Source of the DNA: Calothrix sp. NIES-4105
GTDB lineage: Bacteria > Cyanobacteriota > Cyanobacteriia > Cyanobacteriales > Nostocaceae
Reading direction: 5' to 3'
NCBI RefSeq assembly: GCF_002368415.1
Contig: NZ_AP018290.1
Location: 6,997,717 to 7,061,716 of the forward strand
DNA: 64,000 bases
Shown here: one piece after another, positions 1-64,000 of the stretch
How positions within the stretch are numbered: the stretch's first letter is position 1
How the letters are laid out: every line of letters begins with the position of its first letter
Position numbers and translations under genes: made by a program
The notes under the pieces: generated by a model
Database searches by the model: none
The model's input: the letters and a program-made list of their open reading frames with translations, nothing else
Told to the model about the DNA's origin: nothing

Positions 1-1
1 A

Positions 2-2248
2 ATCGAAGTAGAAAACTCAATTGCTTTAAGGGTGCTGGTGCTAGCTTTAGTGATAGTGGGAATCATTGCAACGGACATAGCGGCAGAAACTCAATTATCT
101 TTTTGGGCAGCACCGCTCTCGATCTTTGGGGCAGCTTGGAGTTATAAAAGGCGCCGAAATAGCAATGTATCGGTCAAATTTGGAATCGCGATCTTGATGT
201 TAGTAGCACTGGGTGCTTTCTTTGGACGAATATTGGGGGAATTGAACGATACGCGATTAGTTTTGGCGCAGTTATTAGTACAACTCCAAGTACTCCATAG
301 CTTTGATATGCCTAGGCGTAAAGACTTGGGGTATTCGATTGTTATTGGGATGATTTTGTTAGGTGTCGCAGCAACGCTAAGTCAAACTTTGGCATTTGCG
401 CCAATGTTACTGCTATTCCTAGCTATCGCCTTACCAACTTTAATATTCGATTACCGTTCAAGGCTAGGTATTACAAAGCCAATATTTGGTAGGGATAAGA
501 CGAAGCAGAAAAATGTTACTTTTGCTTCGTCTTTGCCTTCTTACTTTTTGCTTTTTGGATTAATTCTTGTTATTGGTTTGGGAATATTTGCGCTTGCACC
601 GCGTTTTCCAGGCTATCAACTGCGAATGTTTCCAGTTAGCTCCAATATCGAAGTCAAAGGTAATTTTACCGGACGCAGTATTATTAATCCTGGTTACGTG
701 CGCGCGGGCAATGCGAGTGGCGCCGCAAGTCCAGGTAGTTCAAATGATAGTAGCGAAAACGGAGAACCAGGTAAAGTAGATTCGAGTTCTTATTACGGTT
801 TCAATAGCCGGATGAATCAAAATTTGCGTGGTGAAATGAAGCCTAAAGTTGTGATGCGAGTCCGTTCACAAATTGAGGGTTTTTGGAGGGTCTTAGCATT
901 TGACCGCTACACAGGAAAAGGATGGGAAATTTCCCGTAATGATAAAGTACAAACGATTCGACGTTCTCCTTGGTCTTATCAAATTTATTTACCTAGACCT
1001 AACGCTCTTGGCACCACAAAAGAAATAGTACAAACATATACTGTATTAGCTGATTTGCCAAACTTAGTGCCAGCAATGGCACATCCAAAAGAAATTTACT
1101 TTCCAACTCCAGTGATAGCGGTTGATACAGAAAATAGTTTACGGGCGCCTGTTGGTTTATCTGACGGGTTAACATACACAGTAATTTCTGAAGTTCCACT
1201 ACGCGACCGAACGCTGTTAGGTAAAGCAGGTAATGATTACCCAGAACTAATATCCAAGTATTACTTACAAGTTCCAGATGCCATTAAAGAAAAAGTACGC
1301 ACTCGTACAGAAGAGATATTGGCGAACTATAATAACAACCGCGTTGGTAAATCAGATAAAAGTTTAGATTCAGCTTACGAAAAAGCACTTTATTTGGCGC
1401 AGTATTTAAAACAAAACTATAAAGTCCCTGAAAACCCAGATGAGTTTCCGCATCTTGAAGCAAATGAGGATTTAGTTGAAGCATTTCTATTCAAGTATAA
1501 AGGAGGCTATCCTGACCACTTTTCTACCGTTTTAACAATGATGCTGCGTTCGGTAGGCATTCCCGCGCGTTTAGTAGCAGGTTTTGCACCAGGACAGTTT
1601 AATCCGTTTACTGGCTTGTATATTGTTCGTAACACCGATGCTTACGCAATGACCGAAGTATATTTTCCCAAATATGGATGGTTTGCGTTCGACCCAATAC
1701 CTCAGCATCCTTTAATTCCTCCTTCAATTGAAGAAACTCAAACATTTTCAGTGCTTCAACAGTTTTGGAAATGGATAGCGGGTTGGTTGCCGAGTCCCGT
1801 AAGTGGTTTACTCAATAACTTATTTGGGGCTGTATTCTCGTTTTTAGCTAGGACGTTTGTTTGGTTCTTTGCTTTATTCACAAAAGGCTTTTTTGGAATA
1901 ATACAAGGATTAGTTATTGCGACTTCTTCAGCCTTTGGTATTTGGTTGCTATGGCAGCAGTGGAGAGGATTTCGCATTGCAACTGCTCTGAATAAACTAC
2001 CACCAATGGAAAGTCTTTACCAACAGATGTTACAGTGGGTAGCTTCAAATGGTTTCAAAAAGCATCCGGCTCAAACTCCATTAGAATATGCCCAAGTTTC
2101 AAAAACACAACAACCAGCAGCAACTATAGAAGTTATCGATGAAATTTGCTCATCTTACGTTAGTTGGCGTTATGGTGGTCAGGAGCCTAATTTAGAATTG
2201 CTCAGAGAAAAATTCAACAAACTTAAAAAAGCTACCAAGAGATTTTAA
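2..2248 (+). CDS. TgpA-like transglutaminase-fold membrane protein (5' end outside window)
   Basis: The reading frame is open from the first bases of the window, so the true start lies upstream; the GTG at 32 is only an internal candidate. Several N-terminal membrane helices (about the first 190 residues) precede a large extracytoplasmic region, a transglutaminase-like core (around nt 1490-1710) and two more hydrophobic segments before a cytoplasmic tail ending in a DUF4129-like helix. This is the TgpA/DUF3488 architecture. The usual catalytic Cys in G-F-C-E-H-F is replaced by Pro (GYPDHF, codon 1511-1513) and the usual His in D-A-H-A is Tyr (DAYAMTEVYF, codon 1643-1645); the Asp (FAFDP) remains. 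It is therefore probably not an active thiol enzyme. A terminator-like hairpin follows directly. Confidence 0.85.
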   Translation: MEVENSIALRVLVLALVIVGIIATDIAAETQLSFWAAPLSIFGAAWSYKRRRNSNVSVKFGIAILMLVALGAFFGRILGELNDTRLVLAQLLVQLQVLHSFDMPRRKDLGYSIVIGMILLGVAATLSQTLAFAPMLLLFLAIALPTLIFDYRSRLGITKPIFGRDKTKQKNVTFASSLPSYFLLFGLILVIGLGIFALAPRFPGYQLRMFPVSSNIEVKGNFTGRSIINPGYVRAGNASGAASPGSSNDSSENGEPGKVDSSSYYGFNSRMNQNLRGEMKPKVVMRVRSQIEGFWRVLAFDRYTGKGWEISRNDKVQTIRRSPWSYQIYLPRPNALGTTKEIVQTYTVLADLPNLVPAMAHPKEIYFPTPVIAVDTENSLRAPVGLSDGLTYTVISEVPLRDRTLLGKAGNDYPELISKYYLQVPDAIKEKVRTRTEEILANYNNNRVGKSDKSLDSAYEKALYLAQYLKQNYKVPENPDEFPHLEANEDLVEAFLFKYKGGYPDHFSTVLTMMLRSVGIPARLVAGFAPGQFNPFTGLYIVRNTDAYAMTEVYFPKYGWFAFDPIPQHPLIPPSIEETQTFSVLQQFWKWIAGWLPSPVSGLLNNLFGAVFSFLARTFVWFFALFTKGFFGIIQGLVIATSSAFGIWLLWQQWRGFRIATALNKLPPMESLYQQMLQWVASNGFKKHPAQTPLEYAQVSKTQQPAATIEVIDEICSSYVSWRYGGQEPNLELLREKFNKLKKATKRF

Positions 2249-2253
2249 GTCTT

Positions 2254-2300
2254 AGAACCTCGACTTTTTAAAACCAGATAACTAAAGAAGTCGGGGTTCT
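2254..2300 (+). terminator. Hairpin terminator after the transglutaminase-like gene
   Basis: Inverted repeat agaacctcgactt (2254-2266) pairs with aagtcggggttct (2288-2300), one G-T wobble, just 6 bases after the stop codon. A clear T-run is lacking, so it may terminate weakly or simply stabilise the 3' end. Confidence 0.6.
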
Positions 2301-2746
2301 TAAAATGCCTAATGCCTAAACACTTATTTTGCGAATGATTTAAGACCAATATATATTAAATTTCTGTGATGCTTTCCGTGTCTACTAGTAGATTACGTGT
2401 AATGTTTTTGTTAAGTATAAATTTTAGTTTAATGGCTTCTATATCTTCTTATCGTTAGAATTTACCTGTATCTTTAGAAAGATTTTAATTAAATATTTAT
2501 CTATTCAGATTGATAAAGATTTAAAAAAAGCAATGATTATTTAAAAACAAGCATTTTGGGGACTTTAGGACGTTGTAACTGCTATTTTTTGCGGATAACA
2601 TGAGAAATAGTATTTTGTAGAGACACGATTTATTCCCTATTACCGTATCGGCATTTACGAATTAAGGTGAATTCGATTCGGCATCCTTTACTAGGTGAAA
2701 GAATGTCGTGTTTTTCCTCACACCGTGCGATTGAGTCAGTTTTTAT
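2301..2746. other. Intergenic region without a recognised gene
   Basis: About 450 very AT-rich bases with no credible coding frame in either strand. It must hold the promoter of the remA-like gene; I could not identify convincing -35/-10 elements. A short stretch near 2617 (tagagacacgattta) resembles half of the 28-base palindrome found at 53551. Confidence 0.4.
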
Positions 2747-3013
2747 ATGGACATTCAGCTAATCAACATCGGATTTGGCAATATAGTCTCTGCCAACCGG
2801 GTAGTTGCCATTGTCAGTCCAGAGTCAGCCCCGATTAAGCGTATTATTACCGATGCGCGCGATAGGGGTCAGCTGGTTGACGCTACATATGGGCGCCGTA
2901 CTAGGGCTGTAATCATCACAGATTCGAGTCACGTGATACTATCAGCGATACAGCCGGAAACGGTAGCAAATCGCTTCGTAATTTCACGAGAACATCAAGT
3001 CGTAGATAATTAG
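2747..3013 (+). CDS. RemA-like / DUF370 regulatory protein
   Basis: An 88-residue protein beginning [14 protein letters not shown] and containing the conserved [11 protein letters not shown] and [11 protein letters not shown] segments of the DUF370 family, to which the Bacillus matrix-gene activator RemA belongs. RemA is a DNA-binding protein; in cyanobacteria the role is not settled. It lies about 200 bases upstream of gmk on the same strand, the same neighbourhood (remA-gmk) known from Firmicutes, which supports the assignment. A small hairpin (about 3034-3052) separates the two genes, so they may be transcribed together only in part. Confidence 0.85.
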
Positions 3014-3033
3014 CAGATTAATCAAAAATTTAT

Positions 3034-3056
3034 CGGTGGGTATAAATCCCCACCCC
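3034..3056 (+). terminator. Small hairpin between remA-like gene and gmk
   Basis: ggtgggtataaatccccacc forms a 6-7 bp GC-rich stem with a short loop and is followed by ctaaaaaaca rather than a T-run. It may act as a partial terminator or mRNA-stabilising element. Confidence 0.35.
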
Positions 3057-3209
3057 TAAAAAACATTTATCGGCAGTAACATGTGAATTAGAATAGTTTA
3101 TCTGTTAACAAAGTTACAGAAACCTTCGTTAGTAATCGTGTTAAGGCATACCCATACTTAGCGCATAACTAATGAATAATGTCTATATATTTATTCACAG
3201 GTTGAGCGG

Positions 3210-3827
3210 ATGATGCAAGTTTTATCCATCCAGAACAGTGCAACTACTTTTTCAAAGCTGTCACAAGGCAAACTCATAGTCTTGACAGGTCCAAGTGGGG
3301 TTGGCAAAGGCACTCTAATGCGGACGCTCTTGGCGCGTCATCCAGAACTATATTACTCAGTTTCGGCTACCACAAGGGCGCCTCGACCGGGGGAAATAGA
3401 TGGCAAACACTACCATTTTATTGAGCGTAGTAAGTTTGAACAACTAGTTGCTCATGGAGAATTTCTAGAGTGGGCTGAGTTTGCCGGAAATTATTACGGT
3501 ACTCCTAGGCAAGCTGTACTCAACCAAATTAATTCGGGTAAGTGCGTAGTTCTAGAAATCGAACTAGAAGGCGCGCGTCAAATTCGTACTTCTTTTCCGG
3601 ATGCCAAAAGCATCTTTATATTGCCTCCTTCGCTTACCGAATTAGAAAACCGTATACGCGGACGTGGACAAGACCCTGAAGACGCAATTACTCGCCGTTT
3701 GCGTCGTGCCTACGAAGAAATTAAAGCCGCAGACGAGTTTGACATTCAAATCGTCAATGACGATTTTGAAACTGCTTTACAATCGATTGAAGTTGCCCTG
3801 GATAATTTCGTTACTTGTAAAGAATAG
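3210..3827 (+). CDS. gmk: Guanylate kinase
   Basis: A 205-residue guanylate kinase (ATP + GMP to ADP + GDP). The P-loop GPSGVGKGT lies near residues 27-35, followed by the GMP-binding segment [19 protein letters not shown] and the lid region [16 protein letters not shown]. Length is normal for the family plus a roughly 20-residue N-terminal extension; the start could be ATG 3210 or the adjacent ATG 3213. It follows the remA-like gene on the same strand and faces psaL tail to tail, with a strong hairpin terminator between them. Confidence 0.95.
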
Positions 3828-3843
3828 TGTAATCCACAAAAAA

Positions 3844-3878
3844 TAAAGAGGCTCAAGTTTTTAACCTAAGCCTCTTTA
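3844..3878. terminator. Bidirectional terminator between gmk and psaL
   Basis: A 10-bp perfect stem (3844-3853 with 3869-3878, taaagaggct / agcctcttta) with a 15-base loop, flanked by A/T-rich sequence on both sides, placed between two convergent genes. Confidence 0.8.
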
Positions 3879-3903
3879 ACTTTAAGTATGTAAATACAAC
3901 AAG

Positions 3904-4422
3904 TTATCCAGTTATACTTTGGAGAACTCCCAAGTTGCTGGTTAAGAAGTAAGCAACGACGGCGCCACCGATACCACCAATTAGAAACGCACTTCCATAG
4001 TTATTCCAGCCTTCTTTTGAGGTAAATGCATCGGGTGGATTTGGAACTGTTACGCTTCCGAGTGCTGGTTTGGGGTTGCTATTCGCATACAGCGCTATAG
4101 CGCCAGTCGAGATTACTATTAAACCAATAGCTGCGAGTAAACCAGCTAAGTTAGCGTTTGGGGTGTTACGCAGTGGACCTAATTTAGCAAACGGGCCAAA
4201 AATAAAGTACCCATGTGCCATACCAACCTCTAGCCCACGACGGAAAGGTGTAAGACCTGGACGATAAGCAGGCAAGTTATTGATGTACCACTTACTCAAG
4301 GAAGAAGCATTAATCGGTGTATCCAGATTGCCTTGCATCGGGTCGCGTTCTGCGGGGAAAACGACCTCTCGGTTCCTGGGGTCGCCAGGATTATTTTTTG
4401 ATGCGTCTACTGCTTGCGCCAT
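3904..4422 (-). CDS. psaL: Photosystem I reaction centre subunit XI (PsaL)
   Basis: A 172-residue protein with the PsaL pattern: soluble N-terminus, the SLSKWYINNLPAYRPGLTP and RGLEVGMAHGYFIFGPF segments, then hydrophobic helices (about residues 90-112 and 142-165). PsaL sits at the centre of photosystem I oligomers and controls trimer or tetramer formation. It lies downstream of psaF and psaJ on the same strand, separated from psaJ by 336 bases with a strong hairpin, so it probably has its own promoter in addition to any readthrough. Confidence 0.95.
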   Translation of the reverse strand: MAQAVDASKNNPGDPRNREVVFPAERDPMQGNLDTPINASSLSKWYINNLPAYRPGLTPFRRGLEVGMAHGYFIFGPFAKLGPLRNTPNANLAGLLAAIGLIVISTGAIALYANSNPKPALGSVTVPNPPDAFTSKEGWNNYGSAFLIGGIGGAVVAYFLTSNLGVLQSITG

Positions 4423-4758
4423 TTTTATCTTTGCCTCATCTAAGTTAATTCAAAATTTTGGCAGGATTTTATCTTCATCATAAATGTAGCTGAGTACTAT
4501 AAAGTAACTTCTGTTTAAAAAACTTAATAAGCGTTACAAATCGATTCATTAATTTTTATTAAAATAATCTTAAGATAATCAAAAAAACTTCCAATTTGAC
4601 ACCTTGTTAAAACCATGATAAAGGCAAGAATTTACTGCAAACTGATTATTTAGATAAAAAATAAAAGCGACAGTTAAGAGTTAGAAATAAATATCTAACT
4701 CTTAGCTGCCATAACTTTTAAACAATTATGTCTACTTTTTATACCCTGTAACTAATAG
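4423..4758. other. psaJ-psaL intergenic region (psaL promoter and hairpin)
   Basis: 336 AT-rich bases with no gene. It contains the psaJ terminator hairpin (4671-4708) and must contain a psaL promoter. I see no further recognisable site. Confidence 0.5.
4671..4708 (-). terminator. Terminator of psaF-psaJ
   Basis: The arms cagttaagagttaga (4671-4685) and tctaactcttagctg (4694-4708) are near-perfect inverted repeats. Read on the minus strand the hairpin is followed by cgcttttattttttat, a typical rho-independent arrangement downstream of psaJ. Confidence 0.7.
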
Positions 4759-4893
4759 TTATTGGGGTAATGGGTGGAAAAGTAGGTCTGGGAAAATGAG
4801 ATTAAATACAATCAACAGTACAGCTTGTGCAATCAAGATCGCAAACAGCGTAACTGGGGCAAGGGATAAATATCTAAGAAGACCATTTTGCAT
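4759..4893 (-). CDS. psaJ: Photosystem I subunit IX (PsaJ)
   Basis: A 44-residue membrane protein read directly from the minus strand: MQNGLLRYLSLAPVTLFAIL, a single transmembrane helix through about residue 33, and the C-terminus FPDLLFHPLPQ. Length and sequence fit PsaJ, which packs next to PsaF at the plastocyanin/cytochrome c6 docking side of photosystem I. It starts 114 bases after the psaF stop on the same strand, the usual psaF-psaJ pairing. Confidence 0.95.
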   Translation of the reverse strand: MQNGLLRYLSLAPVTLFAILIAQAVLLIVFNLIFPDLLFHPLPQ

Positions 4894-5007
4894 GAGTAAA
4901 GCTCCGAAATTTTACACTCGATTATCCCTAATTAATAGAGACCATTATTCCAAGCGTGCTTCCACATAACCAAATGTGGAAGTAAAGTTTATAACTAGTA
5001 AGTTTAA

Positions 5008-5502
5008 CTAGCGTGGAGAAATGGGGATTTCTGTATCCTTAGCAGTCAACTCACCGCTCGTAAGTTCTTTAATTGCAGCAAGAGGCCATGTAAAACCACT
5101 TAGCATAATTGGCAGAGCCAAAGGAACATCGATAACGACTTCCTTCATTTCTGGGTTTGGAAGCTTATGCACAGCATTAAGGTAAGCACGACCAACCCAA
5201 CCAATCCAACCAGCGATATACAGGAACAGGATGCCAGGAATTATGAAATCACCTGCGTGGTCGAGGCGCCCATCTACAAGTAGGTGAGGCAAACCTTCAG
5301 GACCACACAGTGCTTGCGAATAGCGCTCAAAACGCTTCGCACCAGAGTTTGGGTCAGCAGTAGTATTTCTCGCAGCTTCCGCGCGTGCTTGGAAGGCTGG
5401 AGACTGACTGCAAGGTACTAGGTCAGCTCCTAACGCCAGGGTTGGCGGGGTAAAGCTGAACCATAGACAAAGGGCTAGAAGAAGACCAAACAAGCGTTGC
5501 AT
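5008..5502 (-). CDS. psaF: Photosystem I subunit III (PsaF)
   Basis: The start is taken at ATG 5502 because a Shine-Dalgarno-like aaggaaa lies just upstream and the protein then begins with a signal peptide, [25 protein letters not shown]; a longer frame reaches 5565 but adds residues unlike the family. The mature part carries the conserved [30 protein letters not shown] and [10 protein letters not shown] segments and two hydrophobic helices. PsaF is the lumen-side docking subunit for plastocyanin or cytochrome c6. It is first in the psaF-psaJ-psaL series. Confidence 0.95.
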
Positions 5503-5671
5503 GAAATTGTTTCCTTTTATTACGAAACAAAAAGTTTCTTGTACAAAACGAAGCGGCTTGCACAATTTTTATTTGCATAACTAGCATGTCATCATAAGCT
5601 GCGCCAGTAAACCGAGTAAAGTTGAAGTAAACAAAAGTTAAAGCTTCGCAAACAAAAGTTAATATTTAAGA

Positions 5672-5975
5672 GTAGGGGCGGATTCACGAAAATAACGTAG
5701 GGGTGGGTTCATGAGCATATCGTAGGGGCGGGTTCACGAGCATATCGTAGGGGCGGGTTCACGAGCATATCGTAGGGGCGGGTTCACGAGCATATCGTAG
5801 GGGCGGGTTCACGAAATATGAGCGCACCGTTGTAGGATATCTGTAAACCCGCCCTTACAAGATATAGGGCATTTATAACGCGCGGTTCACGAAATATAAG
5901 CGCACCGTTATAGGATATCCGTAAACCCGCCCTTAAAAGATATAAGGCATTTATAAACCCGCCCGTACAGGAGGC
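5672..5975. repeat. 25-nt tandem repeat and palindromic dispersed repeat upstream of tsaD
   Basis: Six consecutive 25-nt units begin at 5672, 5697, 5722, 5747, 5772 and 5797 (core gtaggggcgggttcacgagc), the first two diverged, the middle ones identical. They run into a partly duplicated segment (about 5810-5875 and 5885-5955) in which gggcgggttcacgaa is mirrored by gtaaacccgccc, giving large potential hairpins. The same GGGCGGGTT(C/T)AC / GT(A/G)AACCCGCCC family recurs at 12421-12573 and 40868-40930. There are no unique spacers, so it is not a CRISPR. Confidence 0.85.
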
Positions 5976-5991
5976 GCAAAGACGTGGAGTT

Positions 5992-7029
5992 ATGGTAACT
6001 GTATTAGCAATCGAAACAAGTTGTGATGAGACAGCAGTGGCAATTGTCTCTGGACGTGAAGTTAAAAGCAGTATTATTTCTTCACAAATTTCTGTGCATC
6101 AGCAATATGGTGGAGTCGTACCAGAAGTTGCTTCACGCGCGCATCTGGAAATTATTAACGGCATCATTACACAAGCTCTGGAAGATGCTCAACTTAGTTG
6201 GGAACAAATTGATGGAATAGCAGCGACTTGCGCTCCAGGATTAGTAGGAGCGCTTTTAGTGGGGATGACGGCAGGTAAAACGCTCTCAATGCTTTATGAA
6301 AAGCCATTTTTAGGTGTTCATCACCTTGAGGGGCACATTTACGCGACTTATCTAAGCGAGCCAACTTTAAAACCGCCTTTCTTGAGTTTGTTAGTTTCGG
6401 GGGGTCACACAAGTTTAATTCACGTTAAGCAATGCGGCGCCTACGAAACATTAGGTGAAACTCGTGATGATGCGGCTGGAGAAGCCTTTGATAAAGTCGC
6501 ACGGTTATTAAAACTCGGTTATCCTGGTGGACCTGCTATTGACCGTATAGCATCTCTTGGTAATCCCAAAGCGTTTGTATTTCCAGAGGGAAGAGTTTCT
6601 TTACCAAACGGTGGCTATCATCCCTATGATGCCAGTTTTAGCGGCTTAAAAACAGCAGTACTAAGGCTAGTACAGGAGATCGAAAAAACAGGCGCCCCTA
6701 TACCCGTAGAAGATATTGCCGCTAGTTTTCAAGCAACAGTCGCGCGGGCATTAACCAAACGTGCTGTTAAATGTGCCCTCGACCATGAACTTGATACAAT
6801 CGCAGTTGGTGGTGGTGTCGCGGCTAATAGCGCCCTGAGAAAGACACTTTCCGATGCTTGTGCTGAAAATAATCTGCGAGTATTATTCCCACCATTGAAA
6901 TACTGTACAGACAATGCCGCGATGATCGGCTGTGCAGCTTCAGAACACCTTGCCCTCAACCATACCTCACCACTCTCATTAGGAGTTCAATCAAGGCTAG
7001 CACTTACCGAAGTCATGAAATTGTACTAA
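5992..7029 (+). CDS. tsaD: tRNA N6-adenosine threonylcarbamoyltransferase TsaD
   Basis: A 345-residue TsaD/Kae1/YgjD protein, which transfers the threonylcarbamoyl group to A37 of ANN-decoding tRNAs. It has the N-terminal ETSCDET motif, the metal-binding HHLEGHIYATYL motif (the HxxxH pair), the SGGHTSL glycine-rich loop and GGVAANSALR near the C-terminus. Length is normal. Its partner activity, TsaC/Sua5, is encoded at 12585. The 5' leader is formed by the dispersed palindromic repeat, whose end contributes an aggagg sequence, though 17 bases from the ATG; a ggag directly before the ATG is too close to be ideal. Confidence 0.95.
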   Translation: MVTVLAIETSCDETAVAIVSGREVKSSIISSQISVHQQYGGVVPEVASRAHLEIINGIITQALEDAQLSWEQIDGIAATCAPGLVGALLVGMTAGKTLSMLYEKPFLGVHHLEGHIYATYLSEPTLKPPFLSLLVSGGHTSLIHVKQCGAYETLGETRDDAAGEAFDKVARLLKLGYPGGPAIDRIASLGNPKAFVFPEGRVSLPNGGYHPYDASFSGLKTAVLRLVQEIEKTGAPIPVEDIAASFQATVARALTKRAVKCALDHELDTIAVGGGVAANSALRKTLSDACAENNLRVLFPPLKYCTDNAAMIGCAASEHLALNHTSPLSLGVQSRLALTEVMKLY

Positions 7030-7163
7030 AAAACAGAATACAGAAAACAGAATACAGAATTTCAAATTCTAACTCCTAACTCCTGACTCCTAACTCCTGA
7101 CTCCTAACTCCTAACTGCTAACTCCTAACTGCTAACTCCTAACTGCTAACTCCTAACTGTTAT
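7030..7163. repeat. Heptamer tandem repeat (STRR-like) downstream of tsaD
   Basis: Short runs of agaatac-type units are followed from about 7066 by some 13 units of the heptamer family ctaactc/ctgactc/ctaactg. Such short tandemly repeated sequences are characteristic of heterocystous cyanobacteria. The array fills the space between the convergent tsaD and hydrolase genes. Confidence 0.8.
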
Positions 7164-8093
7164 TCAAGAATGCTGTGCCACCAGCCTGCGAATTTCATTA
7201 GCTACTGCGTCTGGCTGTTCTAACATAGCTAAATGACCACATTCGGGAATTTCGATGACATTATCGCCGCTGTACTGAAATGAGGAATGGAAACTAGCTA
7301 AATGACGCACGTACTTTGGTTCCATAACTTTATCTTCGGCGCCTGCCAGAAAATAAACAGGTTGAACAAGCTGTGCCACCAATTGAGGCAAACGATTTAC
7401 TTCTTCTTCGGTAGTAGACTCAAGCAATGCACCCAAGGCGGCTTCTGGGTCTGCTACAACAAAATCAATAACTCGCTGTCTGGCCCAGTACCTATCCAAG
7501 GGACGCACAACACTGGCTCTAGAAAATAACACGTCTACTAATGGCACTTGCGAAAGCCAACGCGGACGGAGTTGTAAAAATTTTTGCCCAACTGACCGAA
7601 ACTGCTCAAATGCCTCTTTTAAATAAATTCCTCCACCTGCATTGATGCAAATAACACCCTTTATTGTGTCAGGAAGTTTTGCGGCAGCCCAAAGTGCTAT
7701 TGTGCCTCCTAACGAATGACCGACCAACCAAGCGCTCTTTATTTGAAGTTTCTGTAAAAGAGTTACTAAATCTTGAGCATAAGCTGCTGGGGTATAAAGC
7801 GAATCTTCATGGTTTGTAGTTTCACTGCTATAATCACTGACATAATTTGATGGAAAGGGAGACGAAACAACGTCGTAGCGCGCGTTGCGGCTTTGTGTCT
7901 TAGCTTGTGATTCGCCAAAACCTCTAAGGTCATAAGATAAACACTGAAAATCAACCTTGGTACGAGAAATTACAGGCTGCCAGTACCCACGACTGTTTAG
8001 CCAACCGTGGATAAAAACTACAGTGTCAGGGCATGATGTCGGTTTAGAGATCTCGTATGCGTGTGGTACGCTTCTTATTTCGATGGTTGCCAT
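7164..8093 (-). CDS. Alpha/beta hydrolase
   Basis: A 309-residue alpha/beta-fold hydrolase. The oxyanion segment FIHGWLNSRGYW, the nucleophile elbow GHSLGG, the acid region AGAEDKV and the C-terminal catalytic His in CGHLAMLEQP are all in order, so the Ser-Asp-His triad appears complete. There is no signal peptide, so the protein is probably cytoplasmic. Substrate cannot be inferred; members of this family include esterases, haloperoxidase-like enzymes and C-C hydrolases. Convergent with tsaD and separated from the next minus-strand gene by 148 bases. Confidence 0.85.
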   Translation of the reverse strand: MATIEIRSVPHAYEISKPTSCPDTVVFIHGWLNSRGYWQPVISRTKVDFQCLSYDLRGFGESQAKTQSRNARYDVVSSPFPSNYVSDYSSETTNHEDSLYTPAAYAQDLVTLLQKLQIKSAWLVGHSLGGTIALWAAAKLPDTIKGVICINAGGGIYLKEAFEQFRSVGQKFLQLRPRWLSQVPLVDVLFSRASVVRPLDRYWARQRVIDFVVADPEAALGALLESTTEEEVNRLPQLVAQLVQPVYFLAGAEDKVMEPKYVRHLASFHSSFQYSGDNVIEIPECGHLAMLEQPDAVANEIRRLVAQHS

Positions 8094-8241
8094 ACTTCTA
8101 TCGTACCCGAAGGACTGGGGCGTTTGAGTTAATGCTGTCTTTATTGGATAGAAGCTTCGGATTGTTTAAGGTAAGAGAATAAAATAACAGATTTTTGTAG
8201 ATCAAGCTCGTTGTTTTGTTTCTCCTTATAAATCAAAATTT

Positions 8242-8961
8242 TTACTTGCCAAGTAGTCTAGTTCGCACTCCTTCGGCGATTTTATGACCTAGGTACTCAG
8301 GTATCAGACTTTCGTTAGGTCCAAGTAAGTAGAGAATTAAACGAGTACGTCCACGCCAAACAAGTAAATTCGCATTAACAACCAAAAGGTCTTCTTGCCA
8401 TATGGCGTACATGACTTTGTAAAATAAGCCTGGTTGATTGTCTGCTTCTATTACTAGTGCAGGTAGGTGAAACACCGGGTCTACATAAAATTCCGTCTGC
8501 ACTTGCTCTAAACCAGCGTCTAAATTGAATTCAACAGCTAGCATTTCCTCGACTTCAAACCGACCACCTAGCGCTTCACGTACTGCACGACAGACGTTTT
8601 CAGCGGTTTTATCCGTAAGCGATTTGGAAGCGCGCGATACGATTAGCTTCATAAAAACAAGCATCGGTGGTTTAATTTGACCGTACAACGAGAGCGAGTG
8701 GATTGTTAGTCCGTAAGCTGCTAGTACACCAAAAATATCGCTGAGAAGGAATGACTGATTACGGTAGGCAAAATGTAAAGCGCTTTTACTGCCCTCCGGT
8801 TTTAATTCAATAACGGCACGTCTAGTTTTGTATAAACGATAAGCTAGACGTAAATTTTGCAGTTGAATTTCACTACTGACAAATTGCTCGTAGAACTGGG
8901 GAAACGCTCGATTAAAACGTTTGAGAAGTTCTAGAGTAGAAGTTTTTAATCCAGTTGCCAT
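8242..8961 (-). CDS. ACT-domain protein, GlnD-C-terminus-like
   Basis: A 239-residue protein in which two regions read as ACT-type beta-alpha-beta ligand-binding folds: about residues 60-110 (RNQSFLLSDIFGVLAAYGL) and 165-230 (LVIEADNQPGLFYKVMYAIW, with the DNxPGLF turn typical of ACT domains). The arrangement resembles the tail of the uridylyltransferase GlnD without its catalytic domain. ACT domains usually bind amino acids, so a regulatory role is likely; no target can be read from the sequence. A Shine-Dalgarno-like aagaga precedes the ATG. Confidence 0.7.
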   Translation of the reverse strand: MATGLKTSTLELLKRFNRAFPQFYEQFVSSEIQLQNLRLAYRLYKTRRAVIELKPEGSKSALHFAYRNQSFLLSDIFGVLAAYGLTIHSLSLYGQIKPPMLVFMKLIVSRASKSLTDKTAENVCRAVREALGGRFEVEEMLAVEFNLDAGLEQVQTEFYVDPVFHLPALVIEADNQPGLFYKVMYAIWQEDLLVVNANLLVWRGRTRLILYLLGPNESLIPEYLGHKIAEGVRTRLLGK

Positions 8962-9251
8962 TCTCTTGAGTCGTTAGTAGTAGGTTGTTAATAATGGGTA
9001 TTGATGCCGAAAAATAACACGCTCGCAATTTGCAGCAATCGGAATCCTGATTGCAACAAAGTGCTACAGTTGAAATTGATTGATTTGAAATAAGCTCATG
9101 AATGGTAAAAGAGATTTAGATACGCTCGAGAGCGCACTTAACATCAGTTTAAGTGTGACACGTGCTGTTCTGTTACCAAATTGAACAAAGCTTATCAAGA
9201 TTCACTCAAAGTGGAAACGCTCCTGTTAGTTTACTACCCGAACCACCTGGC

Positions 9252-9800
9252 ATGGGTTTTTGGAAAACTTGGTTTAGTACATCGGAGACTGCGACAACCC
9301 GCACTACTCCTTTTGAAGAACAAATAGTGGATGCTACTGGTAAATCCATTCCCAATGGTGCCACCGATGCTTCCTATAAAGACACTCGCATTGTTTTTAG
9401 TACCGAGCGCGATATTGATTTATACGAACTCGAAGAACTTTGTGATGCCGTTGGTTGGTCACGGCGCCCTTTGCGAAAAGTCAAAAAAGCAATTGAGCAT
9501 AGTTTTCTTGTCGCCTCAATGTGGCAGGTTCGAGGACAACAGCGGCGCCTCATTGGCTTTGCACGCGCAACCTCAGACCACGCATTTAACGCCACAATCT
9601 GGGATGTGGTCGTTCATCCAGACTACCAAGGTAGAGGTCTGGGTAAAGCGCTGATGAAATACGTACTCAAAAAGCTTAGAAGTGAAGAAATCAGTAATGT
9701 CACCCTCTTTGCTGACCCTCACGTTGTTGATTTTTACCGTGGCTTAGGTTTTATGCCTGACCCTGAAGGTATTAAGGGTATGTTCTGGTATCCTCAATAA
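9252..9800 (+). CDS. GNAT-family N-acetyltransferase
   Basis: The start is placed at ATG 9252 ([12 protein letters not shown]), because the 30 residues encoded upstream to the GTG at 9162 do not look like part of the fold. The acetyl-CoA-binding motif is clear: [21 protein letters not shown], followed by [18 protein letters not shown], the RimI-like C-terminal half. The central segment [20 protein letters not shown] is characteristic of a cyanobacterial/plastid GNAT group (plastid GSAT/NSI-like enzymes). It likely acetylates protein termini or lysines, or small amines; substrate unknown. The gene is followed by tRNA-Pro. Confidence 0.85.
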
Positions 9801-9890
9801 ATTAAATTCAATAAAATTTTCTTGTAAAATTGCAGCTTTATATGCTAACTTTATTTAAGTTGGATATATCGTTTCTCGGAACGAGAAAAA

Positions 9891-9964
9891 CGGGATGTAG
9901 CGCAGCTTGGTAGCGCGCCTGCTTTGGGAGCAGGATGCCGCAGGTTCAAATCCTGTCATCCCGA
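9891..9964 (+). tRNA. tRNA-Pro (anticodon TGG)
   Basis: A 74-base cloverleaf: acceptor arms cgggatg (9891-9897) and catcccg (9957-9963) with discriminator A; anticodon stem cctgc/gcagg around loop tttggga, anticodon TGG at 9925-9927 (reads CCA); T arm gcagg-ttcaaat-cctgt. The 3' CCA is not encoded. No intron. Confidence 0.95.
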
Positions 9965-9986
9965 TAGTGCTTACAATTATCAAGAT

Positions 9987-10018
9987 ACCCAGATTCATGA
10001 GTGAACTCTGGGTTTTTT
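9987..10018 (+). terminator. Rho-independent terminator after tRNA-Pro
   Basis: acccaga (9987-9993) pairs with tctgggt, extended by ttca/tgaa after a one-base bulge, and is followed directly by tttttt. A classical intrinsic terminator 22 bases after the tRNA. Confidence 0.85.
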
Positions 10019-10552
10019 AATGCCAACGATTATAAAAATAAAACTTAACTTAGTTTTAATTGTGATAAATGCTATTGATTCCGAGTTTTTACTTGTCTAT
10101 GATGTGTATTTATTTGAATTTCTATCTCGCACGCGAAAATTTGTGAATTGGTTCTCACAGGATAGCTAATCTCGATTATTTGCAGCTAATCAGATTTGAT
10201 TTAATGAGTGAAAACCGATGTAAAAAATTGTTGGTTTGAGTACATTACAAGTTTTTTGCATGGAACGATTCATTTCCTGGCGCCGTCGAATATAACAGAT
10301 AAAGATAATCTTCGAGGCATTTGTCACGGTTGAGAATGCTTGTATTGCGTCTAGCACATTGCACAGAACGTGTTGCTCTTACATGCGTCTACTTAAATTA
10401 TCGTGCAAGTTGAAGTTAAATCGATGCTTAAATAAATAGTGCAGTTAACTGGCGTATAAGGATAGTTCTAGCTAAACTGTAGCAAAAACTAGTTATTGCA
10501 CTAATCCAACTAAAATCTCGGCTTGATAAAAGTTTTAATGTTAGGAGAGGTT
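10019..10552. other. Long 5' region of the Tic22 gene
   Basis: About 530 bases without a gene. The last bases give a strong Shine-Dalgarno sequence (aggagagg) for the Tic22 gene. No other site could be assigned; a long leader or an unannotated small RNA is possible. Confidence 0.4.
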
Positions 10553-11377
10553 ATGAAATCATTAGTTCGCTGGGGCACAACATTAGGTTTAGTCGGAAGT
10601 ACTGTATTGACAACAGTATTTAGTGGTATCATCCCAGCGTTTGCGTTATCAGAGCAACAAATTAAAGAAAAATTGGATGCAGTTCCTGTTTGGATGATTA
10701 CCAACCCTCAAGGATTGCCACTTAGTCGTCAGCTTCCTGCTGCAAACGATGGCAAAAAGAAAGCTGGGAGCGTTACAGGAGTTTACTTAAGCAAAGCGGA
10801 AGCTCAAGCTTTTATTAAAGAATTACAAGGAGTAAAAAATCCCGACCCCAAAATGGCAGAAATGCTAAAAACCTTACAGGCAACAGCTGTACCTTTAGGC
10901 AGTATTTACCAGCAGTTGCAGCAAACCAAAAACCAAACTGAACGCTTGCAGTTTGCTTTTAAACCAGTTGAGCAAGAACTCAAAGGAGCTGTGGACTTAC
11001 TCCGCGCGTCGGGTCAAGATGTCAAGCAATTTCCAAGCGTACCTGTGTTTATGGTACGGTTTGCTCCCGATAAAGGATATGTTCCGATTCAACTAGGTTC
11101 GGATAAAAAAGAGTATTTCCCCCTGTTTATGAGCAAGCAGGATGCTTTAGCTTTACTAAATCAAGTCAAATCAAAGTTTCCTAAAGCCGACATCCAAGTA
11201 GTTGATGTTGATGGTGTACTCAAAACAATGCAAGATAAAAACGACAAATGGCTTGAGCAAGTAGTATTCTTCCCATCTCCAGAAGCACGAGAATACATCC
11301 GTACCTTATCAAGCAACAACCCACAGCAAAAACCAAACCAACAACCAGCTAATCGTCCAGCTGCTCCCAAAAAGTAA
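10553..11377 (+). CDS. Tic22-family exported protein
   Basis: The start is ATG 10553, 4 bases after a strong aggagagg ribosome-binding site. The protein has 274 residues and starts with a signal peptide (MKSLVRWGTTLGLVGSTVLT through about ...PAFA), then LSEQQIKEKLDAVPVWMITN and repeated FxSKxDAxAL/YLSKAEAQAFI segments typical of Tic22. Cyanobacterial Tic22 homologues are periplasmic or thylakoid-lumen chaperone-like proteins implicated in outer-membrane biogenesis. The C-terminus is a low-complexity tail rich in Asn, Gln and Pro. Confidence 0.85.
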   Translation: MKSLVRWGTTLGLVGSTVLTTVFSGIIPAFALSEQQIKEKLDAVPVWMITNPQGLPLSRQLPAANDGKKKAGSVTGVYLSKAEAQAFIKELQGVKNPDPKMAEMLKTLQATAVPLGSIYQQLQQTKNQTERLQFAFKPVEQELKGAVDLLRASGQDVKQFPSVPVFMVRFAPDKGYVPIQLGSDKKEYFPLFMSKQDALALLNQVKSKFPKADIQVVDVDGVLKTMQDKNDKWLEQVVFFPSPEAREYIRTLSSNNPQQKPNQQPANRPAAPKK

Positions 11378-11397
11378 AAAAAGCATGGGAAGTCATG

Positions 11398-11483
11398 CGT
11401 AGGTTGGGGAGCCACCTTTGTGCGGGGGTGGGGAACGCCCTTGGAGAGTGGCGTTGGAGGAACGCAACCCAACATTACCAACC
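11398..11483. repeat. Dispersed repeat with GTAGGTTGGG ends
   Basis: Sequence beginning gtaggttggggagccacc and ending ggaacgcaacccaac between Tic22 and prmC. A related copy beginning gtaggttggggagccact lies at 62871-62999. The family is imperfectly palindromic (gtaggttggg with cccaac at the far end). Confidence 0.65.
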
Positions 11484-11512
11484 TACAAATAGTATTGAAA
11501 TAACTTGCTTCT

Positions 11513-12418
11513 ATGTCTAATTCTCAATTCCCCTATTTAATTTCTGGCTCACAACTCTGGCAATGGCGTTCTAAAGCAATTGCAGGCGCCATTCAAAATA
11601 ATGTTGAAGTTGGCGAAGTTGATTGGTTACTTAGGGGAATTACAGAGTTAGATGGTTTAGCATTACGTTTGGGGTCGTATAAAGACCAAGCTCAAATCAA
11701 AATCAAGCTTACTCGTGAAGATTTAGATGCACTATGGCGCCAACGTCTTCTTGAACGTTTGCCTGTACAGTACATTGCTTCATCAACACCTTGGCGCCAG
11801 TTTGAGCTATCTGTATCACCAGCAGTTTTAATACCAAGACCAGAAACGGAGTATTTGATTGACTTGGCTATAGCTACCACAAATAATAGTAGTCTTAGAG
11901 AAGGAAATTGGGCAGATTTAGGAACAGGAAGCGGCGCCGTTGCGATTGGACTTGCTTCAGCTTTTAAGCAAGCCACTATTCATGCTGTTGATATAAGTCC
12001 CGAAGCTCTTAAAATAGCTTCAAACAATGCCTGTAATTTAGGATATAAAGAACGTATAAAATTTTATCAAGGCTACTGGTGGGAACCATTAGCTTTATTA
12101 AAAGGAAAATTTAGCGGTATGGTTTCAAATCCACCGTATATTCCAACAAGCACGGTGCTGACTTTAGAACCAGAAGTAGTTAATCATGAACCGCATTTAG
12201 CATTAGACGGTGGAACAGATGGCTTAGATTGTATCCGCCAATTAATTAATACATCACCAGAATACTTACAACCTGGTGGAGTTTGGCTGATTGAAATGAT
12301 GGCAGGACAAGCTGATACTGTTGTTCAACTTTTACAAAATCACGGTAGTTATCGCAATATAGAAATTCATACTGATTTTGCAGGAATCGAAAGATTTGCA
12401 GTTGCTTATAAGATATAG
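11513..12418 (+). CDS. prmC: Peptide chain release factor N5-glutamine methyltransferase (PrmC/HemK)
   Basis: A 301-residue class I SAM methyltransferase that methylates the GGQ glutamine of release factors. It has the N-terminal helical domain ending near PVQYIASSTPWRQFELSV, the RPETEYL segment, the SAM loop DLGTGSGAVAIGLA, and the hallmark NPPY (residues around SNPPYIPTS). Length matches the family. No obvious Shine-Dalgarno sequence precedes the ATG. It is followed, across a 46-nt tandem repeat, by tsaC/sua5, a common prmC-tsaC neighbourhood in bacteria. Confidence 0.95.
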   Translation: MSNSQFPYLISGSQLWQWRSKAIAGAIQNNVEVGEVDWLLRGITELDGLALRLGSYKDQAQIKIKLTREDLDALWRQRLLERLPVQYIASSTPWRQFELSVSPAVLIPRPETEYLIDLAIATTNNSSLREGNWADLGTGSGAVAIGLASAFKQATIHAVDISPEALKIASNNACNLGYKERIKFYQGYWWEPLALLKGKFSGMVSNPPYIPTSTVLTLEPEVVNHEPHLALDGGTDGLDCIRQLINTSPEYLQPGGVWLIEMMAGQADTVVQLLQNHGSYRNIEIHTDFAGIERFAVAYKI

Positions 12419-12420
12419 CT

Positions 12421-12573
12421 GTAAGGGCGGGTTCACCTATATCCTATGAAATAATGGAAAATTTAGGTAAGGGCGGGTTCACGTATATCCTATGAAATAA
12501 TGGAAAATTTAGGTAAGGGCGGGTTCACCTATATCCTATGAAATAATAGAAAATTTGGTAAACCCGCCCGTAC
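12421..12573. repeat. 46-nt tandem repeat capped by an inverted GTAAACCCGCCC end
   Basis: Three units of 46 nt start at 12421, 12467 and 12513, each beginning gtaagggcgggttcac and ending ggaaaattta or similar. The array ends with the inverted copy gtaaacccgcccgtac (12558-12573), which is immediately followed by aggag, the likely ribosome-binding site of the next gene. Same family as 5672-5975 and 40868-40930. Confidence 0.85.
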
Positions 12574-12584
12574 AGGAGTAAAAA

Positions 12585-13178
12585 ATGCCTCAAGTTTCTG
12601 AAGGAGCGCTTATCGAAGGAGCGCGTAAAGGTTTATTAGTCAGCTTTCCTACTGATACTGTTCCGGCACTTGCAGCAAAGCCTGAAAATGCCGATTTGAT
12701 TTATGCAGCAAAACAGCGCAGTTTAGATAAACCCCTTATATTAATGGCAGCGACTGCATCCGAGTTGTGGAATTATGTTGATGGTAATGAATCTGAGTTG
12801 AAGATTTGGCAGGAGGTCGCAGCTAAATATTTACCAGGCGCCTTAACAATGGTGTTGCCTACGGGAGCATCCGTTGCAAAAACAATGAATCCTACTGACC
12901 CTACAACAATTGGTGTACGAGTGCCTAAGCTAGAAATTGCGCGCTCAATTTTGGCACAAACTGGGCCTCTAGCTACCACAAGCGCAAATCTATCTGGTCA
13001 AAGCGCTTTGCTAACTATGACAGAAATTGCTGCACAGTTTCCACAAGTGCTTGTACTGCAAGACGAAGAATCCCAAGACACCACGAGTGCAATTGGAGTA
13101 CCTTCAACCGTCGTAAAATGGACTGGTAATAATTGGCGGATTTTGCGACAAGGCGCCTTAAACTTTGATTTATCTTAA
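12585..13178 (+). CDS. L-threonylcarbamoyladenylate synthase (TsaC/Sua5 family)
   Basis: A 197-residue YrdC-fold protein. It carries the family's substrate-binding pattern SFPTDTVPALAA, then KQRSLDKPLILM, the PGALTMVLP segment and TGPLATTSANLSGQ near the C-terminal half. It makes threonylcarbamoyl-AMP from threonine, bicarbonate and ATP for the t6A tRNA modification completed by TsaD (gene at 5992). The short length fits TsaC rather than the longer Sua5 with an extra C-terminal domain. A good aggag lies 6 bases before the ATG and is supplied by the end of the dispersed repeat. Confidence 0.9.
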   Translation: MPQVSEGALIEGARKGLLVSFPTDTVPALAAKPENADLIYAAKQRSLDKPLILMAATASELWNYVDGNESELKIWQEVAAKYLPGALTMVLPTGASVAKTMNPTDPTTIGVRVPKLEIARSILAQTGPLATTSANLSGQSALLTMTEIAAQFPQVLVLQDEESQDTTSAIGVPSTVVKWTGNNWRILRQGALNFDLS

Positions 13179-13306
13179 ATTATTTCATAACATAGAGATT
13201 CACCAAAGTTTACTATCAAGTATTCTTATTATTAAGATTTATAAAATTTCTACGGGAACTATAAAACTTAATTTTGCGCCTTTTTCTTATCTTGTATGAA
13301 TTAATA

Positions 13307-14260
13307 ATGCAAATTATGGATTGGAATAATTGGATATATTTAGCGGTAGGACTGTTGATTGGAGCAGGATTTCGCAGTTTGTTTACTACCTCAAAAAATA
13401 GTACTCAAGTATTAAACAAGTCGTATCAAGACGAAATAAACGAACTCCTTCTTCAAATTAAGCAGTTAAATTTAGCGTACAATCTGGCTGCTGAGATGAG
13501 CCAGTTTAAAGCAGGTTTTTTAGCACGCACTACACATGTGTTGCGTTCACCGCTGAACGGTCTGATTGGTTTGCATCAATTAATTTTGTCTGATTTATGT
13601 GAAAGTCCAGAAGAAGAACGCGAATTTATAGCTCAAGCTCATGAACGGGCATTAAAATTACTGAAGTTAATTGACGAAATTCTCAATGTTGCGCGCGTCC
13701 AACGGGGTACTAATTCTATAAATATTCAGCGCTTACCTCTAAATGAACTGTTACAAGAAGTTAACGACCAGATGTACATGTTGGCAGAAAATCGCAATTA
13801 CCCTTTTAAAATTGTACTGCCATCTGAAATCTATGTGTTAACAGACGCTAAATGGCTGCGGCAAGTACTCATTATTTTGATCGAAACTACAATTGCCCAA
13901 ATGGAAGCACAGATGGAAGAAGGCAGTATTTCTATCTCACAAGGAGGCGCCGATACAAGCAACTACACTTACATTTGGTTAGATATACCAGCTTATGCGT
14001 TTATGAGCAGCGAAGCAATTGATTTATCGCAAGCGATTATGAAAATGGATACTGAAGTTCAACAAAATCCTAGAGAACCTGAAAAACCAGTATCACCAGG
14101 TATGAAATTACTACTAGCTACAACTATACTCGAAGTATTAGGAGGCAAGCTCGAAGTCGTTCCATACCCAGACAACACACAATCACAACTAACAACGAGA
14201 TTACAAATTTCTATCCCCCTAGCACCTCTTGAAACTGCACAGACGATGGCAGCGATTTGA
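13307..14260 (+). CDS. Sensor histidine-kinase-like protein with degenerate ATPase domain
   Basis: The start is taken at ATG 13307; ATG 13316 (MDWNNWIYL) is equally possible, while an upstream TTG is unlikely. A short N-terminal membrane helix is followed by a coiled segment and a HisKA-like dimerisation domain with a recognisable H-box, TTHVLRSPLNGLIGL. The C-terminal half occupies the place of the HATPase_c domain but I see no N-box and no DxGxG; WLDIPAYAF stands where the G1 box would be. It is therefore more likely a regulator or phosphotransfer partner than an active kinase. Its last 50 bases overlap the 3' end of the convergent GNAT gene. Confidence 0.7.
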   Translation: MQIMDWNNWIYLAVGLLIGAGFRSLFTTSKNSTQVLNKSYQDEINELLLQIKQLNLAYNLAAEMSQFKAGFLARTTHVLRSPLNGLIGLHQLILSDLCESPEEEREFIAQAHERALKLLKLIDEILNVARVQRGTNSINIQRLPLNELLQEVNDQMYMLAENRNYPFKIVLPSEIYVLTDAKWLRQVLIILIETTIAQMEAQMEEGSISISQGGADTSNYTYIWLDIPAYAFMSSEAIDLSQAIMKMDTEVQQNPREPEKPVSPGMKLLLATTILEVLGGKLEVVPYPDNTQSQLTTRLQISIPLAPLETAQTMAAI

Positions 14261-14678
14261 AGTGAGATTGATTATATATAACCATTGTTGTTGAGGAATT
14301 TTTCTCAAATCCAATTTTTTCGTAAAATCCCTGTCGATGAGTTGTCATTAAGTATGTGCGCTCAACTCGATTCATTTTAGGGTGACTCAAAACTGTTTCT
14401 ACTAACTTGCTACCAAGCCCTTGAGAACGGTAATCAGGATGAATTACAACGTCCCAGATTGTAGCTCGATATATACCGTCACTTGTCGCCCTTGCAAAAC
14501 CGATTAATCTGTCTCCATCTTTAACTGTTACCACAGGTTCACTATTAGCGACTGCAATACTTAAATCCTCCGTACTGCGTTCAGATGCCCAAAATGCCGC
14601 AATCTCGAATAAATCGCGTAATTGATTCAGGTCTATATCTGATTTGCGGTCGCTAAATTGAATGTGAGCATTACTCAT
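14211..14678 (-). CDS. GNAT-family N-acetyltransferase
   Basis: A 155-residue acetyltransferase. The acetyl-CoA motif is ATIWDVVIHPDYRSQGLGSKL, followed by the C-terminal RQGFYEKIGFEKN. The core strongly resembles the GNAT at 9252 ([24 protein letters not shown] in both), so the two may be distant paralogues. The last roughly 17 residues extend into the histidine-kinase gene on the opposite strand. Substrate unknown. Confidence 0.85.
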   Translation of the reverse strand: MSNAHIQFSDRKSDIDLNQLRDLFEIAAFWASERSTEDLSIAVANSEPVVTVKDGDRLIGFARATSDGIYRATIWDVVIHPDYRSQGLGSKLVETVLSHPKMNRVERTYLMTTHRQGFYEKIGFEKNSSTTMVIYNQSHFKSLPSSVQFQEVLGG

Positions 14679-14835
14679 TTTGACAATACCAGTACAATTT
14701 TTACTAAATGTACAGACTTTTACTCTGCGAAGTGTTTCACAAAATACATTTATGACTATTATTTTAATGATTTATATAAAAAATTTTACAATTTGTTAAG
14801 GTTTGATAACAATTATGAAGCTGTAGCATAAAGTT

Positions 14836-15216
14836 CTACCGACAAATCCACTTCCATAGAGGATGTGTTGCACCTTGTTCTCGAATTAAAAAGACTCGTT
14901 TTTCAAGAAGTTCTCTATCACGTTTAGGTAAGCCAAATAAAATATTTCGACTTTGCCACACTAGTACAGATGCAGTCATCCCGATACAAAGTGCTAAACC
15001 TAAAGTTGCCAGTGGATGGAAGTAAAGACCGTAGCGTACAGCCACCCATGTAAAATACTGGCGCCACAAAGCGATTTCTCCACGTAAATTCCATAAAGAG
15101 ATTGGCGCAATTAAAATCCACAGTACAGCAACAAATAACCACCGACCATAAACTGTTAGCCTATGTAATTTTTGGACTTGTGCATTAAAAATAGGGTCTT
15201 TTTCTAGATTTTCCAT
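14836..15216 (-). CDS. Conserved two-helix membrane protein near secF
   Basis: A 126-residue protein of unknown function with two clear transmembrane helices (about residues 23-43 and 68-90) and a charged C-terminal segment (PKRDRELLEKRVFLIREQG). It follows secF on the same strand with a gap of 77 bases, so it may be co-transcribed with pdhB-secD-secF. I recognise no catalytic motif. Confidence 0.7.
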   Translation of the reverse strand: MENLEKDPIFNAQVQKLHRLTVYGRWLFVAVLWILIAPISLWNLRGEIALWRQYFTWVAVRYGLYFHPLATLGLALCIGMTASVLVWQSRNILFGLPKRDRELLEKRVFLIREQGATHPLWKWICR

Positions 15217-15293
15217 GAAATAAGGAATTATTTTAGATACATAAGTAAAAAGGGGCAGGGGAAAACACCCTGCTCCTGCCAGCGCATCGGAGT

Positions 15294-16268
15294 TCAGCTT
15301 GCGACTGACTCGGTATTATGGGGAGGGATGCCGCTTCGTTCGCTTCGTTGTCTCCACCAAGCAAGTAGAGTGCTAGCGATAAAGATGCTTGAATAAGCTC
15401 CCAACGTAAAGCCAACAATTAGAGACAAAGAAAAGATTTTGAGTGTTTCCCCACCAAATAGGAAGATTGCAAACAGCGTTAGCAGTGTTGTAAAAGTGGT
15501 ATTAATCGAGCGGGCGAGAGTTTGGTCTACTGCGTCATCAATAATTTCAGTGATGGGACGCCCAGCTTCAACTTGAGCTGTTTCCCGAATTCGGTCGTAA
15601 ATTACCACAGTATCGTTAACCGAGAAACCGACAATTGTCAGCAGGGCAACAACAAATAAGCTGTCTACCTCAATACCAAAAAAACCTAGTATTGAAAATA
15701 TTCCTACTGTAATGAATACATCGTGAAACAAAGCAATAATTGCAAATACGGCATAATCCCACTGAAAACGGAATCTTAAGTAAACTAATATACCAACAAG
15801 CGACAAAAATAAAGCAGTTAAACCAGAGGTAAATAGTTCTCGTCCAAGAGTCGGACCAACAGTATCAATTGACTTTTTTTGTGGGTCAAAGGCGCCGATT
15901 TTTTCTGAGAGTGCGTTTTCCAATTGGGTGCGCTGGTCAGCACTTAAGTCTTTTGAGCGAATTGATATACCGTTTTCTTGCCTTGTTTGTTTATCGGTAA
16001 CAAGCTGAATACTCGCATCGCCAAGTCCTCTGGCTCTAGCAATATCACGCACAACGTTAATATCAATGGGCTTATCACAGTTTCCGGGTACCGTGCAGTC
16101 CCTTTCCAACTGTAAACGTGTACCACCGATAAAATCTAAACCAGGACGTAGAGGCGCCTTAATTTGAGGGTTAAAGGTAGAGATTACCATCGAGATTATA
16201 CTGATGATAATCAAAGCCGAAGAAAGACCCCACCATAGCTTGCGGGTTTTATTTACAGCTAGCTTCAT
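15294..16268 (-). CDS. secF: Protein translocase subunit SecF
   Basis: A 324-residue RND-type membrane protein that with SecD uses the proton gradient to complete protein export through SecYEG. It has an N-terminal helix, a periplasmic domain containing [13 protein letters not shown], and five C-terminal helices with the conserved [16 protein letters not shown] and [10 protein letters not shown] segments. Its ATG overlaps the secD stop codon by 4 bases (16265-16268), so translation is probably coupled. Confidence 0.95.
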
Positions 16269-17686
16269 CTTGCAACCTCCGCTTTTTTAGATGGCGCCAA
16301 GCCAGGACAGAAATATTCTGGTTTTTTCAAAGATGGAATTGTTATCGCCAAAAACATGAAAGTGCGACTACATGTAACTGCTGTAAACATACTAACTAGT
16401 ACACCAATGCTTAAAGTTACAGCAAAGCCTTTGACTAAACCGGAACCAAAAATAAACAGGAAGAAGCAGGCAATCCAGGTTGTGACATTACCATCTAAAA
16501 TACTAGAAAAAGCTCGATAAAAGCCAGATTCAACAGAGCGGTACAAAGTTTTGCCTGCTCTTAATTCTTCGCGCGTGCGTTCAAAAATTAAAACGTTGGC
16601 ATCAACAGCCATCCCAATACTAAGAACAAAGCCAGCGATACCAGGTAATGTCATCGTCACTTGCAACAAACCAAAAGCAGCCCAAGAAAGTAATGCGTAA
16701 ATGATTAATGCCAAATCCGCCAAAACACCTGGTAATCTATAATACAGCACCATAAATACTAGTACAAGACTCAAACCACCAATACCAGCATAAATACTGC
16801 TTTGAATACTATCTTGACCAAGCGTGGCGCCGACTGTGCGGTTTTCTACGATTGCAACAGGAACAGGTAGGGCGCCGCCTCGTAACTGTATACCTAAAGC
16901 ATTAGCTTCTTTGGAAGTGAAATTACCAGTAATTACCGCATTACCGCCAGTAATCCCTGTAGCAGCAAATTGGGCACCAACACTTGGAAAACTAATAAGT
17001 TCATTGTCAAGAAAAATACCAATAGCTCGTCCAGTACCAGCGAGTTCCTTGGTTAACTGAGCAAACAAATCGCCACCTTGTTGATTAAAACTGATTGCGA
17101 CTTCCCAGTTATTACCTTGGGTGGGTGTACCTTGGGCATCTTTAAGAAACTTACCGCTAAGTGGAGGATTAGTACTTTCAAATAATTCTGCTGTAGCTTG
17201 ATTACTTTTTTGTAAATCTTCTTGAATTTTAGCGATTGCTGAAGAATCTCTATTTTTACGAGCTATTTCTTGCTTTGCTTTTAACTCAGCACGTGAGGCA
17301 GCAAAAGCAAGAAGTTGAGTTTCTGTACCCGGTTTTTGCTTACGAAACTCTAACTGTGCAGTTCCTCCCAAAACTTTTTCGGCTTGTTCAGGGTCTTTAA
17401 CACCAGGAAGTTGCACTAGAATTTTGTCACTGCCAGCTTGTTGAACTACCGCTTCGGAAACACCCAAACCATTAATCCGTCCTTCAATGACTTTGAGAAC
17501 GGCTTCCATTTCACGGTCGGTGATTGTTTTAATTTCCGGTGTGGTTTTTACTTGAATAGTAAGTTGAGAACCTCCTTGTAAATCGAGTCCAAGGGGTACA
17601 CGTAAACCAGGAGTGGCAATTACCGCGATGGCGGCAATTACCATAACAATAATTAAGGCTAATAGCGATTTTTGTCTTTGCTGCAT
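16265..17686 (-). CDS. secD: Protein translocase subunit SecD
   Basis: The start is set at ATG 17686 ([16 protein letters not shown]); an in-frame TTG at 17707 is less likely. The 473-residue protein has an N-terminal membrane helix, the [14 protein letters not shown] segment, the periplasmic P1 domain ([28 protein letters not shown]), and C-terminal helices with [17 protein letters not shown]. It forms a complex with SecF, encoded immediately downstream with a 4-base overlap. The upstream neighbour is pdhB, a pairing found in several cyanobacteria. Confidence 0.95.
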
Positions 17687-17734
17687 ACCATAACGGAAGT
17701 GCGACAAACGCTATAATAGCTCTTTTTACCAGTA

Positions 17735-17977
17735 AAGAGTGCTGAGTGCTGAGTGCTGAGTGCTGAGTAGGTAGTAACTTCTAACTCATAACTCCTAACT
17801 CCTAACCCCTAACTCCTAACTCCTAACTCCTAACTCCTAACTCCTAACTCCTAACTCCTAACTCCTAACTCCTAACTCCTAACTCCTAACTCCTAACTCC
17901 TAACTCCTAACTCCTAACTCCTAACTCTTAACTCCTAACTCTTAACTCAGCACTCAGCACTCAGCACTCAGCACTTT
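17735..17977. repeat. Heptamer tandem repeat enclosed by inverted heptamer arms
   Basis: About two dozen copies of the heptamer taactcc (about 17775-17948) are enclosed by arms of a different heptamer in opposite orientation: gagtgct repeated at 17738-17768 and its complement agcactc repeated at 17946-17975. The arms could pair over some 30 bp with the array as the loop. The right arm abuts the pdhB stop codon (17976-17978). It separates pdhB from secD. Confidence 0.85.
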
Positions 17978-18959
17978 AAACTCGTAATGTCATCATTTTC
18001 TCGACAGCTTCAACAATTTGTTCAGGTTGCACGATAGTTAAACGTTCCAAGGCGCCGTTATAAGGAGTTGGAATATCCTGCGAAGACAGTCGCAACACTG
18101 GTGCATCCAATTCATCAAACAAGCGGTCATTGATAGAAGCTGTTAATTCGGCGCCTATACCTCCAGTTCGCATACACTCTTCCACAATAATGACGCGGTG
18201 AGTTTTCCGTATTGAGGCGCCAATAGTATCAAAATCTAAGGGCTTGAGTGAAATTAAATCGATAACTTCGGGGTCAAAGCCTTTCTTCTCTATATTTTTC
18301 ACGGCTTGCATGACGTGGTGACGCATACGTGAGTACGTCAGTATTGTGACATCTTTACCGGAGCGTACAACTTCAGCTTTATCAAGTGGCAGTACGTATT
18401 CTTTGTCAGGCAGGTCTTCTTTTAAGTTGTAAAGCAGTACATGTTCAAAAAATAGTACTGGGTTATTATCACGAATAGCTGCTTTTAAAAGTCCTTTTGC
18501 GTTATAAGGAGTTGAGCAAGCGACAATTTTTAAACCGGGAACAGCTTGAAAGTAAGCTTCGAGACGCTGTGAATGTTCTGCTCCTAGCTGGCGCCCAACA
18601 CCACCAGGTCCACGAATAACCATTGGGATTGTAAAATTACCACCAGAGGTATAGCGTAACATCCCAGCGTTATTAGAAATTTGGTTGAACGCAAGGAGCA
18701 GAAATCCCATGTTCATACCCTCGATAATGGGACGTAAACCCGTCATCGCGGCGCCGACTGCGATACCAGTAAAACTGTTTTCAGCAATGGGAGTATCTAA
18801 AACACGCAGTTCGCCATACTTTTTGTACAGGTCTTTTGTTACTTTATAAGAGCCTCCGTAGTGTCCTACGTCCTCTCCTAGTACAAATACAGTGTTATCA
18901 CGCGCCATTTCCTCATCGATGGCTTCCCGCAGAGCGTTGAAGAATAATGTTTCTGCCAT
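17976..18959 (-). CDS. pdhB: Pyruvate dehydrogenase E1 component, beta subunit
   Basis: A 327-residue transketolase-like subunit that, with the alpha subunit (not in the window), decarboxylates pyruvate using thiamine diphosphate. It contains [20 protein letters not shown], the [14 protein letters not shown] segment, [16 protein letters not shown], and the C-terminal [13 protein letters not shown] typical of E1-beta. Length is normal. Upstream lies a region without a gene; downstream, beyond the heptamer array, is secD. Confidence 0.95.
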
Positions 18960-19385
18960 TAGACCTTAAATACAACTAAAGTTAATTGAATCTTATCGTG
19001 CCTGGGCAGCAATTACCGTAACAAATGCATGAGTTGTAGTGTGAGGCTTTTAATTAATTGTGGTGTGGGCATCCTTGCCCGCCTTGTATAGTTAGACGGG
19101 CTTTTGACACCCATCCCACAAGAAAAAGTTATTTAGGTTGGAATGGTGTGTATTTACCTCCTAGTGGCTTATGTCTGTAAAGTTATAAAAACTTTACTAT
19201 TTAGTACATTGATTTTACAAAAATATTGTAGTACTATTGAACTGTTAAAGCGTTATTAATAATTTTAAGGGTGCATTTTGTCAAAAACGATGAAAAAGTT
19301 AGTACTATTATTTCAAATCATATTACTCGCTAATGTCTCAGTATCAATTAATACTTAACCTTTATGAAGAGTAGAGAAAAAAGCG
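18960..19385. other. Divergent intergenic region between pdhB and the Panacea gene
   Basis: 426 bases with promoters facing both ways presumed. Around 19061-19120 lies a partial palindrome (tgtgggcatccttgcccgcc and, further on, gacgggc...ccatcccaca) that resembles dispersed repeats common in cyanobacteria. No gene seen. Confidence 0.45.
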
Positions 19386-19862
19386 ATGTTGGACAAACTC
19401 ATAAAATACTTTGTTTACGCCACAAAAGGGAATATCACAAAAACACAATTAATTAAGTTTTTGTATTTGGCTGATTTGTATTCTGTTAAATGGACTGCTA
19501 ATCAGCTTACCTCTCTAGATTGGTGTTATTACCACTTTGGTCCTTGGCATGAAGATATAGACACAGCCTTAAATAAAATGAATGGGAAAGAAGTTGTGAT
19601 CGAGCGAGAGGGAAATACAACTCTAATTCGGTTAGGCGTTCAAGCAAGTGATATCGATGATTTACAACTACCTGTAAGTCTTAAGTTAGTCCTTGATAAT
19701 ATTAGAAGAGAGTGGGCTGGTTTTGAGAAGCTTCCGCAGTTGTTAGACTATGTGTATAATACTGCTCCAATGCTTGAAGTTAAAGAAAAACATCAACCAG
19801 AAGAAAAGGTTAGACTTAATCTACAAGCAGAAAGAGAAAAATTAATAAGTGAGTTAGGTTAG
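19386..19862 (+). CDS. Panacea-domain (DUF4065/SocA-like) antitoxin
   Basis: A 158-residue protein whose first 100 residues match the Panacea pattern: TKTQLIKFLYLADLYSVKW, then LDWCYYHFGPWHEDIDTAL, the counterpart of the family's YGPVP segment. Panacea domains neutralise many unrelated toxins. The C-terminal 50 residues are charged and probably helical and may contact the partner. The stop is 9 bases before the start of the next gene, whose product looks MazF-like, so this is most likely the antitoxin of a two-gene module. It stands alone on the plus strand among minus-strand genes. Confidence 0.75.
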   Translation: MLDKLIKYFVYATKGNITKTQLIKFLYLADLYSVKWTANQLTSLDWCYYHFGPWHEDIDTALNKMNGKEVVIEREGNTTLIRLGVQASDIDDLQLPVSLKLVLDNIRREWAGFEKLPQLLDYVYNTAPMLEVKEKHQPEEKVRLNLQAEREKLISELG

Positions 19863-19871
19863 GATTATCAA

Positions 19872-20483
19872 GTGGCAGGACAAAAACCAAGACAGAGTTG
19901 GATATATTTTATAAATCCCTACCGATTATCCCTTCGTTGTAAACTCGGTCATACTCACATTTATGATTTAAATGAACCAGGTGAGATTTCGTGTAAAACT
20001 ACTTCTTGCACACAAATAATCAATTCCAGTAGGGTGTTTCGAGGGGAACACCCTTATATTATTTGGACGCACGATGATTTTCAAGATAATTTTAATTATA
20101 TAAAGACTTTTAGTGTTATTCCACTAACTTCCAGTACAATAGAAAGAGATAAAGGTTTGCCAACAGCCTACCCAATTAATGCAACAAGTAGAAATGGACT
20201 TGATAAGCAGTCTTTTGCTTTAATTCATCAAATATGTACTGTTGACGCTAACTGTTTTAAAGATAAAAATGGAGATTGGTTAGTGCGTATAGGGCAAATA
20301 GATAAACCTGATAAAGAAGCTATAGACGAACGTTTAAAATATTTTTTTAATATTCAAGATAAACCGAGCGATGATTGGTTTGTAAATAATGCATCTCCAG
20401 AACTATTGGAGCAAGTATTTAATTGTTTACCTGATGATATCAAACAATCGGCTTTAGAAAAACTAATTGATAATTTGGAGTGA
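19872..20483 (+). CDS. PemK/MazF-like toxin with a Cys/His-containing N-terminus
   Basis: A 203-residue protein starting at GTG 19872. Residues about 55-165 read as a MazF/PemK fold: RGEHPYIIW, FSVIPLTSS, PTAYPINATSRNGLDKQSFALIHQICTV and RIGQIDKPDKEAIDERLKYF, matching the family order of strands and the terminal helix after the L-x-x-I-G-x-I-D-type segment. MazF proteins are ribosome-independent mRNA endonucleases. The first 50 residues contain RCKLGHTH and SCKTTSCTQ, which could form a small zinc site, not usual for MazF. The assignment is inference from pattern; the Panacea partner supports it. Confidence 0.6.
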   Translation: MAGQKPRQSWIYFINPYRLSLRCKLGHTHIYDLNEPGEISCKTTSCTQIINSSRVFRGEHPYIIWTHDDFQDNFNYIKTFSVIPLTSSTIERDKGLPTAYPINATSRNGLDKQSFALIHQICTVDANCFKDKNGDWLVRIGQIDKPDKEAIDERLKYFFNIQDKPSDDWFVNNASPELLEQVFNCLPDDIKQSALEKLIDNLE

Positions 20484-20517
20484 TAGAGTATGGTGGCTTA
20501 AGCCACCGTACAAGAAT

Positions 20518-20907
20518 TTAACAGTCGATTAATTCTGGTGTTTGGTTGAGAATTTGGCGCCTAATCGAAATGAAATCAAGATACTGTGGTGAATTTAGCT
20601 TATCTAAACGGAAAACTCCGACATTGTGGCAATTCTGGAAAGCTAACTTGACTCCAAAATAACGCTCAACGGCGCCACGAATTGCATCTCCACCCATCAT
20701 TCGTAATAATTGCGCGCGTGCTTGTTCGCTTGGTGGTGGAACTTCATGGTTTGCCCATTCTTCCCCTCTGGTAACTTGTTCTACAAGACCTGATACCACA
20801 CTCCAGGCATAAGGTAAAGATTCTCTGATTGTTTCTACAAACTCTGCCTCGTCAATGTTTCCAGACTGCGCTTGTTCGAGCAGATGCACACTTACGTTTA
20901 AAGACAT
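20518..20907 (-). CDS. SCO5389-family conserved protein
   Basis: The start is ATG 20907 (MSLNVSVHLLEQAQSG) with agagga 6 bases upstream; the frame continues further upstream but with hydrophobic sequence foreign to the family. The 129-residue protein has the family segments FVETIRESLPYAWSVVSGLV, PPPSEQARAQLLR, GGDAIRGAVERYFGVKLAFQ and the conserved Cys and His in FQNCHNVGVF, ending in ILNQTPELIDC. The family is known mainly from actinomycetes and has no assigned function. It is the last minus-strand gene after the metallothionein, separated from it by a long hairpin. Confidence 0.75.
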   Translation of the reverse strand: MSLNVSVHLLEQAQSGNIDEAEFVETIRESLPYAWSVVSGLVEQVTRGEEWANHEVPPPSEQARAQLLRMMGGDAIRGAVERYFGVKLAFQNCHNVGVFRLDKLNSPQYLDFISIRRQILNQTPELIDC

Positions 20908-21018
20908 TTGTTTTCCTCTGTAATGTTTTGGTACAAGCACCTTCATCAATACCAGTGAGAATAATAATCTTTCCATATTAAGTTGCAACACCGCCGCAAA
21001 GAAAAGTAACATACGTAG

Positions 21019-21085
21019 CAACGGATAAAACGGATGTAACGGATAGACTAATAAACCATCCGTTACATCCGTTTATAATCCGTTG
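21019..21085 (-). terminator. Long hairpin between metallothionein and SCO5389-family gene
   Basis: Arms 21019-21044 and 21058-21085 are near-perfect inverted repeats built on cggatgtaacggat, giving about 23 paired bases with one small bulge and a 13-base loop. It starts 7 bases after the metallothionein stop on the minus strand. There is no T-run, so it may process or stabilise mRNA rather than terminate. Confidence 0.65.
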
Positions 21086-21091
21086 CCAGAA

Positions 21092-21259
21092 TTATTTATC
21101 GCACTCACAACCTGTGTGACCGCAACCTTTACCATCAGCATGACCATTTGCACAAGCTTCTCCACAGTAAGGTTTGCCCTCTTTCATCACAGCACTGGAT
21201 AGAGAAACGATACAAAGGCAAGATTCACAAGCGCATTTCATTTGAGTAACGGTCGTCAT
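21092..21259 (-). CDS. bmtA: SmtA-type metallothionein
   Basis: A 55-residue protein read from the minus strand, beginning MTTVTQMKCACESCLCIVSL and ending GKGCGHTGCECDK. Nine cysteines (positions 9, 11, 14, 16, 32, 36, 46, 51, 53) and two histidines (40, 48) occupy the places known from cyanobacterial SmtA/BmtA, which bind Zn, Cd and Cu in a Zn4 cluster. A Shine-Dalgarno-like gaggg lies 8-12 bases before the ATG, and an ArsR/SmtB-type operator lies 49-62 bases upstream. It is downstream of the COG0523/phosphoesterase operon on the same strand. Confidence 0.93.
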   Translation of the reverse strand: MTTVTQMKCACESCLCIVSLSSAVMKEGKPYCGEACANGHADGKGCGHTGCECDK

Positions 21260-21307
21260 AAACTAGCACCCTCATGTAGGCGTGTACATTTATCATGTTA
21301 TCACAGT

Positions 21308-21321
21308 TGAACAGTTATTCA
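21308..21321. promoter_or_regulatory. ArsR/SmtB-like operator of the metallothionein gene
   Basis: tgaacagttattca (TGAACA-N2-TATTCA) is the 6-2-6 inverted repeat recognised by SmtB-type metal-sensing repressors. It lies 49 bases upstream of the bmtA ATG and overlaps a possible minus-strand promoter (ttgaat, 16 bases, taacat). No smtB-like gene is in the window, so the regulator would act from elsewhere. Confidence 0.7.
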
Positions 21322-21378
21322 AGTGTTGCATTAAAAAGTTATAATTTCTTTGCGTTTAGCAATATGAACATTTCTCAG

Positions 21379-22146
21379 TCATGCGCCCGTTCTACTTGAC
21401 TTTATTGCCCGCACGCTTTGGTGTTGAGCTATAAAGCCTTTATTATTGCCGTAATAGACGGTTTTAAAATCAACTTGATTTGTGCTGGGATTGTAAATTG
21501 TATAACTCGCTTGACCTGCGATTTTACCGACATTTCCGACTCCAATAATTTTGCGGGGGTGAGCATTGACGGTATGTGGAGAAATTTGAGTGTCAAGGGT
21601 TGTTACAGAATTGGTTATAGAACCATTAGTGAGTTGGTACTCAAAGCTTAAACCGGAGCGACCGCAAAATAGATTATTTGCTTGCATCCGCGTTACTCGG
21701 TCTAGCATGATTATTGGTGAGGTATTAGGAGTTAATTCTTCGCTGACCGAAACAGTAGAACCGTGAATTAGCAAGCAGTCTAGTTCAAAGAAGCCAAAAT
21801 CAAGCGTACTTAACCAGCGCACTGTTTGACGAGGTACGTATTCCCAGAGTTTTTTAACTGTTTCTGAGCCATATTTCTCTATTAACTCTGTGGGTTCGCC
21901 ATTTCCTGTAATTGCGTGTAATATCAAGCATTGTTCTTCCCACCATCCCTTACAAACTAAAGGTTCTAATTCTCCACGACGGGGTTTAAGCACTCGTTCT
22001 ACTAGCTGTTCTGATTCTTTTGTTGGGCCAACTAAATCACCAATAATATATAGTGCTTCGATGTAACGCTTTTTGCTGATATCCTGTAAAACAGCTTCAT
22101 AAGCCGCAAGGTTTCCTTCAATTCCGCTTAAAATAGCCCATTTCAT
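21379..22146 (-). CDS. Calcineurin-like phosphoesterase homologue lacking metal ligands
   Basis: A 255-residue protein plainly related to the next gene upstream but with the active site altered. The N-terminal motif that should read S-D-x-H-G-N is SGIEGN (Asp to Gly, His to Glu), the usual GNHD position reads CKGWWEE, and the usual GHTH reads CGRSG. GDLVG and LLIHGS remain. It is therefore probably catalytically dead, perhaps a regulatory partner of the upstream enzyme. The 23-base gap to the upstream gene and the common strand indicate one operon. Confidence 0.75.
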   Translation of the reverse strand: MKWAILSGIEGNLAAYEAVLQDISKKRYIEALYIIGDLVGPTKESEQLVERVLKPRRGELEPLVCKGWWEEQCLILHAITGNGEPTELIEKYGSETVKKLWEYVPRQTVRWLSTLDFGFFELDCLLIHGSTVSVSEELTPNTSPIIMLDRVTRMQANNLFCGRSGLSFEYQLTNGSITNSVTTLDTQISPHTVNAHPRKIIGVGNVGKIAGQASYTIYNPSTNQVDFKTVYYGNNKGFIAQHQSVRAIKSSRTGA

Positions 22147-22169
22147 AATATATTATTTACCTTTATCCT

Positions 22170-22979
22170 TTATCTAGTACAAACATGTGTAGGGTCATCA
22201 GCACGTTCAGCAAATTCTAAACCGCGCGCTAAACGCCATGCAAAAATAGCGGGTAAACCGAGTTCAATAATTGCTGCACAAGTTTTTTGATAATCATATG
22301 CAACTTCGCGCAGGGTTACTTCTTTAGTATTGGTATCGTAAATTACATAAGTTGCATTCGGGCGCCCATGTCTTGGTTCACCTACAGAACCAGCGTTGAT
22401 AATTTGTTTTAAAGCTGGAGTAAAACTTCGATTTTCTTGTTTTTTATCACTTACAAGTGAAAAATTTAAGTTTACAGCATCGAGTTTACGGACGTATGGC
22501 ACATGAGTATGACCGCAAAAAAGCATATCTGAGCCTGATGAAATTACTCTCTCTAGTGCAACAAAAGCATCAAGCTCAGGTAGTAAATACTCGTGGTTAC
22601 TGTGGGGACTACCGTGTACAAAAGCCAAATTTTCGTAATGCAAACTATGAGGTAAAGTCGCTAAAAATTCACGATTTTCTGGCTTAAATTGTTTGTTCGT
22701 CCACTCATGCGCGCGAAGTCCTCTTTTTTCTGCGAGTAATGAAGGATGACTACATTCGCAAGCATTTAAACCCTCAACAATATCCTCATCCCAACAACCA
22801 ACACAGGAAGGAATATCCAGAGCGCGAATTTTTTCTACTACTTCATTGGGTTTGGGACCATACCCAACTAAGTCACCCAAACTAAAAATCTTCTCGCACG
22901 AATGATTATCAATATCGAGCAAAACTGCATCAAGCGCTTCGATATTGCCATGAATGCATGATATAACTGCTATTTTCAT
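22170..22979 (-). CDS. Calcineurin-like metallophosphoesterase with Cys-substituted metal site
   Basis: A 269-residue metallophosphoesterase-like protein. It keeps H of the first motif, GDLVGYGP, VHGSPHS and the metal-binding GHTH (CGHTHVPY), but the first-motif Asp is Cys (SCIHGN, residue 8) and the usual GNHD reads VGCWDED. A Cys ligand would change metal preference, which is notable in an operon with a zinc-type operator. The start overlaps the upstream COG0523-like gene by 4 bases (22976-22979), so translation is probably coupled. Confidence 0.8.
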   Translation of the reverse strand: MKIAVISCIHGNIEALDAVLLDIDNHSCEKIFSLGDLVGYGPKPNEVVEKIRALDIPSCVGCWDEDIVEGLNACECSHPSLLAEKRGLRAHEWTNKQFKPENREFLATLPHSLHYENLAFVHGSPHSNHEYLLPELDAFVALERVISSGSDMLFCGHTHVPYVRKLDAVNLNFSLVSDKKQENRSFTPALKQIINAGSVGEPRHGRPNATYVIYDTNTKEVTLREVAYDYQKTCAAIIELGLPAIFAWRLARGLEFAERADDPTHVCTR

Positions 22980-23770
22980 TCCTGAATTCCCTCTAATAAA
23001 ACCTGTTTAACTTGTTGTTGATATTGCCCTATCGCTGCTTCTGACAATAAACAATCTTGCAAAGTTTGCCCTAAAGTTACTTCATCTAGATTACTTCCTA
23101 CAACTTCCAAACCACTAAAGCGCTTGGGTCTTCCTTCCAAGTTGCGTGTTAAATCTAATTCAAGTAATCCTGTCGGTGGCAAAGGAGCTACATACTCAGT
23201 ATAAATTGACCTACCATCGTTAACATCAAAGATACCTTTGGCACGAGTGACATTTCCATAGGCGCCATTAGTAACTTCATACCAAAATTCAACTAAGCTA
23301 TCTTCATCAATAACTTCACCGCTCAGAGGAACTCGCCATATTTGAGTAGGATTATCTATATTAACTGGGGCACCGTACACAACATCTGGCGCCCATTGAG
23401 ATAAAGGAGAATCTTTATTATCTTTGAGATGAGGTGGTAAAACAGCGATAGCGTGGTATGGCTGATTATTTAATATTTTTACTATGGCTGTTGGTTCTAA
23501 ATAAAGCCCAACTTCTATATATACAGTGTCAGCAAATTGTATTTGACTCAAGAATTCTGCTTCTTGCCCATCTTGAAATACTTTAATTGGGGGAAATTCG
23601 GATGCTATACGAGTTTGGTCGATGGGAACCTTACCAGTACCGGGACTGAAATATAATGTTTTGTCATAAGGTGACTTATAGTTGTCGGATGCAACTAATT
23701 GCTGAAAAATCCAAGTAGTTTTGCCACTACCTAATGTTCCAGCTACAACTGTAATTTTTGGTGTAGTCAT
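22976..23770 (-). CDS. Divergent COG0523/CobW-like P-loop protein
   Basis: A 264-residue protein with Walker A GTLGSGKTT (residues about 11-19) and a C-terminal part that resembles the CobW C domain (WYEVTNGAYGNVTRAKGIFD). The CxCC metal motif of COG0523 GTPases is absent, and the usual guanine-specificity and switch motifs are hard to place, so it may be a divergent or specialised paralogue of the gene upstream. It sits between that gene (69-base gap) and the phosphoesterase, which it overlaps. Confidence 0.7.
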   Translation of the reverse strand: MTTPKITVVAGTLGSGKTTWIFQQLVASDNYKSPYDKTLYFSPGTGKVPIDQTRIASEFPPIKVFQDGQEAEFLSQIQFADTVYIEVGLYLEPTAIVKILNNQPYHAIAVLPPHLKDNKDSPLSQWAPDVVYGAPVNIDNPTQIWRVPLSGEVIDEDSLVEFWYEVTNGAYGNVTRAKGIFDVNDGRSIYTEYVAPLPPTGLLELDLTRNLEGRPKRFSGLEVVGSNLDEVTLGQTLQDCLLSEAAIGQYQQQVKQVLLEGIQE

Positions 23771-23839
23771 TTAAATTAAGATTATTAAAACAATAATGGC
23801 AAGCACACAGTTCGTGATGCCTGTGCTACTTTGAACATA

Positions 23840-24859
23840 TCAATATATCAGACATTGCTGTAAACGAGAATGAATTTGATTTGCATCGATATGGCGCCCA
23901 ATAAAAACAAGCTGATTTTTGGGTGCAGTATTCCATTCCGAAGCATCCAAGTGGTAACGAGGACCGCTAAGTTGAAAGATATGACGCAAAGGACTATCGT
24001 CAAACCAAAGAATACCCTTCGCTCGAAATACGTTATTTGGCATTTCTTCAAGTAAAAAATGCTCAAACTTATTAACGTCAAAGGGTTTATCAACCTGAAA
24101 AGACACTGAGACAAACCCATCATTTTCTAGATGGTGCGAGTGATGATGGTCATGGTGATGATGGTCATGGTGATGATGTTCATGATGGTCATTTACAAAA
24201 ACATGCTCATCATTAGGGGTTAATTCGACACCTAAAATTAGAGGTAAAGCAACTTTTCCATAGTTGGTACGGAGTATTTTTGCTGTATTTTTTTTATTGC
24301 GTATAAAATTTTCTAGCTCTACTAATTTTTCTTCGCTTACCAAGTCAACTTTGTTAAGAAGAATAATATCACCGTATGTAATCTGTTTTAATGCAGCTTC
24401 ACTCTCAAAATGATTTTTATCAAAACTTTCAGCATCAACAACAGTAAGTATAGAATCTAAATTCGTTAAATCTCTTAGCTCTGTTCCTAAAAACGTCAAT
24501 ACAATAGGCAAAGGGTCAGCAACACCAGTAGTCTCAATCACCATATAATCAATACGGTCTTCTCGTTCCAAAACTCTATAGACCGCATCAACCAAACCAT
24601 CATTAATAGTACAGCAAATACAACCATTGCTCAGTTCCACCATATCCTCGTCCATAGAAACGAGTAATTGGCTATCTATATTAATGTCACCAAACTCATT
24701 TACCAAAACAGCAACCTTCATATCCTGCTTGTTTTGGAGTATTTGGTTAAGCAACGTAGTTTTCCCACTGCCCAAAAACCCCGTAATCATAGTCACTGGC
24801 ATCCCGCGCTTAGGTATTTCAATATTATTATCCAAGTTAATAGAAGTCGCACTAGTCAT
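23840..24859 (-). CDS. COG0523 GTPase, putative zinc metallochaperone
   Basis: A 339-residue G3E GTPase with Walker A GFLGSGKTTLL, the metal-binding CxCC motif in NGCICCTIN, ETTGVADP and NKVD (guanine specificity), then a histidine-rich stretch (HEHHHHDHHHHDHHHSHH, about residues 227-244) and a CobW C domain (FRAKGILWF). His-rich COG0523 proteins under Zur control act as zinc chaperones. The ATG is preceded by aaggagag, and a Zur-box-like palindrome lies 81-95 bases upstream. It is the first gene of the minus-strand operon that includes both phosphoesterases. Confidence 0.9.
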   Translation of the reverse strand: MTSATSINLDNNIEIPKRGMPVTMITGFLGSGKTTLLNQILQNKQDMKVAVLVNEFGDINIDSQLLVSMDEDMVELSNGCICCTINDGLVDAVYRVLEREDRIDYMVIETTGVADPLPIVLTFLGTELRDLTNLDSILTVVDAESFDKNHFESEAALKQITYGDIILLNKVDLVSEEKLVELENFIRNKKNTAKILRTNYGKVALPLILGVELTPNDEHVFVNDHHEHHHHDHHHHDHHHSHHLENDGFVSVSFQVDKPFDVNKFEHFLLEEMPNNVFRAKGILWFDDSPLRHIFQLSGPRYHLDASEWNTAPKNQLVFIGRHIDANQIHSRLQQCLIY

Positions 24860-24939
24860 AATCTCTCCTTATATATACAACGGTGCCGCATAGCACCTTT
24901 AAAGCTAAACATCGCAAAACTATATCATCATAGCAATAA

Positions 24940-24954
24940 TGATAACAATTATCA
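24940..24954. promoter_or_regulatory. Zur box upstream of the COG0523 operon
   Basis: tgataacaattatca is a 7-1-7 palindrome (one mismatch) matching the cyanobacterial Zur consensus TGATAATNATTATCA. It lies 81 bases before the ATG of the COG0523 GTPase, where bound Zur would block the promoter when zinc is sufficient. Confidence 0.8.
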
Positions 24955-25032
24955 TATCAAAATAAAAATTTCACCCTTAGTCTTGTGGAATGGGCTTCTC
25001 TTGCCCCGTTCGTAGCTACGTAGGTTGGGTCT

Positions 25033-25425
25033 TTATTTAGTTTGTTCTTGGTGATAACGATTTAGTAAACTTTGGATAAGGGTAGAGGATGCCCGAAAGG
25101 TAGTTTGCTGCAATTGTTTTATAGCATTAGGAAAGTCAATTAATTCTTGAGTACCAGCCCGATAGAGAATACCAAGTAACCCTGTAACGGTAAGGTTACG
25201 TTGAAGTGCTTCAACCCGCGCGTCCATATCATCAAGAATAATTAAGGTAGCGTTTAGTTGGAAAGCAAGCGAAATAGCTTCTTGCTCACCTGCACCAAGT
25301 TTACTCGGAAGATCAGGAAGCAGTGTAGTAACTGGTTGAATATCTAGCCAACTTGGAGGTAATATTTCAACGTGATTAATCAGGATAAGGTAGCACAGAG
25401 GTGAGGTGTCACAAACAACGGTCAT
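25033..25425 (-). CDS. DUF3368 PIN-domain toxin
   Basis: A 130-residue PIN-fold protein: N-terminal VVCDTSPLCYLI with the first acidic residue, GAGEQEAISLAF with the central glutamate, and LIILDDMDARVEA with the later acidic pair. These fit the DUF3368 branch of VapC-like ribonuclease toxins. Its ATG overlaps the stop of the preceding UPF0175-like gene by 4 bases, the usual antitoxin-toxin layout. Confidence 0.8.
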   Translation of the reverse strand: MTVVCDTSPLCYLILINHVEILPPSWLDIQPVTTLLPDLPSKLGAGEQEAISLAFQLNATLIILDDMDARVEALQRNLTVTGLLGILYRAGTQELIDFPNAIKQLQQTTFRASSTLIQSLLNRYHQEQTK

Positions 25426-25691
25426 AGTTGGGCAAGGGCTTGGTCTATAGCTTGTAAATCTTGGTCGAGGTCTGCTTCAGTGTAGGGAAGGTAGGCTTCG
25501 TGGGCTTTTAGAAAGGCATCGGTTGCCATATGTCCAAGAAAGTTGAGAATGCGTTGCACTTCAGCAGTAGAAAGCTGGCGACTGCGATAAGCATCAACGA
25601 CCAGGGACTCAAGCGCGCGTCTCGATAGTTCCTCAGGGTAAAGAGCGAGTTGGTAAACAATATCGTCGGGAATGGTAAGAGTAATTTGCAT
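25422..25691 (-). CDS. UPF0175-family antitoxin
   Basis: An 89-residue protein starting MQITLTIPDDIVYQLALYPE, followed by RALESLVVDAYRSRQLSTAEVQRIL and a C-terminal acidic tail. The central helix-turn-helix-like part and the partner gene identify it as a UPF0175-type antitoxin, with the N-terminus probably binding DNA and the C-terminus the toxin. It is immediately upstream of, and overlaps, the DUF3368 toxin gene. Confidence 0.8.
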   Translation of the reverse strand: MQITLTIPDDIVYQLALYPEELSRRALESLVVDAYRSRQLSTAEVQRILNFLGHMATDAFLKAHEAYLPYTEADLDQDLQAIDQALAQL

Positions 25692-25870
25692 TCTTTTGGT
25701 AAATATCTCTAATATTATATTATAAACAAGCTTACTATAATATGTAGTAGTTAAATACTAAGATTGATAAGCTTATAATTTATCGTACTCACTTTACCCA
25801 ACCTACAATTGAGCGCATCAAGTCCGATCCGAACGTAGCACGTTAATTTCCGGTCTTCTTGCTTGACTTT

Positions 25871-26293
25871 TTAAATAGTCCAGTCTTCATAACGCAGCTC
25901 TATAATCTTGCTAAAATCAGAAAAGTTACGTGTTAAAAGCACAGCATCATTTGCAATTGTACAAGCTGCAATCTTCAAATCCATTGTGCCAAGTCTTGGG
26001 TAAAGTTTTCGTAAATTCCGAAACACCAATGCTGATTGCACATCAAAGCTCACAACTGGAATATTCCTGAAAATCTCTATATGCTCTTCTAACTGGCTAT
26101 ATGCTTCTACTTGCGCTTCAATAGTCCTTGCCTTTGCCATATAGCTTAACCAGCCACGTGTTTGTTCTTCGTAGCTAACTACAGTAGTGGCTATTTCAGT
26201 TGCAGCAACGGATTGTAATTTCGCTTCTAGAGTTATCGCTCCACGTCCACCACGCTGTAAAATTGTTAAGTGGTCGGTATCAAGTAGATACAT
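25871..26293 (-). CDS. VapC-type PIN-domain toxin
   Basis: The start is set at ATG 26293 (MYLLDTDHLTILQRG); ATG 26308 in frame would add five residues. The 140-residue PIN domain has the first acidic motif LLDTDHLT, a central glutamate in VVSYEEQTRG, and the C-terminal GTMDLKIAACTIANDAVLLTRN with the conserved Asp and the N-D/F-x-x-F tail (NFSDFSKI). It is likely a ribonuclease toxin of tRNA or rRNA. It overlaps the upstream small gene by 14 bases. Confidence 0.85.
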   Translation of the reverse strand: MYLLDTDHLTILQRGGRGAITLEAKLQSVAATEIATTVVSYEEQTRGWLSYMAKARTIEAQVEAYSQLEEHIEIFRNIPVVSFDVQSALVFRNLRKLYPRLGTMDLKIAACTIANDAVLLTRNFSDFSKIIELRYEDWTI

Positions 26294-26498
26294 CCTCTCG
26301 CTCTTCACTTAAATCCAAACGTTGAGATTCACGATACTCACGTCCGAGACTCATTGCTTCTTCAAAAGCGGGATTATCTTTAAATTTGCCGGCAACTTTT
26401 TTCCACCACGGAGTGGCAGTTTCTGCCTGATGTTCAAGCTGATTTTTGAGACGTGCGACTTCAGCTTCTAAAGCTGCTACTCGTTCCTCAAGTTGCAT
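26280..26498 (-). CDS. Coiled-coil antitoxin partner of the VapC toxin
   Basis: A 72-residue protein: a leading heptad coiled coil (about residues 3-25, EERVAALEAEVARLKNQLE), then WWKKVAGKFKDNPAFEEAMSLGREYRES. The second part is typical of small cyanobacterial antitoxins that precede PIN toxins. No DNA-binding motif is visible. The overlap with the toxin gene supports the pairing. Confidence 0.75.
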   Translation of the reverse strand: MQLEERVAALEAEVARLKNQLEHQAETATPWWKKVAGKFKDNPAFEEAMSLGREYRESQRLDLSEEREDVST

Positions 26499-26904
26499 TG
26501 CCTATACCTTAGTTGTAAATACTCTATATAATTATAGAATGTTGTCTTAATTTTTCAAGTACCCTTTGCTCTGTCTAGGCGCCAGCTTGCATTGTTTATA
26601 CTCTCAGGAGTGTGTTTTCCTGTCTATATTTAAGTCGCAACAAAAGCATATATAATTATAATTTTACTTCGGTGCCATCCACTTGCAAGCTAAATAAAAT
26701 AAATTATTCTTTGATTTTTTTGGTGCCTGTTGATTTATCAACAGTACTATAGTAAATAATAAAACCCCTCTCCAAACCTCTGCTTGAAGCACTTAGAGTC
26801 TTTAAATACACTATTCTATTGTTCCCCTTCCAAGAGCGCGGGTTGGGGTTAGGGGTTAGGTTTTTGGTTTGCAACCATATGCGGGTATGAACGTAGCCAA
26901 CAAT
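26499..26904. other. Intergenic region between TA module and sensor kinase
   Basis: About 400 bases with no gene. Near 26840-26862 is a degenerate stretch (gggttggggttaggggttagg) of the sort that often fills cyanobacterial intergenic DNA. Otherwise nothing recognisable. Confidence 0.4.
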
Positions 26905-29157
26905 CTATAAAAACGTGCGCTCTTTTAAATTACTTTGGCATGACAACTGCATGGGAATTTCAATTACAAAGCTGCTTCCTTGATTTGGTTGCGATATGCA
27001 ATAAAGTTTTCCACGGTGCTGTTCAATTATTTGGTAGCTAATTGATAATCCTAATCCGATACCACTACCAACGGGTTTTGTTGTAAAAAATGGGTCGAAT
27101 ATTTTATTTTGATAACATGTTTTAATTCCTCTACCATTGTCAGAAAAAGTTATTTTAATTAAGTTATTCTCTATAATCGAGGTAGTAATCACAATTTGTT
27201 TAGAGTTTTGTGAGCATACCTGTAATTCGTCGATTGCATTGAGTAGCAGGTTCATGAATACTTGGTTTAGCTGACCTGCAAAGCACTCAACTAAGGGAAG
27301 TACGCTGTAATTTCTAATTATTTCTATAGAGGCGCCAGTACCAGACGGTTCTAAGCGATGTTGTAACAGTGAAACCGCGCTTTCTATTCCCTCATGAATA
27401 TCAACCTTTTTTATTTCGGCTTGGTCAAACCGTGAAAAGGTTCTTAGGGAAGTTACTAACTGGCTAATACGTTCGGCGCCGACTTTTAGTGATTGGCAAA
27501 GTCTCGGTAAATCTTCAATAATATATTCAATATCTGCTTGCTCAATTTCTTCTTCTAAACTATTTGTAAGCTGCGGACAGTTTATTTGATATTTTTTAAG
27601 TAAATTTAATACTGTTTGAGTATAATGATTAATATGGGTAACGTTGCCATATATAAAGTTAATTGGATTGTTAATTTCGTGTGCAATTCCTGCTACCAGT
27701 TGCCCTAAACTAGACATTTTTTCACTTTGAATAAGCTGTGTCTGAGCAAGTTTCAGGTTATTAGTGCGCTCTTGCACCTGTAATTCTAAATTTGTATTTA
27801 ATGCTTGTACTTGTTGGTACAAACGATATTGTGTAACGGCTGTTGCAAACCTTTCACTCAGCGCAGTCGCGTATCGAATTTCACTCGGAGTCCATACTTG
27901 GGCTTGATTTGTTTTAATTTGGCGCCAGACTTCAAAAGATTGTCGTGGCATTAATTGCCGTGTGTCGGGGTTGTGATACCCTGCCCAGTTAATCTCGGTG
28001 TCAACTTCAGAGCGAAAAATTGTTAGACAACCAAGAATCGAATCACCATACTGCAAAGGAATAATTAATAAACTGCGGATTCGAGATGATTCAAAAAAAG
28101 GAGCTAAAGTGCGAAATAAAGGTTCTCTATACAAATCATCAATTGCCCACAATTTAGAATTTACATGTTCAGCATCATAAGAAGTGATGTGGTACATGCT
28201 TCGCATCCACTCTACTGACCAAGGTTTATAACCAGTTTGGTCTGCTAATGTTTCTGCTGCTGAATGTAAGTACTTTTGCCAAAGTCGATTTTCTTCAACG
28301 ACTCGACTTTCTTCGGTGTCTATTGACTCTGGCTGAATTCCGCAGGTGTAGATTTCTACTGGTTGGTTGTCCGAAGCTAGCAAATACAACCTTCCTCCTG
28401 AACCATTGAAGGTTTTCACCGCTTCTTCAACAGCAGGTTGTAATTTTACAGTCGGAGAAGTGTAAAGTATTTTTGTGAGATTATTTATATTAGCTTCTTG
28501 ATGTGCTTGTTCACGAACTTGGTTGAGCAAAATCGAATGGCTAATCGCAATACAAACTTGGTCAACCACCGCTTGAATAAGTTGTAGTTCTTCTTCTGTT
28601 ACTGAGCGAGGTTCGGAATGGTGCGATACTAGTAGTCCCCATAGTTGAGCTTGCCCTAACAGTGAAGGAGGTTGATATTTACCTGTTTGCTCGCTTTCCA
28701 AAACTATTGGCACAACTACTGATGATTTTACCCCCATTGCTTTCAAATATTCAACATGACATGGGTCAACAGGACGATAACGAATATCTTGGTCAGAGTT
28801 TTCTCCTTGTAAAGAGTTAAGCGGACTAATACCAATTTCGTGTTTTGTTAAATCTACAACAGTTCGCTGACGTGCCTTTACAAATAATTCACGCGCGTAC
28901 AAAGGAATATCATCCGCAGGAAAATGTAACCCCATTAAAGAAGGTAGTCGGTCGGAAGCAAGTGATTCTGCAATTACAACTCCACTACCATCTGAATTAA
29001 ATTGATAAATCTTAACACGGTCGGTACCTAAATACGCGCGCATTTCCCCAACCATTGCGTTTAAAATTTCTTTTAATTCCAATGATTGCCGAACACGGTT
29101 TGCAATGCGGTGCAGTAAGATTTCTTGCTTTATTATTAATTGCTTTTCAACTATCAT
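26905..29157 (-). CDS. GAF-GAF sensor histidine kinase, phytochrome/CBCR-like
   Basis: A 750-residue soluble kinase. GAF1 (about residues 10-215) carries the phytochrome-type FPADDIPLYARE segment and a Cys-His pair, C133-H134 in DPCHVEYL, at the canonical bilin-attachment position. A second GAF-like domain (about 240-460) follows, then a coiled linker, HisKA with AHEINNPINF, and HATPase_c with NLLLNAID (N-box), DNGRGI (G1) and GIGLGLSI (G2). It is probably an active light- or ligand-sensing kinase; chromophore binding is inference. A paralogue lies just upstream at 29680; they share most motifs and arose by tandem duplication. Confidence 0.85.
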   Translation of the reverse strand: MIVEKQLIIKQEILLHRIANRVRQSLELKEILNAMVGEMRAYLGTDRVKIYQFNSDGSGVVIAESLASDRLPSLMGLHFPADDIPLYARELFVKARQRTVVDLTKHEIGISPLNSLQGENSDQDIRYRPVDPCHVEYLKAMGVKSSVVVPIVLESEQTGKYQPPSLLGQAQLWGLLVSHHSEPRSVTEEELQLIQAVVDQVCIAISHSILLNQVREQAHQEANINNLTKILYTSPTVKLQPAVEEAVKTFNGSGGRLYLLASDNQPVEIYTCGIQPESIDTEESRVVEENRLWQKYLHSAAETLADQTGYKPWSVEWMRSMYHITSYDAEHVNSKLWAIDDLYREPLFRTLAPFFESSRIRSLLIIPLQYGDSILGCLTIFRSEVDTEINWAGYHNPDTRQLMPRQSFEVWRQIKTNQAQVWTPSEIRYATALSERFATAVTQYRLYQQVQALNTNLELQVQERTNNLKLAQTQLIQSEKMSSLGQLVAGIAHEINNPINFIYGNVTHINHYTQTVLNLLKKYQINCPQLTNSLEEEIEQADIEYIIEDLPRLCQSLKVGAERISQLVTSLRTFSRFDQAEIKKVDIHEGIESAVSLLQHRLEPSGTGASIEIIRNYSVLPLVECFAGQLNQVFMNLLLNAIDELQVCSQNSKQIVITTSIIENNLIKITFSDNGRGIKTCYQNKIFDPFFTTKPVGSGIGLGLSISYQIIEQHRGKLYCISQPNQGSSFVIEIPMQLSCQSNLKERTFL

Positions 29158-29679
29158 ATAGTTTTATTTATATATCAGTAGAAACGTTGCATATAACGTC
29201 TCTACGTGTATTGCACGAACTAATCTAGTACGTAGTCGTTACAACAACGCAGTTAATCACAACATTGAAAACATCAAATAGTTTCAATTTTACTATAGAT
29301 AAAATTGCATAATAAGGTATTAAACACCTAGCCCCTGATACTAAGTATTACTGTATCATACGAATCCCGAAAGGGAAATTCAAATTTGTGATAAAGTTAA
29401 TAAATAAAAAAGTAAGTTCAAACCGAATGTTGTACTTTTGTTAAGTTGCAACACTGTATACTGCGGCGCCTATTAAATTCTCATGAGTATAACTACTTAT
29501 AGATAAACAATTAAACGCGATCACTAAGTAATAAAGGCAGTTTAGTTAATATCAAGCATTAAAATAGTTGTAGGTGTACCTTTTTGGTGGATAATAGCAA
29601 TTTTACTTACCCAAGTTGGTAGTCTAGTAAATAATCTATTTTTGAATTACTCTAAGTAAGGCTATGCCTCACATACTTA
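29158..29679. other. Intergenic region between the two sensor kinases
   Basis: 522 AT-rich bases without a gene; should contain the promoter of the downstream kinase. I see no repeat or recognised operator. Confidence 0.4.
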
Positions 29680-31926
29680 TTACATTCGCTTTCCTTTAAG
29701 AGATTTACAAAGCTGAATCGGAATATCAATAATAAATTTACTTCCTTGATTAGGTTGTGAGATATAATAAAGTTTTCCTCCATGCTGTTCAATAATTTGA
29801 TAGCTTACTGATAATCCTAATCCGATACCTTTGCCAACAGGTTTAGTTGTAAAAAATGGGTCAAATAGTTTGTTTTGAATATCTTCTTGAATTCCTCTAC
29901 CATTATCTTCAATTGAGATTTGTATAGATTTTTTATTTAAAATTGAAGTAATAATCATAATCTGTTTATTATTATTATTATTACATAACTTCAACTCATC
30001 GATTGCATTAATTAGCAAATTCATAAATACTTGATTTAGCTGACTTGCAAAGCATTCAATCAAGGGAAGTGTACTGTATTTTCTAATAATTTTTATGCTT
30101 TCTGTTGAATCAGCGTCTAATCTATGCTGCAATAGTAAAAGTGTGCTTTCTAATCCCTCATGAATATCAACTTCTTTTATCTCAGCTTCATCAAAACGTG
30201 AAAAAGTTCGTAGCGATTTGACTAACTGACTAATACGCTCGGCGCCTGATTTTAAAGACTGACATAGCTGAGGCAAATCGTTAATAATATAGTCAACATC
30301 TGCTTGCTCGATTTCCTCTTGTAAGCTTTGGGCTGGTTGAGGATAACGTTGTTTATAGCTTGCAAGTAAATTCAATAATGTTTGAGTATGATTTTCAATA
30401 TGGCTGATATTTCCATATATAAAGTTGATTGGATTATTAATCTCGTGTGCAATTCCAGCTACAAGCTGCCCTAAACTCGACATTTTCTCACTTTGGATAA
30501 GTTGACTTTGAGCTTGTTTAAGGTGATTAGTGCGTTCTTGTACTTGAAGTTCCAAATTTGTATTGAGTGCTTGTATCTGCTGATAAAGACGATATTGTGT
30601 AACAGCAACAGAAAACCTTTCCCCTAACGCACTCGCATATTTAACCTCACCTTCAGTCCAAGCTTGAATTTGATTTGTTTTAACTTGGCGCCAAACTTCA
30701 AAAGACTGCCGTGGCATTAATTGTCTTGTATCAGGGTTATGATATCCTGCCCAATTAATCTCGGTATCGATTTCTGAACGGAAAATAGTCAAACAGCCAA
30801 GAACTTGCTCACCAAACACTAAGGGAATAATTAATAAACTGCGAATTCGAGTAGACTCAAAATAAGGAGCTAAGGTACGGAATAAAGGCTCTCGATATAA
30901 ATCGTTGATTGCCCATAGCGTATTATTCACTTGGTCTGATACAGAGGTAATGTTATACACGCTTCGCATCCACTCTACAGACCAAGGTTTATATCCCGTT
31001 TGGTCAACTTCGGTTTCTATGACTGAATACAAATAATGAAGCCAAAGTCGATTTTGTTCAATAACCCGGTTTTCTTCTAGGTCTATTACATCTGGCTGAA
31101 TTCCGCATGTGAATATTTCTACTGACTGGTTCCCCGAAGCAAGTAGATATAATCTTCCTCCTGAACCATTGAACGTTTTTACTACTTCTTCAAGCGCAGG
31201 TTGTAATTTAACAGTCGGAGAAGTGTAAAGAATTTTGGTTAAACTATTTATATTAGCTTCTTGACGTGCTTGGTCGCGAACTTGATTTAATAAAATAGAA
31301 TGTGAAATAGCCACACATACCTGGTCAACCACTGCTTGAATAAGTTGTAGTTCTTCCTCTGTCACCATCAAGGCTTCAGAGTGATGCGATACTAATAAAC
31401 CCCACAACTGAGCATTGTCAGGTAGTGAAGGAGGTTGATACTTTCCTGTTTGTTCGCTTTCTAAAACGATTGGCACAACTACAGATGACTTTACCCCCAT
31501 AGCAGTCAAATATTCAAGATGGCAAGGGTCAACAGGACGGTAGCGAATGTCTTGGTCAGAGTTAATTTCTCCAGTTTGAGTATTTAAAGGACTAATACCA
31601 ATTTTATGGGACATCAAATCAACAACAGTACGCTGCCGTGCCCTTACAAACAATTCACGCGCGTACAAAGGTATATCATCAGCAGGAAAATGCAGTCCCA
31701 GAAGCGAAGGAAGTCTATTAAGAGCAAGCGACTCAGCAATTACCACCCCACTGCCATCTGAATTAAACTGATAAATCTTTACGCGGTCTGTATTTAGATA
31801 CGCACGTACCTCCGCAGTCATCGCGCTTAAAATCTCTTTTAATTCCAAAGATTGCCGAACGCGGTTTGCAATGCGGTGTAGCAATATTTCTTGCTTGAAC
31901 ATTAATGTTTTATCAGATGACTTCAT
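29680..31926 (-). CDS. GAF-GAF sensor histidine kinase (paralogue)
   Basis: The start is ATG 31926 (MKSSDKTLMFKQEILL); an in-frame TTG at 31947 is less likely. The 748-residue protein has the same order of domains as the neighbour: GAF1 with FPADDIPLYARE and C135-H136 in DPCHLEYL, a second GAF, then HisKA (AHEINNPINF) and HATPase_c (NLLINAID, DNGRGI, GIGLGLSV). All catalytic boxes are intact. The two proteins differ mostly in GAF2 and in the linker after the H-box helix. No response regulator is encoded nearby, so the pair may feed a distant one. Confidence 0.85.
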   Translation of the reverse strand: MKSSDKTLMFKQEILLHRIANRVRQSLELKEILSAMTAEVRAYLNTDRVKIYQFNSDGSGVVIAESLALNRLPSLLGLHFPADDIPLYARELFVRARQRTVVDLMSHKIGISPLNTQTGEINSDQDIRYRPVDPCHLEYLTAMGVKSSVVVPIVLESEQTGKYQPPSLPDNAQLWGLLVSHHSEALMVTEEELQLIQAVVDQVCVAISHSILLNQVRDQARQEANINSLTKILYTSPTVKLQPALEEVVKTFNGSGGRLYLLASGNQSVEIFTCGIQPDVIDLEENRVIEQNRLWLHYLYSVIETEVDQTGYKPWSVEWMRSVYNITSVSDQVNNTLWAINDLYREPLFRTLAPYFESTRIRSLLIIPLVFGEQVLGCLTIFRSEIDTEINWAGYHNPDTRQLMPRQSFEVWRQVKTNQIQAWTEGEVKYASALGERFSVAVTQYRLYQQIQALNTNLELQVQERTNHLKQAQSQLIQSEKMSSLGQLVAGIAHEINNPINFIYGNISHIENHTQTLLNLLASYKQRYPQPAQSLQEEIEQADVDYIINDLPQLCQSLKSGAERISQLVKSLRTFSRFDEAEIKEVDIHEGLESTLLLLQHRLDADSTESIKIIRKYSTLPLIECFASQLNQVFMNLLINAIDELKLCNNNNNKQIMIITSILNKKSIQISIEDNGRGIQEDIQNKLFDPFFTTKPVGKGIGLGLSVSYQIIEQHGGKLYYISQPNQGSKFIIDIPIQLCKSLKGKRM

Positions 31927-31953
31927 ATAATTCTTTTGACATATCAATCTACT

Positions 31954-31976
31954 CCCCTCTCCTCATAGGAGAGGGG
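31954..31976. repeat. Perfect 10-bp hairpin repeat
   Basis: cccctctcct / aggagagggg with a 3-base loop, lying 28 bases upstream of the sensor-kinase ATG. GC-rich and without a T-run; more likely a dispersed palindromic repeat than a terminator. Confidence 0.6.
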
Positions 31977-32280
31977 TTGGGGGTGAGGTTTAACAACAAT
32001 ACAAAATATTTTTACAAACAATTTATTTGTATCGAGATTATTAATAGTCAATTAAATATACAAAGCATCGACATTATCTATTGTCGTGATGCAGAAAATA
32101 TATAACTGAGCAACATAATATTAACTAAAAGTAATATTTCTTGACTTCAGGATAATTACATAAAATCTACTGTTTGGTTAAAAAATCGCGCTGTTTTCGA
32201 TGATTACTAAGTTGCTTGACCACATGAGGTGTCAGACCCCTAGGTGCATATTTAATTTCATAGAATAATATTGTATAGCA

Positions 32281-32308
32281 CTAAATAAAAAAGCCTGCAA
32301 ATACAGGC
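32281..32308 (-). terminator. Terminator of the Pro-rich protein gene
   Basis: On the minus strand gcctgtatttgcaggc forms a hairpin followed by ttttttatttag, an intrinsic terminator 66 bases after the stop at 32374. Confidence 0.75.
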
Positions 32309-32373
32309 ACTCATGATGTAACTATTCCACAATAGTTTCATGGATATTCAGCACATTGTATTGTTTAAATTGA

Positions 32374-33696
32374 TTAGAAGTTTTGCCCTGCATAAATTGA
32401 GCGAACTTCACCATTGCGACGAATAACAGCTTCACCGTTGGCAACTTCGACCAAAGTCCATCCACTGGCGCCAATAGCTTCGCCAATTTCTATCCTCCGA
32501 GTAACACCATTAACTTTAAACAAAGCAGCAGATTTTTCACCGAGTTCGAGTAGTCCCTCAAGCGTATGGGATAAAGGATTTGTAGGAGCAACAGCAACTT
32601 CTTGTTTTGTTTGTGGTTGTGCAGGTCTAACTGTCTCAGTAGGTGATTCAGATTTAGATTTAGCTGTTGGTAGTTGTGGTGGTATCGCGCGGAATGCCGA
32701 CAGGTTAACGTTTGGTGCTTTTGGTTGATTGATAGTAATTGGTGTGCGTGCAACAGTTAGCGGTTTGAGTGCAGGACGTACCGCAGCAAACACATTCAAA
32801 GGTTTGGTAGCTCCCGTGAGTTTTTTACCAACATTACTCAGTGCGGTTTTTACTGATGGTGCTTTAGGTAATACGCGCGCTTGTGGTTGTGTTGGTACTG
32901 GTGGTAAAGTACCGCGAACACCAGGAATTGGTGGTGGTGCGTAACGCATTGGTAAAGGCGCCTGATAAACAGGAATATAGATACGCTCAACAACAGTTGT
33001 AGAACGACCATTAGTAGGATTCGTATTATTTGCCGCCAGTGGAGGTGGTAATTGTCCGGCACTATTAGATGCCATTGCAATTGGCTGAGAATTTGTAACA
33101 GCCATATATGTAGGTCTAGCAGTAGCAGTTGATTTAATATCTTGTCGGTCAATTGCTGCTAAGGCGCCGAGCATATAATTCACCAAGTCAGTTTGTACAT
33201 CGAATGACGGAGTATCTCTTGTTGCCGTTTCGTTTGGTGCTAATAGTGACTGCTGGAACGAACGCGACACTAAACGATTTAACAATCCAGAATTATTTAT
33301 CCAAGCCATCGCAATAACCGCTACACCAACGGTGGCGCCTAAAGATAGCACTTTATTTAACCAGCGTCGCTTAGGTTTGCGATTAATAACAGTTTTAGGA
33401 ACAGCATTTTGAGTTCGTTTTTCTTTCCTAACCTGAGAGAGCTGCTGATTACTAACAGTCACCTGCTCGGTTCGAGGAATAACAACAGGCGGCACCCTAA
33501 CAGTTTGCAGGCGGACATATTCTGGTTCAATTGTATGTACAGGGGCACTAACTTTCCCATCAAGAATATGGTCGATATCAGCAAAAAGTTCATCCATCAA
33601 ACCATCAGCATAATTATCGATAGACCAGGGTTCGCTAGCGATTAAATCGGAAGATGGTTCCTCTAGAAGGATATTGGTACTGGCTTCAGTAGACAT
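32374..33696 (-). CDS. Membrane-anchored Pro-rich protein with GspC/PilP-like C-terminus
   Basis: A 440-residue protein I do not recognise as a named family. An acidic N-terminus (about 1-110) with KRRW before a single transmembrane helix (about 117-135) suggests type II topology. A long Pro/Ala/Thr-rich linker (about 200-370) leads to a compact C-terminal domain (about 375-440: ALFKVNGVTRRIEIGEAIG, GWTLVEVANGEAVIRRNG) that resembles the homology region of GspC/PilP, the periplasmic alignment proteins of type II secretion and type IV pili. A role linking inner-membrane machinery to the periplasm is inference. Confidence 0.6.
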   Translation of the reverse strand: MSTEASTNILLEEPSSDLIASEPWSIDNYADGLMDELFADIDHILDGKVSAPVHTIEPEYVRLQTVRVPPVVIPRTEQVTVSNQQLSQVRKEKRTQNAVPKTVINRKPKRRWLNKVLSLGATVGVAVIAMAWINNSGLLNRLVSRSFQQSLLAPNETATRDTPSFDVQTDLVNYMLGALAAIDRQDIKSTATARPTYMAVTNSQPIAMASNSAGQLPPPLAANNTNPTNGRSTTVVERIYIPVYQAPLPMRYAPPPIPGVRGTLPPVPTQPQARVLPKAPSVKTALSNVGKKLTGATKPLNVFAAVRPALKPLTVARTPITINQPKAPNVNLSAFRAIPPQLPTAKSKSESPTETVRPAQPQTKQEVAVAPTNPLSHTLEGLLELGEKSAALFKVNGVTRRIEIGEAIGASGWTLVEVANGEAVIRRNGEVRSIYAGQNF

Positions 33697-34011
33697 AACG
33701 ACTTTGAATTATAGAATTTTTGGGCGGTTGGGATTTTTGACCCACTACCGCGTTTTATGCGTACTTTTAAGCAATGGGAGTGGGTCGGGTGCCTATGCTA
33801 TAGAGCGAATTTAACGCTTGTGAAATTGAATTTGTTTTATTTTGTAGCAAATTCAACAACTATTATTTCAGCATCAGAGAAAATACTGTGGTAATAGTAG
33901 ACTATTGTAAGCAACTAAGTGATAATGACTAGAGAATAACTTGTGTCATATATCGCACTAGTCCCTTAGATGTATACCCTACTACTATACTCGCGCTTCA
34001 TGAAGTTTTTT
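33697..34011. other. Intergenic region upstream of the Pro-rich protein
   Basis: About 315 bases. gacccact (33739-33746) and agtgggtc (33779-33786) form an inverted repeat in what would be the 5' leader of the Pro-rich protein gene. No gene seen. Confidence 0.4.
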
Positions 34012-35928
34012 TTAAGCTAATGCTGTAAATTCACTCTGTGACTGGTTTTGACGAATTTCTAAAAATATTAGCAAAGCATTAACATCGGCTGGGTTAACTC
34101 CACCAATACGCGCGGCTTGACCGATAGTAAGGGGTTTCACCTTAGATAACTTTTCTCGTGCCTCCTTTGATAAAGTTTGAATCGATGTATAATCTATGTC
34201 AGCAGGTAGCTGTCTATTTGCTTGACGAGCAATTTGTTCGATTTGACTTTGCTGACGCGCAAGATAGCCAGAATATTTAATATCTATTTCTGCACCTTCG
34301 GTTTCAGAGCGGTCGAGTTCAAGGTTGCCAAGTTGGTACTTATTCAAATCAGCATAATGGAAACCAGGGCGCCGGATTAAATCAGCAAGAGTTATAGAAC
34401 CTTTAATAGCTTGTCCGGTAGCACTCGCTATTGCCTTACCAGTTTCATCATGTTCTTTAACCCTAGTTGCATACAACCGTTCTTTTTCAGCAGCGATATT
34501 TGCTTGCTTACGGGTGTACATCGACCAGCGACGGTTATCAATTAAACCAATTTCTCGTCCCAAAGGAGTTAAACGTTGGTCAGCATTATCCGAACGTAGA
34601 ACGAGTCGATATTCCGAGCGACTAGTTAACATTCGGTAGGGTTCGCGTAAATCTTTCGTACACAAATCATCAACCAACGTACCCAAATAACTTTGTTCAC
34701 GAGGAAATACAATCATTGATTGACCACGTACAAATCGGGCAGCATTAACTCCTGCTACAAGTCCTTGAGCAGCAGCTTCTTCGTAACCAGTTGTACCATT
34801 TACCTGTCCCGCACAAAACAAACCTTCAATTTTCTTAGTCATTAGTGTCGGGAAACACTGAGTTGCAGGCAAATAATCATACTCTACCGCATAAGCAGGA
34901 CGTAGCATCACACATTTTTCAAGTCCTGGTAAAGTACGCAGTAAATGTAGCTGTAGATTTTCGGGTAAGCCAGTTGAAAATCCTTGAATATAAAGTTCAG
35001 GTATGTCGCGTCCTTCGGGTTCGATAAAGATTTGATGACTATCTTTATCAGCAAATCGCACAATCTTATCTTCAATAGAAGGACAATAGCGAGGTCCTTT
35101 TGCTTCTACCCAACCACCGTATACAGGTGACAAATGTAAATTTTCATTAATTAATCTATGTGTTTCTTTTGTAGTGCGCGTCATGTGGCATGGTAGTTGT
35201 TCGCGTTCAACCCATACTTCTGGGTCAAAACTAAACCAACGCACATCGGTATCACCCGGTTGCAAATCCATTTTGCTGTAATCTACCGACCGCTTATCAA
35301 CGCGCGCAGGTGTACCAGTTTTGAGGCGCCCAGTTTCAAAACCAAGTTTATTAAGGGTTTGTGTCAATCCTTCGGCGGCAAATTCACCCGCGCGTCCAGC
35401 GTTCATTGACTTATTACCAACCCAAATTTTTCCACCAAGGAAAGTACCAGTGGTGAGAATTACAGCTTTACATTCAAAAGCAACGCCAAAATAAGTTTGA
35501 ACTCCAATGACTTCATCATTTTTACCCAGCACCAAATCAGTAACCATACCTTCGCGAACCATCAAATTTTCTTGGTTCTCGATAATAGTCTTCATAATTG
35601 CTGCATACTCGCGCTTATCAGTTTGCGCGCGTAATGCCCAAACAGCAGGGCCGCGCGACGAATTCAGAATACGCTTTTGCAAATAGGTACGGTCAGCCAT
35701 CTTGCCAATTTCCCCACCAAGTGCATCAACTTCGTGCGTCAACTGAGATTTTGCGGGGCCACCGACTGCTGGGTTACAAGGTTGCCAAGCAATTTTATCT
35801 AAATTCAGTGTCAACAGCATAGTGCGACATCCAAGACGTGCTGTCGCAAGTGCAGCTTCACAACCTGAGTGACCTGCACCAACGACGACTACATCGAAAG
35901 CGTCTTGGAATTCTACTTTTTCGTGCAT
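34012..35928 (-). CDS. mnmG: tRNA uridine-5-carboxymethylaminomethyl modification enzyme MnmG
   Basis: The start is ATG 35928 ([19 protein letters not shown]); ATG 35934 and a longer frame exist. The 638-residue FAD protein, with MnmE, modifies the wobble uridine of certain tRNAs. It has the dinucleotide fold [16 protein letters not shown], the [14 protein letters not shown] segment, the [11 protein letters not shown] and TGTPARV motifs, catalytic-type Cys in [29 protein letters not shown], and the C-terminal helical MnmE-binding part. Length is normal. Confidence 0.95.
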
Positions 35929-36156
35929 GGTCATAAACAAACAGTAACCATTAGAGATACTGTTAATTTTAACCGAAATAACCATGTTTTGTAATTTAGA
36001 TTGCCTTGAGGCGCGCGTTAAATTAATTACAATGCCTTCAATTACATAAAACTCTTTTATAGATTCCTACAAACCTCATCAAGATTCACTAATATTTGAA
36101 GTAAAACTTATCTAAAATTTACAATTAGAGCGTAAAAAACAACTCAACTCAAAAAA

Positions 36157-37317
36157 ATGAAAATCAATCAATTAACCTACTACGACAAAAAAATCGGATG
36201 GCACCTAGACCCCATTCAGTTTTCCGACCTAAACCTTTTGGTTGGCATATCAGGAGTTGGTAAGACACAAATCCTTAAATCAATAATGAACATGCGTGCG
36301 ATAGCTAGAGGTCGTTCTTTGAATGGCGCCATGTGGGACGTTGAGTTCTCCATCAATAATAATACATATCAATGGCAGGGAGAATTTGAGCATAATACTC
36401 ACAAATTATTTCCAATACCCACTTCGGAAGAATTAGATAATAAATTTAGAATCCTTACAGAGCATTTGTACTTAAATAATCACATAATAATAGAACGAGA
36501 TAGTACGCAAATTAATTTCAAAGGAAATAAATTGCCAAAACTATCTTCCTTTACAAGCGCTATTAGTATCCTAAGTGAGGAAGAAGATATTTATCCTGTA
36601 ACAGAAGGATTTAACAGAATATATGAGCGCGAACAATCTAAAAGCGACTACAATTTATTCGACGATATATACCATACACCGACTAACCTTATAGTTAATT
36701 ATGACTATTATGAAAATTTAGCTAATCAGAATTGTGATTTAGAGACAATACAAGAAAGTCACTTACCAATCCAAATGAAATTAGGTTTAGCATATAAACA
36801 TAAATTTAGTGTATTCCAAGAAATCAAACAACAGTTTATCAACATGTTTGAGCATGTAGAAGATATAAAAGTCGAGCCAGACAAAAACGAAACTATTCCA
36901 AAAGTAATATCAGAATATCCTCTTGTAGAAATAAAAGAGAAAGGCGTTAACATGTGGATTAAGCAAAATCAGATATCATCAGGAATGTTTAAAACCCTAA
37001 TGCATATTAGCGAACTTTATTTATCTGCGGACGGTACAATTATTTTAATTGACGAATTTGAAAATAGCTTAGGGGTAAACTGTATTGATATTTTAACTGA
37101 TTTGCTCATCCAAAGAAAGTTACAATTTATAATTACAAGCCACCATCCTTATATTATTAATAAAATTGACATGGAGCATTGGAAAATTATAACTCGTAAA
37201 GGTAGTGTTGTCACAGCAAAACAAGTAAAAGAATTTAATTTTCCTAAATCTAGACATCAAGCATTTATGCAACTTATTAATCTCGATGCTTATAGAGAAG
37301 GAATAGCTGTCGGATGA
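36157..37317 (+). CDS. AAA/ABC-type ATPase of a putative defence pair
   Basis: A 386-residue ATPase of the OLD/AAA_15-AAA_21 group without a fused nuclease. Walker A is GISGVGKT (about residues 30-37), the signature-like region is QISSGMFKTL, Walker B is IILIDEFENSLG, and the H-loop is ITSHHPYIIN. This is the pattern of ATPases that act as sensors in anti-phage systems (for example the ATPases of PARIS and of RloA/RloB-type pairs). Its stop overlaps the start of the TOPRIM-like gene by 4 bases. It is divergent from mnmG. Confidence 0.8.
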   Translation: MKINQLTYYDKKIGWHLDPIQFSDLNLLVGISGVGKTQILKSIMNMRAIARGRSLNGAMWDVEFSINNNTYQWQGEFEHNTHKLFPIPTSEELDNKFRILTEHLYLNNHIIIERDSTQINFKGNKLPKLSSFTSAISILSEEEDIYPVTEGFNRIYEREQSKSDYNLFDDIYHTPTNLIVNYDYYENLANQNCDLETIQESHLPIQMKLGLAYKHKFSVFQEIKQQFINMFEHVEDIKVEPDKNETIPKVISEYPLVEIKEKGVNMWIKQNQISSGMFKTLMHISELYLSADGTIILIDEFENSLGVNCIDILTDLLIQRKLQFIITSHHPYIINKIDMEHWKIITRKGSVVTAKQVKEFNFPKSRHQAFMQLINLDAYREGIAVG

Positions 37318-38003
37318 ATATCTATTTTATTGTGGAGGGGAAAAGAACAGAAAGAAAAGTTTACCCAGCTTGGTTAGCTCATCTTATGCCAGAACTACAA
37401 CGAGTTAGTAACTATAATGAAGTCAATAAAAACAACTACTACTTATTTAGCGCAGAAGGTTATCCATCGATAATATACGAACATTTACCAAATTCCATAG
37501 CTGATGTTGTGGAAAATGGCAAGTATGATTATTTAGTCGTTTGTTTAGACGCAGAAGAGAATACAGTAGATGCAGTAAAACAAGAAATATATGATTTTAT
37601 TAGAAACGAAAAAATTAGTCTTGGCTTGACTCAGTTAGTAATAATTATTCAAAATCGTTGTATAGAGACTTGGTTTTTAGGTAATAAAAGGATATATTCG
37701 AGACAGCCTCAATCGCAGCCTCTACTAGATTACACTCGGTACTATAATGTTGCTGCAAATTGCCCTGAGCTAATGGGTAAATATAATAATTTTAATACTC
37801 ATGCTCAATTTCACGAGGCTTATTTAAAAGAGCTATTTAGAGCCAAAAACATGAACTATTCAAAAAATAATCCAGGTGATGTACTGAAATTATATTATTT
37901 AGAGCAGTTATTAGTTAGAGTCAATGCTAATGAGCATCATTTACCAACATTTCAAGATTTTGTTAAATTTTGCAATCTTATTAAACCTAAATTAAATACC
38001 TAA
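37314..38003 (+). CDS. TOPRIM-like (RloB/DUF4276-like) effector of the ATPase pair
   Basis: A 229-residue protein. The N-terminal strand with glutamate, IYFIVEGKRTERKVYPAW, and the acidic motif after the second strand, YLVVCLDAEENT, are the two catalytic-type elements of a TOPRIM fold; VIIIQNRCIETWFLGNKRIY resembles the segment found in DUF4276/RloB-like proteins. The C-terminus is helical. Together with the overlapping ATPase gene this suggests a nuclease effector that the ATPase holds or triggers. Assignment of the fold is inference from motif order. Confidence 0.65.
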   Translation: MNIYFIVEGKRTERKVYPAWLAHLMPELQRVSNYNEVNKNNYYLFSAEGYPSIIYEHLPNSIADVVENGKYDYLVVCLDAEENTVDAVKQEIYDFIRNEKISLGLTQLVIIIQNRCIETWFLGNKRIYSRQPQSQPLLDYTRYYNVAANCPELMGKYNNFNTHAQFHEAYLKELFRAKNMNYSKNNPGDVLKLYYLEQLLVRVNANEHHLPTFQDFVKFCNLIKPKLNT

Positions 38004-38009
38004 AAATTT

Positions 38010-38906
38010 ATGAATATCAATATCAATATGAAAATTTTCAAGAATTTCTTGAAAAGAGGTATTTACGTTTGTTTAGTTATATTTACTAGTTTAACCTTAG
38101 TAGCTAGTAATGGTAATTTTCATCATGCCGCTGGTAACAAAGATTTAAAAACTGATGAAAATTGTTTGATAGAAGGCGCCTCTCAAAATCTTACAAGTCA
38201 AAAGCGTCCATGTATAGTTAATCCAACACCGTCTTTAACTCCAACACCCACCCTTAACTTCGCACTTCCACAAAAAGAACGTTTTTTAGCTTTTATAACG
38301 ACTAGATTACCTATAATACCTAATCCAGGTTCGTTTGAGTATATTATGTTACGTCAATATGGGGCGCCTTTTATTACTCTAAATTCAGAAATCAAACTAC
38401 CACCAAAAGTATTTTTCCCAAACCCTCAAGAAACCAGAAACTATCAAACAAGCTTAGTAATGGGCAAAGTCAATAGTGGAAATAACTGCTTTCTGCAAAA
38501 AGCTGCCGCAGATGCATTTAATATAGCTGACAAACAAATTAATATTCCATTAAAGTCTGGATACGGTTCTGGTGACTGCACTCGTACTTACGAAACTAAT
38601 TTACGATTTTGGCGAAAATACGCTAGCAATAATACTTTAGAACGAGTCAAACAAGGCAGAGAAACAGCTATCTTAAATGTAGTGGCGCCACCTGGTACAT
38701 CACAGCATTTATGGGGTTTAGCAATAGACTTAAGAGTTTCCACAGCAGCACAGAGAAAAGCTTTGAACCAAAATGGCTGGTTCCAAACCGTAGAAACAGA
38801 TACACCCCACTGGACTTATTTAGGTGTACCAGAAGAAAAATTACCAGATTTTGGCTTTAACAAAAAAATCGTCCGAGGAATTACTTACTGGTTGACACCA
38901 TTATAA
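38010..38906 (+). CDS. M15-type D-Ala-D-Ala carboxypeptidase/dipeptidase, exported
   Basis: A 298-residue exported protein: an N-terminal hydrophobic segment (about residues 17-34; the start may be ATG 38028) and a Pro/Thr-rich linker precede the peptidase domain. The zinc motif SQHLWGLAIDL matches SxHxxGxAxD of VanY/DdpX-type M15 peptidases, and the final ligand is His in DTPHWTYLG. Such enzymes trim peptidoglycan stem peptides. It begins 6 bases after the TOPRIM-like gene, so it is probably co-transcribed with the ATPase pair, an odd association for a defence module. Confidence 0.8.
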   Translation: MNININMKIFKNFLKRGIYVCLVIFTSLTLVASNGNFHHAAGNKDLKTDENCLIEGASQNLTSQKRPCIVNPTPSLTPTPTLNFALPQKERFLAFITTRLPIIPNPGSFEYIMLRQYGAPFITLNSEIKLPPKVFFPNPQETRNYQTSLVMGKVNSGNNCFLQKAAADAFNIADKQINIPLKSGYGSGDCTRTYETNLRFWRKYASNNTLERVKQGRETAILNVVAPPGTSQHLWGLAIDLRVSTAAQRKALNQNGWFQTVETDTPHWTYLGVPEEKLPDFGFNKKIVRGITYWLTPL

Positions 38907-38998
38907 AACCCGTAGGATAGGTGTCTCGCCTGTCCTACATGTTATATGTAATGTGAGCTTGGGAACAATAAGCAAGTGAGTTTATTCCCAAGAGTATT

Positions 38999-39253
38999 AT
39001 GTCAGACGCAACTGCCAATCTAAATCATAGAGGAACGTTTTTGTTCTCTTTACTAAAAGCAACTTCTCAAAACGAAGACATATACCCCCACCTTAGAAAT
39101 AATTTAAACAAGCTAAACAATGAATTTGCATCGGAACTGCGAAAATTTGGTACTGACCACTTTACGAAACAACCTACTCAAGCAGCCAACACAGCCAGAA
39201 TAATTGTAAAATTCAGTAAGCGAATTCAAGAGTTTGACGTGTCTTCCTCTTGA
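38999..39253 (+). CDS. Small protein of unknown function
   Basis: An 84-residue mostly helical protein (LRNNLNKLNNEFASELRKFG) with no hydrophobic segment and no motif I recognise. It begins 92 bases after the M15 peptidase, beyond a short hairpin (taggataggtgtctcgcctg...), on the same strand. It may be a real small gene but evidence is limited to the open frame and a codon use like that of its neighbours. Confidence 0.45.
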   Translation: MSDATANLNHRGTFLFSLLKATSQNEDIYPHLRNNLNKLNNEFASELRKFGTDHFTKQPTQAANTARIIVKFSKRIQEFDVSSS

Positions 39254-39270
39254 CAGCACCTACAAATATT

Positions 39271-39838
39271 TTATTGAGACTCGTAAGGAGATGAAACAAA
39301 CTTGATAAATGAAAGTTTGTTATTCTGCCATTTATAGTAATAATGTCCAATTCCTTTGTTACCGTCATTACCTCCCGCGCGTCCTGTAATTACTAACAAT
39401 TTGCTGTTTGCTTGATAATGTAAACCACCATCTGGTCTGGGAGGAACGTAACCGGCGCCACGTTGGTCATGATAGCCTTTGAGTTGTGCTGGTAAGTAAA
39501 TTTTACCTGTTTTGAGGTCGGCAATAACAGCGCTACTTACTCCACCCATCGCGCGGTTCAAACCATCTGCAATTACATAATGTCCAGCAAAGTTTGTACC
39601 TTTACTAACTACAGATTGAATGTCAGGTAAATAATCTTTTTGCTCCTGGCTATCAGCTTTTAGAGTTGCAGTACCTTTATATAAAGGGTTCGCTAGATAT
39701 TTATCAAAATCAGGTTTTACATTTTGGGTAACTTGTGAGCGCTGGCGCCGCAAAAACAGGGATACTAGTAGTAATTACGTTTGAAGATACTACTGTGGTA
39801 AGGGTCAACGCAGCGATAGTAAGGTAACGTTGTAACAT
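39271..39838 (-). pseudogene. Exported protein gene interrupted by a one-base frameshift
   Basis: The downstream frame (39271-39753) encodes NVKPDFDKYLANPLYKGTA..., a mature exported-type domain but with no natural start (its first usable codon is a TTG inside the sequence). One frame over, an ATG at 39838 opens a good signal peptide, MLQRYLTIAALTLTTVVSSN through ...PVFAAPAL. Removing one base near 39735-39745 joins the two into ...FAAPAL-QVTQNVKPDFDKYL. So the gene has one extra base, either a true frameshift mutation or a sequencing error. The mature part (about 155 residues) has no motif I can name. Confidence 0.7.
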
Positions 39839-40282
39839 ATTAAGTATATTAAGTTAAATTGAGTGATATTCGCTCTTAAACTAAATTCCTGCTCTAATTA
39901 ATATATGACTCAAGTGCGGTCACTGACCCCTAACTTAAGTTAGGGGGTTGAAAGAGAAGAATTAACCAATCTTTTCAATCGAGACTAAACCAGTGTCTAG
40001 CTTACGTGTTAACAGCACAAACTGAGTGCCTGGGTATGGTAGCCCACAAGATGTTAAGGATGCTTCCCTAGTCTTTAACCACTCTGGCTCCAGTAGCGAA
40101 GGGATACACATACAGGTTTTGCAGGGTTCCTGGCTTATGGCGTTAAAAACCTTGCTTTTAAATCTTTGTAAAGCCGTCCTTAAGGACGGGGTTTCAAACC
40201 CAAGAGTTTTCGATGACTCACTTTCCGCACAGGAGCGATAATTATTACAATAAATGTGACATCTCAACCTGGAGTTCTAACA
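39839..40282. other. Intergenic region with palindromic element, possible IS200/IS605-derived remnant
   Basis: About 440 bases without a convincing gene. A perfect 20-base palindrome centred on cttaag (39927-39946, flanks cccctaa/ttagggg) and a second perfect hairpin ccgtccttaaggacgg (40174-40189) bracket about 260 bases. Subterminal palindromes of this kind, the second followed by ggggtttcaaaccc, resemble the ends of IS200/IS605-type elements with the transposase gene lost. No tnpA or tnpB fragment could be read. Confidence 0.45.
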
Positions 40283-40867
40283 GTGGGCTTATTCGATGAT
40301 TTGAGTCGGTTTTTGGAAAGCCGTTTAGAAGAGTTTTTAAAAAACAACCCCCATTTGGAGTTGGAAGCGCTGTTAGACCAGTTGCGTCAACAGGAAGGAG
40401 ATACATTAAAACTAATAGCCGACTTGCAGTTACAGGAAAAGCGCTCCCAAGATGAAATTCTTGCAACAGCTACCGAAATTCAAAAATGGCACGAGCGAGT
40501 ACAAAAAGCCAAAACAGCCAACCGCGAAGACTTAGCTTCTGCTGCCCAAGAACGTGAAGCAGCACTACTGCGTCAAGGAAACCAGCAGTGGGCAAAAATG
40601 CAAGGTATCAAAGACCGTATCAAGCAAGCCAAAGAACTATATCAAAAAATTCAAGTTCGGCGCCAAGAAGTTCAAACCAAAGCAACAGCAGCACAAGCAA
40701 CACGCGCGCAAGCTCAAAAGCAAACCCAAACTCAGCAGCGCATCGAAAGTGACGGTTGGTGGAAGTCAACTAACACATCAGGTAGCTATGACGACTTAGA
40801 AGAACAGTTTATTCGTTTAGAAACCGACGACGAACTGCAAAAAATGAAACGACAAATGGGCAAATAA
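40283..40867 (+). CDS. TIGR04376-like coiled-coil protein
   Basis: The start is GTG 40283 (VGLFDDLSRFLESRLEEFLK), preceded by ggag 8 bases upstream; a longer frame to 40256 adds nine residues with no ribosome-binding site. The 194-residue protein is a conserved cyanobacterial family: the N-terminal NNPHLELEALLDQLRQQEGD, a long coiled coil (about residues 40-150) and the conserved C-terminal DDLEEQFIRLETDDELQKMK. It shares the LexxQL/coiled-coil layout of PspA-like proteins, but function is unknown. Confidence 0.8.
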   Translation: MGLFDDLSRFLESRLEEFLKNNPHLELEALLDQLRQQEGDTLKLIADLQLQEKRSQDEILATATEIQKWHERVQKAKTANREDLASAAQEREAALLRQGNQQWAKMQGIKDRIKQAKELYQKIQVRRQEVQTKATAAQATRAQAQKQTQTQQRIESDGWWKSTNTSGSYDDLEEQFIRLETDDELQKMKRQMGK

Positions 40868-40930
40868 GTAAGGGCGGGTTTACCTATATCCTTGTGAATA
40901 ATGGAAAATTTAGGTGAACCCGCCTGCAAA
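40868..40930. repeat. Single unit of the GGGCGGGTTTAC dispersed repeat
   Basis: gtaagggcgggtttacctat, then a middle almost identical to the 46-nt unit at 12421, and the inverted end aggtgaacccgcctgca. This confirms that the 12421 array grew by amplification of one mobile or dispersed unit. Confidence 0.8.
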
Positions 40931-41158
40931 ATTAGAAAGCGTATAATTGGGCGCCCATATCTAAATTTTGGTCACGAATTTTCCTAGAGGATATATTGCT
41001 AATGAACTTATCCTCTAGGAAAATTATTATTTAGTGCTTTTGGTATACATAGTAAATATATATTGAGTATTTTCCTTAAAGTAATCCTTATTGAGGTATA
41101 ATTGAATCGCACACTACTCAAATATAAGTTTTATATATTGGAGTAGAGGTATAAAATT

Positions 41159-41878
41159 GTGGATAAAATCATGGTTGAGCAACTTTTAATACAAGATGAT
41201 TGCTTCTACGTACCAGATGCCAACCAGCTAGTTACCGAAGATGATACGCTCCTTGATAACTTTGCATCTGAAAAACAACAACGCTTATTAGTCGGTTCGT
41301 CTTATAGTTCTTTAAAAAACCAGATATTTTTAGCGTCAGCTAATATTGGTATTTACTATGCTGACTCAAAACCCCCCATAGTACCTGATGTCTTCCTTAG
41401 CTTGGATGTCCAAGTACCAGCTAATTGGTGGGAAAAGCAAAATCGTTGCTATATGATGTGGAAGTTTGGTAAACCCCCAGAAGTAGTAATTGAACTGGTT
41501 TCTAATAAAGAAGGTAATGAACTCGATGAAAAGCTGAAAATCTACGAGCGAATGCGAGTCAGTTATTATATCGTGTATGACCCAAGTAAACAATTAGGAG
41601 ACAAAGAACTATATGTTTACGAACTTAGAGGAACGCGCTTTTTCGAGACTTCAAACACTTGGCTCGAACAAGTAAATTTAGGTGTCACCCTCTGGGACGG
41701 ACAATTTGAAGGTAGGCAAGATACTTGGTTACGTTGGTGCTATCAAGATGGTACTGTCTTGCCTACTGGTGACGAGCGGGCGCAAGATGCGGAAGTACGG
41801 GCACAAGATGCTCTTGTACGCGCGCAAGCACTGGCACAAAAGTTAAGAGAAATGGGTATAGACCCAGATACATTGTAG
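41159..41878 (+). CDS. Uma2-family putative restriction endonuclease
   Basis: A 239-residue Uma2 (DUF820) protein with the PD-(D/E)XK layout: the motif-II-like PDVFLSLDVQ, then VVIELVSNKEGNE, and YYIVYDPSKQ. The start is GTG 41159, 9 bases after agagg; ATG 41171 is possible. The C-terminus carries a typical Uma2 tail of degenerate repeats, DAEVRAQDALVRAQALAQKL, and a DPDTL end. These genes are very numerous in cyanobacteria; function is unproven. Confidence 0.85.
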   Translation: MDKIMVEQLLIQDDCFYVPDANQLVTEDDTLLDNFASEKQQRLLVGSSYSSLKNQIFLASANIGIYYADSKPPIVPDVFLSLDVQVPANWWEKQNRCYMMWKFGKPPEVVIELVSNKEGNELDEKLKIYERMRVSYYIVYDPSKQLGDKELYVYELRGTRFFETSNTWLEQVNLGVTLWDGQFEGRQDTWLRWCYQDGTVLPTGDERAQDAEVRAQDALVRAQALAQKLREMGIDPDTL

Positions 41879-41914
41879 TTATCTTTTGAATGTGGGTGCC
41901 ATCCCTGACTCCGG

Positions 41915-42197
41915 AACTCAAAGCCCCCCCTTTCTTAAGGCTGCTGTGTACACACAACTTAAGAGCATCGGGGGTAGGGGGGCTTCGGGTGCTGGGGAAG
42001 TACGGAAAATCAAGGAATGGGAGAGTTGGGGGAGTTCAAAAAGTCAATTTCCAAGGCACCTATGTGAATACATGAGGGCTGAAAAACCTTAAAAACCATG
42101 CCTATGAATCCTCCCTTCCACCCCTGCCACCCCTGCTACCCCTGCTTTTTAAGACTTATGTGTACACCGTAGCTTTCTTAAGGGGGGGTTGGGGGGG
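41915..42197. repeat. MITE-like element with imperfect terminal inverted repeats
   Basis: The left end (41922-41966: ccccccctttcttaag, then gtgtacacacaacttaag) is mirrored on the right (42158-42197: cttatgtgtacac, then ctttcttaagggggggtt). Both ends share a C/G run, a cttaag block and gtgtacac in the same outer-to-inner order, over about 280 bases with no gene. The interior has a cccctgccacccctgctacccctgc tandem. No target duplication could be established. Confidence 0.5.
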
Positions 42198-42204
42198 ATC
42201 AAAT

Positions 42205-42483
42205 CTAATTCTCTGAAGCAGGTAAACTATGTTCTACAGGTTGAGGCGCTTCAATTACAACCGCTTGATTAGATTGCTCAACTGCTTGTGTAGGTATAAT
42301 GTCACGAATGACGTTCGGTGTCTCACTAAAATAAGAACCCATTAGTTTATTGTAGTTGGAAGCAACTGCAAGGAAGGCGCCACCAAGTATATATATAGGT
42401 AAGGGCAGAGCCAAGTCTTTAACCCAGTCAAAAAATTCTGCTAAAGCAAACAGTAAAAAGAAACAAGCAAACCAAACTGCCAT
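42205..42483 (-). CDS. Small membrane protein of unknown function
   Basis: The start is ATG 42483 (MAVWFACFFLLFALAEFFDW); an upstream TTG is unlikely. The 92-residue protein has two hydrophobic segments (about residues 3-20 and 29-44) and a soluble C-terminal tail (ETPNVIRDIIPTQAVEQSNQ...). No family recognised. The gene ends 8 bases from the MITE-like element. Confidence 0.6.
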   Translation of the reverse strand: MAVWFACFFLLFALAEFFDWVKDLALPLPIYILGGAFLAVASNYNKLMGSYFSETPNVIRDIIPTQAVEQSNQAVVIEAPQPVEHSLPASEN

Positions 42484-42568
42484 ATCTGTACCCCAAAGCT
42501 GCAAGTCAGTATATATAATAATGCAACTTCAAGGATATTGTGGTAGATGCTAGGTTATTAACAGACTT

Positions 42569-43183
42569 TTATCTACGCGATAGAGCTTGTCGCATCTGCT
42601 TTAATTGTGCAAATGTGCTTTTGAAGTATGGATGCCGGGAAATTTTGACAAGCACCTGTGGAGAACTGGTTCGTACAAGTTGATTGTAAGCGTTGATTAC
42701 CTGGTTCAATTGGTTGATATTTACTGAGCTACAAGACTCCGACTGACAACTTGGCACTAAATTTGACAGCGCATTTTTGAGCTGTTCTACTCTGTCTGGA
42801 TTGGCGCCTAATTCCACAAGTGCTGTTTTAAATTGAACTCCTGCAACACTTGCATTTGTAGAGCCTAGCATGAGGTCAATAACAACATCATTTTTGTTAT
42901 TTACGTTTTGAAACTGCTCGCGAATGTCACTAGCAATTTTATCTAATTTGTTCAATGTTTCGCTTGGCGCCGTAAGTGACCCTCTCTCAAAATTGATGTT
43001 AGTATTAGGCGCCACTTCGGTTCTAATTTCTTGGTTAAATGGGTGAAATGCGCCTGAATAACCCGATGATTCTTCGCTAGTTCCTATTGTCGTACCTGAA
43101 CCCGCATATGCATTTTTAGGCGTTGCGAGCAAAGTTGTACAAACAATTAATACTGCACTCAAATAAGTGGAAATACGCTTCAT
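42569..43183 (-). CDS. Exported protein of unknown function
   Basis: The start is ATG 43183, which gives a clear signal peptide (MKRISTYLSAVLIVCTTLLA, cleavage probably after ...NAYA). The 204-residue precursor has helical segments with LDKIASDIREQFQNVNNKND and a C-terminal LVKISRHPYFKSTFAQLKQM; two Cys (SCQSESCSS) may form a disulphide. It starts 47 bases after the stop of the beta-barrel-like gene on the same strand, so the two are likely a functional pair. No family recognised. Confidence 0.65.
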   Translation of the reverse strand: MKRISTYLSAVLIVCTTLLATPKNAYAGSGTTIGTSEESSGYSGAFHPFNQEIRTEVAPNTNINFERGSLTAPSETLNKLDKIASDIREQFQNVNNKNDVVIDLMLGSTNASVAGVQFKTALVELGANPDRVEQLKNALSNLVPSCQSESCSSVNINQLNQVINAYNQLVRTSSPQVLVKISRHPYFKSTFAQLKQMRQALSRR

Positions 43184-43230
43184 GATGTTTGCATATAATT
43201 GCGAAAGTGGACAATTCAAACAAAATTGAT

Positions 43231-44466
43231 TTAAAACTGGAATCCAGAACCAGCGACAATAGTTAAGCCAGAACCTTGATTTAAATTATCGGTTACATCA
43301 GTGAAAATGGCATTAATAACCAAAGGAATTGTTCTGAGTGGTACGACTGATGCACCAACATTCAAGCGGTTTCCAGTCCAGCTACTGACAAAAGAAACTT
43401 CGGGTGTAACTTGTAAACCCACACTTGCAAATAAGTTAGGAGTGTTTTCACTAGCCAAAATAGCACCTTTAGAACGGAAGGCGCCGCTGCCAACACCAAC
43501 AGAAATAGTCAAAGGTAGTTGATTTGATAAAAGTGGAAATGCTTGGGTAACAACACCGTAAACTGTCGAATTTGTTGCGACGGTATCTCCCCAACGAATA
43601 GGATTTGACCATCCGAATGCTACGGCTGTACCTGTTCTAAAATACTTATGTAGCTTGAAACCTATCGTGCCACTATCGCCAAAGTCAAAATCATTCAAAT
43701 TACCGCCACCAACGCTAGTGATATTAAAATTAAATTCAACACCTAGTGAGTTAAGCGCATCACCTTCACCAAAACCAAACGACAATGAGCCATCAACTCT
43801 ATCTAGCTTGTCATTAAAGGGAAATCTCAATCCACCACCAATATAAGCTTGTCTAGAACTGGCACCGTAAGCACTTGGAGTACCAGCACTCGAAGCTGGA
43901 GCAGCCACGCGACTTGTTCTAGTTTCAATAACAATAGGTTCTATTAGCAGGTCTTGACGTAATCTATCGATTTCTCTAAAAGTATCGCCAACAGTACCTG
44001 AAGAATCTGTTTGAGCAAGTAACGGTTGAGTTGTCAATGCCTTTTTATTAAGAGCATTCACTAACTTGCCCTTGCGTTTCGAGTCTTCTTTATTGAAATC
44101 CTGATTGAAAGGTTGATTGAAGTCAGATAATAAGACAGGTTGCTTTACAAGTAGTTCTTTTTGAACAATGTATCTAGTCTGTGCATAAGCGCGCAACTTC
44201 TCAAGCAGTTGATTTTGTGATGAATTTACTTTACTGGCATCAGTCGCAATTTCTAATTTTTTGACGGGATATACATTTTCCACATCTTCATCTGCTTTTT
44301 TTCCCGTCAAAGGTTTTACCTCTTCAGGCATACCATAGCTAGCAGTTGAGCTTAGTAAAATAACACAGAACACTAACCAAAATGTGGTGAATTTACTGAC
44401 AGTATTTTCTAGTAGTTTATACTGAAGTAACAAAACTGCTGTATTCAGTTTTCTATTCCAATTCAT
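43231..44466 (-). CDS. Putative outer-membrane beta-barrel protein
   Basis: A 411-residue exported protein. A long N-terminus includes a hydrophobic export signal (about residues 20-45), then a helical soluble part (about 50-190). From residue 205 on, alternating strands rich in Gly, Phe and Val (AYIGGGLRFPFNDKL, GSLSFGFGEGDALNSLGVEF, GTAVAFGWSNPI, LTISVGVGSGAF) fit a beta barrel, and the protein ends in ...GSGFQF, the C-terminal aromatic signature recognised by the BAM machinery. No close family recognised. The following gene is an exported protein that may be its partner. Confidence 0.65.
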   Translation of the reverse strand: MNWNRKLNTAVLLLQYKLLENTVSKFTTFWLVFCVILLSSTASYGMPEEVKPLTGKKADEDVENVYPVKKLEIATDASKVNSSQNQLLEKLRAYAQTRYIVQKELLVKQPVLLSDFNQPFNQDFNKEDSKRKGKLVNALNKKALTTQPLLAQTDSSGTVGDTFREIDRLRQDLLIEPIVIETRTSRVAAPASSAGTPSAYGASSRQAYIGGGLRFPFNDKLDRVDGSLSFGFGEGDALNSLGVEFNFNITSVGGGNLNDFDFGDSGTIGFKLHKYFRTGTAVAFGWSNPIRWGDTVATNSTVYGVVTQAFPLLSNQLPLTISVGVGSGAFRSKGAILASENTPNLFASVGLQVTPEVSFVSSWTGNRLNVGASVVPLRTIPLVINAIFTDVTDNLNQGSGLTIVAGSGFQF

Positions 44467-44801
44467 TTAAGGGACTCCTCACACTAGATTTTGATATAGT
44501 ATGTAATTAATTTTTGCTCTGCACCTCTAGGGTTGCAGTGAAACAACAGCGCGCGTGATTAGCAGTATAATTAAGCTTTATGTGTTTTTTACTGCATGAG
44601 CTTGTATATAGAATTCCCAGAAATTATGCAAAACTAACACAAAAATTACAATTTGCTTGAAAAACTAAAGATTATATTTACTGAGAAAAGAATAATAAAA
44701 TTAAAATTGGGGCTTGTACGTAGTAGTACAAACCCCGATTTAAGTTTAAGGGTAGGGCGGTTCGGGATGCCCGCTCCACAATTAGGTTCTATTAGGTTCA
44801 A
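44467..44801. other. Intergenic region with terminator of the GH57 gene
   Basis: 335 bases with no gene. ggggcttgtac and gtacaaacccc (about 44709-44735) form a near-perfect hairpin; on the minus strand it is followed by aattttaatttt, so it is the likely terminator of the gene ending at 44802. Confidence 0.6.
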
Positions 44802-47381
44802 TTAAGCTAACTTATTTAGCCAGGGACTTACACAAACGTTCAACTTTTCACCTAATTTAAGCATTTGTCGATATTGGGTTGTATCTTGAAGCAAGGCTTT
44901 ACTTGCTGCAAGTTTTGGTAATACCTGAGTTTGTAAGTAATGAAAGTAAAGTTCCTGCGCTTTGTATGTAGATATACCAATATTGAGTTGATTTGCAGCA
45001 TCAACTAAACGCTCAAACTGCTGAATATCGGTTTCTAAGTTGCCGTTCGCATCATGTAATAATTGCCAAAGGCTTCTAAGAATAACTTGTTCTAGCAAGA
45101 CTTTACCTTCTCGAATATTAAGTGTACAGCGTAGATGTTTAGCTTCGGTGACTGCTGCTTCTAGCTCTACAAGATGGTTTGTTATATTCCCGCGTTCGGC
45201 GATGTCTTGCTCTAACGCGCGTAATATAGTCATACAGCGATGCCCTAAAGCAATATCTGCTGCTACTTGTAATTCTTGCGGCGCCGGCAAACCATCGCGA
45301 TGGAATGCCATTAAAATACCGTAATTATCCCGATATGTTTGTGTATAAAGTTGGTCGAGTCGGCTTAACGTTTCTTGGCTCAATAACCCCATAATTCGAT
45401 GCCGTTCTTCAGCAAAGAGATTTTGTAGATTATATGCTTCGTCGCCGCATAACTGTGTCATTACCATAATAGTATTCGCAGCTGAAGCTAATTGTAGGGC
45501 GCTAAACAACTTTTCTTTCAAGTTACTGTGCGCGCGTCTTCCCTCAAATGGTTGAATGCAGCAGTGAAAATCCCATCCACCAAGATGCAGAACGGCAAAC
45601 TGCAAATGCTCGCTTTCCCAAGTTACTTGAGATACTAAATTTAAATGTCCAACCGCCAAAGTCATGGCGCCCATGCGTTGCAACTCAAAATCTTGCTCGG
45701 AGACTGTATAGCAATATATGTGTTTTTGGTAGTGTGACTGTTTGTTAAATAGCGAGGTAATCGCGTATTGGGCAGCAACTTGTCTAAAGTTAATTTGTGC
45801 AGTAACTACAAGCTGTCGATAAACTTCGGCGCCGTGTCCAAACAGTTCTATATTACTAGGCGCCGCATTTAAACGCTTGACAAATGCATGTTCAAGCCTT
45901 ACTCCTGCAACATCACCAGCAAGTTCCAACGCACGGGCAGCATAGCGAAGAATTTGTGTACCTTCAGGACGCGACAGTTCTTCAAAAAACCAACCACAAC
46001 TTGTAAACATTAACAAAGAGTGACGCTGCATTTCTAATAAACGCAGTGCATCAACAAGTTCATCTTCGGTTAATTTGTGATTTTGATGATGAGCAAGAAA
46101 ATTACTAACGTTTTCTTGACTACGGTCACCAATAACTGCTATGTACTCATCACGTGCTAGCCAAGGGTCAGTAAATAATTTCCGACCGTGGTCTTCATAA
46201 ACTTTTATTAACTCATCGCGTAGCCAATTTAAAGCATCACGCAATGGGCGCCGCCATTTTAAATGCCATCCAGGGGCACCACCACAACCACAATCATCTT
46301 CCCACCGGGAAGCACCGTGGGCACAACTCCAAGCGGTAACTGGTTTTAACTCAACTTCCATCGTTGGCTTATTCAAACTCAGGTAATGAGCAAAATTTGT
46401 CACCGTCCAACCACGATGGGGAAATTCGTAGCGGAAAGCAAACGCGAGTGTCTTTTCGGTTCCACCTTTGTGATGTCCAAAAGTTTCACCATCAGTTGCC
46501 ACCGAAATTAACTGTGAAGAGCGATGATCCCCGCGTACTGCTGCACCGATACGTCCGGCAAAATGACTTGAATTGTAGACGACATCGCTAAATCCCATAT
46601 CGCGCGAAATAGGACCATCATAGAAAAAGATATCTATAAATCCCTTTTTCCCTTTTAAATAACACCGATATGGACGTGTGGGATCAATTTGACTTCCGCC
46701 AACTTCTTGCCATTGAGGGCTAGGGTTATCATGGGTCGGAAAATTACGACAGCGCTGTGCTTGTGATGGCGCCAGAATTATAAACTTGATCCCCTCTGCT
46801 ATCAAAGCTTCTAAAGTTGCATAATCTACAGCAGCTTCAGCCAACCACATTCCTTCGGGATCACGTCCAAATCTGGATTTGAAGTCTGCTTTGCCCCATC
46901 GAATCTGCGTGTATTTATCGCGCTCATTCGCCAGTGGCATAATGATGTGATTGTACACTTGTGCGATAGCGTTGCCATGACCATTAAGCCGGACAGAAGA
47001 TTTCTTGTCAGCTTCTAAAATTCGCTGATAGACCTCAACATCATGCTTTTCTAGCCACGACATCAATGTGGCGCCAATATTAAAGCTCAGATACTCATAA
47101 TTATTTACGATCCCCACTAATTCACCACGGTCGTTAAGCACTCTAGCAAAGGCATTCGGGCGATAACACTCATAATGAATCCGCTCGTTCCAATCGTGAA
47201 ACGGCGCCGCACCACTTTGACGCTCAATTGCATCTAAATAAGGGTTTTCGCGCGGTGGTTGATAAAAATGCCCGTGTACCGCAACGTAAACACCCGTAGC
47301 ACTTGATAGTGAGTTTACTTCAGTAGAATGCGGCATCGAATCAGAGCCAGAACCAGCTTTATGTTCAGCAGCAGAAGTCAT
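44802..47381 (-). CDS. Glycoside hydrolase family 57-type protein with DUF3536
   Basis: An 859-residue protein. The N-terminal GH57-like barrel starts VYVAVHGHFYQPPRENPYLD and includes GHGNAIAQVYNHIIMPLA, GMWLAEAAVDYATLEAL (nucleophile-type glutamate) and SVATDGETFGHHKGGTEK (acid-type residues). The remaining 450 residues match DUF3536, including AWSCAHGASRWEDDCGCGG and FTSCGWFFEELSRPEGTQIL. GH57 members act on alpha-glucans such as glycogen, so a glycogen or starch-like polymer is the probable substrate. No signal peptide; acts in the cytoplasm. Confidence 0.9.
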   Translation of the reverse strand: MTSAAEHKAGSGSDSMPHSTEVNSLSSATGVYVAVHGHFYQPPRENPYLDAIERQSGAAPFHDWNERIHYECYRPNAFARVLNDRGELVGIVNNYEYLSFNIGATLMSWLEKHDVEVYQRILEADKKSSVRLNGHGNAIAQVYNHIIMPLANERDKYTQIRWGKADFKSRFGRDPEGMWLAEAAVDYATLEALIAEGIKFIILAPSQAQRCRNFPTHDNPSPQWQEVGGSQIDPTRPYRCYLKGKKGFIDIFFYDGPISRDMGFSDVVYNSSHFAGRIGAAVRGDHRSSQLISVATDGETFGHHKGGTEKTLAFAFRYEFPHRGWTVTNFAHYLSLNKPTMEVELKPVTAWSCAHGASRWEDDCGCGGAPGWHLKWRRPLRDALNWLRDELIKVYEDHGRKLFTDPWLARDEYIAVIGDRSQENVSNFLAHHQNHKLTEDELVDALRLLEMQRHSLLMFTSCGWFFEELSRPEGTQILRYAARALELAGDVAGVRLEHAFVKRLNAAPSNIELFGHGAEVYRQLVVTAQINFRQVAAQYAITSLFNKQSHYQKHIYCYTVSEQDFELQRMGAMTLAVGHLNLVSQVTWESEHLQFAVLHLGGWDFHCCIQPFEGRRAHSNLKEKLFSALQLASAANTIMVMTQLCGDEAYNLQNLFAEERHRIMGLLSQETLSRLDQLYTQTYRDNYGILMAFHRDGLPAPQELQVAADIALGHRCMTILRALEQDIAERGNITNHLVELEAAVTEAKHLRCTLNIREGKVLLEQVILRSLWQLLHDANGNLETDIQQFERLVDAANQLNIGISTYKAQELYFHYLQTQVLPKLAASKALLQDTTQYRQMLKLGEKLNVCVSPWLNKLA

Positions 47382-47957
47382 GTAATATTATTCCAGTGTT
47401 TAGATAAACTTGCGCTTGTATCAAAGACAATCAATATAAAATTCTCTACAGTTGCAGTCCTACATGCAGCAGTACAGGTGACAACCATTCAAGAGTAAAT
47501 CCTTATTTTCCTATCATAATCCTACTTTTATGGGTAAACCACATCACCTTATAGCTAGATTTTTGAAGGCACGAGTATATCCAAAGTATTTAACAATGCC
47601 AACTAGAGAGCTATTGTCCTCTTTACAGCAACAATTTAATAGTGTCTTAATTTATTAAACATCATAACTAAGATATAATTTATAATTTTTGTTTTAAGTT
47701 TTGCTAAAAATAATTATGAATCTGGTTTTATTACATAACTAAACTTTACAAAAATAAACAAAACTAAAAAACAGTAGATATTCTGAGCCGTTTACCCACA
47801 CACAAAGGATTATGCTAGAGGTTTAGTGCCAGAATGCAGAATTTAGAATTCAGAATGCAGAATGCAGAATGCGAAATTTTAACTCCTGACTCCTGAATAC
47901 TGACTCCTGAATACTGAATTCTGACTCTTAACTCCTAACCATCAATTCAGGTGAAAA
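47382..47957. other. Divergent intergenic region between GH57 and cax genes, with repeats
   Basis: 576 bases without a gene. At 47829-47941 are heptamer-type repeats: several agaatgc units followed by actcctg/aatactg units, similar to the arrays at 7030 and 17735. The rest is AT-rich promoter DNA for both divergent genes with no recognisable operator. Confidence 0.55.
47829..47941. repeat. Heptamer repeat upstream of cax
   Basis: Units agaatgc/agaattc repeated about eight times, then actcctg, aatactg and related heptamers up to 16 bases before the cax ATG. A diverged member of the STRR-like arrays elsewhere in the window. Confidence 0.7.
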
Positions 47958-49052
47958 ATGTCAGTCAAAGATAAAATATTCTCAGTGTTGTTACTATTTG
48001 TCCCGGTTTCCATTGCCGCACATTATTTGGAATGGGGAGATTTGACAGTTTTTGTTACGGCAGGGTTGGCAATATTGCCTTTAGCTGCTTGGATGGGTAC
48101 AGCTACAGAAGAAATAGCTGTTGTTGTCGGTCCAATGCTGGGTGGGTTGCTAAATGCCACCTTTGGTAACGCCACAGAACTAATTATCGCGCTTGTGGCA
48201 CTTAATGCTGGTTTTATTGATGTAGTTAAAGCTAGTATTACGGGATCAATTATTGGTAACTTGCTGCTGGTAATGGGTTTAGCAATGTTACTGGGTGGGT
48301 TGCGCTATAAAGAGCAAAAGTTTCAGCCAATTGTCGCACGGGTGAATGCAGCCTCAATGAACTTAGCTGTAATCGCAATATTATTGCCAACAGCTATGAA
48401 CTATACGTCGCAAGGAATTAGTCACAAAACACTGCAAAATTTCTCGTTTGCCGTAGCAATAGTATTGATAGCAGTATATGCACTGACTCTATTATTTTCA
48501 ATGAAAACTCACTCATATTTGTACGAATTGGGTGTTGCGGAAGCCGAAACAGAAGTATTAGAAGATACACATGAAAAACCGAACATGTGGCTTTGGACAG
48601 GAGTACTACTGGTTTGTACTTTATTCGTAGCATTTGAGTCAGAACTTTTGGTAGGTTCATTGGAAGTTGCCACATCACAACTCGGTTTAACTGCATTATT
48701 TACTGGGGTAATATTAGTACCGATTATCGGTAACGCCGCCGAACATGCAACAGCCGTTACCGTCGCCATGAAAGATAAAATGGACTTATCGCTATCGGTA
48801 GCAGTTGGTTCGAGTATGCAAATTGCCCTTTTCGTGGCGCCTGTACTCGTCATCGCAGGTAAAATAATCGGTCAGCCAATGGACTTAGATTTTAATCCAT
48901 TTGAATTAGTAGCCGTAGCAGTATCAGTACTAATTGCCAATACAATAAGTTCCGATGGTAGGTCTAACTGGCTTGAAGGGACTCTACTACTAGCAGCATA
49001 TACAGTTTTAGGATTCGCCTTTTTCTTCCATCCAGTCGCAGCAATCAGCTAG
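47958..49052 (+). CDS. cax: Calcium/proton antiporter (CaCA family, CAX type)
   Basis: A 364-residue membrane protein with about eleven helices. The two inverted alpha repeats are clear: GGLLNATFGNATELIIALVAL in the first half and IIGNAAEHATAVTVAMKDKMDLSLSVAVGSS in the second, each with the acidic residue that binds the ion. An acidic loop near the middle (ELGVAEAETEVLEDTHEKPN) is usual. It exports Ca2+ (or Mn2+) in exchange for protons. gtgaaaaATG has only a weak ribosome-binding site; a terminator-like hairpin follows. Confidence 0.95.
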   Translation: MSVKDKIFSVLLLFVPVSIAAHYLEWGDLTVFVTAGLAILPLAAWMGTATEEIAVVVGPMLGGLLNATFGNATELIIALVALNAGFIDVVKASITGSIIGNLLLVMGLAMLLGGLRYKEQKFQPIVARVNAASMNLAVIAILLPTAMNYTSQGISHKTLQNFSFAVAIVLIAVYALTLLFSMKTHSYLYELGVAEAETEVLEDTHEKPNMWLWTGVLLVCTLFVAFESELLVGSLEVATSQLGLTALFTGVILVPIIGNAAEHATAVTVAMKDKMDLSLSVAVGSSMQIALFVAPVLVIAGKIIGQPMDLDFNPFELVAVAVSVLIANTISSDGRSNWLEGTLLLAAYTVLGFAFFFHPVAAIS

Positions 49053-49066
49053 ATACTTCATCAAAT

Positions 49067-49090
49067 AAACCCGATTCGCCCATCGGGTTT
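49067..49090 (+). terminator. Hairpin after cax
   Basis: aaacccgat (49067-49075) and atcgggttt (49082-49090) pair over 9 bp with a 6-base loop, 15 bases after the cax stop. Confidence 0.75.
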
Positions 49091-49168
49091 GGTTCATATA
49101 ACAAGTTATTATCAAACTTATAACTGTTTTTCTCGACGAATGATTTCGTCAACTACAACTTAACATCA

Positions 49169-49381
49169 CTATCCAGGAAATTTATTAGTTTCAGCGCGAT
49201 TGTGAAGCAATTCAATTAAAGAAAGATAAACGTCATCCTGATTAACTAATAAATATATCGCTTCTAACAAACTGGTTTTTCCACTGTTATTCATGCCAAC
49301 CAGCAGATTTACTCTCGCAAAATCTTTGATATGTAAATCCTTTAAGCAGCGATAGTTTTGTACTGTCAGGTCATTTAACAT
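49169..49381 (-). pseudogene. N-terminal fragment of an OLD/AAA_15-type ATPase
   Basis: A 70-residue frame, MLNDLTVQNYRCLKDLHIKD, with an intact Walker A (GMNNSGKTS) followed by SLLEAIYLLVNQ and a stop soon after. Complete members are several hundred residues long; no Walker B or signature can be read downstream in any frame within the short space before the cax gene. It is a remnant of an ATPase gene, possibly of a former defence system. Confidence 0.7.
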
Positions 49382-49593
49382 GAAATCCTCGGCACCATTT
49401 TAGCTTATATTATCTCCTATTTTAATCAAGTTCCCTCATCCAGGCGCCTTAATACTGGTGCATATGATTAAACTAGCAAGGTTTCTCTTTTTAACTCTTA
49501 CTCTGTGTCTCTATGCCTCTGTGGTAAAAATATCTACTCTCACAACTTCTGACGCAAACCAATACTGCTAACCTGACAAAAGTTTTCTATTTA

Positions 49594-49614
49594 TACGGCA
49601 AAATGCCGTATAAT
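49594..49614 (+). promoter_or_regulatory. Operator palindrome overlapping the -10 box of the DUF1778-GNAT module
   Basis: tacggca-aaa-tgccgta (49594-49610) is a perfect 7-3-7 palindrome whose last bases begin a consensus -10, tataat (49609-49614), 30 bases before the antitoxin ATG. Toxin-antitoxin operons are usually autoregulated at such sites. Confidence 0.7.
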
Positions 49615-49643
49615 ATTGAAGTGTAGATTCACGGCAATATTTT

Positions 49644-49943
49644 ATGACTGGCACCAATACCCCAAAAGCGATGGCTCGATTGGAAGCTCGCGTTAATCCT
49701 GAAATAAAAGCTTTGTGGCAAAAAGCGGCAGATTTGGAAGGAGTAACATTGACAGATTTTGTCATTGCCAGCGTTCAAGCTGCAGCTTGCAAAACAATTG
49801 AGCAACATCAAACATTAAAGCTAAGTATGGAAGATAGTCAGGCTTTCGTAGAGGCACTGTTAAATCCTCCTCAAGCGTCGGATGCTCTTGTTGCGGCAGC
49901 AAAACATTACAAGCAAGTGATGCAATATGACGCTAACGATTGA
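49644..49943 (+). CDS. DUF1778-family antitoxin
   Basis: A 99-residue protein with a ribbon-helix-helix N-terminus (RLEARVNPEIKALWQKAADL, LTDFVIASVQAAA) and a C-terminal toxin-binding tail (SQAFVEALLNPPQASDALVAAA), the DUF1778 (TacA-type) pattern. It binds its own promoter together with the toxin. The gene overlaps the GNAT toxin gene by 17 bases. Confidence 0.9.
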   Translation: MTGTNTPKAMARLEARVNPEIKALWQKAADLEGVTLTDFVIASVQAAACKTIEQHQTLKLSMEDSQAFVEALLNPPQASDALVAAAKHYKQVMQYDAND

Positions 49944-50433
49944 ATTGCTTGATAGTAAAAAGCATAACCGCTCTTGTTTTTCTTGCGGAAACGAAAGTTT
50001 AGATAACTATATACGCAAACAAGCATCCCAAGACCTCAAGAAAAAAATTGCTACAGTATTTGTTTTGATTGACTCACCAAATACTGATGTTATTGCCTAT
50101 TACACTCTTTCCTCGTACACCATAGATATTGCTAACCTTGATGAAACCTTTGCCAAAGGTATACCTCGCTATCCATTACTACCTGCTACTTTATTAGGGC
50201 GCCTTGCAGTTGATAATACTTTTCAAGGGCAAGGTATGGGTAAAGTTATTCTAATTGATGCTCTGAAACGAGCGTTGGATGCCATAACTCAGGTTGCTTC
50301 ACTAGCTGTAGTTGTTGAAGCTATTGATGAAGATGCAGTTCGCTTTTATCAAAAATATGGTTTTCGACAATTTAAGCAGTATCCGTTGAAGCTTTATTTA
50401 TCCATGAATTCAATCGCGTCAATTATCCCGTAG
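49927..50433 (+). CDS. GNAT-family toxin (TacT/AtaT-like)
   Basis: A 168-residue acetyltransferase paired with a DUF1778 antitoxin. It has the typical start with a Cys-containing segment (NRSCFSCGNESLDNYIRKQASQDLKKK), the strand VFVLIDSPNTDVIAYYTLSS, the acetyl-CoA loop LAVDNTFQGQGMGKVILIDAL and RFYQKYGFRQF near the end. TacT-like toxins acetylate the amino group of aminoacyl-tRNA and stop translation. A hairpin (taggacatct...cctac, about 50431-50455) after the stop may terminate the operon. Confidence 0.9.
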   Translation: MTLTIELLDSKKHNRSCFSCGNESLDNYIRKQASQDLKKKIATVFVLIDSPNTDVIAYYTLSSYTIDIANLDETFAKGIPRYPLLPATLLGRLAVDNTFQGQGMGKVILIDALKRALDAITQVASLAVVVEAIDEDAVRFYQKYGFRQFKQYPLKLYLSMNSIASIIP

Positions 50434-50554
50434 GACATCTGGGACAGATATCCTACATGATTTTTTACAAAACTTAATAATTCATTATATAACTTTTGAT
50501 AGATGTATAAATAGAATCATCTACATGCATAATCCGGATTAAGAATGAGATTCC

Positions 50555-50595
50555 GTATCAAACGCTACGATTTGAAGCTTCCAATTTTTTACGCT
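50555..50595 (+). promoter_or_regulatory. NtcA-activated promoter of nirBD
   Basis: gta-tcaaacgc-tac (50555-50568) is a perfect GTAN8TAC NtcA box. A -10 element of the TAN3T form, tacgct (50590-50595), follows after 21 bases, the canonical spacing for class II NtcA promoters. The nirB ATG is 63 bases after the box. Confidence 0.8.
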
Positions 50596-50631
50596 TAAGC
50601 AAGGAGCGAACAAGAGCGTTAAGAATTTGGT

Positions 50632-53169
50632 ATGAGTAAAAAGAATTTAGTTGTGATTGGCAATGGCATGGTCGGTCACAGGTTTCTGGAACGGATGATA
50701 ACAAATGGCGCCACCATAGATTGGAATTTGATTACTTTTTGCGAAGAACCGCGCGTTGCTTATGACAGGGTTAACCTCAGCAGCTTTTTTTCTGGTAAAA
50801 CTGCAGCAGATTTAACTTTGGTTGAACCTGGCTTTTATCAAGATAATAATGTCAAGATTTACATTGGTGACAAAGCTGTTTCGATTAACCGCGCGCAAAA
50901 ACAAGTTACTTCGGCAAACGGTGTTACTTTAAATTACGACAAATTAGTCATCGCTACAGGTTCATATCCATTTGTACCTCCGATAAAAGGACAAAATACC
51001 GAAGGAACGTTCGTTTATAGAACCATTGAAGATTTAGAGGCAATTGCTAACTACGGTAAAAACTGTAAGGTAGGGGTAGTTGTTGGTGGTGGGTTACTGG
51101 GTTTAGAGTGTGCAAATGCTTTAAAAAATCTGGGAGTGCAAACGCATGTAGTTGAGTTTATGCCTCGTTTGATGCCTGTTCAGGTTGATGATGGAGGTGG
51201 TGCTGTACTAAGAAAACGCATTGAAGATTTAGGAGTGAGCATTCACACGAGTAAGTCTACTACAGAAATTGTCAGCGAACAGGGTAAAGTACACAAAATG
51301 CTGTTTGCAGATGGTTCAGAGTTGCAAACTGACATGATTGTGTTTTCAGCAGGTATTCGTCCGCGCGATGAATTAGCGAAAACTTGTGAGTTGCAAATTG
51401 GTGAACGTGGTGGCATTGTTGTTAATGATTTCTGCCAAACCTCTGATAATGATATTTACGCTATTGGAGAATGCGCGCTTTACGAAAATCGAATTTACGG
51501 TTTAGTGGCGCCTGGTTACAAGATGGCAGAAGTTGCAGCAGACCATGTACGCCATTCTCACTTTGGTGAAAACCGCTTTACAGGCGCCGACATGTCAACC
51601 AAGTTAAAATTACTTGGTGTAGATGTAGCTTCATTTGGTGATGCGTTTGCTAAAACACCTGGTTCACAAGAAATAGTTATTCAAAACGCAGTTGAGGGAA
51701 CTTATAAAAAGTTAGTTATTAACTCAGAAGGTACATATTTACTTGGTGGGATTTTAGTTGGTGATGCATCTGCATATGGAATGCTACATCAAATGGTGCA
51801 GTCTCAAATTCCTTTACCGCAACATCCCGAAGATTTAATTTTGCCACAGCGTACAGCTAGCAAAGCATTGTTTGGTGTCGAAAGTTTACCTGACACTGCC
51901 CAAATTTGTTCGTGTAACAACGTTAGTAAAGGTGCCATTTGCAGTACGATACGCGAACAAAAATTAATTGATATTGGCGCCGTTAAGCAATGTACACAAG
52001 CTGGAACAGGATGCGGTGGTTGTGTACCTTTGGTGACAGATTTATTAAAAGACGAATTAAAGAAAGCTGGAGTCGAAGTCAAAAATCATTTGTGCGAACA
52101 TTTTGCATATTCTAGACAGGAATTATATCACCTTGTCCGCACTCAAAAAATCGTCACGTTTGATGAATTATTACATAGCCACGGAAAAGGTAAAGGATGC
52201 GAAATTTGTAAACCTGCTGTTGCCTCAATTCTAGCTTCAGCTTGGAATGATTATATTCTCAACGCACCTCATGCCGGACTTCAAGACACTAACGACGCTT
52301 TCCTTGCCAACATTCAAAAAGATGGTTCTTACTCAGTAATTCCTCGCATCCCAGGAGGAGAAATTACACCAGATGGATTAATTACGCTTGGTCAAATAGC
52401 GAAAGATTTTGGACTATATACCAAAATCACAGGCGCCCAACGTATAGACATGTTCGGCGCTAGAGTAGACCAGTTACCACACATTTGGAAGCGTTTAGTA
52501 GATGCTGGTTTTGAATCGGGTCACGCTTATGGTAAAGCATTACGAACGGTAAAATCTTGTGTTGGCTCTACTTGGTGTCGATTTGGAGTCCAAGATTCTG
52601 TAGGTCTATCTATCAAACTAGAACTAAGATATCGCGGATTAAGGGCGCCACACAAATTAAAGAGTGCTGTTTCTGGTTGTACGCGCGAATGTGCAGAAGC
52701 GCAAGGAAAAGACTTTGGAGTTATTGCCACTGAAAACGGTTGGAACCTCTACGTTTGTGGTAACGGTGGTATGAAACCACAACATGCTCAACTTCTCGCA
52801 GCAGACTTAGACGAGGAAACTTTAATTAGATATATCGACCGTTTCCTGATGTTCTATATTCGTACCGCTAACCGTTTAGAACGTACTGCTACTTGGTTTA
52901 ATAAATTAGAAGGTGGTATTGAATATCTCAAAGAAGTAATTATCGAAGATTCTTTGGGAATAGCCTCTGAACTTGAAGCCGAAATGGCGCATCATGTATC
53001 AACTTACGCTTGCGAATGGAAAGCTACTATTGAAGACCCCGCTTCCCTCGCGCGCTTCCGTCACTTCATTAATACCGATGAAACTGACCCCAATTTAGTA
53101 TATGTCGAAGAACGCGAACAACGGCGCCCTGCTAACCAAGAAGAAAAAGTAATCTTACCAACAAAATAA
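50632..53169 (+). CDS. nirB: Assimilatory nitrite reductase [NAD(P)H], large subunit
   Basis: An 845-residue NirB. The N-terminal flavoprotein half has VVIGNGMVGHRFLERM and the NAD-binding VVGGGLLGLECANAL. A BFD-like [2Fe-2S] domain follows (QICSCNNVSKGAIC and CTQAGTGCGGC). The C-terminal half is the sirohaem/[4Fe-4S] domain, with the cluster cysteines in SCVGSTWC and SGCTRECAEA. It reduces nitrite to ammonium with pyridine nucleotide. Most cyanobacteria use ferredoxin-dependent NirA, so an NADH/NADPH-type enzyme is less common here. nirD follows 4 bases later. Confidence 0.95.
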   Translation: MSKKNLVVIGNGMVGHRFLERMITNGATIDWNLITFCEEPRVAYDRVNLSSFFSGKTAADLTLVEPGFYQDNNVKIYIGDKAVSINRAQKQVTSANGVTLNYDKLVIATGSYPFVPPIKGQNTEGTFVYRTIEDLEAIANYGKNCKVGVVVGGGLLGLECANALKNLGVQTHVVEFMPRLMPVQVDDGGGAVLRKRIEDLGVSIHTSKSTTEIVSEQGKVHKMLFADGSELQTDMIVFSAGIRPRDELAKTCELQIGERGGIVVNDFCQTSDNDIYAIGECALYENRIYGLVAPGYKMAEVAADHVRHSHFGENRFTGADMSTKLKLLGVDVASFGDAFAKTPGSQEIVIQNAVEGTYKKLVINSEGTYLLGGILVGDASAYGMLHQMVQSQIPLPQHPEDLILPQRTASKALFGVESLPDTAQICSCNNVSKGAICSTIREQKLIDIGAVKQCTQAGTGCGGCVPLVTDLLKDELKKAGVEVKNHLCEHFAYSRQELYHLVRTQKIVTFDELLHSHGKGKGCEICKPAVASILASAWNDYILNAPHAGLQDTNDAFLANIQKDGSYSVIPRIPGGEITPDGLITLGQIAKDFGLYTKITGAQRIDMFGARVDQLPHIWKRLVDAGFESGHAYGKALRTVKSCVGSTWCRFGVQDSVGLSIKLELRYRGLRAPHKLKSAVSGCTRECAEAQGKDFGVIATENGWNLYVCGNGGMKPQHAQLLAADLDEETLIRYIDRFLMFYIRTANRLERTATWFNKLEGGIEYLKEVIIEDSLGIASELEAEMAHHVSTYACEWKATIEDPASLARFRHFINTDETDPNLVYVEEREQRRPANQEEKVILPTK

Positions 53170-53173
53170 AACT

Positions 53174-53530
53174 ATGCTTCAAACTGCATCAAACCAACAA
53201 ACAACGCAATGGATAACCGTTTGTTCTCTTGAACAAATCTTACCTAATACAGGCGTATGTGCATCAGTGAAAGCTAAACAAATAGCTATATTCCGAATAG
53301 GAAACACCACAGAAGTTTATGCTATTTGCAACTACGACCCTTTTAGTAAAGCATACGTATTATCAAGAGGAATTATCGGCGACCGTAACGGTATTCCAAA
53401 AGTAGCTTCTCCCATCTACAAACAAAACTTCAATCTCATAACAGGTCAATGTTTAGATAACGAAGCAGTCAACGTCCGCGCGTTTCCAACTAAAGTAGTT
53501 GAAGGTCAAGTTATGGTCAACGTAGCATAA
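53174..53530 (+). CDS. nirD: Nitrite reductase [NAD(P)H], small subunit
   Basis: A 118-residue Rieske-fold protein (WITVCSLEQILPNTGVCASV, IAIFRIGNTTEVYAIC, SPIYKQNFNLITGQCLDNE). As in other NirD proteins the iron-sulfur ligands of true Rieske proteins are missing (no CxH pair). It is the small partner of NirB and begins 4 bases after its stop. A 28-base palindrome 20 bases downstream may end the transcript. Confidence 0.9.
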   Translation: MLQTASNQQTTQWITVCSLEQILPNTGVCASVKAKQIAIFRIGNTTEVYAICNYDPFSKAYVLSRGIIGDRNGIPKVASPIYKQNFNLITGQCLDNEAVNVRAFPTKVVEGQVMVNVA

Positions 53531-53550
53531 CTTTTTTACCACAGAGACAG

Positions 53551-53578
53551 GTAGAGACGCGATTAATCGCGTCTCTAC
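53551..53578. repeat. Perfect 28-base palindrome after nirD
   Basis: The left half gtagagacgcgatt is followed directly by its exact complement. Such sequences are widespread dispersed repeats in cyanobacteria and here lie 20 bases after nirD, where they could terminate or protect the message. Confidence 0.7.
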
Positions 53579-53653
53579 ACAGAGAGGTAGAGGATGTATC
53601 TCTGTGCCCTCTGCGCCTCTGTGGTAATTATCTTTAAATACCAGTTACCATGT

Positions 53654-53884
53654 TTATTTTGATAAACTTAGAGCCTGTAAGCTAACAAAGAACGGGTCAA
53701 GAGAGCTATCTTCTTCTGCATATAATGTGTTTAACTCTTCTATGAGATTGGAAGAAGATGCTTGTTTATCACTTTGCTGTTTTGCTTGGTTTGCTTTATC
53801 GTTCTTGTTTAATATTTGGTGTTGTTGTTGCAAATCTTGGTTTAAGAACTTATCTAAACTCATAAATTTAGGCGCCTCACTCAA
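53654..53884 (-). CDS. Small polar protein of unknown function
   Basis: A 76-residue low-complexity protein rich in Gln, Lys and Asn (LNQDLQQQHQILNKNDKANQ), with an acidic C-terminal segment. It is the third gene of a minus-strand cluster after 54403 and 53927 (42 bases after the latter). No family recognised; could be a regulatory tail or a spurious frame. Confidence 0.4.
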   Translation of the reverse strand: MSEAPKFMSLDKFLNQDLQQQHQILNKNDKANQAKQQSDKQASSSNLIEELNTLYAEEDSSLDPFFVSLQALSLSK

Positions 53885-53926
53885 ATACTTTACTTTAGGT
53901 GCGCGATTAATTAATAAATCTGGTTA

Positions 53927-54385
53927 TCAAGCAGGGATAGCTTCACTATCATAAGACCAGTTACTACCTGGACCGAGAGAGAGAACATTTCCATCTGGTG
54001 TATAGAGCATCCAATGCTCATAATCTTCAGAATAAATCGAAAAAAGTCTTAGTATAACTTGATTCTCAAAAGTAAAGACTGTATCCCAAATAGGAGGCTG
54101 TAAATCAATTGACTGTAACGATAGCCCCTCTAAACGAACAATTGCTGACTCTATTTTATTTCGCTCATCTTCGGAAGCCGCTAAAACTTTGCCTGCTTCT
54201 TCCAGGCGCCATACACAATTATAAATCCACAAATGCCATTCTCCATGAACATGTTGATGTCCATTGGTGTTTGACAATGGTTGACCAAACTCCAAAGTCA
54301 GAAAACTACCAACCCCCAAGGAGACACCCCAGGCTTTTTGTCCCAACAATAAACTAATTCTTGACTTTACTTCATCAATGTTCAT
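53927..54385 (-). CDS. Possible immunity-type protein
   Basis: A 152-residue soluble protein, LLLGQKAWGVSLGVGSFLTL, then HGEWHLWIYNCVWRLEEAG and HWMLYTPDGNVLSLGPGSNW near the end. Size, acidity and small size of neighbours fit the immunity proteins that accompany polymorphic toxins, and it lies 17 bases after a small toxin-tip-like gene. No named family recognised, so the role is inference. Confidence 0.55.
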   Translation of the reverse strand: MNIDEVKSRISLLLGQKAWGVSLGVGSFLTLEFGQPLSNTNGHQHVHGEWHLWIYNCVWRLEEAGKVLAASEDERNKIESAIVRLEGLSLQSIDLQPPIWDTVFTFENQVILRLFSIYSEDYEHWMLYTPDGNVLSLGPGSNWSYDSEAIPA

Positions 54386-54402
54386 TTTTATACACCAACG
54401 AT

Positions 54403-54597
54403 TTAGTTATCGAATTCTTTTAGACCTTCTTCTATAATTTCATGATAACCATAATCTTGACCACTAATAGCATCGTGTAAACGACGAACCTCACGTTTGG
54501 AAAGTTTTCGCCCTATAAGTTTTTCAATTTCACGAATAGCATCTGCAAATTGCTTATTCTGAGTTTTATTGCCTTTGGGTGTACCTTCCGAAGACAT
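54403..54597 (-). CDS. Orphan toxin-tip-like small protein
   Basis: A 64-residue protein whose second half, IGRKLSKREVRRLHDAISGQ followed by DYGYHEIIEEG, matches a pattern often seen at the very C-terminus of polymorphic toxins and other secreted effectors (LSKxExRxLHDxISGQ). There is no delivery domain and no signal peptide. Standing directly before the immunity-like gene, it looks like a toxin tip left behind, or a small two-gene module. Confidence 0.5.
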   Translation of the reverse strand: MSSEGTPKGNKTQNKQFADAIREIEKLIGRKLSKREVRRLHDAISGQDYGYHEIIEEGLKEFDN

Positions 54598-54946
54598 GAG
54601 ATGTATCCTGCTGTAAGTGTAAAACTATAATACTAAGACCTCAATTCGCATTCATAAATTGTTGATGGTGCGTTACTGCATTAGATTTTTCATAAATGTT
54701 TTTATTTTTTCGTGCAGTAACGCACCCTACGTAACCAATTTTATATAGGAGCATTTTTGGAGTACACGAAAATATTCTCAATGCGCGAGTTTTTGTGATA
54801 AACATAACCAGTAGGCTGGGTAAGCGCTTTAATTATGGCGCCATTCACTGTCCCAAAAGAAACATTGGGAAGACTTTCTGCGTCTGCGTTGTCTTACTGA
54901 TAGCTGAATATATTTGGCTAAATATTTTTATTCTTAAGTAATTTTT
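54598..54946. other. Divergent intergenic region with long hairpin
   Basis: 349 bases. The arms ggtgcgttactgca (54667-54680) and tgcagtaacgcacc (54713-54726) are perfect 14-bp inverted repeats around a T-rich loop, a type of dispersed repeat. The remainder holds the promoter of the carboxypeptidase gene; no element recognised. Confidence 0.55.
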
Positions 54947-56461
54947 ATGTCTAAATCTATCCGTACAAGTTTTCTAGTTTTGTTACTCGGCGCCCAATTA
55001 GGTATAGTTCCAGCTAAAGCACAAACAACACCAGCACCAACACCTACAACGAGAAGTATTTGTCCAGCGCAGCTTGCGTCAAATCTTGATGCGGTTATTA
55101 ACCGTCCGTTATTTAGTCGGGTGCGGTGGGGTTTATTGGTGCAAAGTTTAAATTCGGGACAAACGCTTTATAATCGTGACGCGAATAAATACTTTACTCC
55201 TGCTTCTAATACTAAGTTACTTACTACGGCAGCAGCTTTACAACAACTTGGCGCCAATTTTCGGATTCGCACTTCAGTTTATCAAGAAGCGAGTGGTGTA
55301 TTGCGAGTTGTGGGTAGAGGCGACCCAAGTATTACTGATGCACAGTTGACAGTGTTAGCAAAACAACTCAAAGCTAAAGGTATCACTAGAATTAATAAAT
55401 TAATCGCTGATGATAGTTATATTCAAGGTGATGTAGTTCAACCAAGCTGGCAATGGGAAGATGTACAGTCAGACTACGGCGCCCCTGTTGGTAGTTTTAT
55501 GGTAAACGAAAATGCATTTACTATTAGGTTGGTGCCGCAAGCTGTAGGCAGACCACTACAAATTAACTGGGCAGACCCAAACGAAGCGAGGGTATGGCGA
55601 CTACTTAACCTGTCGTTGACAGCAGCAAACAACCAAGAAACAGACCTTAGCGTAACGCGCGACTTATCGGGAAATGTGTTAAAAATTCAGGGAAAACTGG
55701 CAGCAAATGCGAGTCCGTTTGCTGTGACTTTACCAGTAGTTGACCCTAATTACTTCTTTTTACGTCGCTTTCGTGCGGCTTTGGCAAGTGAAGGTATTAC
55801 TTTAGGTGAGACAGCAGTAGAAGCAAGTGGTGAGCCACTTGCGGTGGACGGGTTCCCCGGCATAAGCAAAGTGGCGAACCTTTATGGCGCCACGACTACT
55901 GAAGTTGCAGCTATTCAGTCACCAACTTTAGGAGAAATAGTAGCAAAGACAAATACCGACAGTGATAATTTATATGCCGAGTCTGTATTAAATGCATTAG
56001 CTGTTAGACAAACTCGAAAACCAGGACAAGCTACATCTGGTTTAGGGTTAGAAGTTCTCAAAACAACTTTAACGCAACTTCGAGTTAACCCAACAAGTTA
56101 CTTCATCGTCGATGGTTCAGGTTTATCACGTAAAAACTTAATTAGTCCTGAAGCATTAGTACAGGTATTACAAGGGATGGCAAAGGCGCCGACTGCATCA
56201 GTATTTCGCGCGTCGTTACCTATAGCTGGTAGAACTGGTACTCTCAAAGCTAGGTTTCGCGGCACAACAGCAGAAGCTATTGTTGTAGCAAAAACTGGAA
56301 CAGTAGGAGGTGTTGTATCACTATCTGGCTATATAAATACACCCAATTATGAACCATTAGTTTTCAGTGTTATAGTCAATCAAACCGAACAACCTGCAAG
56401 AGTCTTACGCCAAGCTGTCGATGAAATGGTAGTAACAATGACACAATTAAGAAGGTGCTAA
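54947..56461 (+). CDS. dacB: D-alanyl-D-alanine carboxypeptidase/endopeptidase, PBP4 type
   Basis: A 504-residue peptidase family S13 protein with a signal peptide (MSKSIRTSFLVLLLGAQLGI through ...AKA). The three penicillin-binding motifs are in place: SxxK as SNTK in FTPASNTKLLTT, SxN as SDN in TDSDNLYAES, and KTG in VVAKTGTVGG. The VDGSGLSRKNL segment is also typical. It trims or cleaves peptidoglycan cross-links in the periplasm. Length matches DacB. Confidence 0.92.
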   Translation: MSKSIRTSFLVLLLGAQLGIVPAKAQTTPAPTPTTRSICPAQLASNLDAVINRPLFSRVRWGLLVQSLNSGQTLYNRDANKYFTPASNTKLLTTAAALQQLGANFRIRTSVYQEASGVLRVVGRGDPSITDAQLTVLAKQLKAKGITRINKLIADDSYIQGDVVQPSWQWEDVQSDYGAPVGSFMVNENAFTIRLVPQAVGRPLQINWADPNEARVWRLLNLSLTAANNQETDLSVTRDLSGNVLKIQGKLAANASPFAVTLPVVDPNYFFLRRFRAALASEGITLGETAVEASGEPLAVDGFPGISKVANLYGATTTEVAAIQSPTLGEIVAKTNTDSDNLYAESVLNALAVRQTRKPGQATSGLGLEVLKTTLTQLRVNPTSYFIVDGSGLSRKNLISPEALVQVLQGMAKAPTASVFRASLPIAGRTGTLKARFRGTTAEAIVVAKTGTVGGVVSLSGYINTPNYEPLVFSVIVNQTEQPARVLRQAVDEMVVTMTQLRRC

Positions 56462-56539
56462 TTAAAGCATTATACCCCCGTAGCTCCCGGTGTCTCGCCT
56501 GTGCTACATATCAGGTAGAGCGGCGCGAGCCGACTATTT

Positions 56540-56930
56540 TTATGACTGTATTGGATCATCTATTGGCGGATGTCGTCCAATCATTTTGTCCTCAGCACGA
56601 ATATTAATCACCCTTTCTCTATTTAATGCTAAAGTTGCAACTGTTACTCTAGCAACAGGAGTCAAAGCAATAATATATAATGCGTCACCTGACCAAATAA
56701 AATGCTGGCTCCAAGAATATATTCTAGGATTAAATAGAGGTACTTCAATACCTAACTCTAAATCAATAGCTGTTGTTTTATCGGATTTTTTACGGTTACA
56801 GTGAAAACAAGCTAACGCTAAATTATCAACTGTCTCTGCTTTGTTTTTATTTAATGGAATAACATGTTCAATTGTAAATTAAACATCCTGCAGAAATACC
56901 ACATTAATACTGGTCTGATAAATCTTTTGA
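56540..56930 (-). pseudogene. Broken HNH endonuclease gene
   Basis: On the minus strand an open stretch from 56878 to 56540 reads FTIEHVIPLNKNKAETVDNL, then ALACFHCNRKKSD, PLFNPRIYSWSQHFIWSG and ends IGRHPPIDDPIQS. This is the C-terminal four fifths of the cyanobacterial HNH endonuclease family (EHVIP, NLALACxxCN, PLFNPR). A TAA stop (56879-56881) lies immediately in front, and just upstream the same frame reads YQTSINVVFLQDV, matching the family's CEYCQTS region but without the cysteines. No start codon fits. So the gene is inactivated by a nonsense codon and N-terminal decay. Confidence 0.8.
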
Positions 56931-57304
56931 GGAGCAAGAAATAATAATTGCTAATCATACTTTTGTAGTTAAAGAAATGACAAAAGAAAATCAAGATTTA
57001 CAAACCCTCAAAGAAAGACCAATTTTAACTAAAGAATTTCTTCAGGTTTTACGTTGCTCTGACTGTAACGATGGGAAAAGCCTTATAGGTTTATCTTAAA
57101 AGCCAATGAATGGATGCTCACTCTCCTACAGCTATATTCGTTTTTGTTACATTAAGTGTCGTAGAAAGGTATTTTAAATTACATTTAACATTGTTAACTT
57201 CAAAGCGGGGATCAAAAGTTCATATAGTCGCTGCAAAGTTAGGCAAAAAAGGTTTAACCTTAAAGAAATTTGAACGAAGTCCTGATTTTGAGGCTTTTGA
57301 TGAT
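56931..57304. other. Region with unassigned open frames upstream of the MATE gene
   Basis: On the plus strand, 56910-57099 is open and reads NHTFVVKEMTKENQDLQTLK and then RCSDCNDGKSLIGLS before a stop; a 57110-57304 frame runs into the MATE gene but its sequence is not membrane-like or family-like. Both may be remnants of former genes. Nothing else recognised. Confidence 0.35.
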
Positions 57305-58663
57305 ATGGCGTTTACGCTTCCAGTACAGTATAGTTTTTTGCCTCGGTTTTACCGACTTGCCAGTGTTAGTGCGCTGTCGAATATGATGGTGCCGCTAGCA
57401 GGCATTGTTGATATTGCCTTTTTGGGACACTTGGCTGATATTCGTCACTTGGCTGGAGTGGTTCTGGCTACTATTCTGTTTGACTATCTTTACCGTGTAT
57501 TAAAGTTTTTGCGTTCGAGTACTAATGCACTTACCGCACAAGCTGTAGGACGTGATGACTCGAAAGCTGTTTTACTCGCAGGGTTACGAAGTGGTTTGGT
57601 TGCGCTGGCTATTGGTGTACTTATTGTATTGCTGCAATACCCTTTGCAAAAGCTAGGATTTGCAATTTTGAGCGGTTCTCCAGAAATTGAAGCATCCGGA
57701 GCTGATTATTTTTGCGCGCGTATTTGGGGGGCGCCTGCTGTTTTACTAAATTTTGTTCTCATTGGCTGGTTTTTGGGACGCGAGATGAATGGTGTGGTGC
57801 TGTTGATGTCTATTATGGGCAATGGTTCTAATGTTGCCTTAGATTATTTAATGATAAATAAGTTCGGTTGGGCATCTTGGGGCGCCGGACTTGCTACAGC
57901 AGCGAGTCAGTATTTAGCGTTGATAACTGCTTTGATTTGCTTATGCTTTACTATTCAGTGGAAAATAGTACCGAACGCTTTAAAAGAAGTTTTTGATTGG
58001 GCAGCACTTAAAGATACAGTCGTACTAAAAAGTAATATTCTGATTCGTTTCTTAGCTTTGATTTCTGCTTATGCCATTTTTACCAATATAAGTGCAGCAA
58101 TGGGGACAACTGTTTTAGCAGAAAACGGTTTGATTCTCCAAATCGCTTTATTGAGTCAGTTTACTATTCAAGGTGTAGGAATGACGGCTCAAACATTAAC
58201 TGGTAACTTCAAAGGCAAAGGCGATACACAAAAGTTGATACCCTTGCTGACTGTTTCGGTCATAACTAGCTTATTAATATCCTTTGGAATTGCGATTGCA
58301 TCAGTAATGTTTCCTACGGCAATATTTGGATTATTAACAAATCATGCTGAAGTTAACCAACACATTAGTCACTACACTATTTGGTTACTGCCTTTATTAG
58401 GGTTTACATCTATTGCCTTTATGTTAGAAGGGTATTTTATTGGTTTGAAAGAAGGCGCCACTCTCCGCAACTCTGTTTTAATAGCCTTCTTTTTAGGTTT
58501 CCTTCCCGTAGCAGTTACCGCATGGTACTTACACAACAATCACATCTTATGGCTGGGTCTTGTGTCATACATGGCAACTACTATGTTGGCGCTTGGTATA
58601 AATTTACCCCGAACAATTGGCGCCTTCAACCAACTATCAACTGAAGCACTTACATCTAATTAA
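57305..58663 (+). CDS. MATE-family efflux transporter (DinF-like)
   Basis: The start is placed at ATG 57305 (MAFTLPVQYSFLPRFYRLAS) because the family begins here; the frame continues upstream to ATG 57110 for 65 residues of unrelated sequence. The 452-residue protein has twelve helices. MATE signatures include VPLAGIVDIAFLGHL in helix 1-2, FLRSSTNALTAQAVGR and, in the second half, AENGLILQIALLSQF and GMTAQTLTGNFKGKGD. DinF-like MATE proteins export organic cations or drugs using proton or sodium gradients. Confidence 0.9.
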   Translation: MAFTLPVQYSFLPRFYRLASVSALSNMMVPLAGIVDIAFLGHLADIRHLAGVVLATILFDYLYRVLKFLRSSTNALTAQAVGRDDSKAVLLAGLRSGLVALAIGVLIVLLQYPLQKLGFAILSGSPEIEASGADYFCARIWGAPAVLLNFVLIGWFLGREMNGVVLLMSIMGNGSNVALDYLMINKFGWASWGAGLATAASQYLALITALICLCFTIQWKIVPNALKEVFDWAALKDTVVLKSNILIRFLALISAYAIFTNISAAMGTTVLAENGLILQIALLSQFTIQGVGMTAQTLTGNFKGKGDTQKLIPLLTVSVITSLLISFGIAIASVMFPTAIFGLLTNHAEVNQHISHYTIWLLPLLGFTSIAFMLEGYFIGLKEGATLRNSVLIAFFLGFLPVAVTAWYLHNNHILWLGLVSYMATTMLALGINLPRTIGAFNQLSTEALTSN

Positions 58664-59227
58664 TTATAAGGTATACAAAGACCCCCCAAGTCATTCTTGC
58701 TGGGGGGATGAAACCTTCAGACACAACTACAATAGACAGCTACTTTATAAACAGTTTATTTTTTCCAAAATTCTATGATAAATTTTGCGATTCGCAAGCT
58801 TGGCGCGCGAGCGTGTTCATGCTAGATTTTTGCGCTATCAAACCAACTTCTTATATAGTACTTTCGTTTTGTATAGTAATGGTTATAAGTATGATATATT
58901 CTTATCCAGATTAAAAGCAAATTGCAGGAGATGCAAAATGCGGTTAATCGAGCAGAAGATTTTTCTTCTAAGTATTTAATGTCGGTTCCCTCAAATCAAA
59001 TAGCTTAACAGCTGTAAAACTATATTGTTTTACAATTAAATTAATTTAAGGTTATTTGTATAAATGCCAATTGTGTATTGATACTCGGCATATTTCTCTT
59101 TGTTGAAGTCAGGGTGATTGTTATATATATGGTCTTAAGTTGTGAAGCTAGTTTGGGTTAGTTCTAAAACTATTGAATTTGTGCTGTCAGAATTCAAAAA
59201 TCACTCTAATTAAGAGTTTAAATTTAA
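58664..59227. other. Intergenic region after the MATE gene
   Basis: About 560 bases. A hairpin with cccccca (58682-58688) and tgggggg (58701-58707) after the stop is a likely terminator. The rest is AT-rich with no credible gene and no recognised operator. Confidence 0.45.
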
Positions 59228-61150
59228 ATGGATAAAAATCATATCGCAAAACTTAATAATAACTCTGGTTCGTCATCGTATTTGCAGAATGAATCTCATC
59301 AAGAGTTTGTATCAAAATTAACACAACCTTTACATGAGATGAATTCACCACAAGGTAAACCTTCATTGTGGCAGTGGTTTTCTAATCTCTCTATTAGCCG
59401 CAAACAAATAATTGCCTTGCTTGCTTCCGAATTGATATCAATTTTTGGGATAACTCTTGTCAGTCGATTTTTAATTACGAGTAACTTACAAGCTATTTTA
59501 CTGGAACAAGCTAAGTCAGAATTAGCATATACAGATATGGCTTACAATATTAAAGTCAACCAAATGGGCTTTGGTTTTAGAGGACAATCAGATAATACAG
59601 CAATTATTAGGGCTACAAGGCTTTACGCTTCTGGGGAACCCTTAAGTCAGGCATTGAAGACCGATGTGAAGCAAATTCTTGCAAATGAAGTCAAAGCTAT
59701 AAATATCGAGTATGCAACCCTTGTTGGCAAGGATTATAAAATTATCGCTAATGCCAATGCTGAACGTCAAGGGGAATTTTTTAATCCAGACAATTTAGTA
59801 AGCGAAGTTTTCAGCTTTCCAAAACAGATTAAAGCTAGTCGTATTGTTAAATGGGCTGAACTAAGTCGAGAATTACCACCTCTTCCAAAAGGTTTTAGAA
59901 ATCAAGATGCTCTAATTCGTTACACAGTTACACCCGTAACAGACCCACAATCAAATGTAGTTATCGGTGCTTTAGTTTCCGGAGATATAGTAAATGGCAA
60001 AGAAAAGATTGTGAAAGCGACATTAGACGCGAATAATGGTGGATATAGTGCTATCTATTATCGTCAACCAACGGGAGAATTCATTTTAGCAAAATCCTTA
60101 TTAGGTGGTGAATCTCAGAATATATCGAATTTTAAATTACCAGAAGAAAGTAAATCTTTACTGACCGCAGCAGTCACTTCAGAAGGTAAAACAGTAACAG
60201 CGCAAATGCAAATTGGTGAGCAAAGCTACACAATGGCAGCGAAGGCTGTACCTAATAAAATTTTTCAAGCAGACGATGAATCAATTGGTAGTTTTAACAA
60301 ACAGCCAGTGGCTATTTTAGTGCGAGGAACTCCAGAAACAGCCTTAAATCAATTGCTAGAAAATAGTTTTTGGGTACAGCTATTGTCTATTATTGTAGCA
60401 GTAACGATTATCTTGATTTGGGCTTTAATTCTTAAACGAACAATTATTAAGCCCATAGAAGAGCTACAGCAAACAGCCATTAAATATGCTAGAGGCGACC
60501 GTGCTGCACGCGCGAAGGTTTTTGCCACAGACGAGATTGGGCAATTGGCTGTCACTTTCAATCATTTAACAGATAAGATTAATCAGCAATTTAACAAACA
60601 AGAAGATGAAGTAAAAATAGCAAAGCTAGTTCAAGAAATCACTGCTCGTTATCGTGGGTCGCTAAATTCTCTGTATATATTAAATGCTGCTGTGACGAGT
60701 TTATATTTAGCTATTCAAGCAGACAGAGTACTTGTCTATAAGTTTGACTCTAAATGGCAAGGTCAGGTAATTGCTGAAGCTGTAAATCCTGAATTCCCAG
60801 CATCTTTAGGTGCTGAAATTACAGACCCTTGTTTTGCTGAAAGTTACGTCGAAAAGTACCAAAAGGGGCGCGTACAAGCGATAGCAAACATTTATACGAG
60901 CGGCTTGACTAATTGTTACATAGCTGAGTTGGAACAATTTGAAGTTAAAGCAAATTTAGTGGCGCCGATTTTAATTAATAATATACTTTACGGTTTGCTT
61001 ATCGCTCATCAATGTTCTAGCCCTCGTCAATGGCAAGAATTTGAAATTAATTTGTTTAGGCAGGTGGCAATTCCTATTGGTTATTCACTAGAACAAGCAT
61101 CGCTAATTGAAAAAATCAATAATGCCAGTTCTGTTGCTAGTCAGATATAA
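59228..61150 (+). CDS. PixJ-like photoreceptor with DXCF cyanobacteriochrome GAF but no MCP domain
   Basis: A 640-residue membrane protein: N-terminal soluble tail, transmembrane helix about 63-83, an extracytoplasmic dCache-like sensor domain (about 90-375), a second helix (about 383-402), a HAMP domain (KRTIIKPIEELQQTAIKYAR) and a GAF domain (about 475-625). The GAF has D533-P-C535-F536, the DXCF motif, and C563 in NCYIAELEQF at the canonical bilin site, and LLIAHQCSSPRQWQEFE at the end. This matches the phototaxis receptor PixJ/TaxD1. The canonical His after Cys is Tyr. The protein then stops; no methyl-accepting signalling domain follows in any frame. Confidence 0.85.
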   Translation: MDKNHIAKLNNNSGSSSYLQNESHQEFVSKLTQPLHEMNSPQGKPSLWQWFSNLSISRKQIIALLASELISIFGITLVSRFLITSNLQAILLEQAKSELAYTDMAYNIKVNQMGFGFRGQSDNTAIIRATRLYASGEPLSQALKTDVKQILANEVKAINIEYATLVGKDYKIIANANAERQGEFFNPDNLVSEVFSFPKQIKASRIVKWAELSRELPPLPKGFRNQDALIRYTVTPVTDPQSNVVIGALVSGDIVNGKEKIVKATLDANNGGYSAIYYRQPTGEFILAKSLLGGESQNISNFKLPEESKSLLTAAVTSEGKTVTAQMQIGEQSYTMAAKAVPNKIFQADDESIGSFNKQPVAILVRGTPETALNQLLENSFWVQLLSIIVAVTIILIWALILKRTIIKPIEELQQTAIKYARGDRAARAKVFATDEIGQLAVTFNHLTDKINQQFNKQEDEVKIAKLVQEITARYRGSLNSLYILNAAVTSLYLAIQADRVLVYKFDSKWQGQVIAEAVNPEFPASLGAEITDPCFAESYVEKYQKGRVQAIANIYTSGLTNCYIAELEQFEVKANLVAPILINNILYGLLIAHQCSSPRQWQEFEINLFRQVAIPIGYSLEQASLIEKINNASSVASQI

Positions 61151-61251
61151 GGGATGGGAGGGGCTTGCGATGCCCCAAACTTTGCCGGGAAGAACATCTC
61201 CCCGGCAAGTTCTCTCCGCTCCACTCTTATTGAGACAGCACAAGATAGTTT
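61151..61251. terminator. Hairpin-rich region between convergent genes
   Basis: ggggcttgcgatgcccc (61160-61176) and cttgccggg-type arms (ttgccggg with cccggcaa, 61181-61208) form two GC-rich hairpins between the convergent photoreceptor and methyltransferase genes. They are probable terminators. Confidence 0.55.
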
Positions 61252-62307
61252 TTATACCCCTTTATGAGCAATTAAGTACTTACTCATAAAGTGAACTTGT
61301 GTCTCAATGTTTTCAAAACCTGCTTTTTGTAAGCGTTCGACCAAATCATCGGTCATGTAGTGACGATAATAAGGTTCGTGGAAGGTTTCGTAGAAGTTGT
61401 GCATTATCGGCTCAAGTTCGGGAGAGTCACTTACCTGAATTGAGTCACAAATAATAAATACTCCACCGGGTTTTGTTACTCTGAAACACTCGTTGATAAC
61501 ATTTTGCCGTGCGACTCCTGGTAATTCGTGGAACAAGAAGACCGAAGTTGTTGCATGGAAGTAGTTATCTAAATAAGGTAACTCTTCACCGTTCGCTTGC
61601 AGCAGTTGCGGTAGTTCTCCAGGAATTTGAGAAAGTAATTCGTTCGCTTTGCGTAAATAAGCTGGCGATAAATCTGTTCCGTAGAGTGATGCAGTAGGTA
61701 GTGTGCTGCGAATTGCTTTCAGGGTACGACCAGTACCACAAGCTACGTCTAATACACGTATTTGCGGTGCCGGTACATCAGCGAAAAAGTTTAAGTTTTC
61801 CTTTAAAGGTGCCAAAATTCGGCGCCGCATTGCATCTGCTGAACCACCAAATAATATCTCAACTTGTAAGTCGTACATATTGGCAGACAAATCGCTTAAG
61901 TAGCCATCCGTCTGATGGTGGAAGTTTTGGACGTAATAGCTGGGGTAGCCTTCAATATTAACTTCTCGAGAGAACTGTTGATAGTTCTTTTGCTTCGCGC
62001 GCTCCCAAATTTGCGGCAAGTCAAACCACATCATTGGATAATACTTGAAAAAGTCTTCCCAAGGGTTATCAAACAGTAAGCTTTCAGAATAAATACCGCG
62101 TTGCGAGTCTTGCCAGTCAACCTCAAGTAGATTATTCAATCTTTCTTGAATTCTTGGTATAACCCCAGTTGGAATTGGCGTAGTTTTATTCTCAGTCGGT
62201 GATATCAAGTTCATCAACCGCGTACTGATGAGCTTATGCGCTAAACCAAAGTAACTTTTGCCCTGCTGAAAACTTTGATAAGTTAGCTTCGTTAAAGTGT
62301 CAGACAT
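61252..62307 (-). CDS. Class I SAM-dependent methyltransferase
   Basis: A 351-residue protein. The N-terminal 170 residues are of a type conserved in cyanobacteria (YPSYYVQNFHHQTDGYLSDL) and the C-terminal half is a Rossmann methyltransferase: VLDVACGTGRTLKAIRSTLP (SAM loop), YGTDLSPAYLRKA, and the FRVTKPGGVFIICDS segment typical of UbiE-like enzymes. It probably methylates a small molecule, perhaps a quinone or lipid, but the substrate is not evident. Convergent with the photoreceptor gene. Confidence 0.85.
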   Translation of the reverse strand: MSDTLTKLTYQSFQQGKSYFGLAHKLISTRLMNLISPTENKTTPIPTGVIPRIQERLNNLLEVDWQDSQRGIYSESLLFDNPWEDFFKYYPMMWFDLPQIWERAKQKNYQQFSREVNIEGYPSYYVQNFHHQTDGYLSDLSANMYDLQVEILFGGSADAMRRRILAPLKENLNFFADVPAPQIRVLDVACGTGRTLKAIRSTLPTASLYGTDLSPAYLRKANELLSQIPGELPQLLQANGEELPYLDNYFHATTSVFLFHELPGVARQNVINECFRVTKPGGVFIICDSIQVSDSPELEPIMHNFYETFHEPYYRHYMTDDLVERLQKAGFENIETQVHFMSKYLIAHKGV

Positions 62308-62501
62308 GAGAACGACTCGTTTTTTTATTACCTTTTATATATTTACTTTAAGTAATTGTAAGCAATAAGTTATGAGCCTGGAGTAGGGTTTACCGCTCCT
62401 TATTATTAAATCTTAAGAGATATTTTGAAAGTGATAATCATTGTATTTTTTAATTTTAATCATGAGTCAATATGTAAAGTTTTATTAAACTGTATCCTTT
62501 A

Positions 62502-62515
62502 GTAACATACGCTAC
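62502..62515 (+). promoter_or_regulatory. NtcA site upstream of gifA
   Basis: gta-acatacgc-tac is a perfect GTAN8TAC box, 71 bases before the gifA ATG. In other cyanobacteria NtcA represses gif genes when nitrogen is scarce, so a site this close to the promoter fits repression rather than activation. Confidence 0.75.
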
Positions 62516-62585
62516 AGAAATAAATGGTATATGATTAACTAAGACAAAAAGAAAAACTATAAGTAATCCACAGGGAGAATTTGTT

Positions 62586-62786
62586 ATGTCTACACAAGAT
62601 AAAGCACGCGCGTTAATGCAACGTCACTACCACATCGTAAAGAATCGCCAGCAATCGATGCTTGGACGCACAGGTGAAGAAATAGGTTTGACTGGCGAAG
62701 TTTCTGATTACTGGAACCCTCTTCAAGGTAAGATTGACCCAAGCAAGCGAGCAGCTTATGACCGTAGCAACGCTTCAATGAGCTAG
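62586..62786 (+). CDS. gifA: Glutamine synthetase inactivating factor IF7-like protein
   Basis: A 66-residue basic protein, MSTQDKARALMQRHYHIVKN followed by RQQSMLGRTGEEIGL, matching the short inactivating factor IF7 (GifA), in which arginines of this RALMxRHxxxxKNRQQSML region bind glutamine synthetase type I. It is encoded next to glnA, tail to tail, as in Anabaena. A ggga ribosome-binding-type sequence precedes the ATG. When ammonium rises the protein binds and inactivates GlnA. Followed by a good terminator at 62844-62868. Confidence 0.85.
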   Translation: MSTQDKARALMQRHYHIVKNRQQSMLGRTGEEIGLTGEVSDYWNPLQGKIDPSKRAAYDRSNASMS

Positions 62787-62843
62787 GGATTAGGATTAAC
62801 GGTATTTAAAGTTTGCATATGAAACTACATCCTAATTAAAAAA

Positions 62844-62869
62844 CCACCCATAAGGGTGGCTTTATTTTT
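62844..62869 (+). terminator. Terminator of gifA
   Basis: ccaccc-ataa-gggtgg (62844-62859) is followed by ctttattttt, an intrinsic terminator. Confidence 0.8.
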
Positions 62870-62870
62870 G

Positions 62871-62999
62871 GTAGGTTGGGGAGCCACTGCGCCCTTACGG
62901 GTTTCCCGGCAATCGCGCAAGTGGCATCTTCTGGAACGGAACCCAACAAATGATGATAGAGGTTATGTTGGGTTACGCAAAGCCTTCACCCAACCTACG
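62871..62999. repeat. GTAGGTTGGG dispersed repeat between gifA and glnA
   Basis: Begins gtaggttggggagccactgc and ends in the inverted cccaacctac, with an internal ggaacggaacccaac. Related to the copy at 11398. Confidence 0.65.
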
Positions 63000-63018
63000 A
63001 TTAATAAATTTTTAACCC

Positions 63019-64000
63019 TTAGCAATCATAGTAGAGAGCGAACTCGTGAGGGTGAGGACGCAAGCGCATAGGGTTGACTTCGTTATCAATTTTGTAGGCT
63101 ATCCAGTTTTGGATAAAGTCTTCGCTGAACACACCACCCTCCGTTAAGAAAGCGTGGTCTTTTTCTAAAGCTTCGAGTGCAGCGTCGAGTGAACCAGGGG
63201 TAGAAGGAACTTTAGCTAGTTCTTCAGGAGATAATTCGTAGATATTTTTATCTAAAGGTTCGCCTGGATGAATTTTGTTTTTGATACCATCTAAACCAGC
63301 ACACAGCATTGCAGCGAATGCTAAGTATGGGTTAGAAGTAGCATCTGGACAACGGAATTCCAAGCGTTTAGCTTTAGGGTTGGTTCCAGATAAAGGAATA
63401 CGAATAGAAGCTGAACGGTTACCTTGGGAGTAAGCTAAGTTTACAGGCGCCTCATAACCAGGAACTAAGCGCTTGTAAGAGTTAGTGGTGGGGTTGGTAA
63501 TTGCCAAAACTGCGGGAGCGTGCTTGAGCAAACCGCCAATGTAATGTAAAGCAGTTTCGCTTAAACCAGCATATTGATCGCCAGCAAATAAAGGTTGACC
63601 GTCTTTCCAAATTGACTGGTGACAGTGCATACCAGAACCGTTATCACCAAATACAGGCTTGGGCATGAAGGTTACGGTTCTACCATACTTTTTAGCTACG
63701 TTCTTGATGACATATTTATAGGTCATCAACCAGTCAGCAGCTTGAATTAACTTACCAAACTTAAACCCTAGTTCGCACTGACCACCAGTTGCAACTTCGT
63801 GGTGGTGTTTTTCGATGGGTACACCTAACTTCGCCATTGTCAGCAGCATCTCAGTCCGCATGTCTTGGAAAGTGTCGGTGGGAGCTACTGGAAAATAACC
63901 TTCTTTGAAGCGAGGTTTGTAACCTAAGTTACCACCAGCTTCGGTTCTTCCTGAGTTCCATTTAGCTTCGATTGAATCTACATAGTAGTAACCAGAGCTA
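63019..64000 (-). CDS. glnA: Glutamine synthetase type I (C-terminal part, runs off the window)
   Basis: The frame is open to the right edge, so the N-terminus lies beyond the window. The 326 residues seen include [20 protein letters not shown] (active-site His and glutamates), [20 protein letters not shown], the NRSASIRIP arginine segment, [13 protein letters not shown] and the C-terminus HEFALYYDC, all typical of GSI-beta-like cyanobacterial GlnA. It makes glutamine from glutamate, ammonium and ATP. Its inhibitor gene gifA lies downstream, in convergent orientation. The promoter is outside the window. Confidence 0.95.

Follow-up and report, generated by a model that had tools for sequence, protein, structure and literature searches.

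Why do two calcineurin-like proteins and a SCO5389-family protein stand among zinc genes, and do the six genes of this locus form one unit? We addressed this in Calothrix sp. NIES-4105, using a window of 64,000 nucleotides (the whole stretch of DNA analysed). The locus bears on an open question, namely how zinc is distributed in scarcity and which partners COG0523-type chaperones have. As a sequence-only reading of the same DNA had proposed, sequence analysis found every member of the set on the minus strand, between positions 20518 and 24954, in the order COG0523, COGdiv, MPP1, MPP2, metallothionein and SCO5389 family; COGdiv, MPP1 and MPP2 are called the triad below.

Layout and candidate regulatory sites of the island

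The first gene (23840-24859) encodes a His-rich COG0523 GTPase, a putative zinc metallochaperone, with Pfam cobW (190.9 bits) and CobW_C domains, a Walker A motif, a His-rich stretch and a CxCC motif (GCICC) whose residues C80, I81, C82 and C83 were invariant among 20 aligned sequences. It is preceded by a Zur-type box, TGATAACAATTATCA (24940-24954), a 7-1-7 palindrome that matches 13 of 14 scored positions and is kept at 12-13/14 in all 5 loci of the genus, window included, which bears out the Zur-box-like palindrome noted earlier ahead of this gene. Since Zur-type sites with at most 3 mismatches were over-represented throughout the window (29 observed vs 6.85 expected), the case for the box rests on its position and conservation; a whole-genome scan with the same tolerance was uninformative (2695 matches vs 2879 for the reversed control). 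Fur boxes of some bacteria look like the Zur-type consensus, so that a box alone is no proof of Zur.

The metallothionein gene (21092-21259; PF02069, 91.8 bits with a cut-off of 33) was the only copy found in the genome. A putative SmtB/ArsR-type operator, TGAACAGTTATTCA (21308-21321), lies ahead of it in the 119-base gap that follows MPP2, and matches the 12-base pattern perfectly. It was the single match in the window with at most one mismatch, and because 0.72 were expected and 50 of 100 shuffles held one, this count alone proves nothing. A 16-bp core was identical in 4 members of the genus (window included) with differing flanks, and the earlier assignment of an own ArsR/SmtB-type site to the metallothionein thus held. 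The genome contained 16 matches to the ArsR/SmtB regulator family (PF01022).

The last gene (20518-20907) encodes a SCO5389-family protein (NF040488, 203.6 bits with a cut-off of 75, and PF20704), on which our literature search returned one table entry with no function given. A weak Zur-type site precedes the gene at -63 (20956-20970), scoring 11/14 in the window and 10/14 in three same-genus relatives. This position falls in the range of -53 to -84 at which 18 of 20 cyanobacterial SCO5389 copies had a Zur-type box, vs 0.3% of shuffles; COGdiv directly followed SCO5389 in 12 of the 20. Using tblastn on 100 wider loci, we found SCO5389 near the triad in 2, both times just before COGdiv (L129 and L155, a fragment in the latter). 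Judging by these upstream sequences, SCO5389 is linked to Zur independently of the triad.

Between the metallothionein and SCO5389 genes, a 184-base gap holds a very stable hairpin (21016-21088, minus strand; -48.7 kcal/mol, z -8.5), a possible transcript end from its predicted folding, at which no T-run was seen. With the SmtB-type site in the first gap and the hairpin in the second, a division into three transcription units is more likely than a single transcript. Only 3 of 40 Nostocaceae loci, all of the same genus, had metallothionein and SCO5389 after the triad, and a fourth locus of that genus (L063) was without both. Among the 100 wider loci, tblastn detected a metallothionein near the triad in 2, on the opposite strand, 175 bases (L124) and 2.9 kb (L190) past MPP2. 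A single six-gene operon was therefore rejected as the likeliest arrangement, and the proposal of one coupled run of genes serving both zinc extremes was not supported. The 4-base overlap, from which coupled expression had been deduced together with short gaps, is that of COGdiv and MPP1 (22976-22979). The broader claim of a zinc-related gene island headed by a Zur-type box, phosphoesterases and SCO5389 included, was supported; the island is probably not one six-gene unit.

The COGdiv-MPP1-MPP2 triad in other cyanobacteria

COGdiv and MPP1 were adjacent in all 40 Nostocaceae loci fetched, with MPP2 next in 37, displaced in 2 and outside the stretch in 1. Of 98 distinct wider loci, 92 had COGdiv and 84 had MPP2 in the adjacent position, and several of the misses were contig ends. 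The order of the triad, whose conservation had been suggested as a check, is thus not unique to this genome, and it extends from Nostocaceae to genomes of 1.7 Mb that are probably those of picocyanobacteria. Across 388 genomes of the class, we detected both MPP1 and MPP2 in 141, MPP1 only in 4, MPP2 only in 12 and neither in 231, using cut-offs that we set ourselves and with no correction for the relatedness of genomes. Genes often found near the triad were COG0523, FolE, HisI and HemB. On a Trichormus plasmid its neighbours were znuC, znuA, hemB, thrS, a COG0523-type gene and hisI, and folE and hemB adjoined it on three Picosynechococcus plasmids. As to phage carriage, two distant relatives (27-31% identity) lay in viral contigs.

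We then counted boxes of at least 12/14 within 150 nt of COGdiv in four groups of distinct upstream regions (21/40, 28/68, 1/10 and 2/7). An own Zur-type box was present in 52 of the 125 regions; the background was 0-0.6% in shuffled sequences and 5.7% in a control set of 157 ORFs. The other 73 regions had no close box at 12/14, and some of these were internal to Zur operons. A wider 350-nt scan was set aside, as its control of 446 ORFs (57 at 12/14 or above) may include zinc neighbours. ZnuA-family promoters had boxes of at least 12/14 in only 2 of 30 cases and were unusable as a positive control because, at a guess, the first-ranked matches may be manganese-type binding proteins. The link of the triad to Zur is well supported. 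Zur control of the triad is not universal, since the boxes of picocyanobacteria-type triads were weak (1/10 at 12/14) and the WH8102 Zur regulon of eight genes includes no named phosphoesterase in the excerpts of its description (PMC9337993); in marine picocyanobacteria, the triad may be employed independently of Zur. Our literature searches for Zur, or zinc limitation, together with metallophosphoesterase or calcineurin-like proteins returned nothing relevant, and the word phosphoesterase was absent from the main text of PMC10957091, PMC2770081, PMC9337993, PMC12058595 and PMC6103462.

Metal-ligand positions in the triad proteins

MPP1 (22170-22979, minus strand; Metallophos_2, 74 bits) has the calcineurin fold, but at two metal-ligand positions Cys8 replaces the Asp of motif I and Cys62 the Asn of motif III. 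In an alignment of 141 sequences, of which 128 were distinct, Cys8 was found in 139 and Cys62 in 141; the two sequences with Asp at position 8 were from Crocosphaera. All 141 retained the five unsubstituted ligands (H10, D36, H122, H157 and H159), had Trp63 in place of the His of the GNHD motif, and shared a further invariant set of C74, C76, H265 and C267. The Asp and Asn ligands are kept in four non-cyanobacterial relatives and in the solved structure 3RQZ. As the GNHD His is a Tyr in 2 of these four relatives, its loss in MPP1 is weak evidence of lost catalysis. Structure models reached mean pLDDT values of 72.7 and 70.6, a moderate level, and the C74/C76 loop and the stretch near C267 were predicted with some of the lowest confidence. 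For Cys metal ligands in the calcineurin fold, the titles and abstract openings returned by our literature search held nothing that seemed fitting.

MPP2 (21379-22146, minus strand) scored below the Metallophos cut-off, but a comparison of profiles tied it to MPP1 with a probability of 99.7, as a degenerate paralogue that has lost five of the seven metal ligands. Over 130 aligned rows, the lost positions were occupied by Gly8 (130), Glu10 (108), Trp68 (128), Arg163 (129) and Gly165 (117), and the retained ligands were Asp37 (126) and His128 (130).

COGdiv (22976-23770, minus strand), the first gene of the triad, encodes a divergent COG0523-like P-loop protein; of 135 aligned rows, 132 had the Lys of the P-loop and 3 were gapped there. 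CobW_C was below cut-off in the window protein and reached E ≤ 0.01 in 37 of the 41 sequences aligned with it. A CxCC motif was absent from the window protein and from the conserved columns of the 41 aligned sequences. We rejected its assignment as an ordinary COG0523 GTPase, since profile comparison aligned the P-loop region only (probability 80). Foldseek gave weak SIMIBI-type and unrelated matches only, and a search of solved structures gave T-cell-receptor matches that we took as chance. The missing CxCC of COGdiv, the cysteine substitutions of MPP1, the ligand loss of MPP2 and the separate Zur-type boxes of SCO5389 elsewhere had all been missed by the sequence-only reading.

Interpretation and relation to known zinc systems

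We give slightly better than even chances to the island being a local assembly of Zur-regulon pieces and a metallothionein, in which the triad serves zinc allocation under repression by Zur and includes a thiolate-ligated di-zinc protein. The triad would be an ancient cyanobacterial module which, in many lineages, zinc-loaded Zur would keep off and zinc shortage would turn on. From the substitutions in MPP1 we infer that its old calcineurin pocket most likely takes two zinc ions with one Cys each, at Cys8-His10-Asp36-His159 (site 1) and Asp36-Cys62-His122-His157 (site 2), with perhaps a third zinc at Cys74/Cys76/His265/Cys267. MPP1 would then probably no longer be an ordinary phosphoesterase, and would probably act with COGdiv and the ligand-poor MPP2, perhaps as a complex, to hold scarce zinc or pass it on. 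The COG0523 chaperone would work alongside, as would FolE, HisI, HemB and ThrS as replacement enzymes. SCO5389 would be a further member of the Zur regulon, and the metallothionein a separate SmtB-controlled unit that would have joined the island in this genus. More tentatively, MPP1 may have founded a new calcineurin-fold class with a thiolate di-zinc site (and a possible third, CxC/HxC site) that has served non-enzymatic zinc allocation, in company with a P-loop protein and a paralogue poor in ligands, since early cyanobacterial history and even in very small picocyanobacterial genomes, a suggestion that we regard as doubtful for now. Conserved, linked to Zur and carrying a recognisably rebuilt metal site, this set of partners is a candidate open to direct testing in abundant phototrophs.

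Alternatively, MPP1 could have kept an enzymatic role, as a phosphoesterase adapted to zinc or a different soft metal and acting on a nucleotide or other phosphate substrate made in zinc scarcity, with MPP2 as a regulatory subunit. The invariance of the five unsubstituted ligands, an Ap4A hydrolase among the nearest solved relatives and the Tyr found at the GNHD His in outside relatives, by which the loss of this His need not end catalysis, all agree with this; two of seven ligands being Cys and the GNHD His being Trp in nearly all or all sequences argue against it, as does the pairing with a paralogue devoid of most ligands, and we consider it unlikely. We think it still less probable that the triad answers another stress (iron, cobalt or redox) and sits in Zur operons only sometimes, with its conserved cysteines as redox switches and not zinc ligands. 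The triads kept with weak boxes in picocyanobacteria-type genomes, their absence from the named WH8102 genes in those excerpts and the likeness to Fur boxes would fit such a role, whereas the recurrent neighbours are paralogues of zinc enzymes, with ZnuA on one plasmid, and the gene mapped here to a COGdiv remnant is, according to excerpts of PMC4628125, induced both by the loss of zur and by TPEN. That the six genes are chance neighbours and the COG0523 gene the sole Zur target is very improbable: in the loci examined, a single genus had metallothionein and SCO5389 together at the triad, but the order, co-occurrence and boxes of the triad across the class and the boxes of SCO5389 contradict chance for these genes, whereas the metallothionein may be a chance neighbour.

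We compared the island with known systems. The best sequence and structure matches of MPP1 included the Sphaerobacter thermophilus metallophosphoesterase (PDB 3RQZ) and the SapH Ap4A hydrolase (3QFM), which have its fold; in 3RQZ, motif I retains its Asp and motif III reads GNHD, where MPP1 has Cys and GCWD. COGdiv resembles YjiA and other COG0523 G3E GTPases in its P-loop and perhaps in a CobW_C-like end, and differs from them in being without CxCC and in a profile alignment limited to the P-loop region. The metallothionein recalls nmtA-AzuR of Anabaena PCC 7120, described in excerpts of PMC8790569 as a metallothionein gene behind a SmtB/ArsR-type inverted repeat with the regulator encoded elsewhere, except that the gene here adjoins a Zur island. 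The Zur regulon of Anabaena sp. PCC 7120 likewise contains putative COG0523-type genes, hemB2, thrS2, folE2 and znuABC, whereas its table row, in the part of PMC6103462 available, lists no phosphoesterase or SCO5389-type protein.

Another parallel is the Zur cluster on plasmid pAQ7 of Synechococcus/Picosynechococcus sp. PCC 7002, which is derepressed in the absence of Zur. It has hemB-II, folE-II and a gene for an FAD protein, together with a GTPase-like gene that we map to a COGdiv remnant and that a perfect box precedes. According to excerpts of Ludwig et al. 2015 (PMC4628125), transcripts of hemB-II, folE-II, G0131 and G0132 increase both on loss of zur and on TPEN treatment, G0129 does not respond to zur loss, and the authors describe a 'phosphoesterase' and its neighbour as without response. 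Mapped by order and description, G0131 would be a truncated COGdiv behind a 14/14 box, and G0129 maps to the MPP2 fragment. Unlike the island described here, the plasmid carries a broken triad: COGdiv is truncated, MPP1 is gone, MPP2 is cut to its last 130 residues, and an ORF with no match to triad proteins lies between the COGdiv and MPP2 remnants. On this mapping, the oddity of two unresponsive genes inside a Zur cluster would be explained, one being a remnant of the broken triad and the other an additional gene within it.

Layout of the island and its regulatory sites

We located all six genes, the Zur-type box and the SmtB-type site that the sequence-only reading had described, at 20518-24954. 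The genes encode a His-rich COG0523 GTPase, a divergent COG0523-like P-loop protein (COGdiv), a Cys-substituted calcineurin-fold protein (MPP1), its degenerate paralogue (MPP2), a metallothionein and an SCO5389-family protein, and lie on the minus strand (20518-24859) of a 12.04-Mb host genome (8 contigs). Motif scans placed the Zur-type box upstream of the island (24940-24954), the SmtB-type site at 21308-21321 and a weak third Zur-type site (11/14 positions; 10/14 in three genus relatives) before SCO5389 (20956-20970), and a hairpin was found between metallothionein and SCO5389 (-48.7 kcal/mol, z -8.5). Counts alone were not decisive, with 29 Zur-type sites of at most 3 mismatches in the window versus 6.85 expected, and an SmtB-type match of at most 1 mismatch present in half of the shuffles. 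The box and the SmtB-type site were identical or nearly so across genus relatives within diverged flanks, and thus stand out as footprints.

Elsewhere in the window, a Zur-type site with 2 mismatches (14804-14818) lies about 126 bases before a minus-strand ORF (14211-14678, an acetyltransferase by eye) and just beyond the end of another (14836-15216). Both flanks of the island have toxin-antitoxin-like pairs: a Panacea/SocA-type antitoxin-like gene with a PemK-like toxin gene adjoining on the opposite strand (19386-20483), and DUF3368-like (under its cut-off) and UPF0175 genes followed, by eye, by a PIN-type toxin and partner (25033-26498).

Conservation of the triad and its neighbours

COGdiv matches occurred in 90 of 145 family genomes, a figure that takes in remnants and weaker paralogues. 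Using the best 41 non-own matches minus one close to a contig end, we found COGdiv and MPP1 adjacent in all 40 Nostocaceae loci and MPP2 next in 37 (displaced in 2, outside the fetched stretch in 1), an arrangement hereafter called the triad. A close COG0523 gene lay upstream in 20 of the 40, one of these a partial match. Metallothionein and SCO5389 followed in 3 loci, all of the window's genus; a fourth locus of this genus had neither. Including the window, frequent neighbours, which we named from sequence, were FolE-like (16/41), HemB-like (16/41) and HisI-like (8/41) genes. Annotated plasmid records agree: plasmid A of Trichormus variabilis carries, with the triad, hemB, thrS and hisI, a COG0523-type gene, and genes for an ABC ATPase and a zinc ABC substrate-binding protein; three Picosynechococcus plasmids have the triad beside folE and hemB, and on a Dolichospermum plasmid its neighbours are thrS, folE and a COG0523-type gene. 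On a T. variabilis plasmid typed as conjugative (fetched locus L292:1-10618), metal-transporter genes, hemB, thrS, a COG0523-type gene, hisI and the triad stand together, possibly as a mobile zinc-starvation kit.

With cut-offs of our own choosing (MPP1, E-value at most 1e-40, fragments included, next match 2.5e-22; MPP2, at most 1e-30, next match 5.6e-22), orthologues were found in 145 and 153 of 388 class genomes respectively. Both occurred in 141, MPP1 only in 4, MPP2 only in 12 and neither in 231, counted as genomes, several of them incomplete, and not as independent events. We then took the best 80 loci of a longer named-scan list and 20 distant genomes (100 loci, 98 distinct). COGdiv lay within 800 nt of MPP1 in 92 of the 98 (4 of 6 misses at contig ends); for MPP2, with a limit of 900 nt, the figure was 84 (several of 14 misses at contig ends). 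Triad order was kept in ten loci of one family whose genomes measure 1.7-2.9 Mb and which, judged by that size, probably consists of marine picocyanobacteria.

Metallothionein was found close to the triad in 2 of the 100 wider loci (L124, L190), each time on the other strand; SCO5389 was likewise found there in 2 (L129 and, as a fragment, L155), immediately before COGdiv in each. In L124 (a Rhizonema record), a metallothionein 79% identical lies on the opposite strand 175 bases beyond MPP2 (5261-5419), so that metallothionein reached the triad's side in a second arrangement too. In the window's genus, metallothionein has the look of an ordinary SmtB-type unit that became part of the island there. 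SCO5389 (PF20704) occurred in 24 of 291 class genomes; we took 20 loci from these, setting aside the window's copy and three genomes in which the match was fragmentary or below threshold. A Zur-type box of at least 12/14 stood at -53 to -84 in 18 of the 20, versus 0.3% of shuffles, and COGdiv or a piece of it followed directly in 12. Far from this genome, these boxes and this adjacency bear out the earlier suspicion that SCO5389 is an unexpected member of the zinc island.

Zur-type boxes and published expression

A box of at least 12/14 was present within 150 nt of COGdiv in 52 of 125 distinct upstream regions (Nostocaceae 21/40, named best-80 28/68, picocyanobacteria-type family 1/10, other distant 2/7), versus 0-0.6% of shuffles and 5.7% of 157 control ORFs drawn from these wider loci. 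Weak sites may exist in the picocyanobacteria-type family, since 11/14 was reached in 6 of 10 regions versus 2.0% of shuffles. Zur linkage of both the triad and SCO5389 is well supported.

In a study of Synechococcus/Picosynechococcus sp. PCC 7002, hemB-II, folE-II, G0131 and G0132 were up without Zur and with TPEN, and G0129 ("phosphoesterase") and G0130 were not up without Zur (PMC4628125). On its plasmid pAQ7 the triad is broken (L299:23717-25488): COGdiv, which shares 99% identity with its PCC 7117 counterpart, stops after residue 147, MPP2 is reduced to its final 130 residues, MPP1 is absent from the plasmid, and the ORF between the two remnants has no match to triad proteins. Between that COGdiv remnant and the FAD gene stands a box scoring 14/14. 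We mapped the G-numbers onto pAQ7 ORFs by gene order and description, not by locus tag; on that match, Zur controls the triad's first gene, and a rearrangement separates it from the silent genes, which may explain the two unresponsive genes reported there. The available text on the eight-gene Zur regulon of WH8102 names no phosphoesterase (PMC9337993), which counts against universal Zur control and bears on the triad only if WH8102 carries it.

A probably rebuilt metal site in MPP1

In MPP2, five of seven metal ligands are lost in most of 130 aligned rows. COGdiv keeps Walker A and has Glu at position 86 in 134 of 135 rows; no conserved CxCC was found in its alignments. We infer a hand-over role for the triad. 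In the MPP1 alignment (141 rows, 128 distinct sequences), the motif-I Asp position is Cys in 139 rows and Asp in 2, both from Crocosphaera (L162, L164), which keep Cys62. In all 141, Cys replaces the motif-III Asn and Trp the His after it, and H10, D36, H122, H157, H159, C74, C76, C155, H265 and C267 are invariant. By the textbook geometry of the calcineurin fold, one Cys would be gained per metal. Four non-cyanobacterial relatives retain Asp and Asn (GNHD in two, GNYD in two), and one of them, a Paraclostridium protein with a CxC stretch, sits between ArsR and ACR3 arsenite-efflux genes (L295:97-1732), another metal link for this fold.

The structure 3RQZ, to which MPP1 aligns by sequence (E 3e-32) and which ranked top in Foldseek (4e-18), has Asp and GNHD, unlike MPP1 with its Cys at motif I and at the motif-III Asn. 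From these residues, MPP1 likely holds a thiolate zinc site, and a high-affinity one is favoured because the gain of Cys runs opposite to zinc-sparing replacement enzymes.
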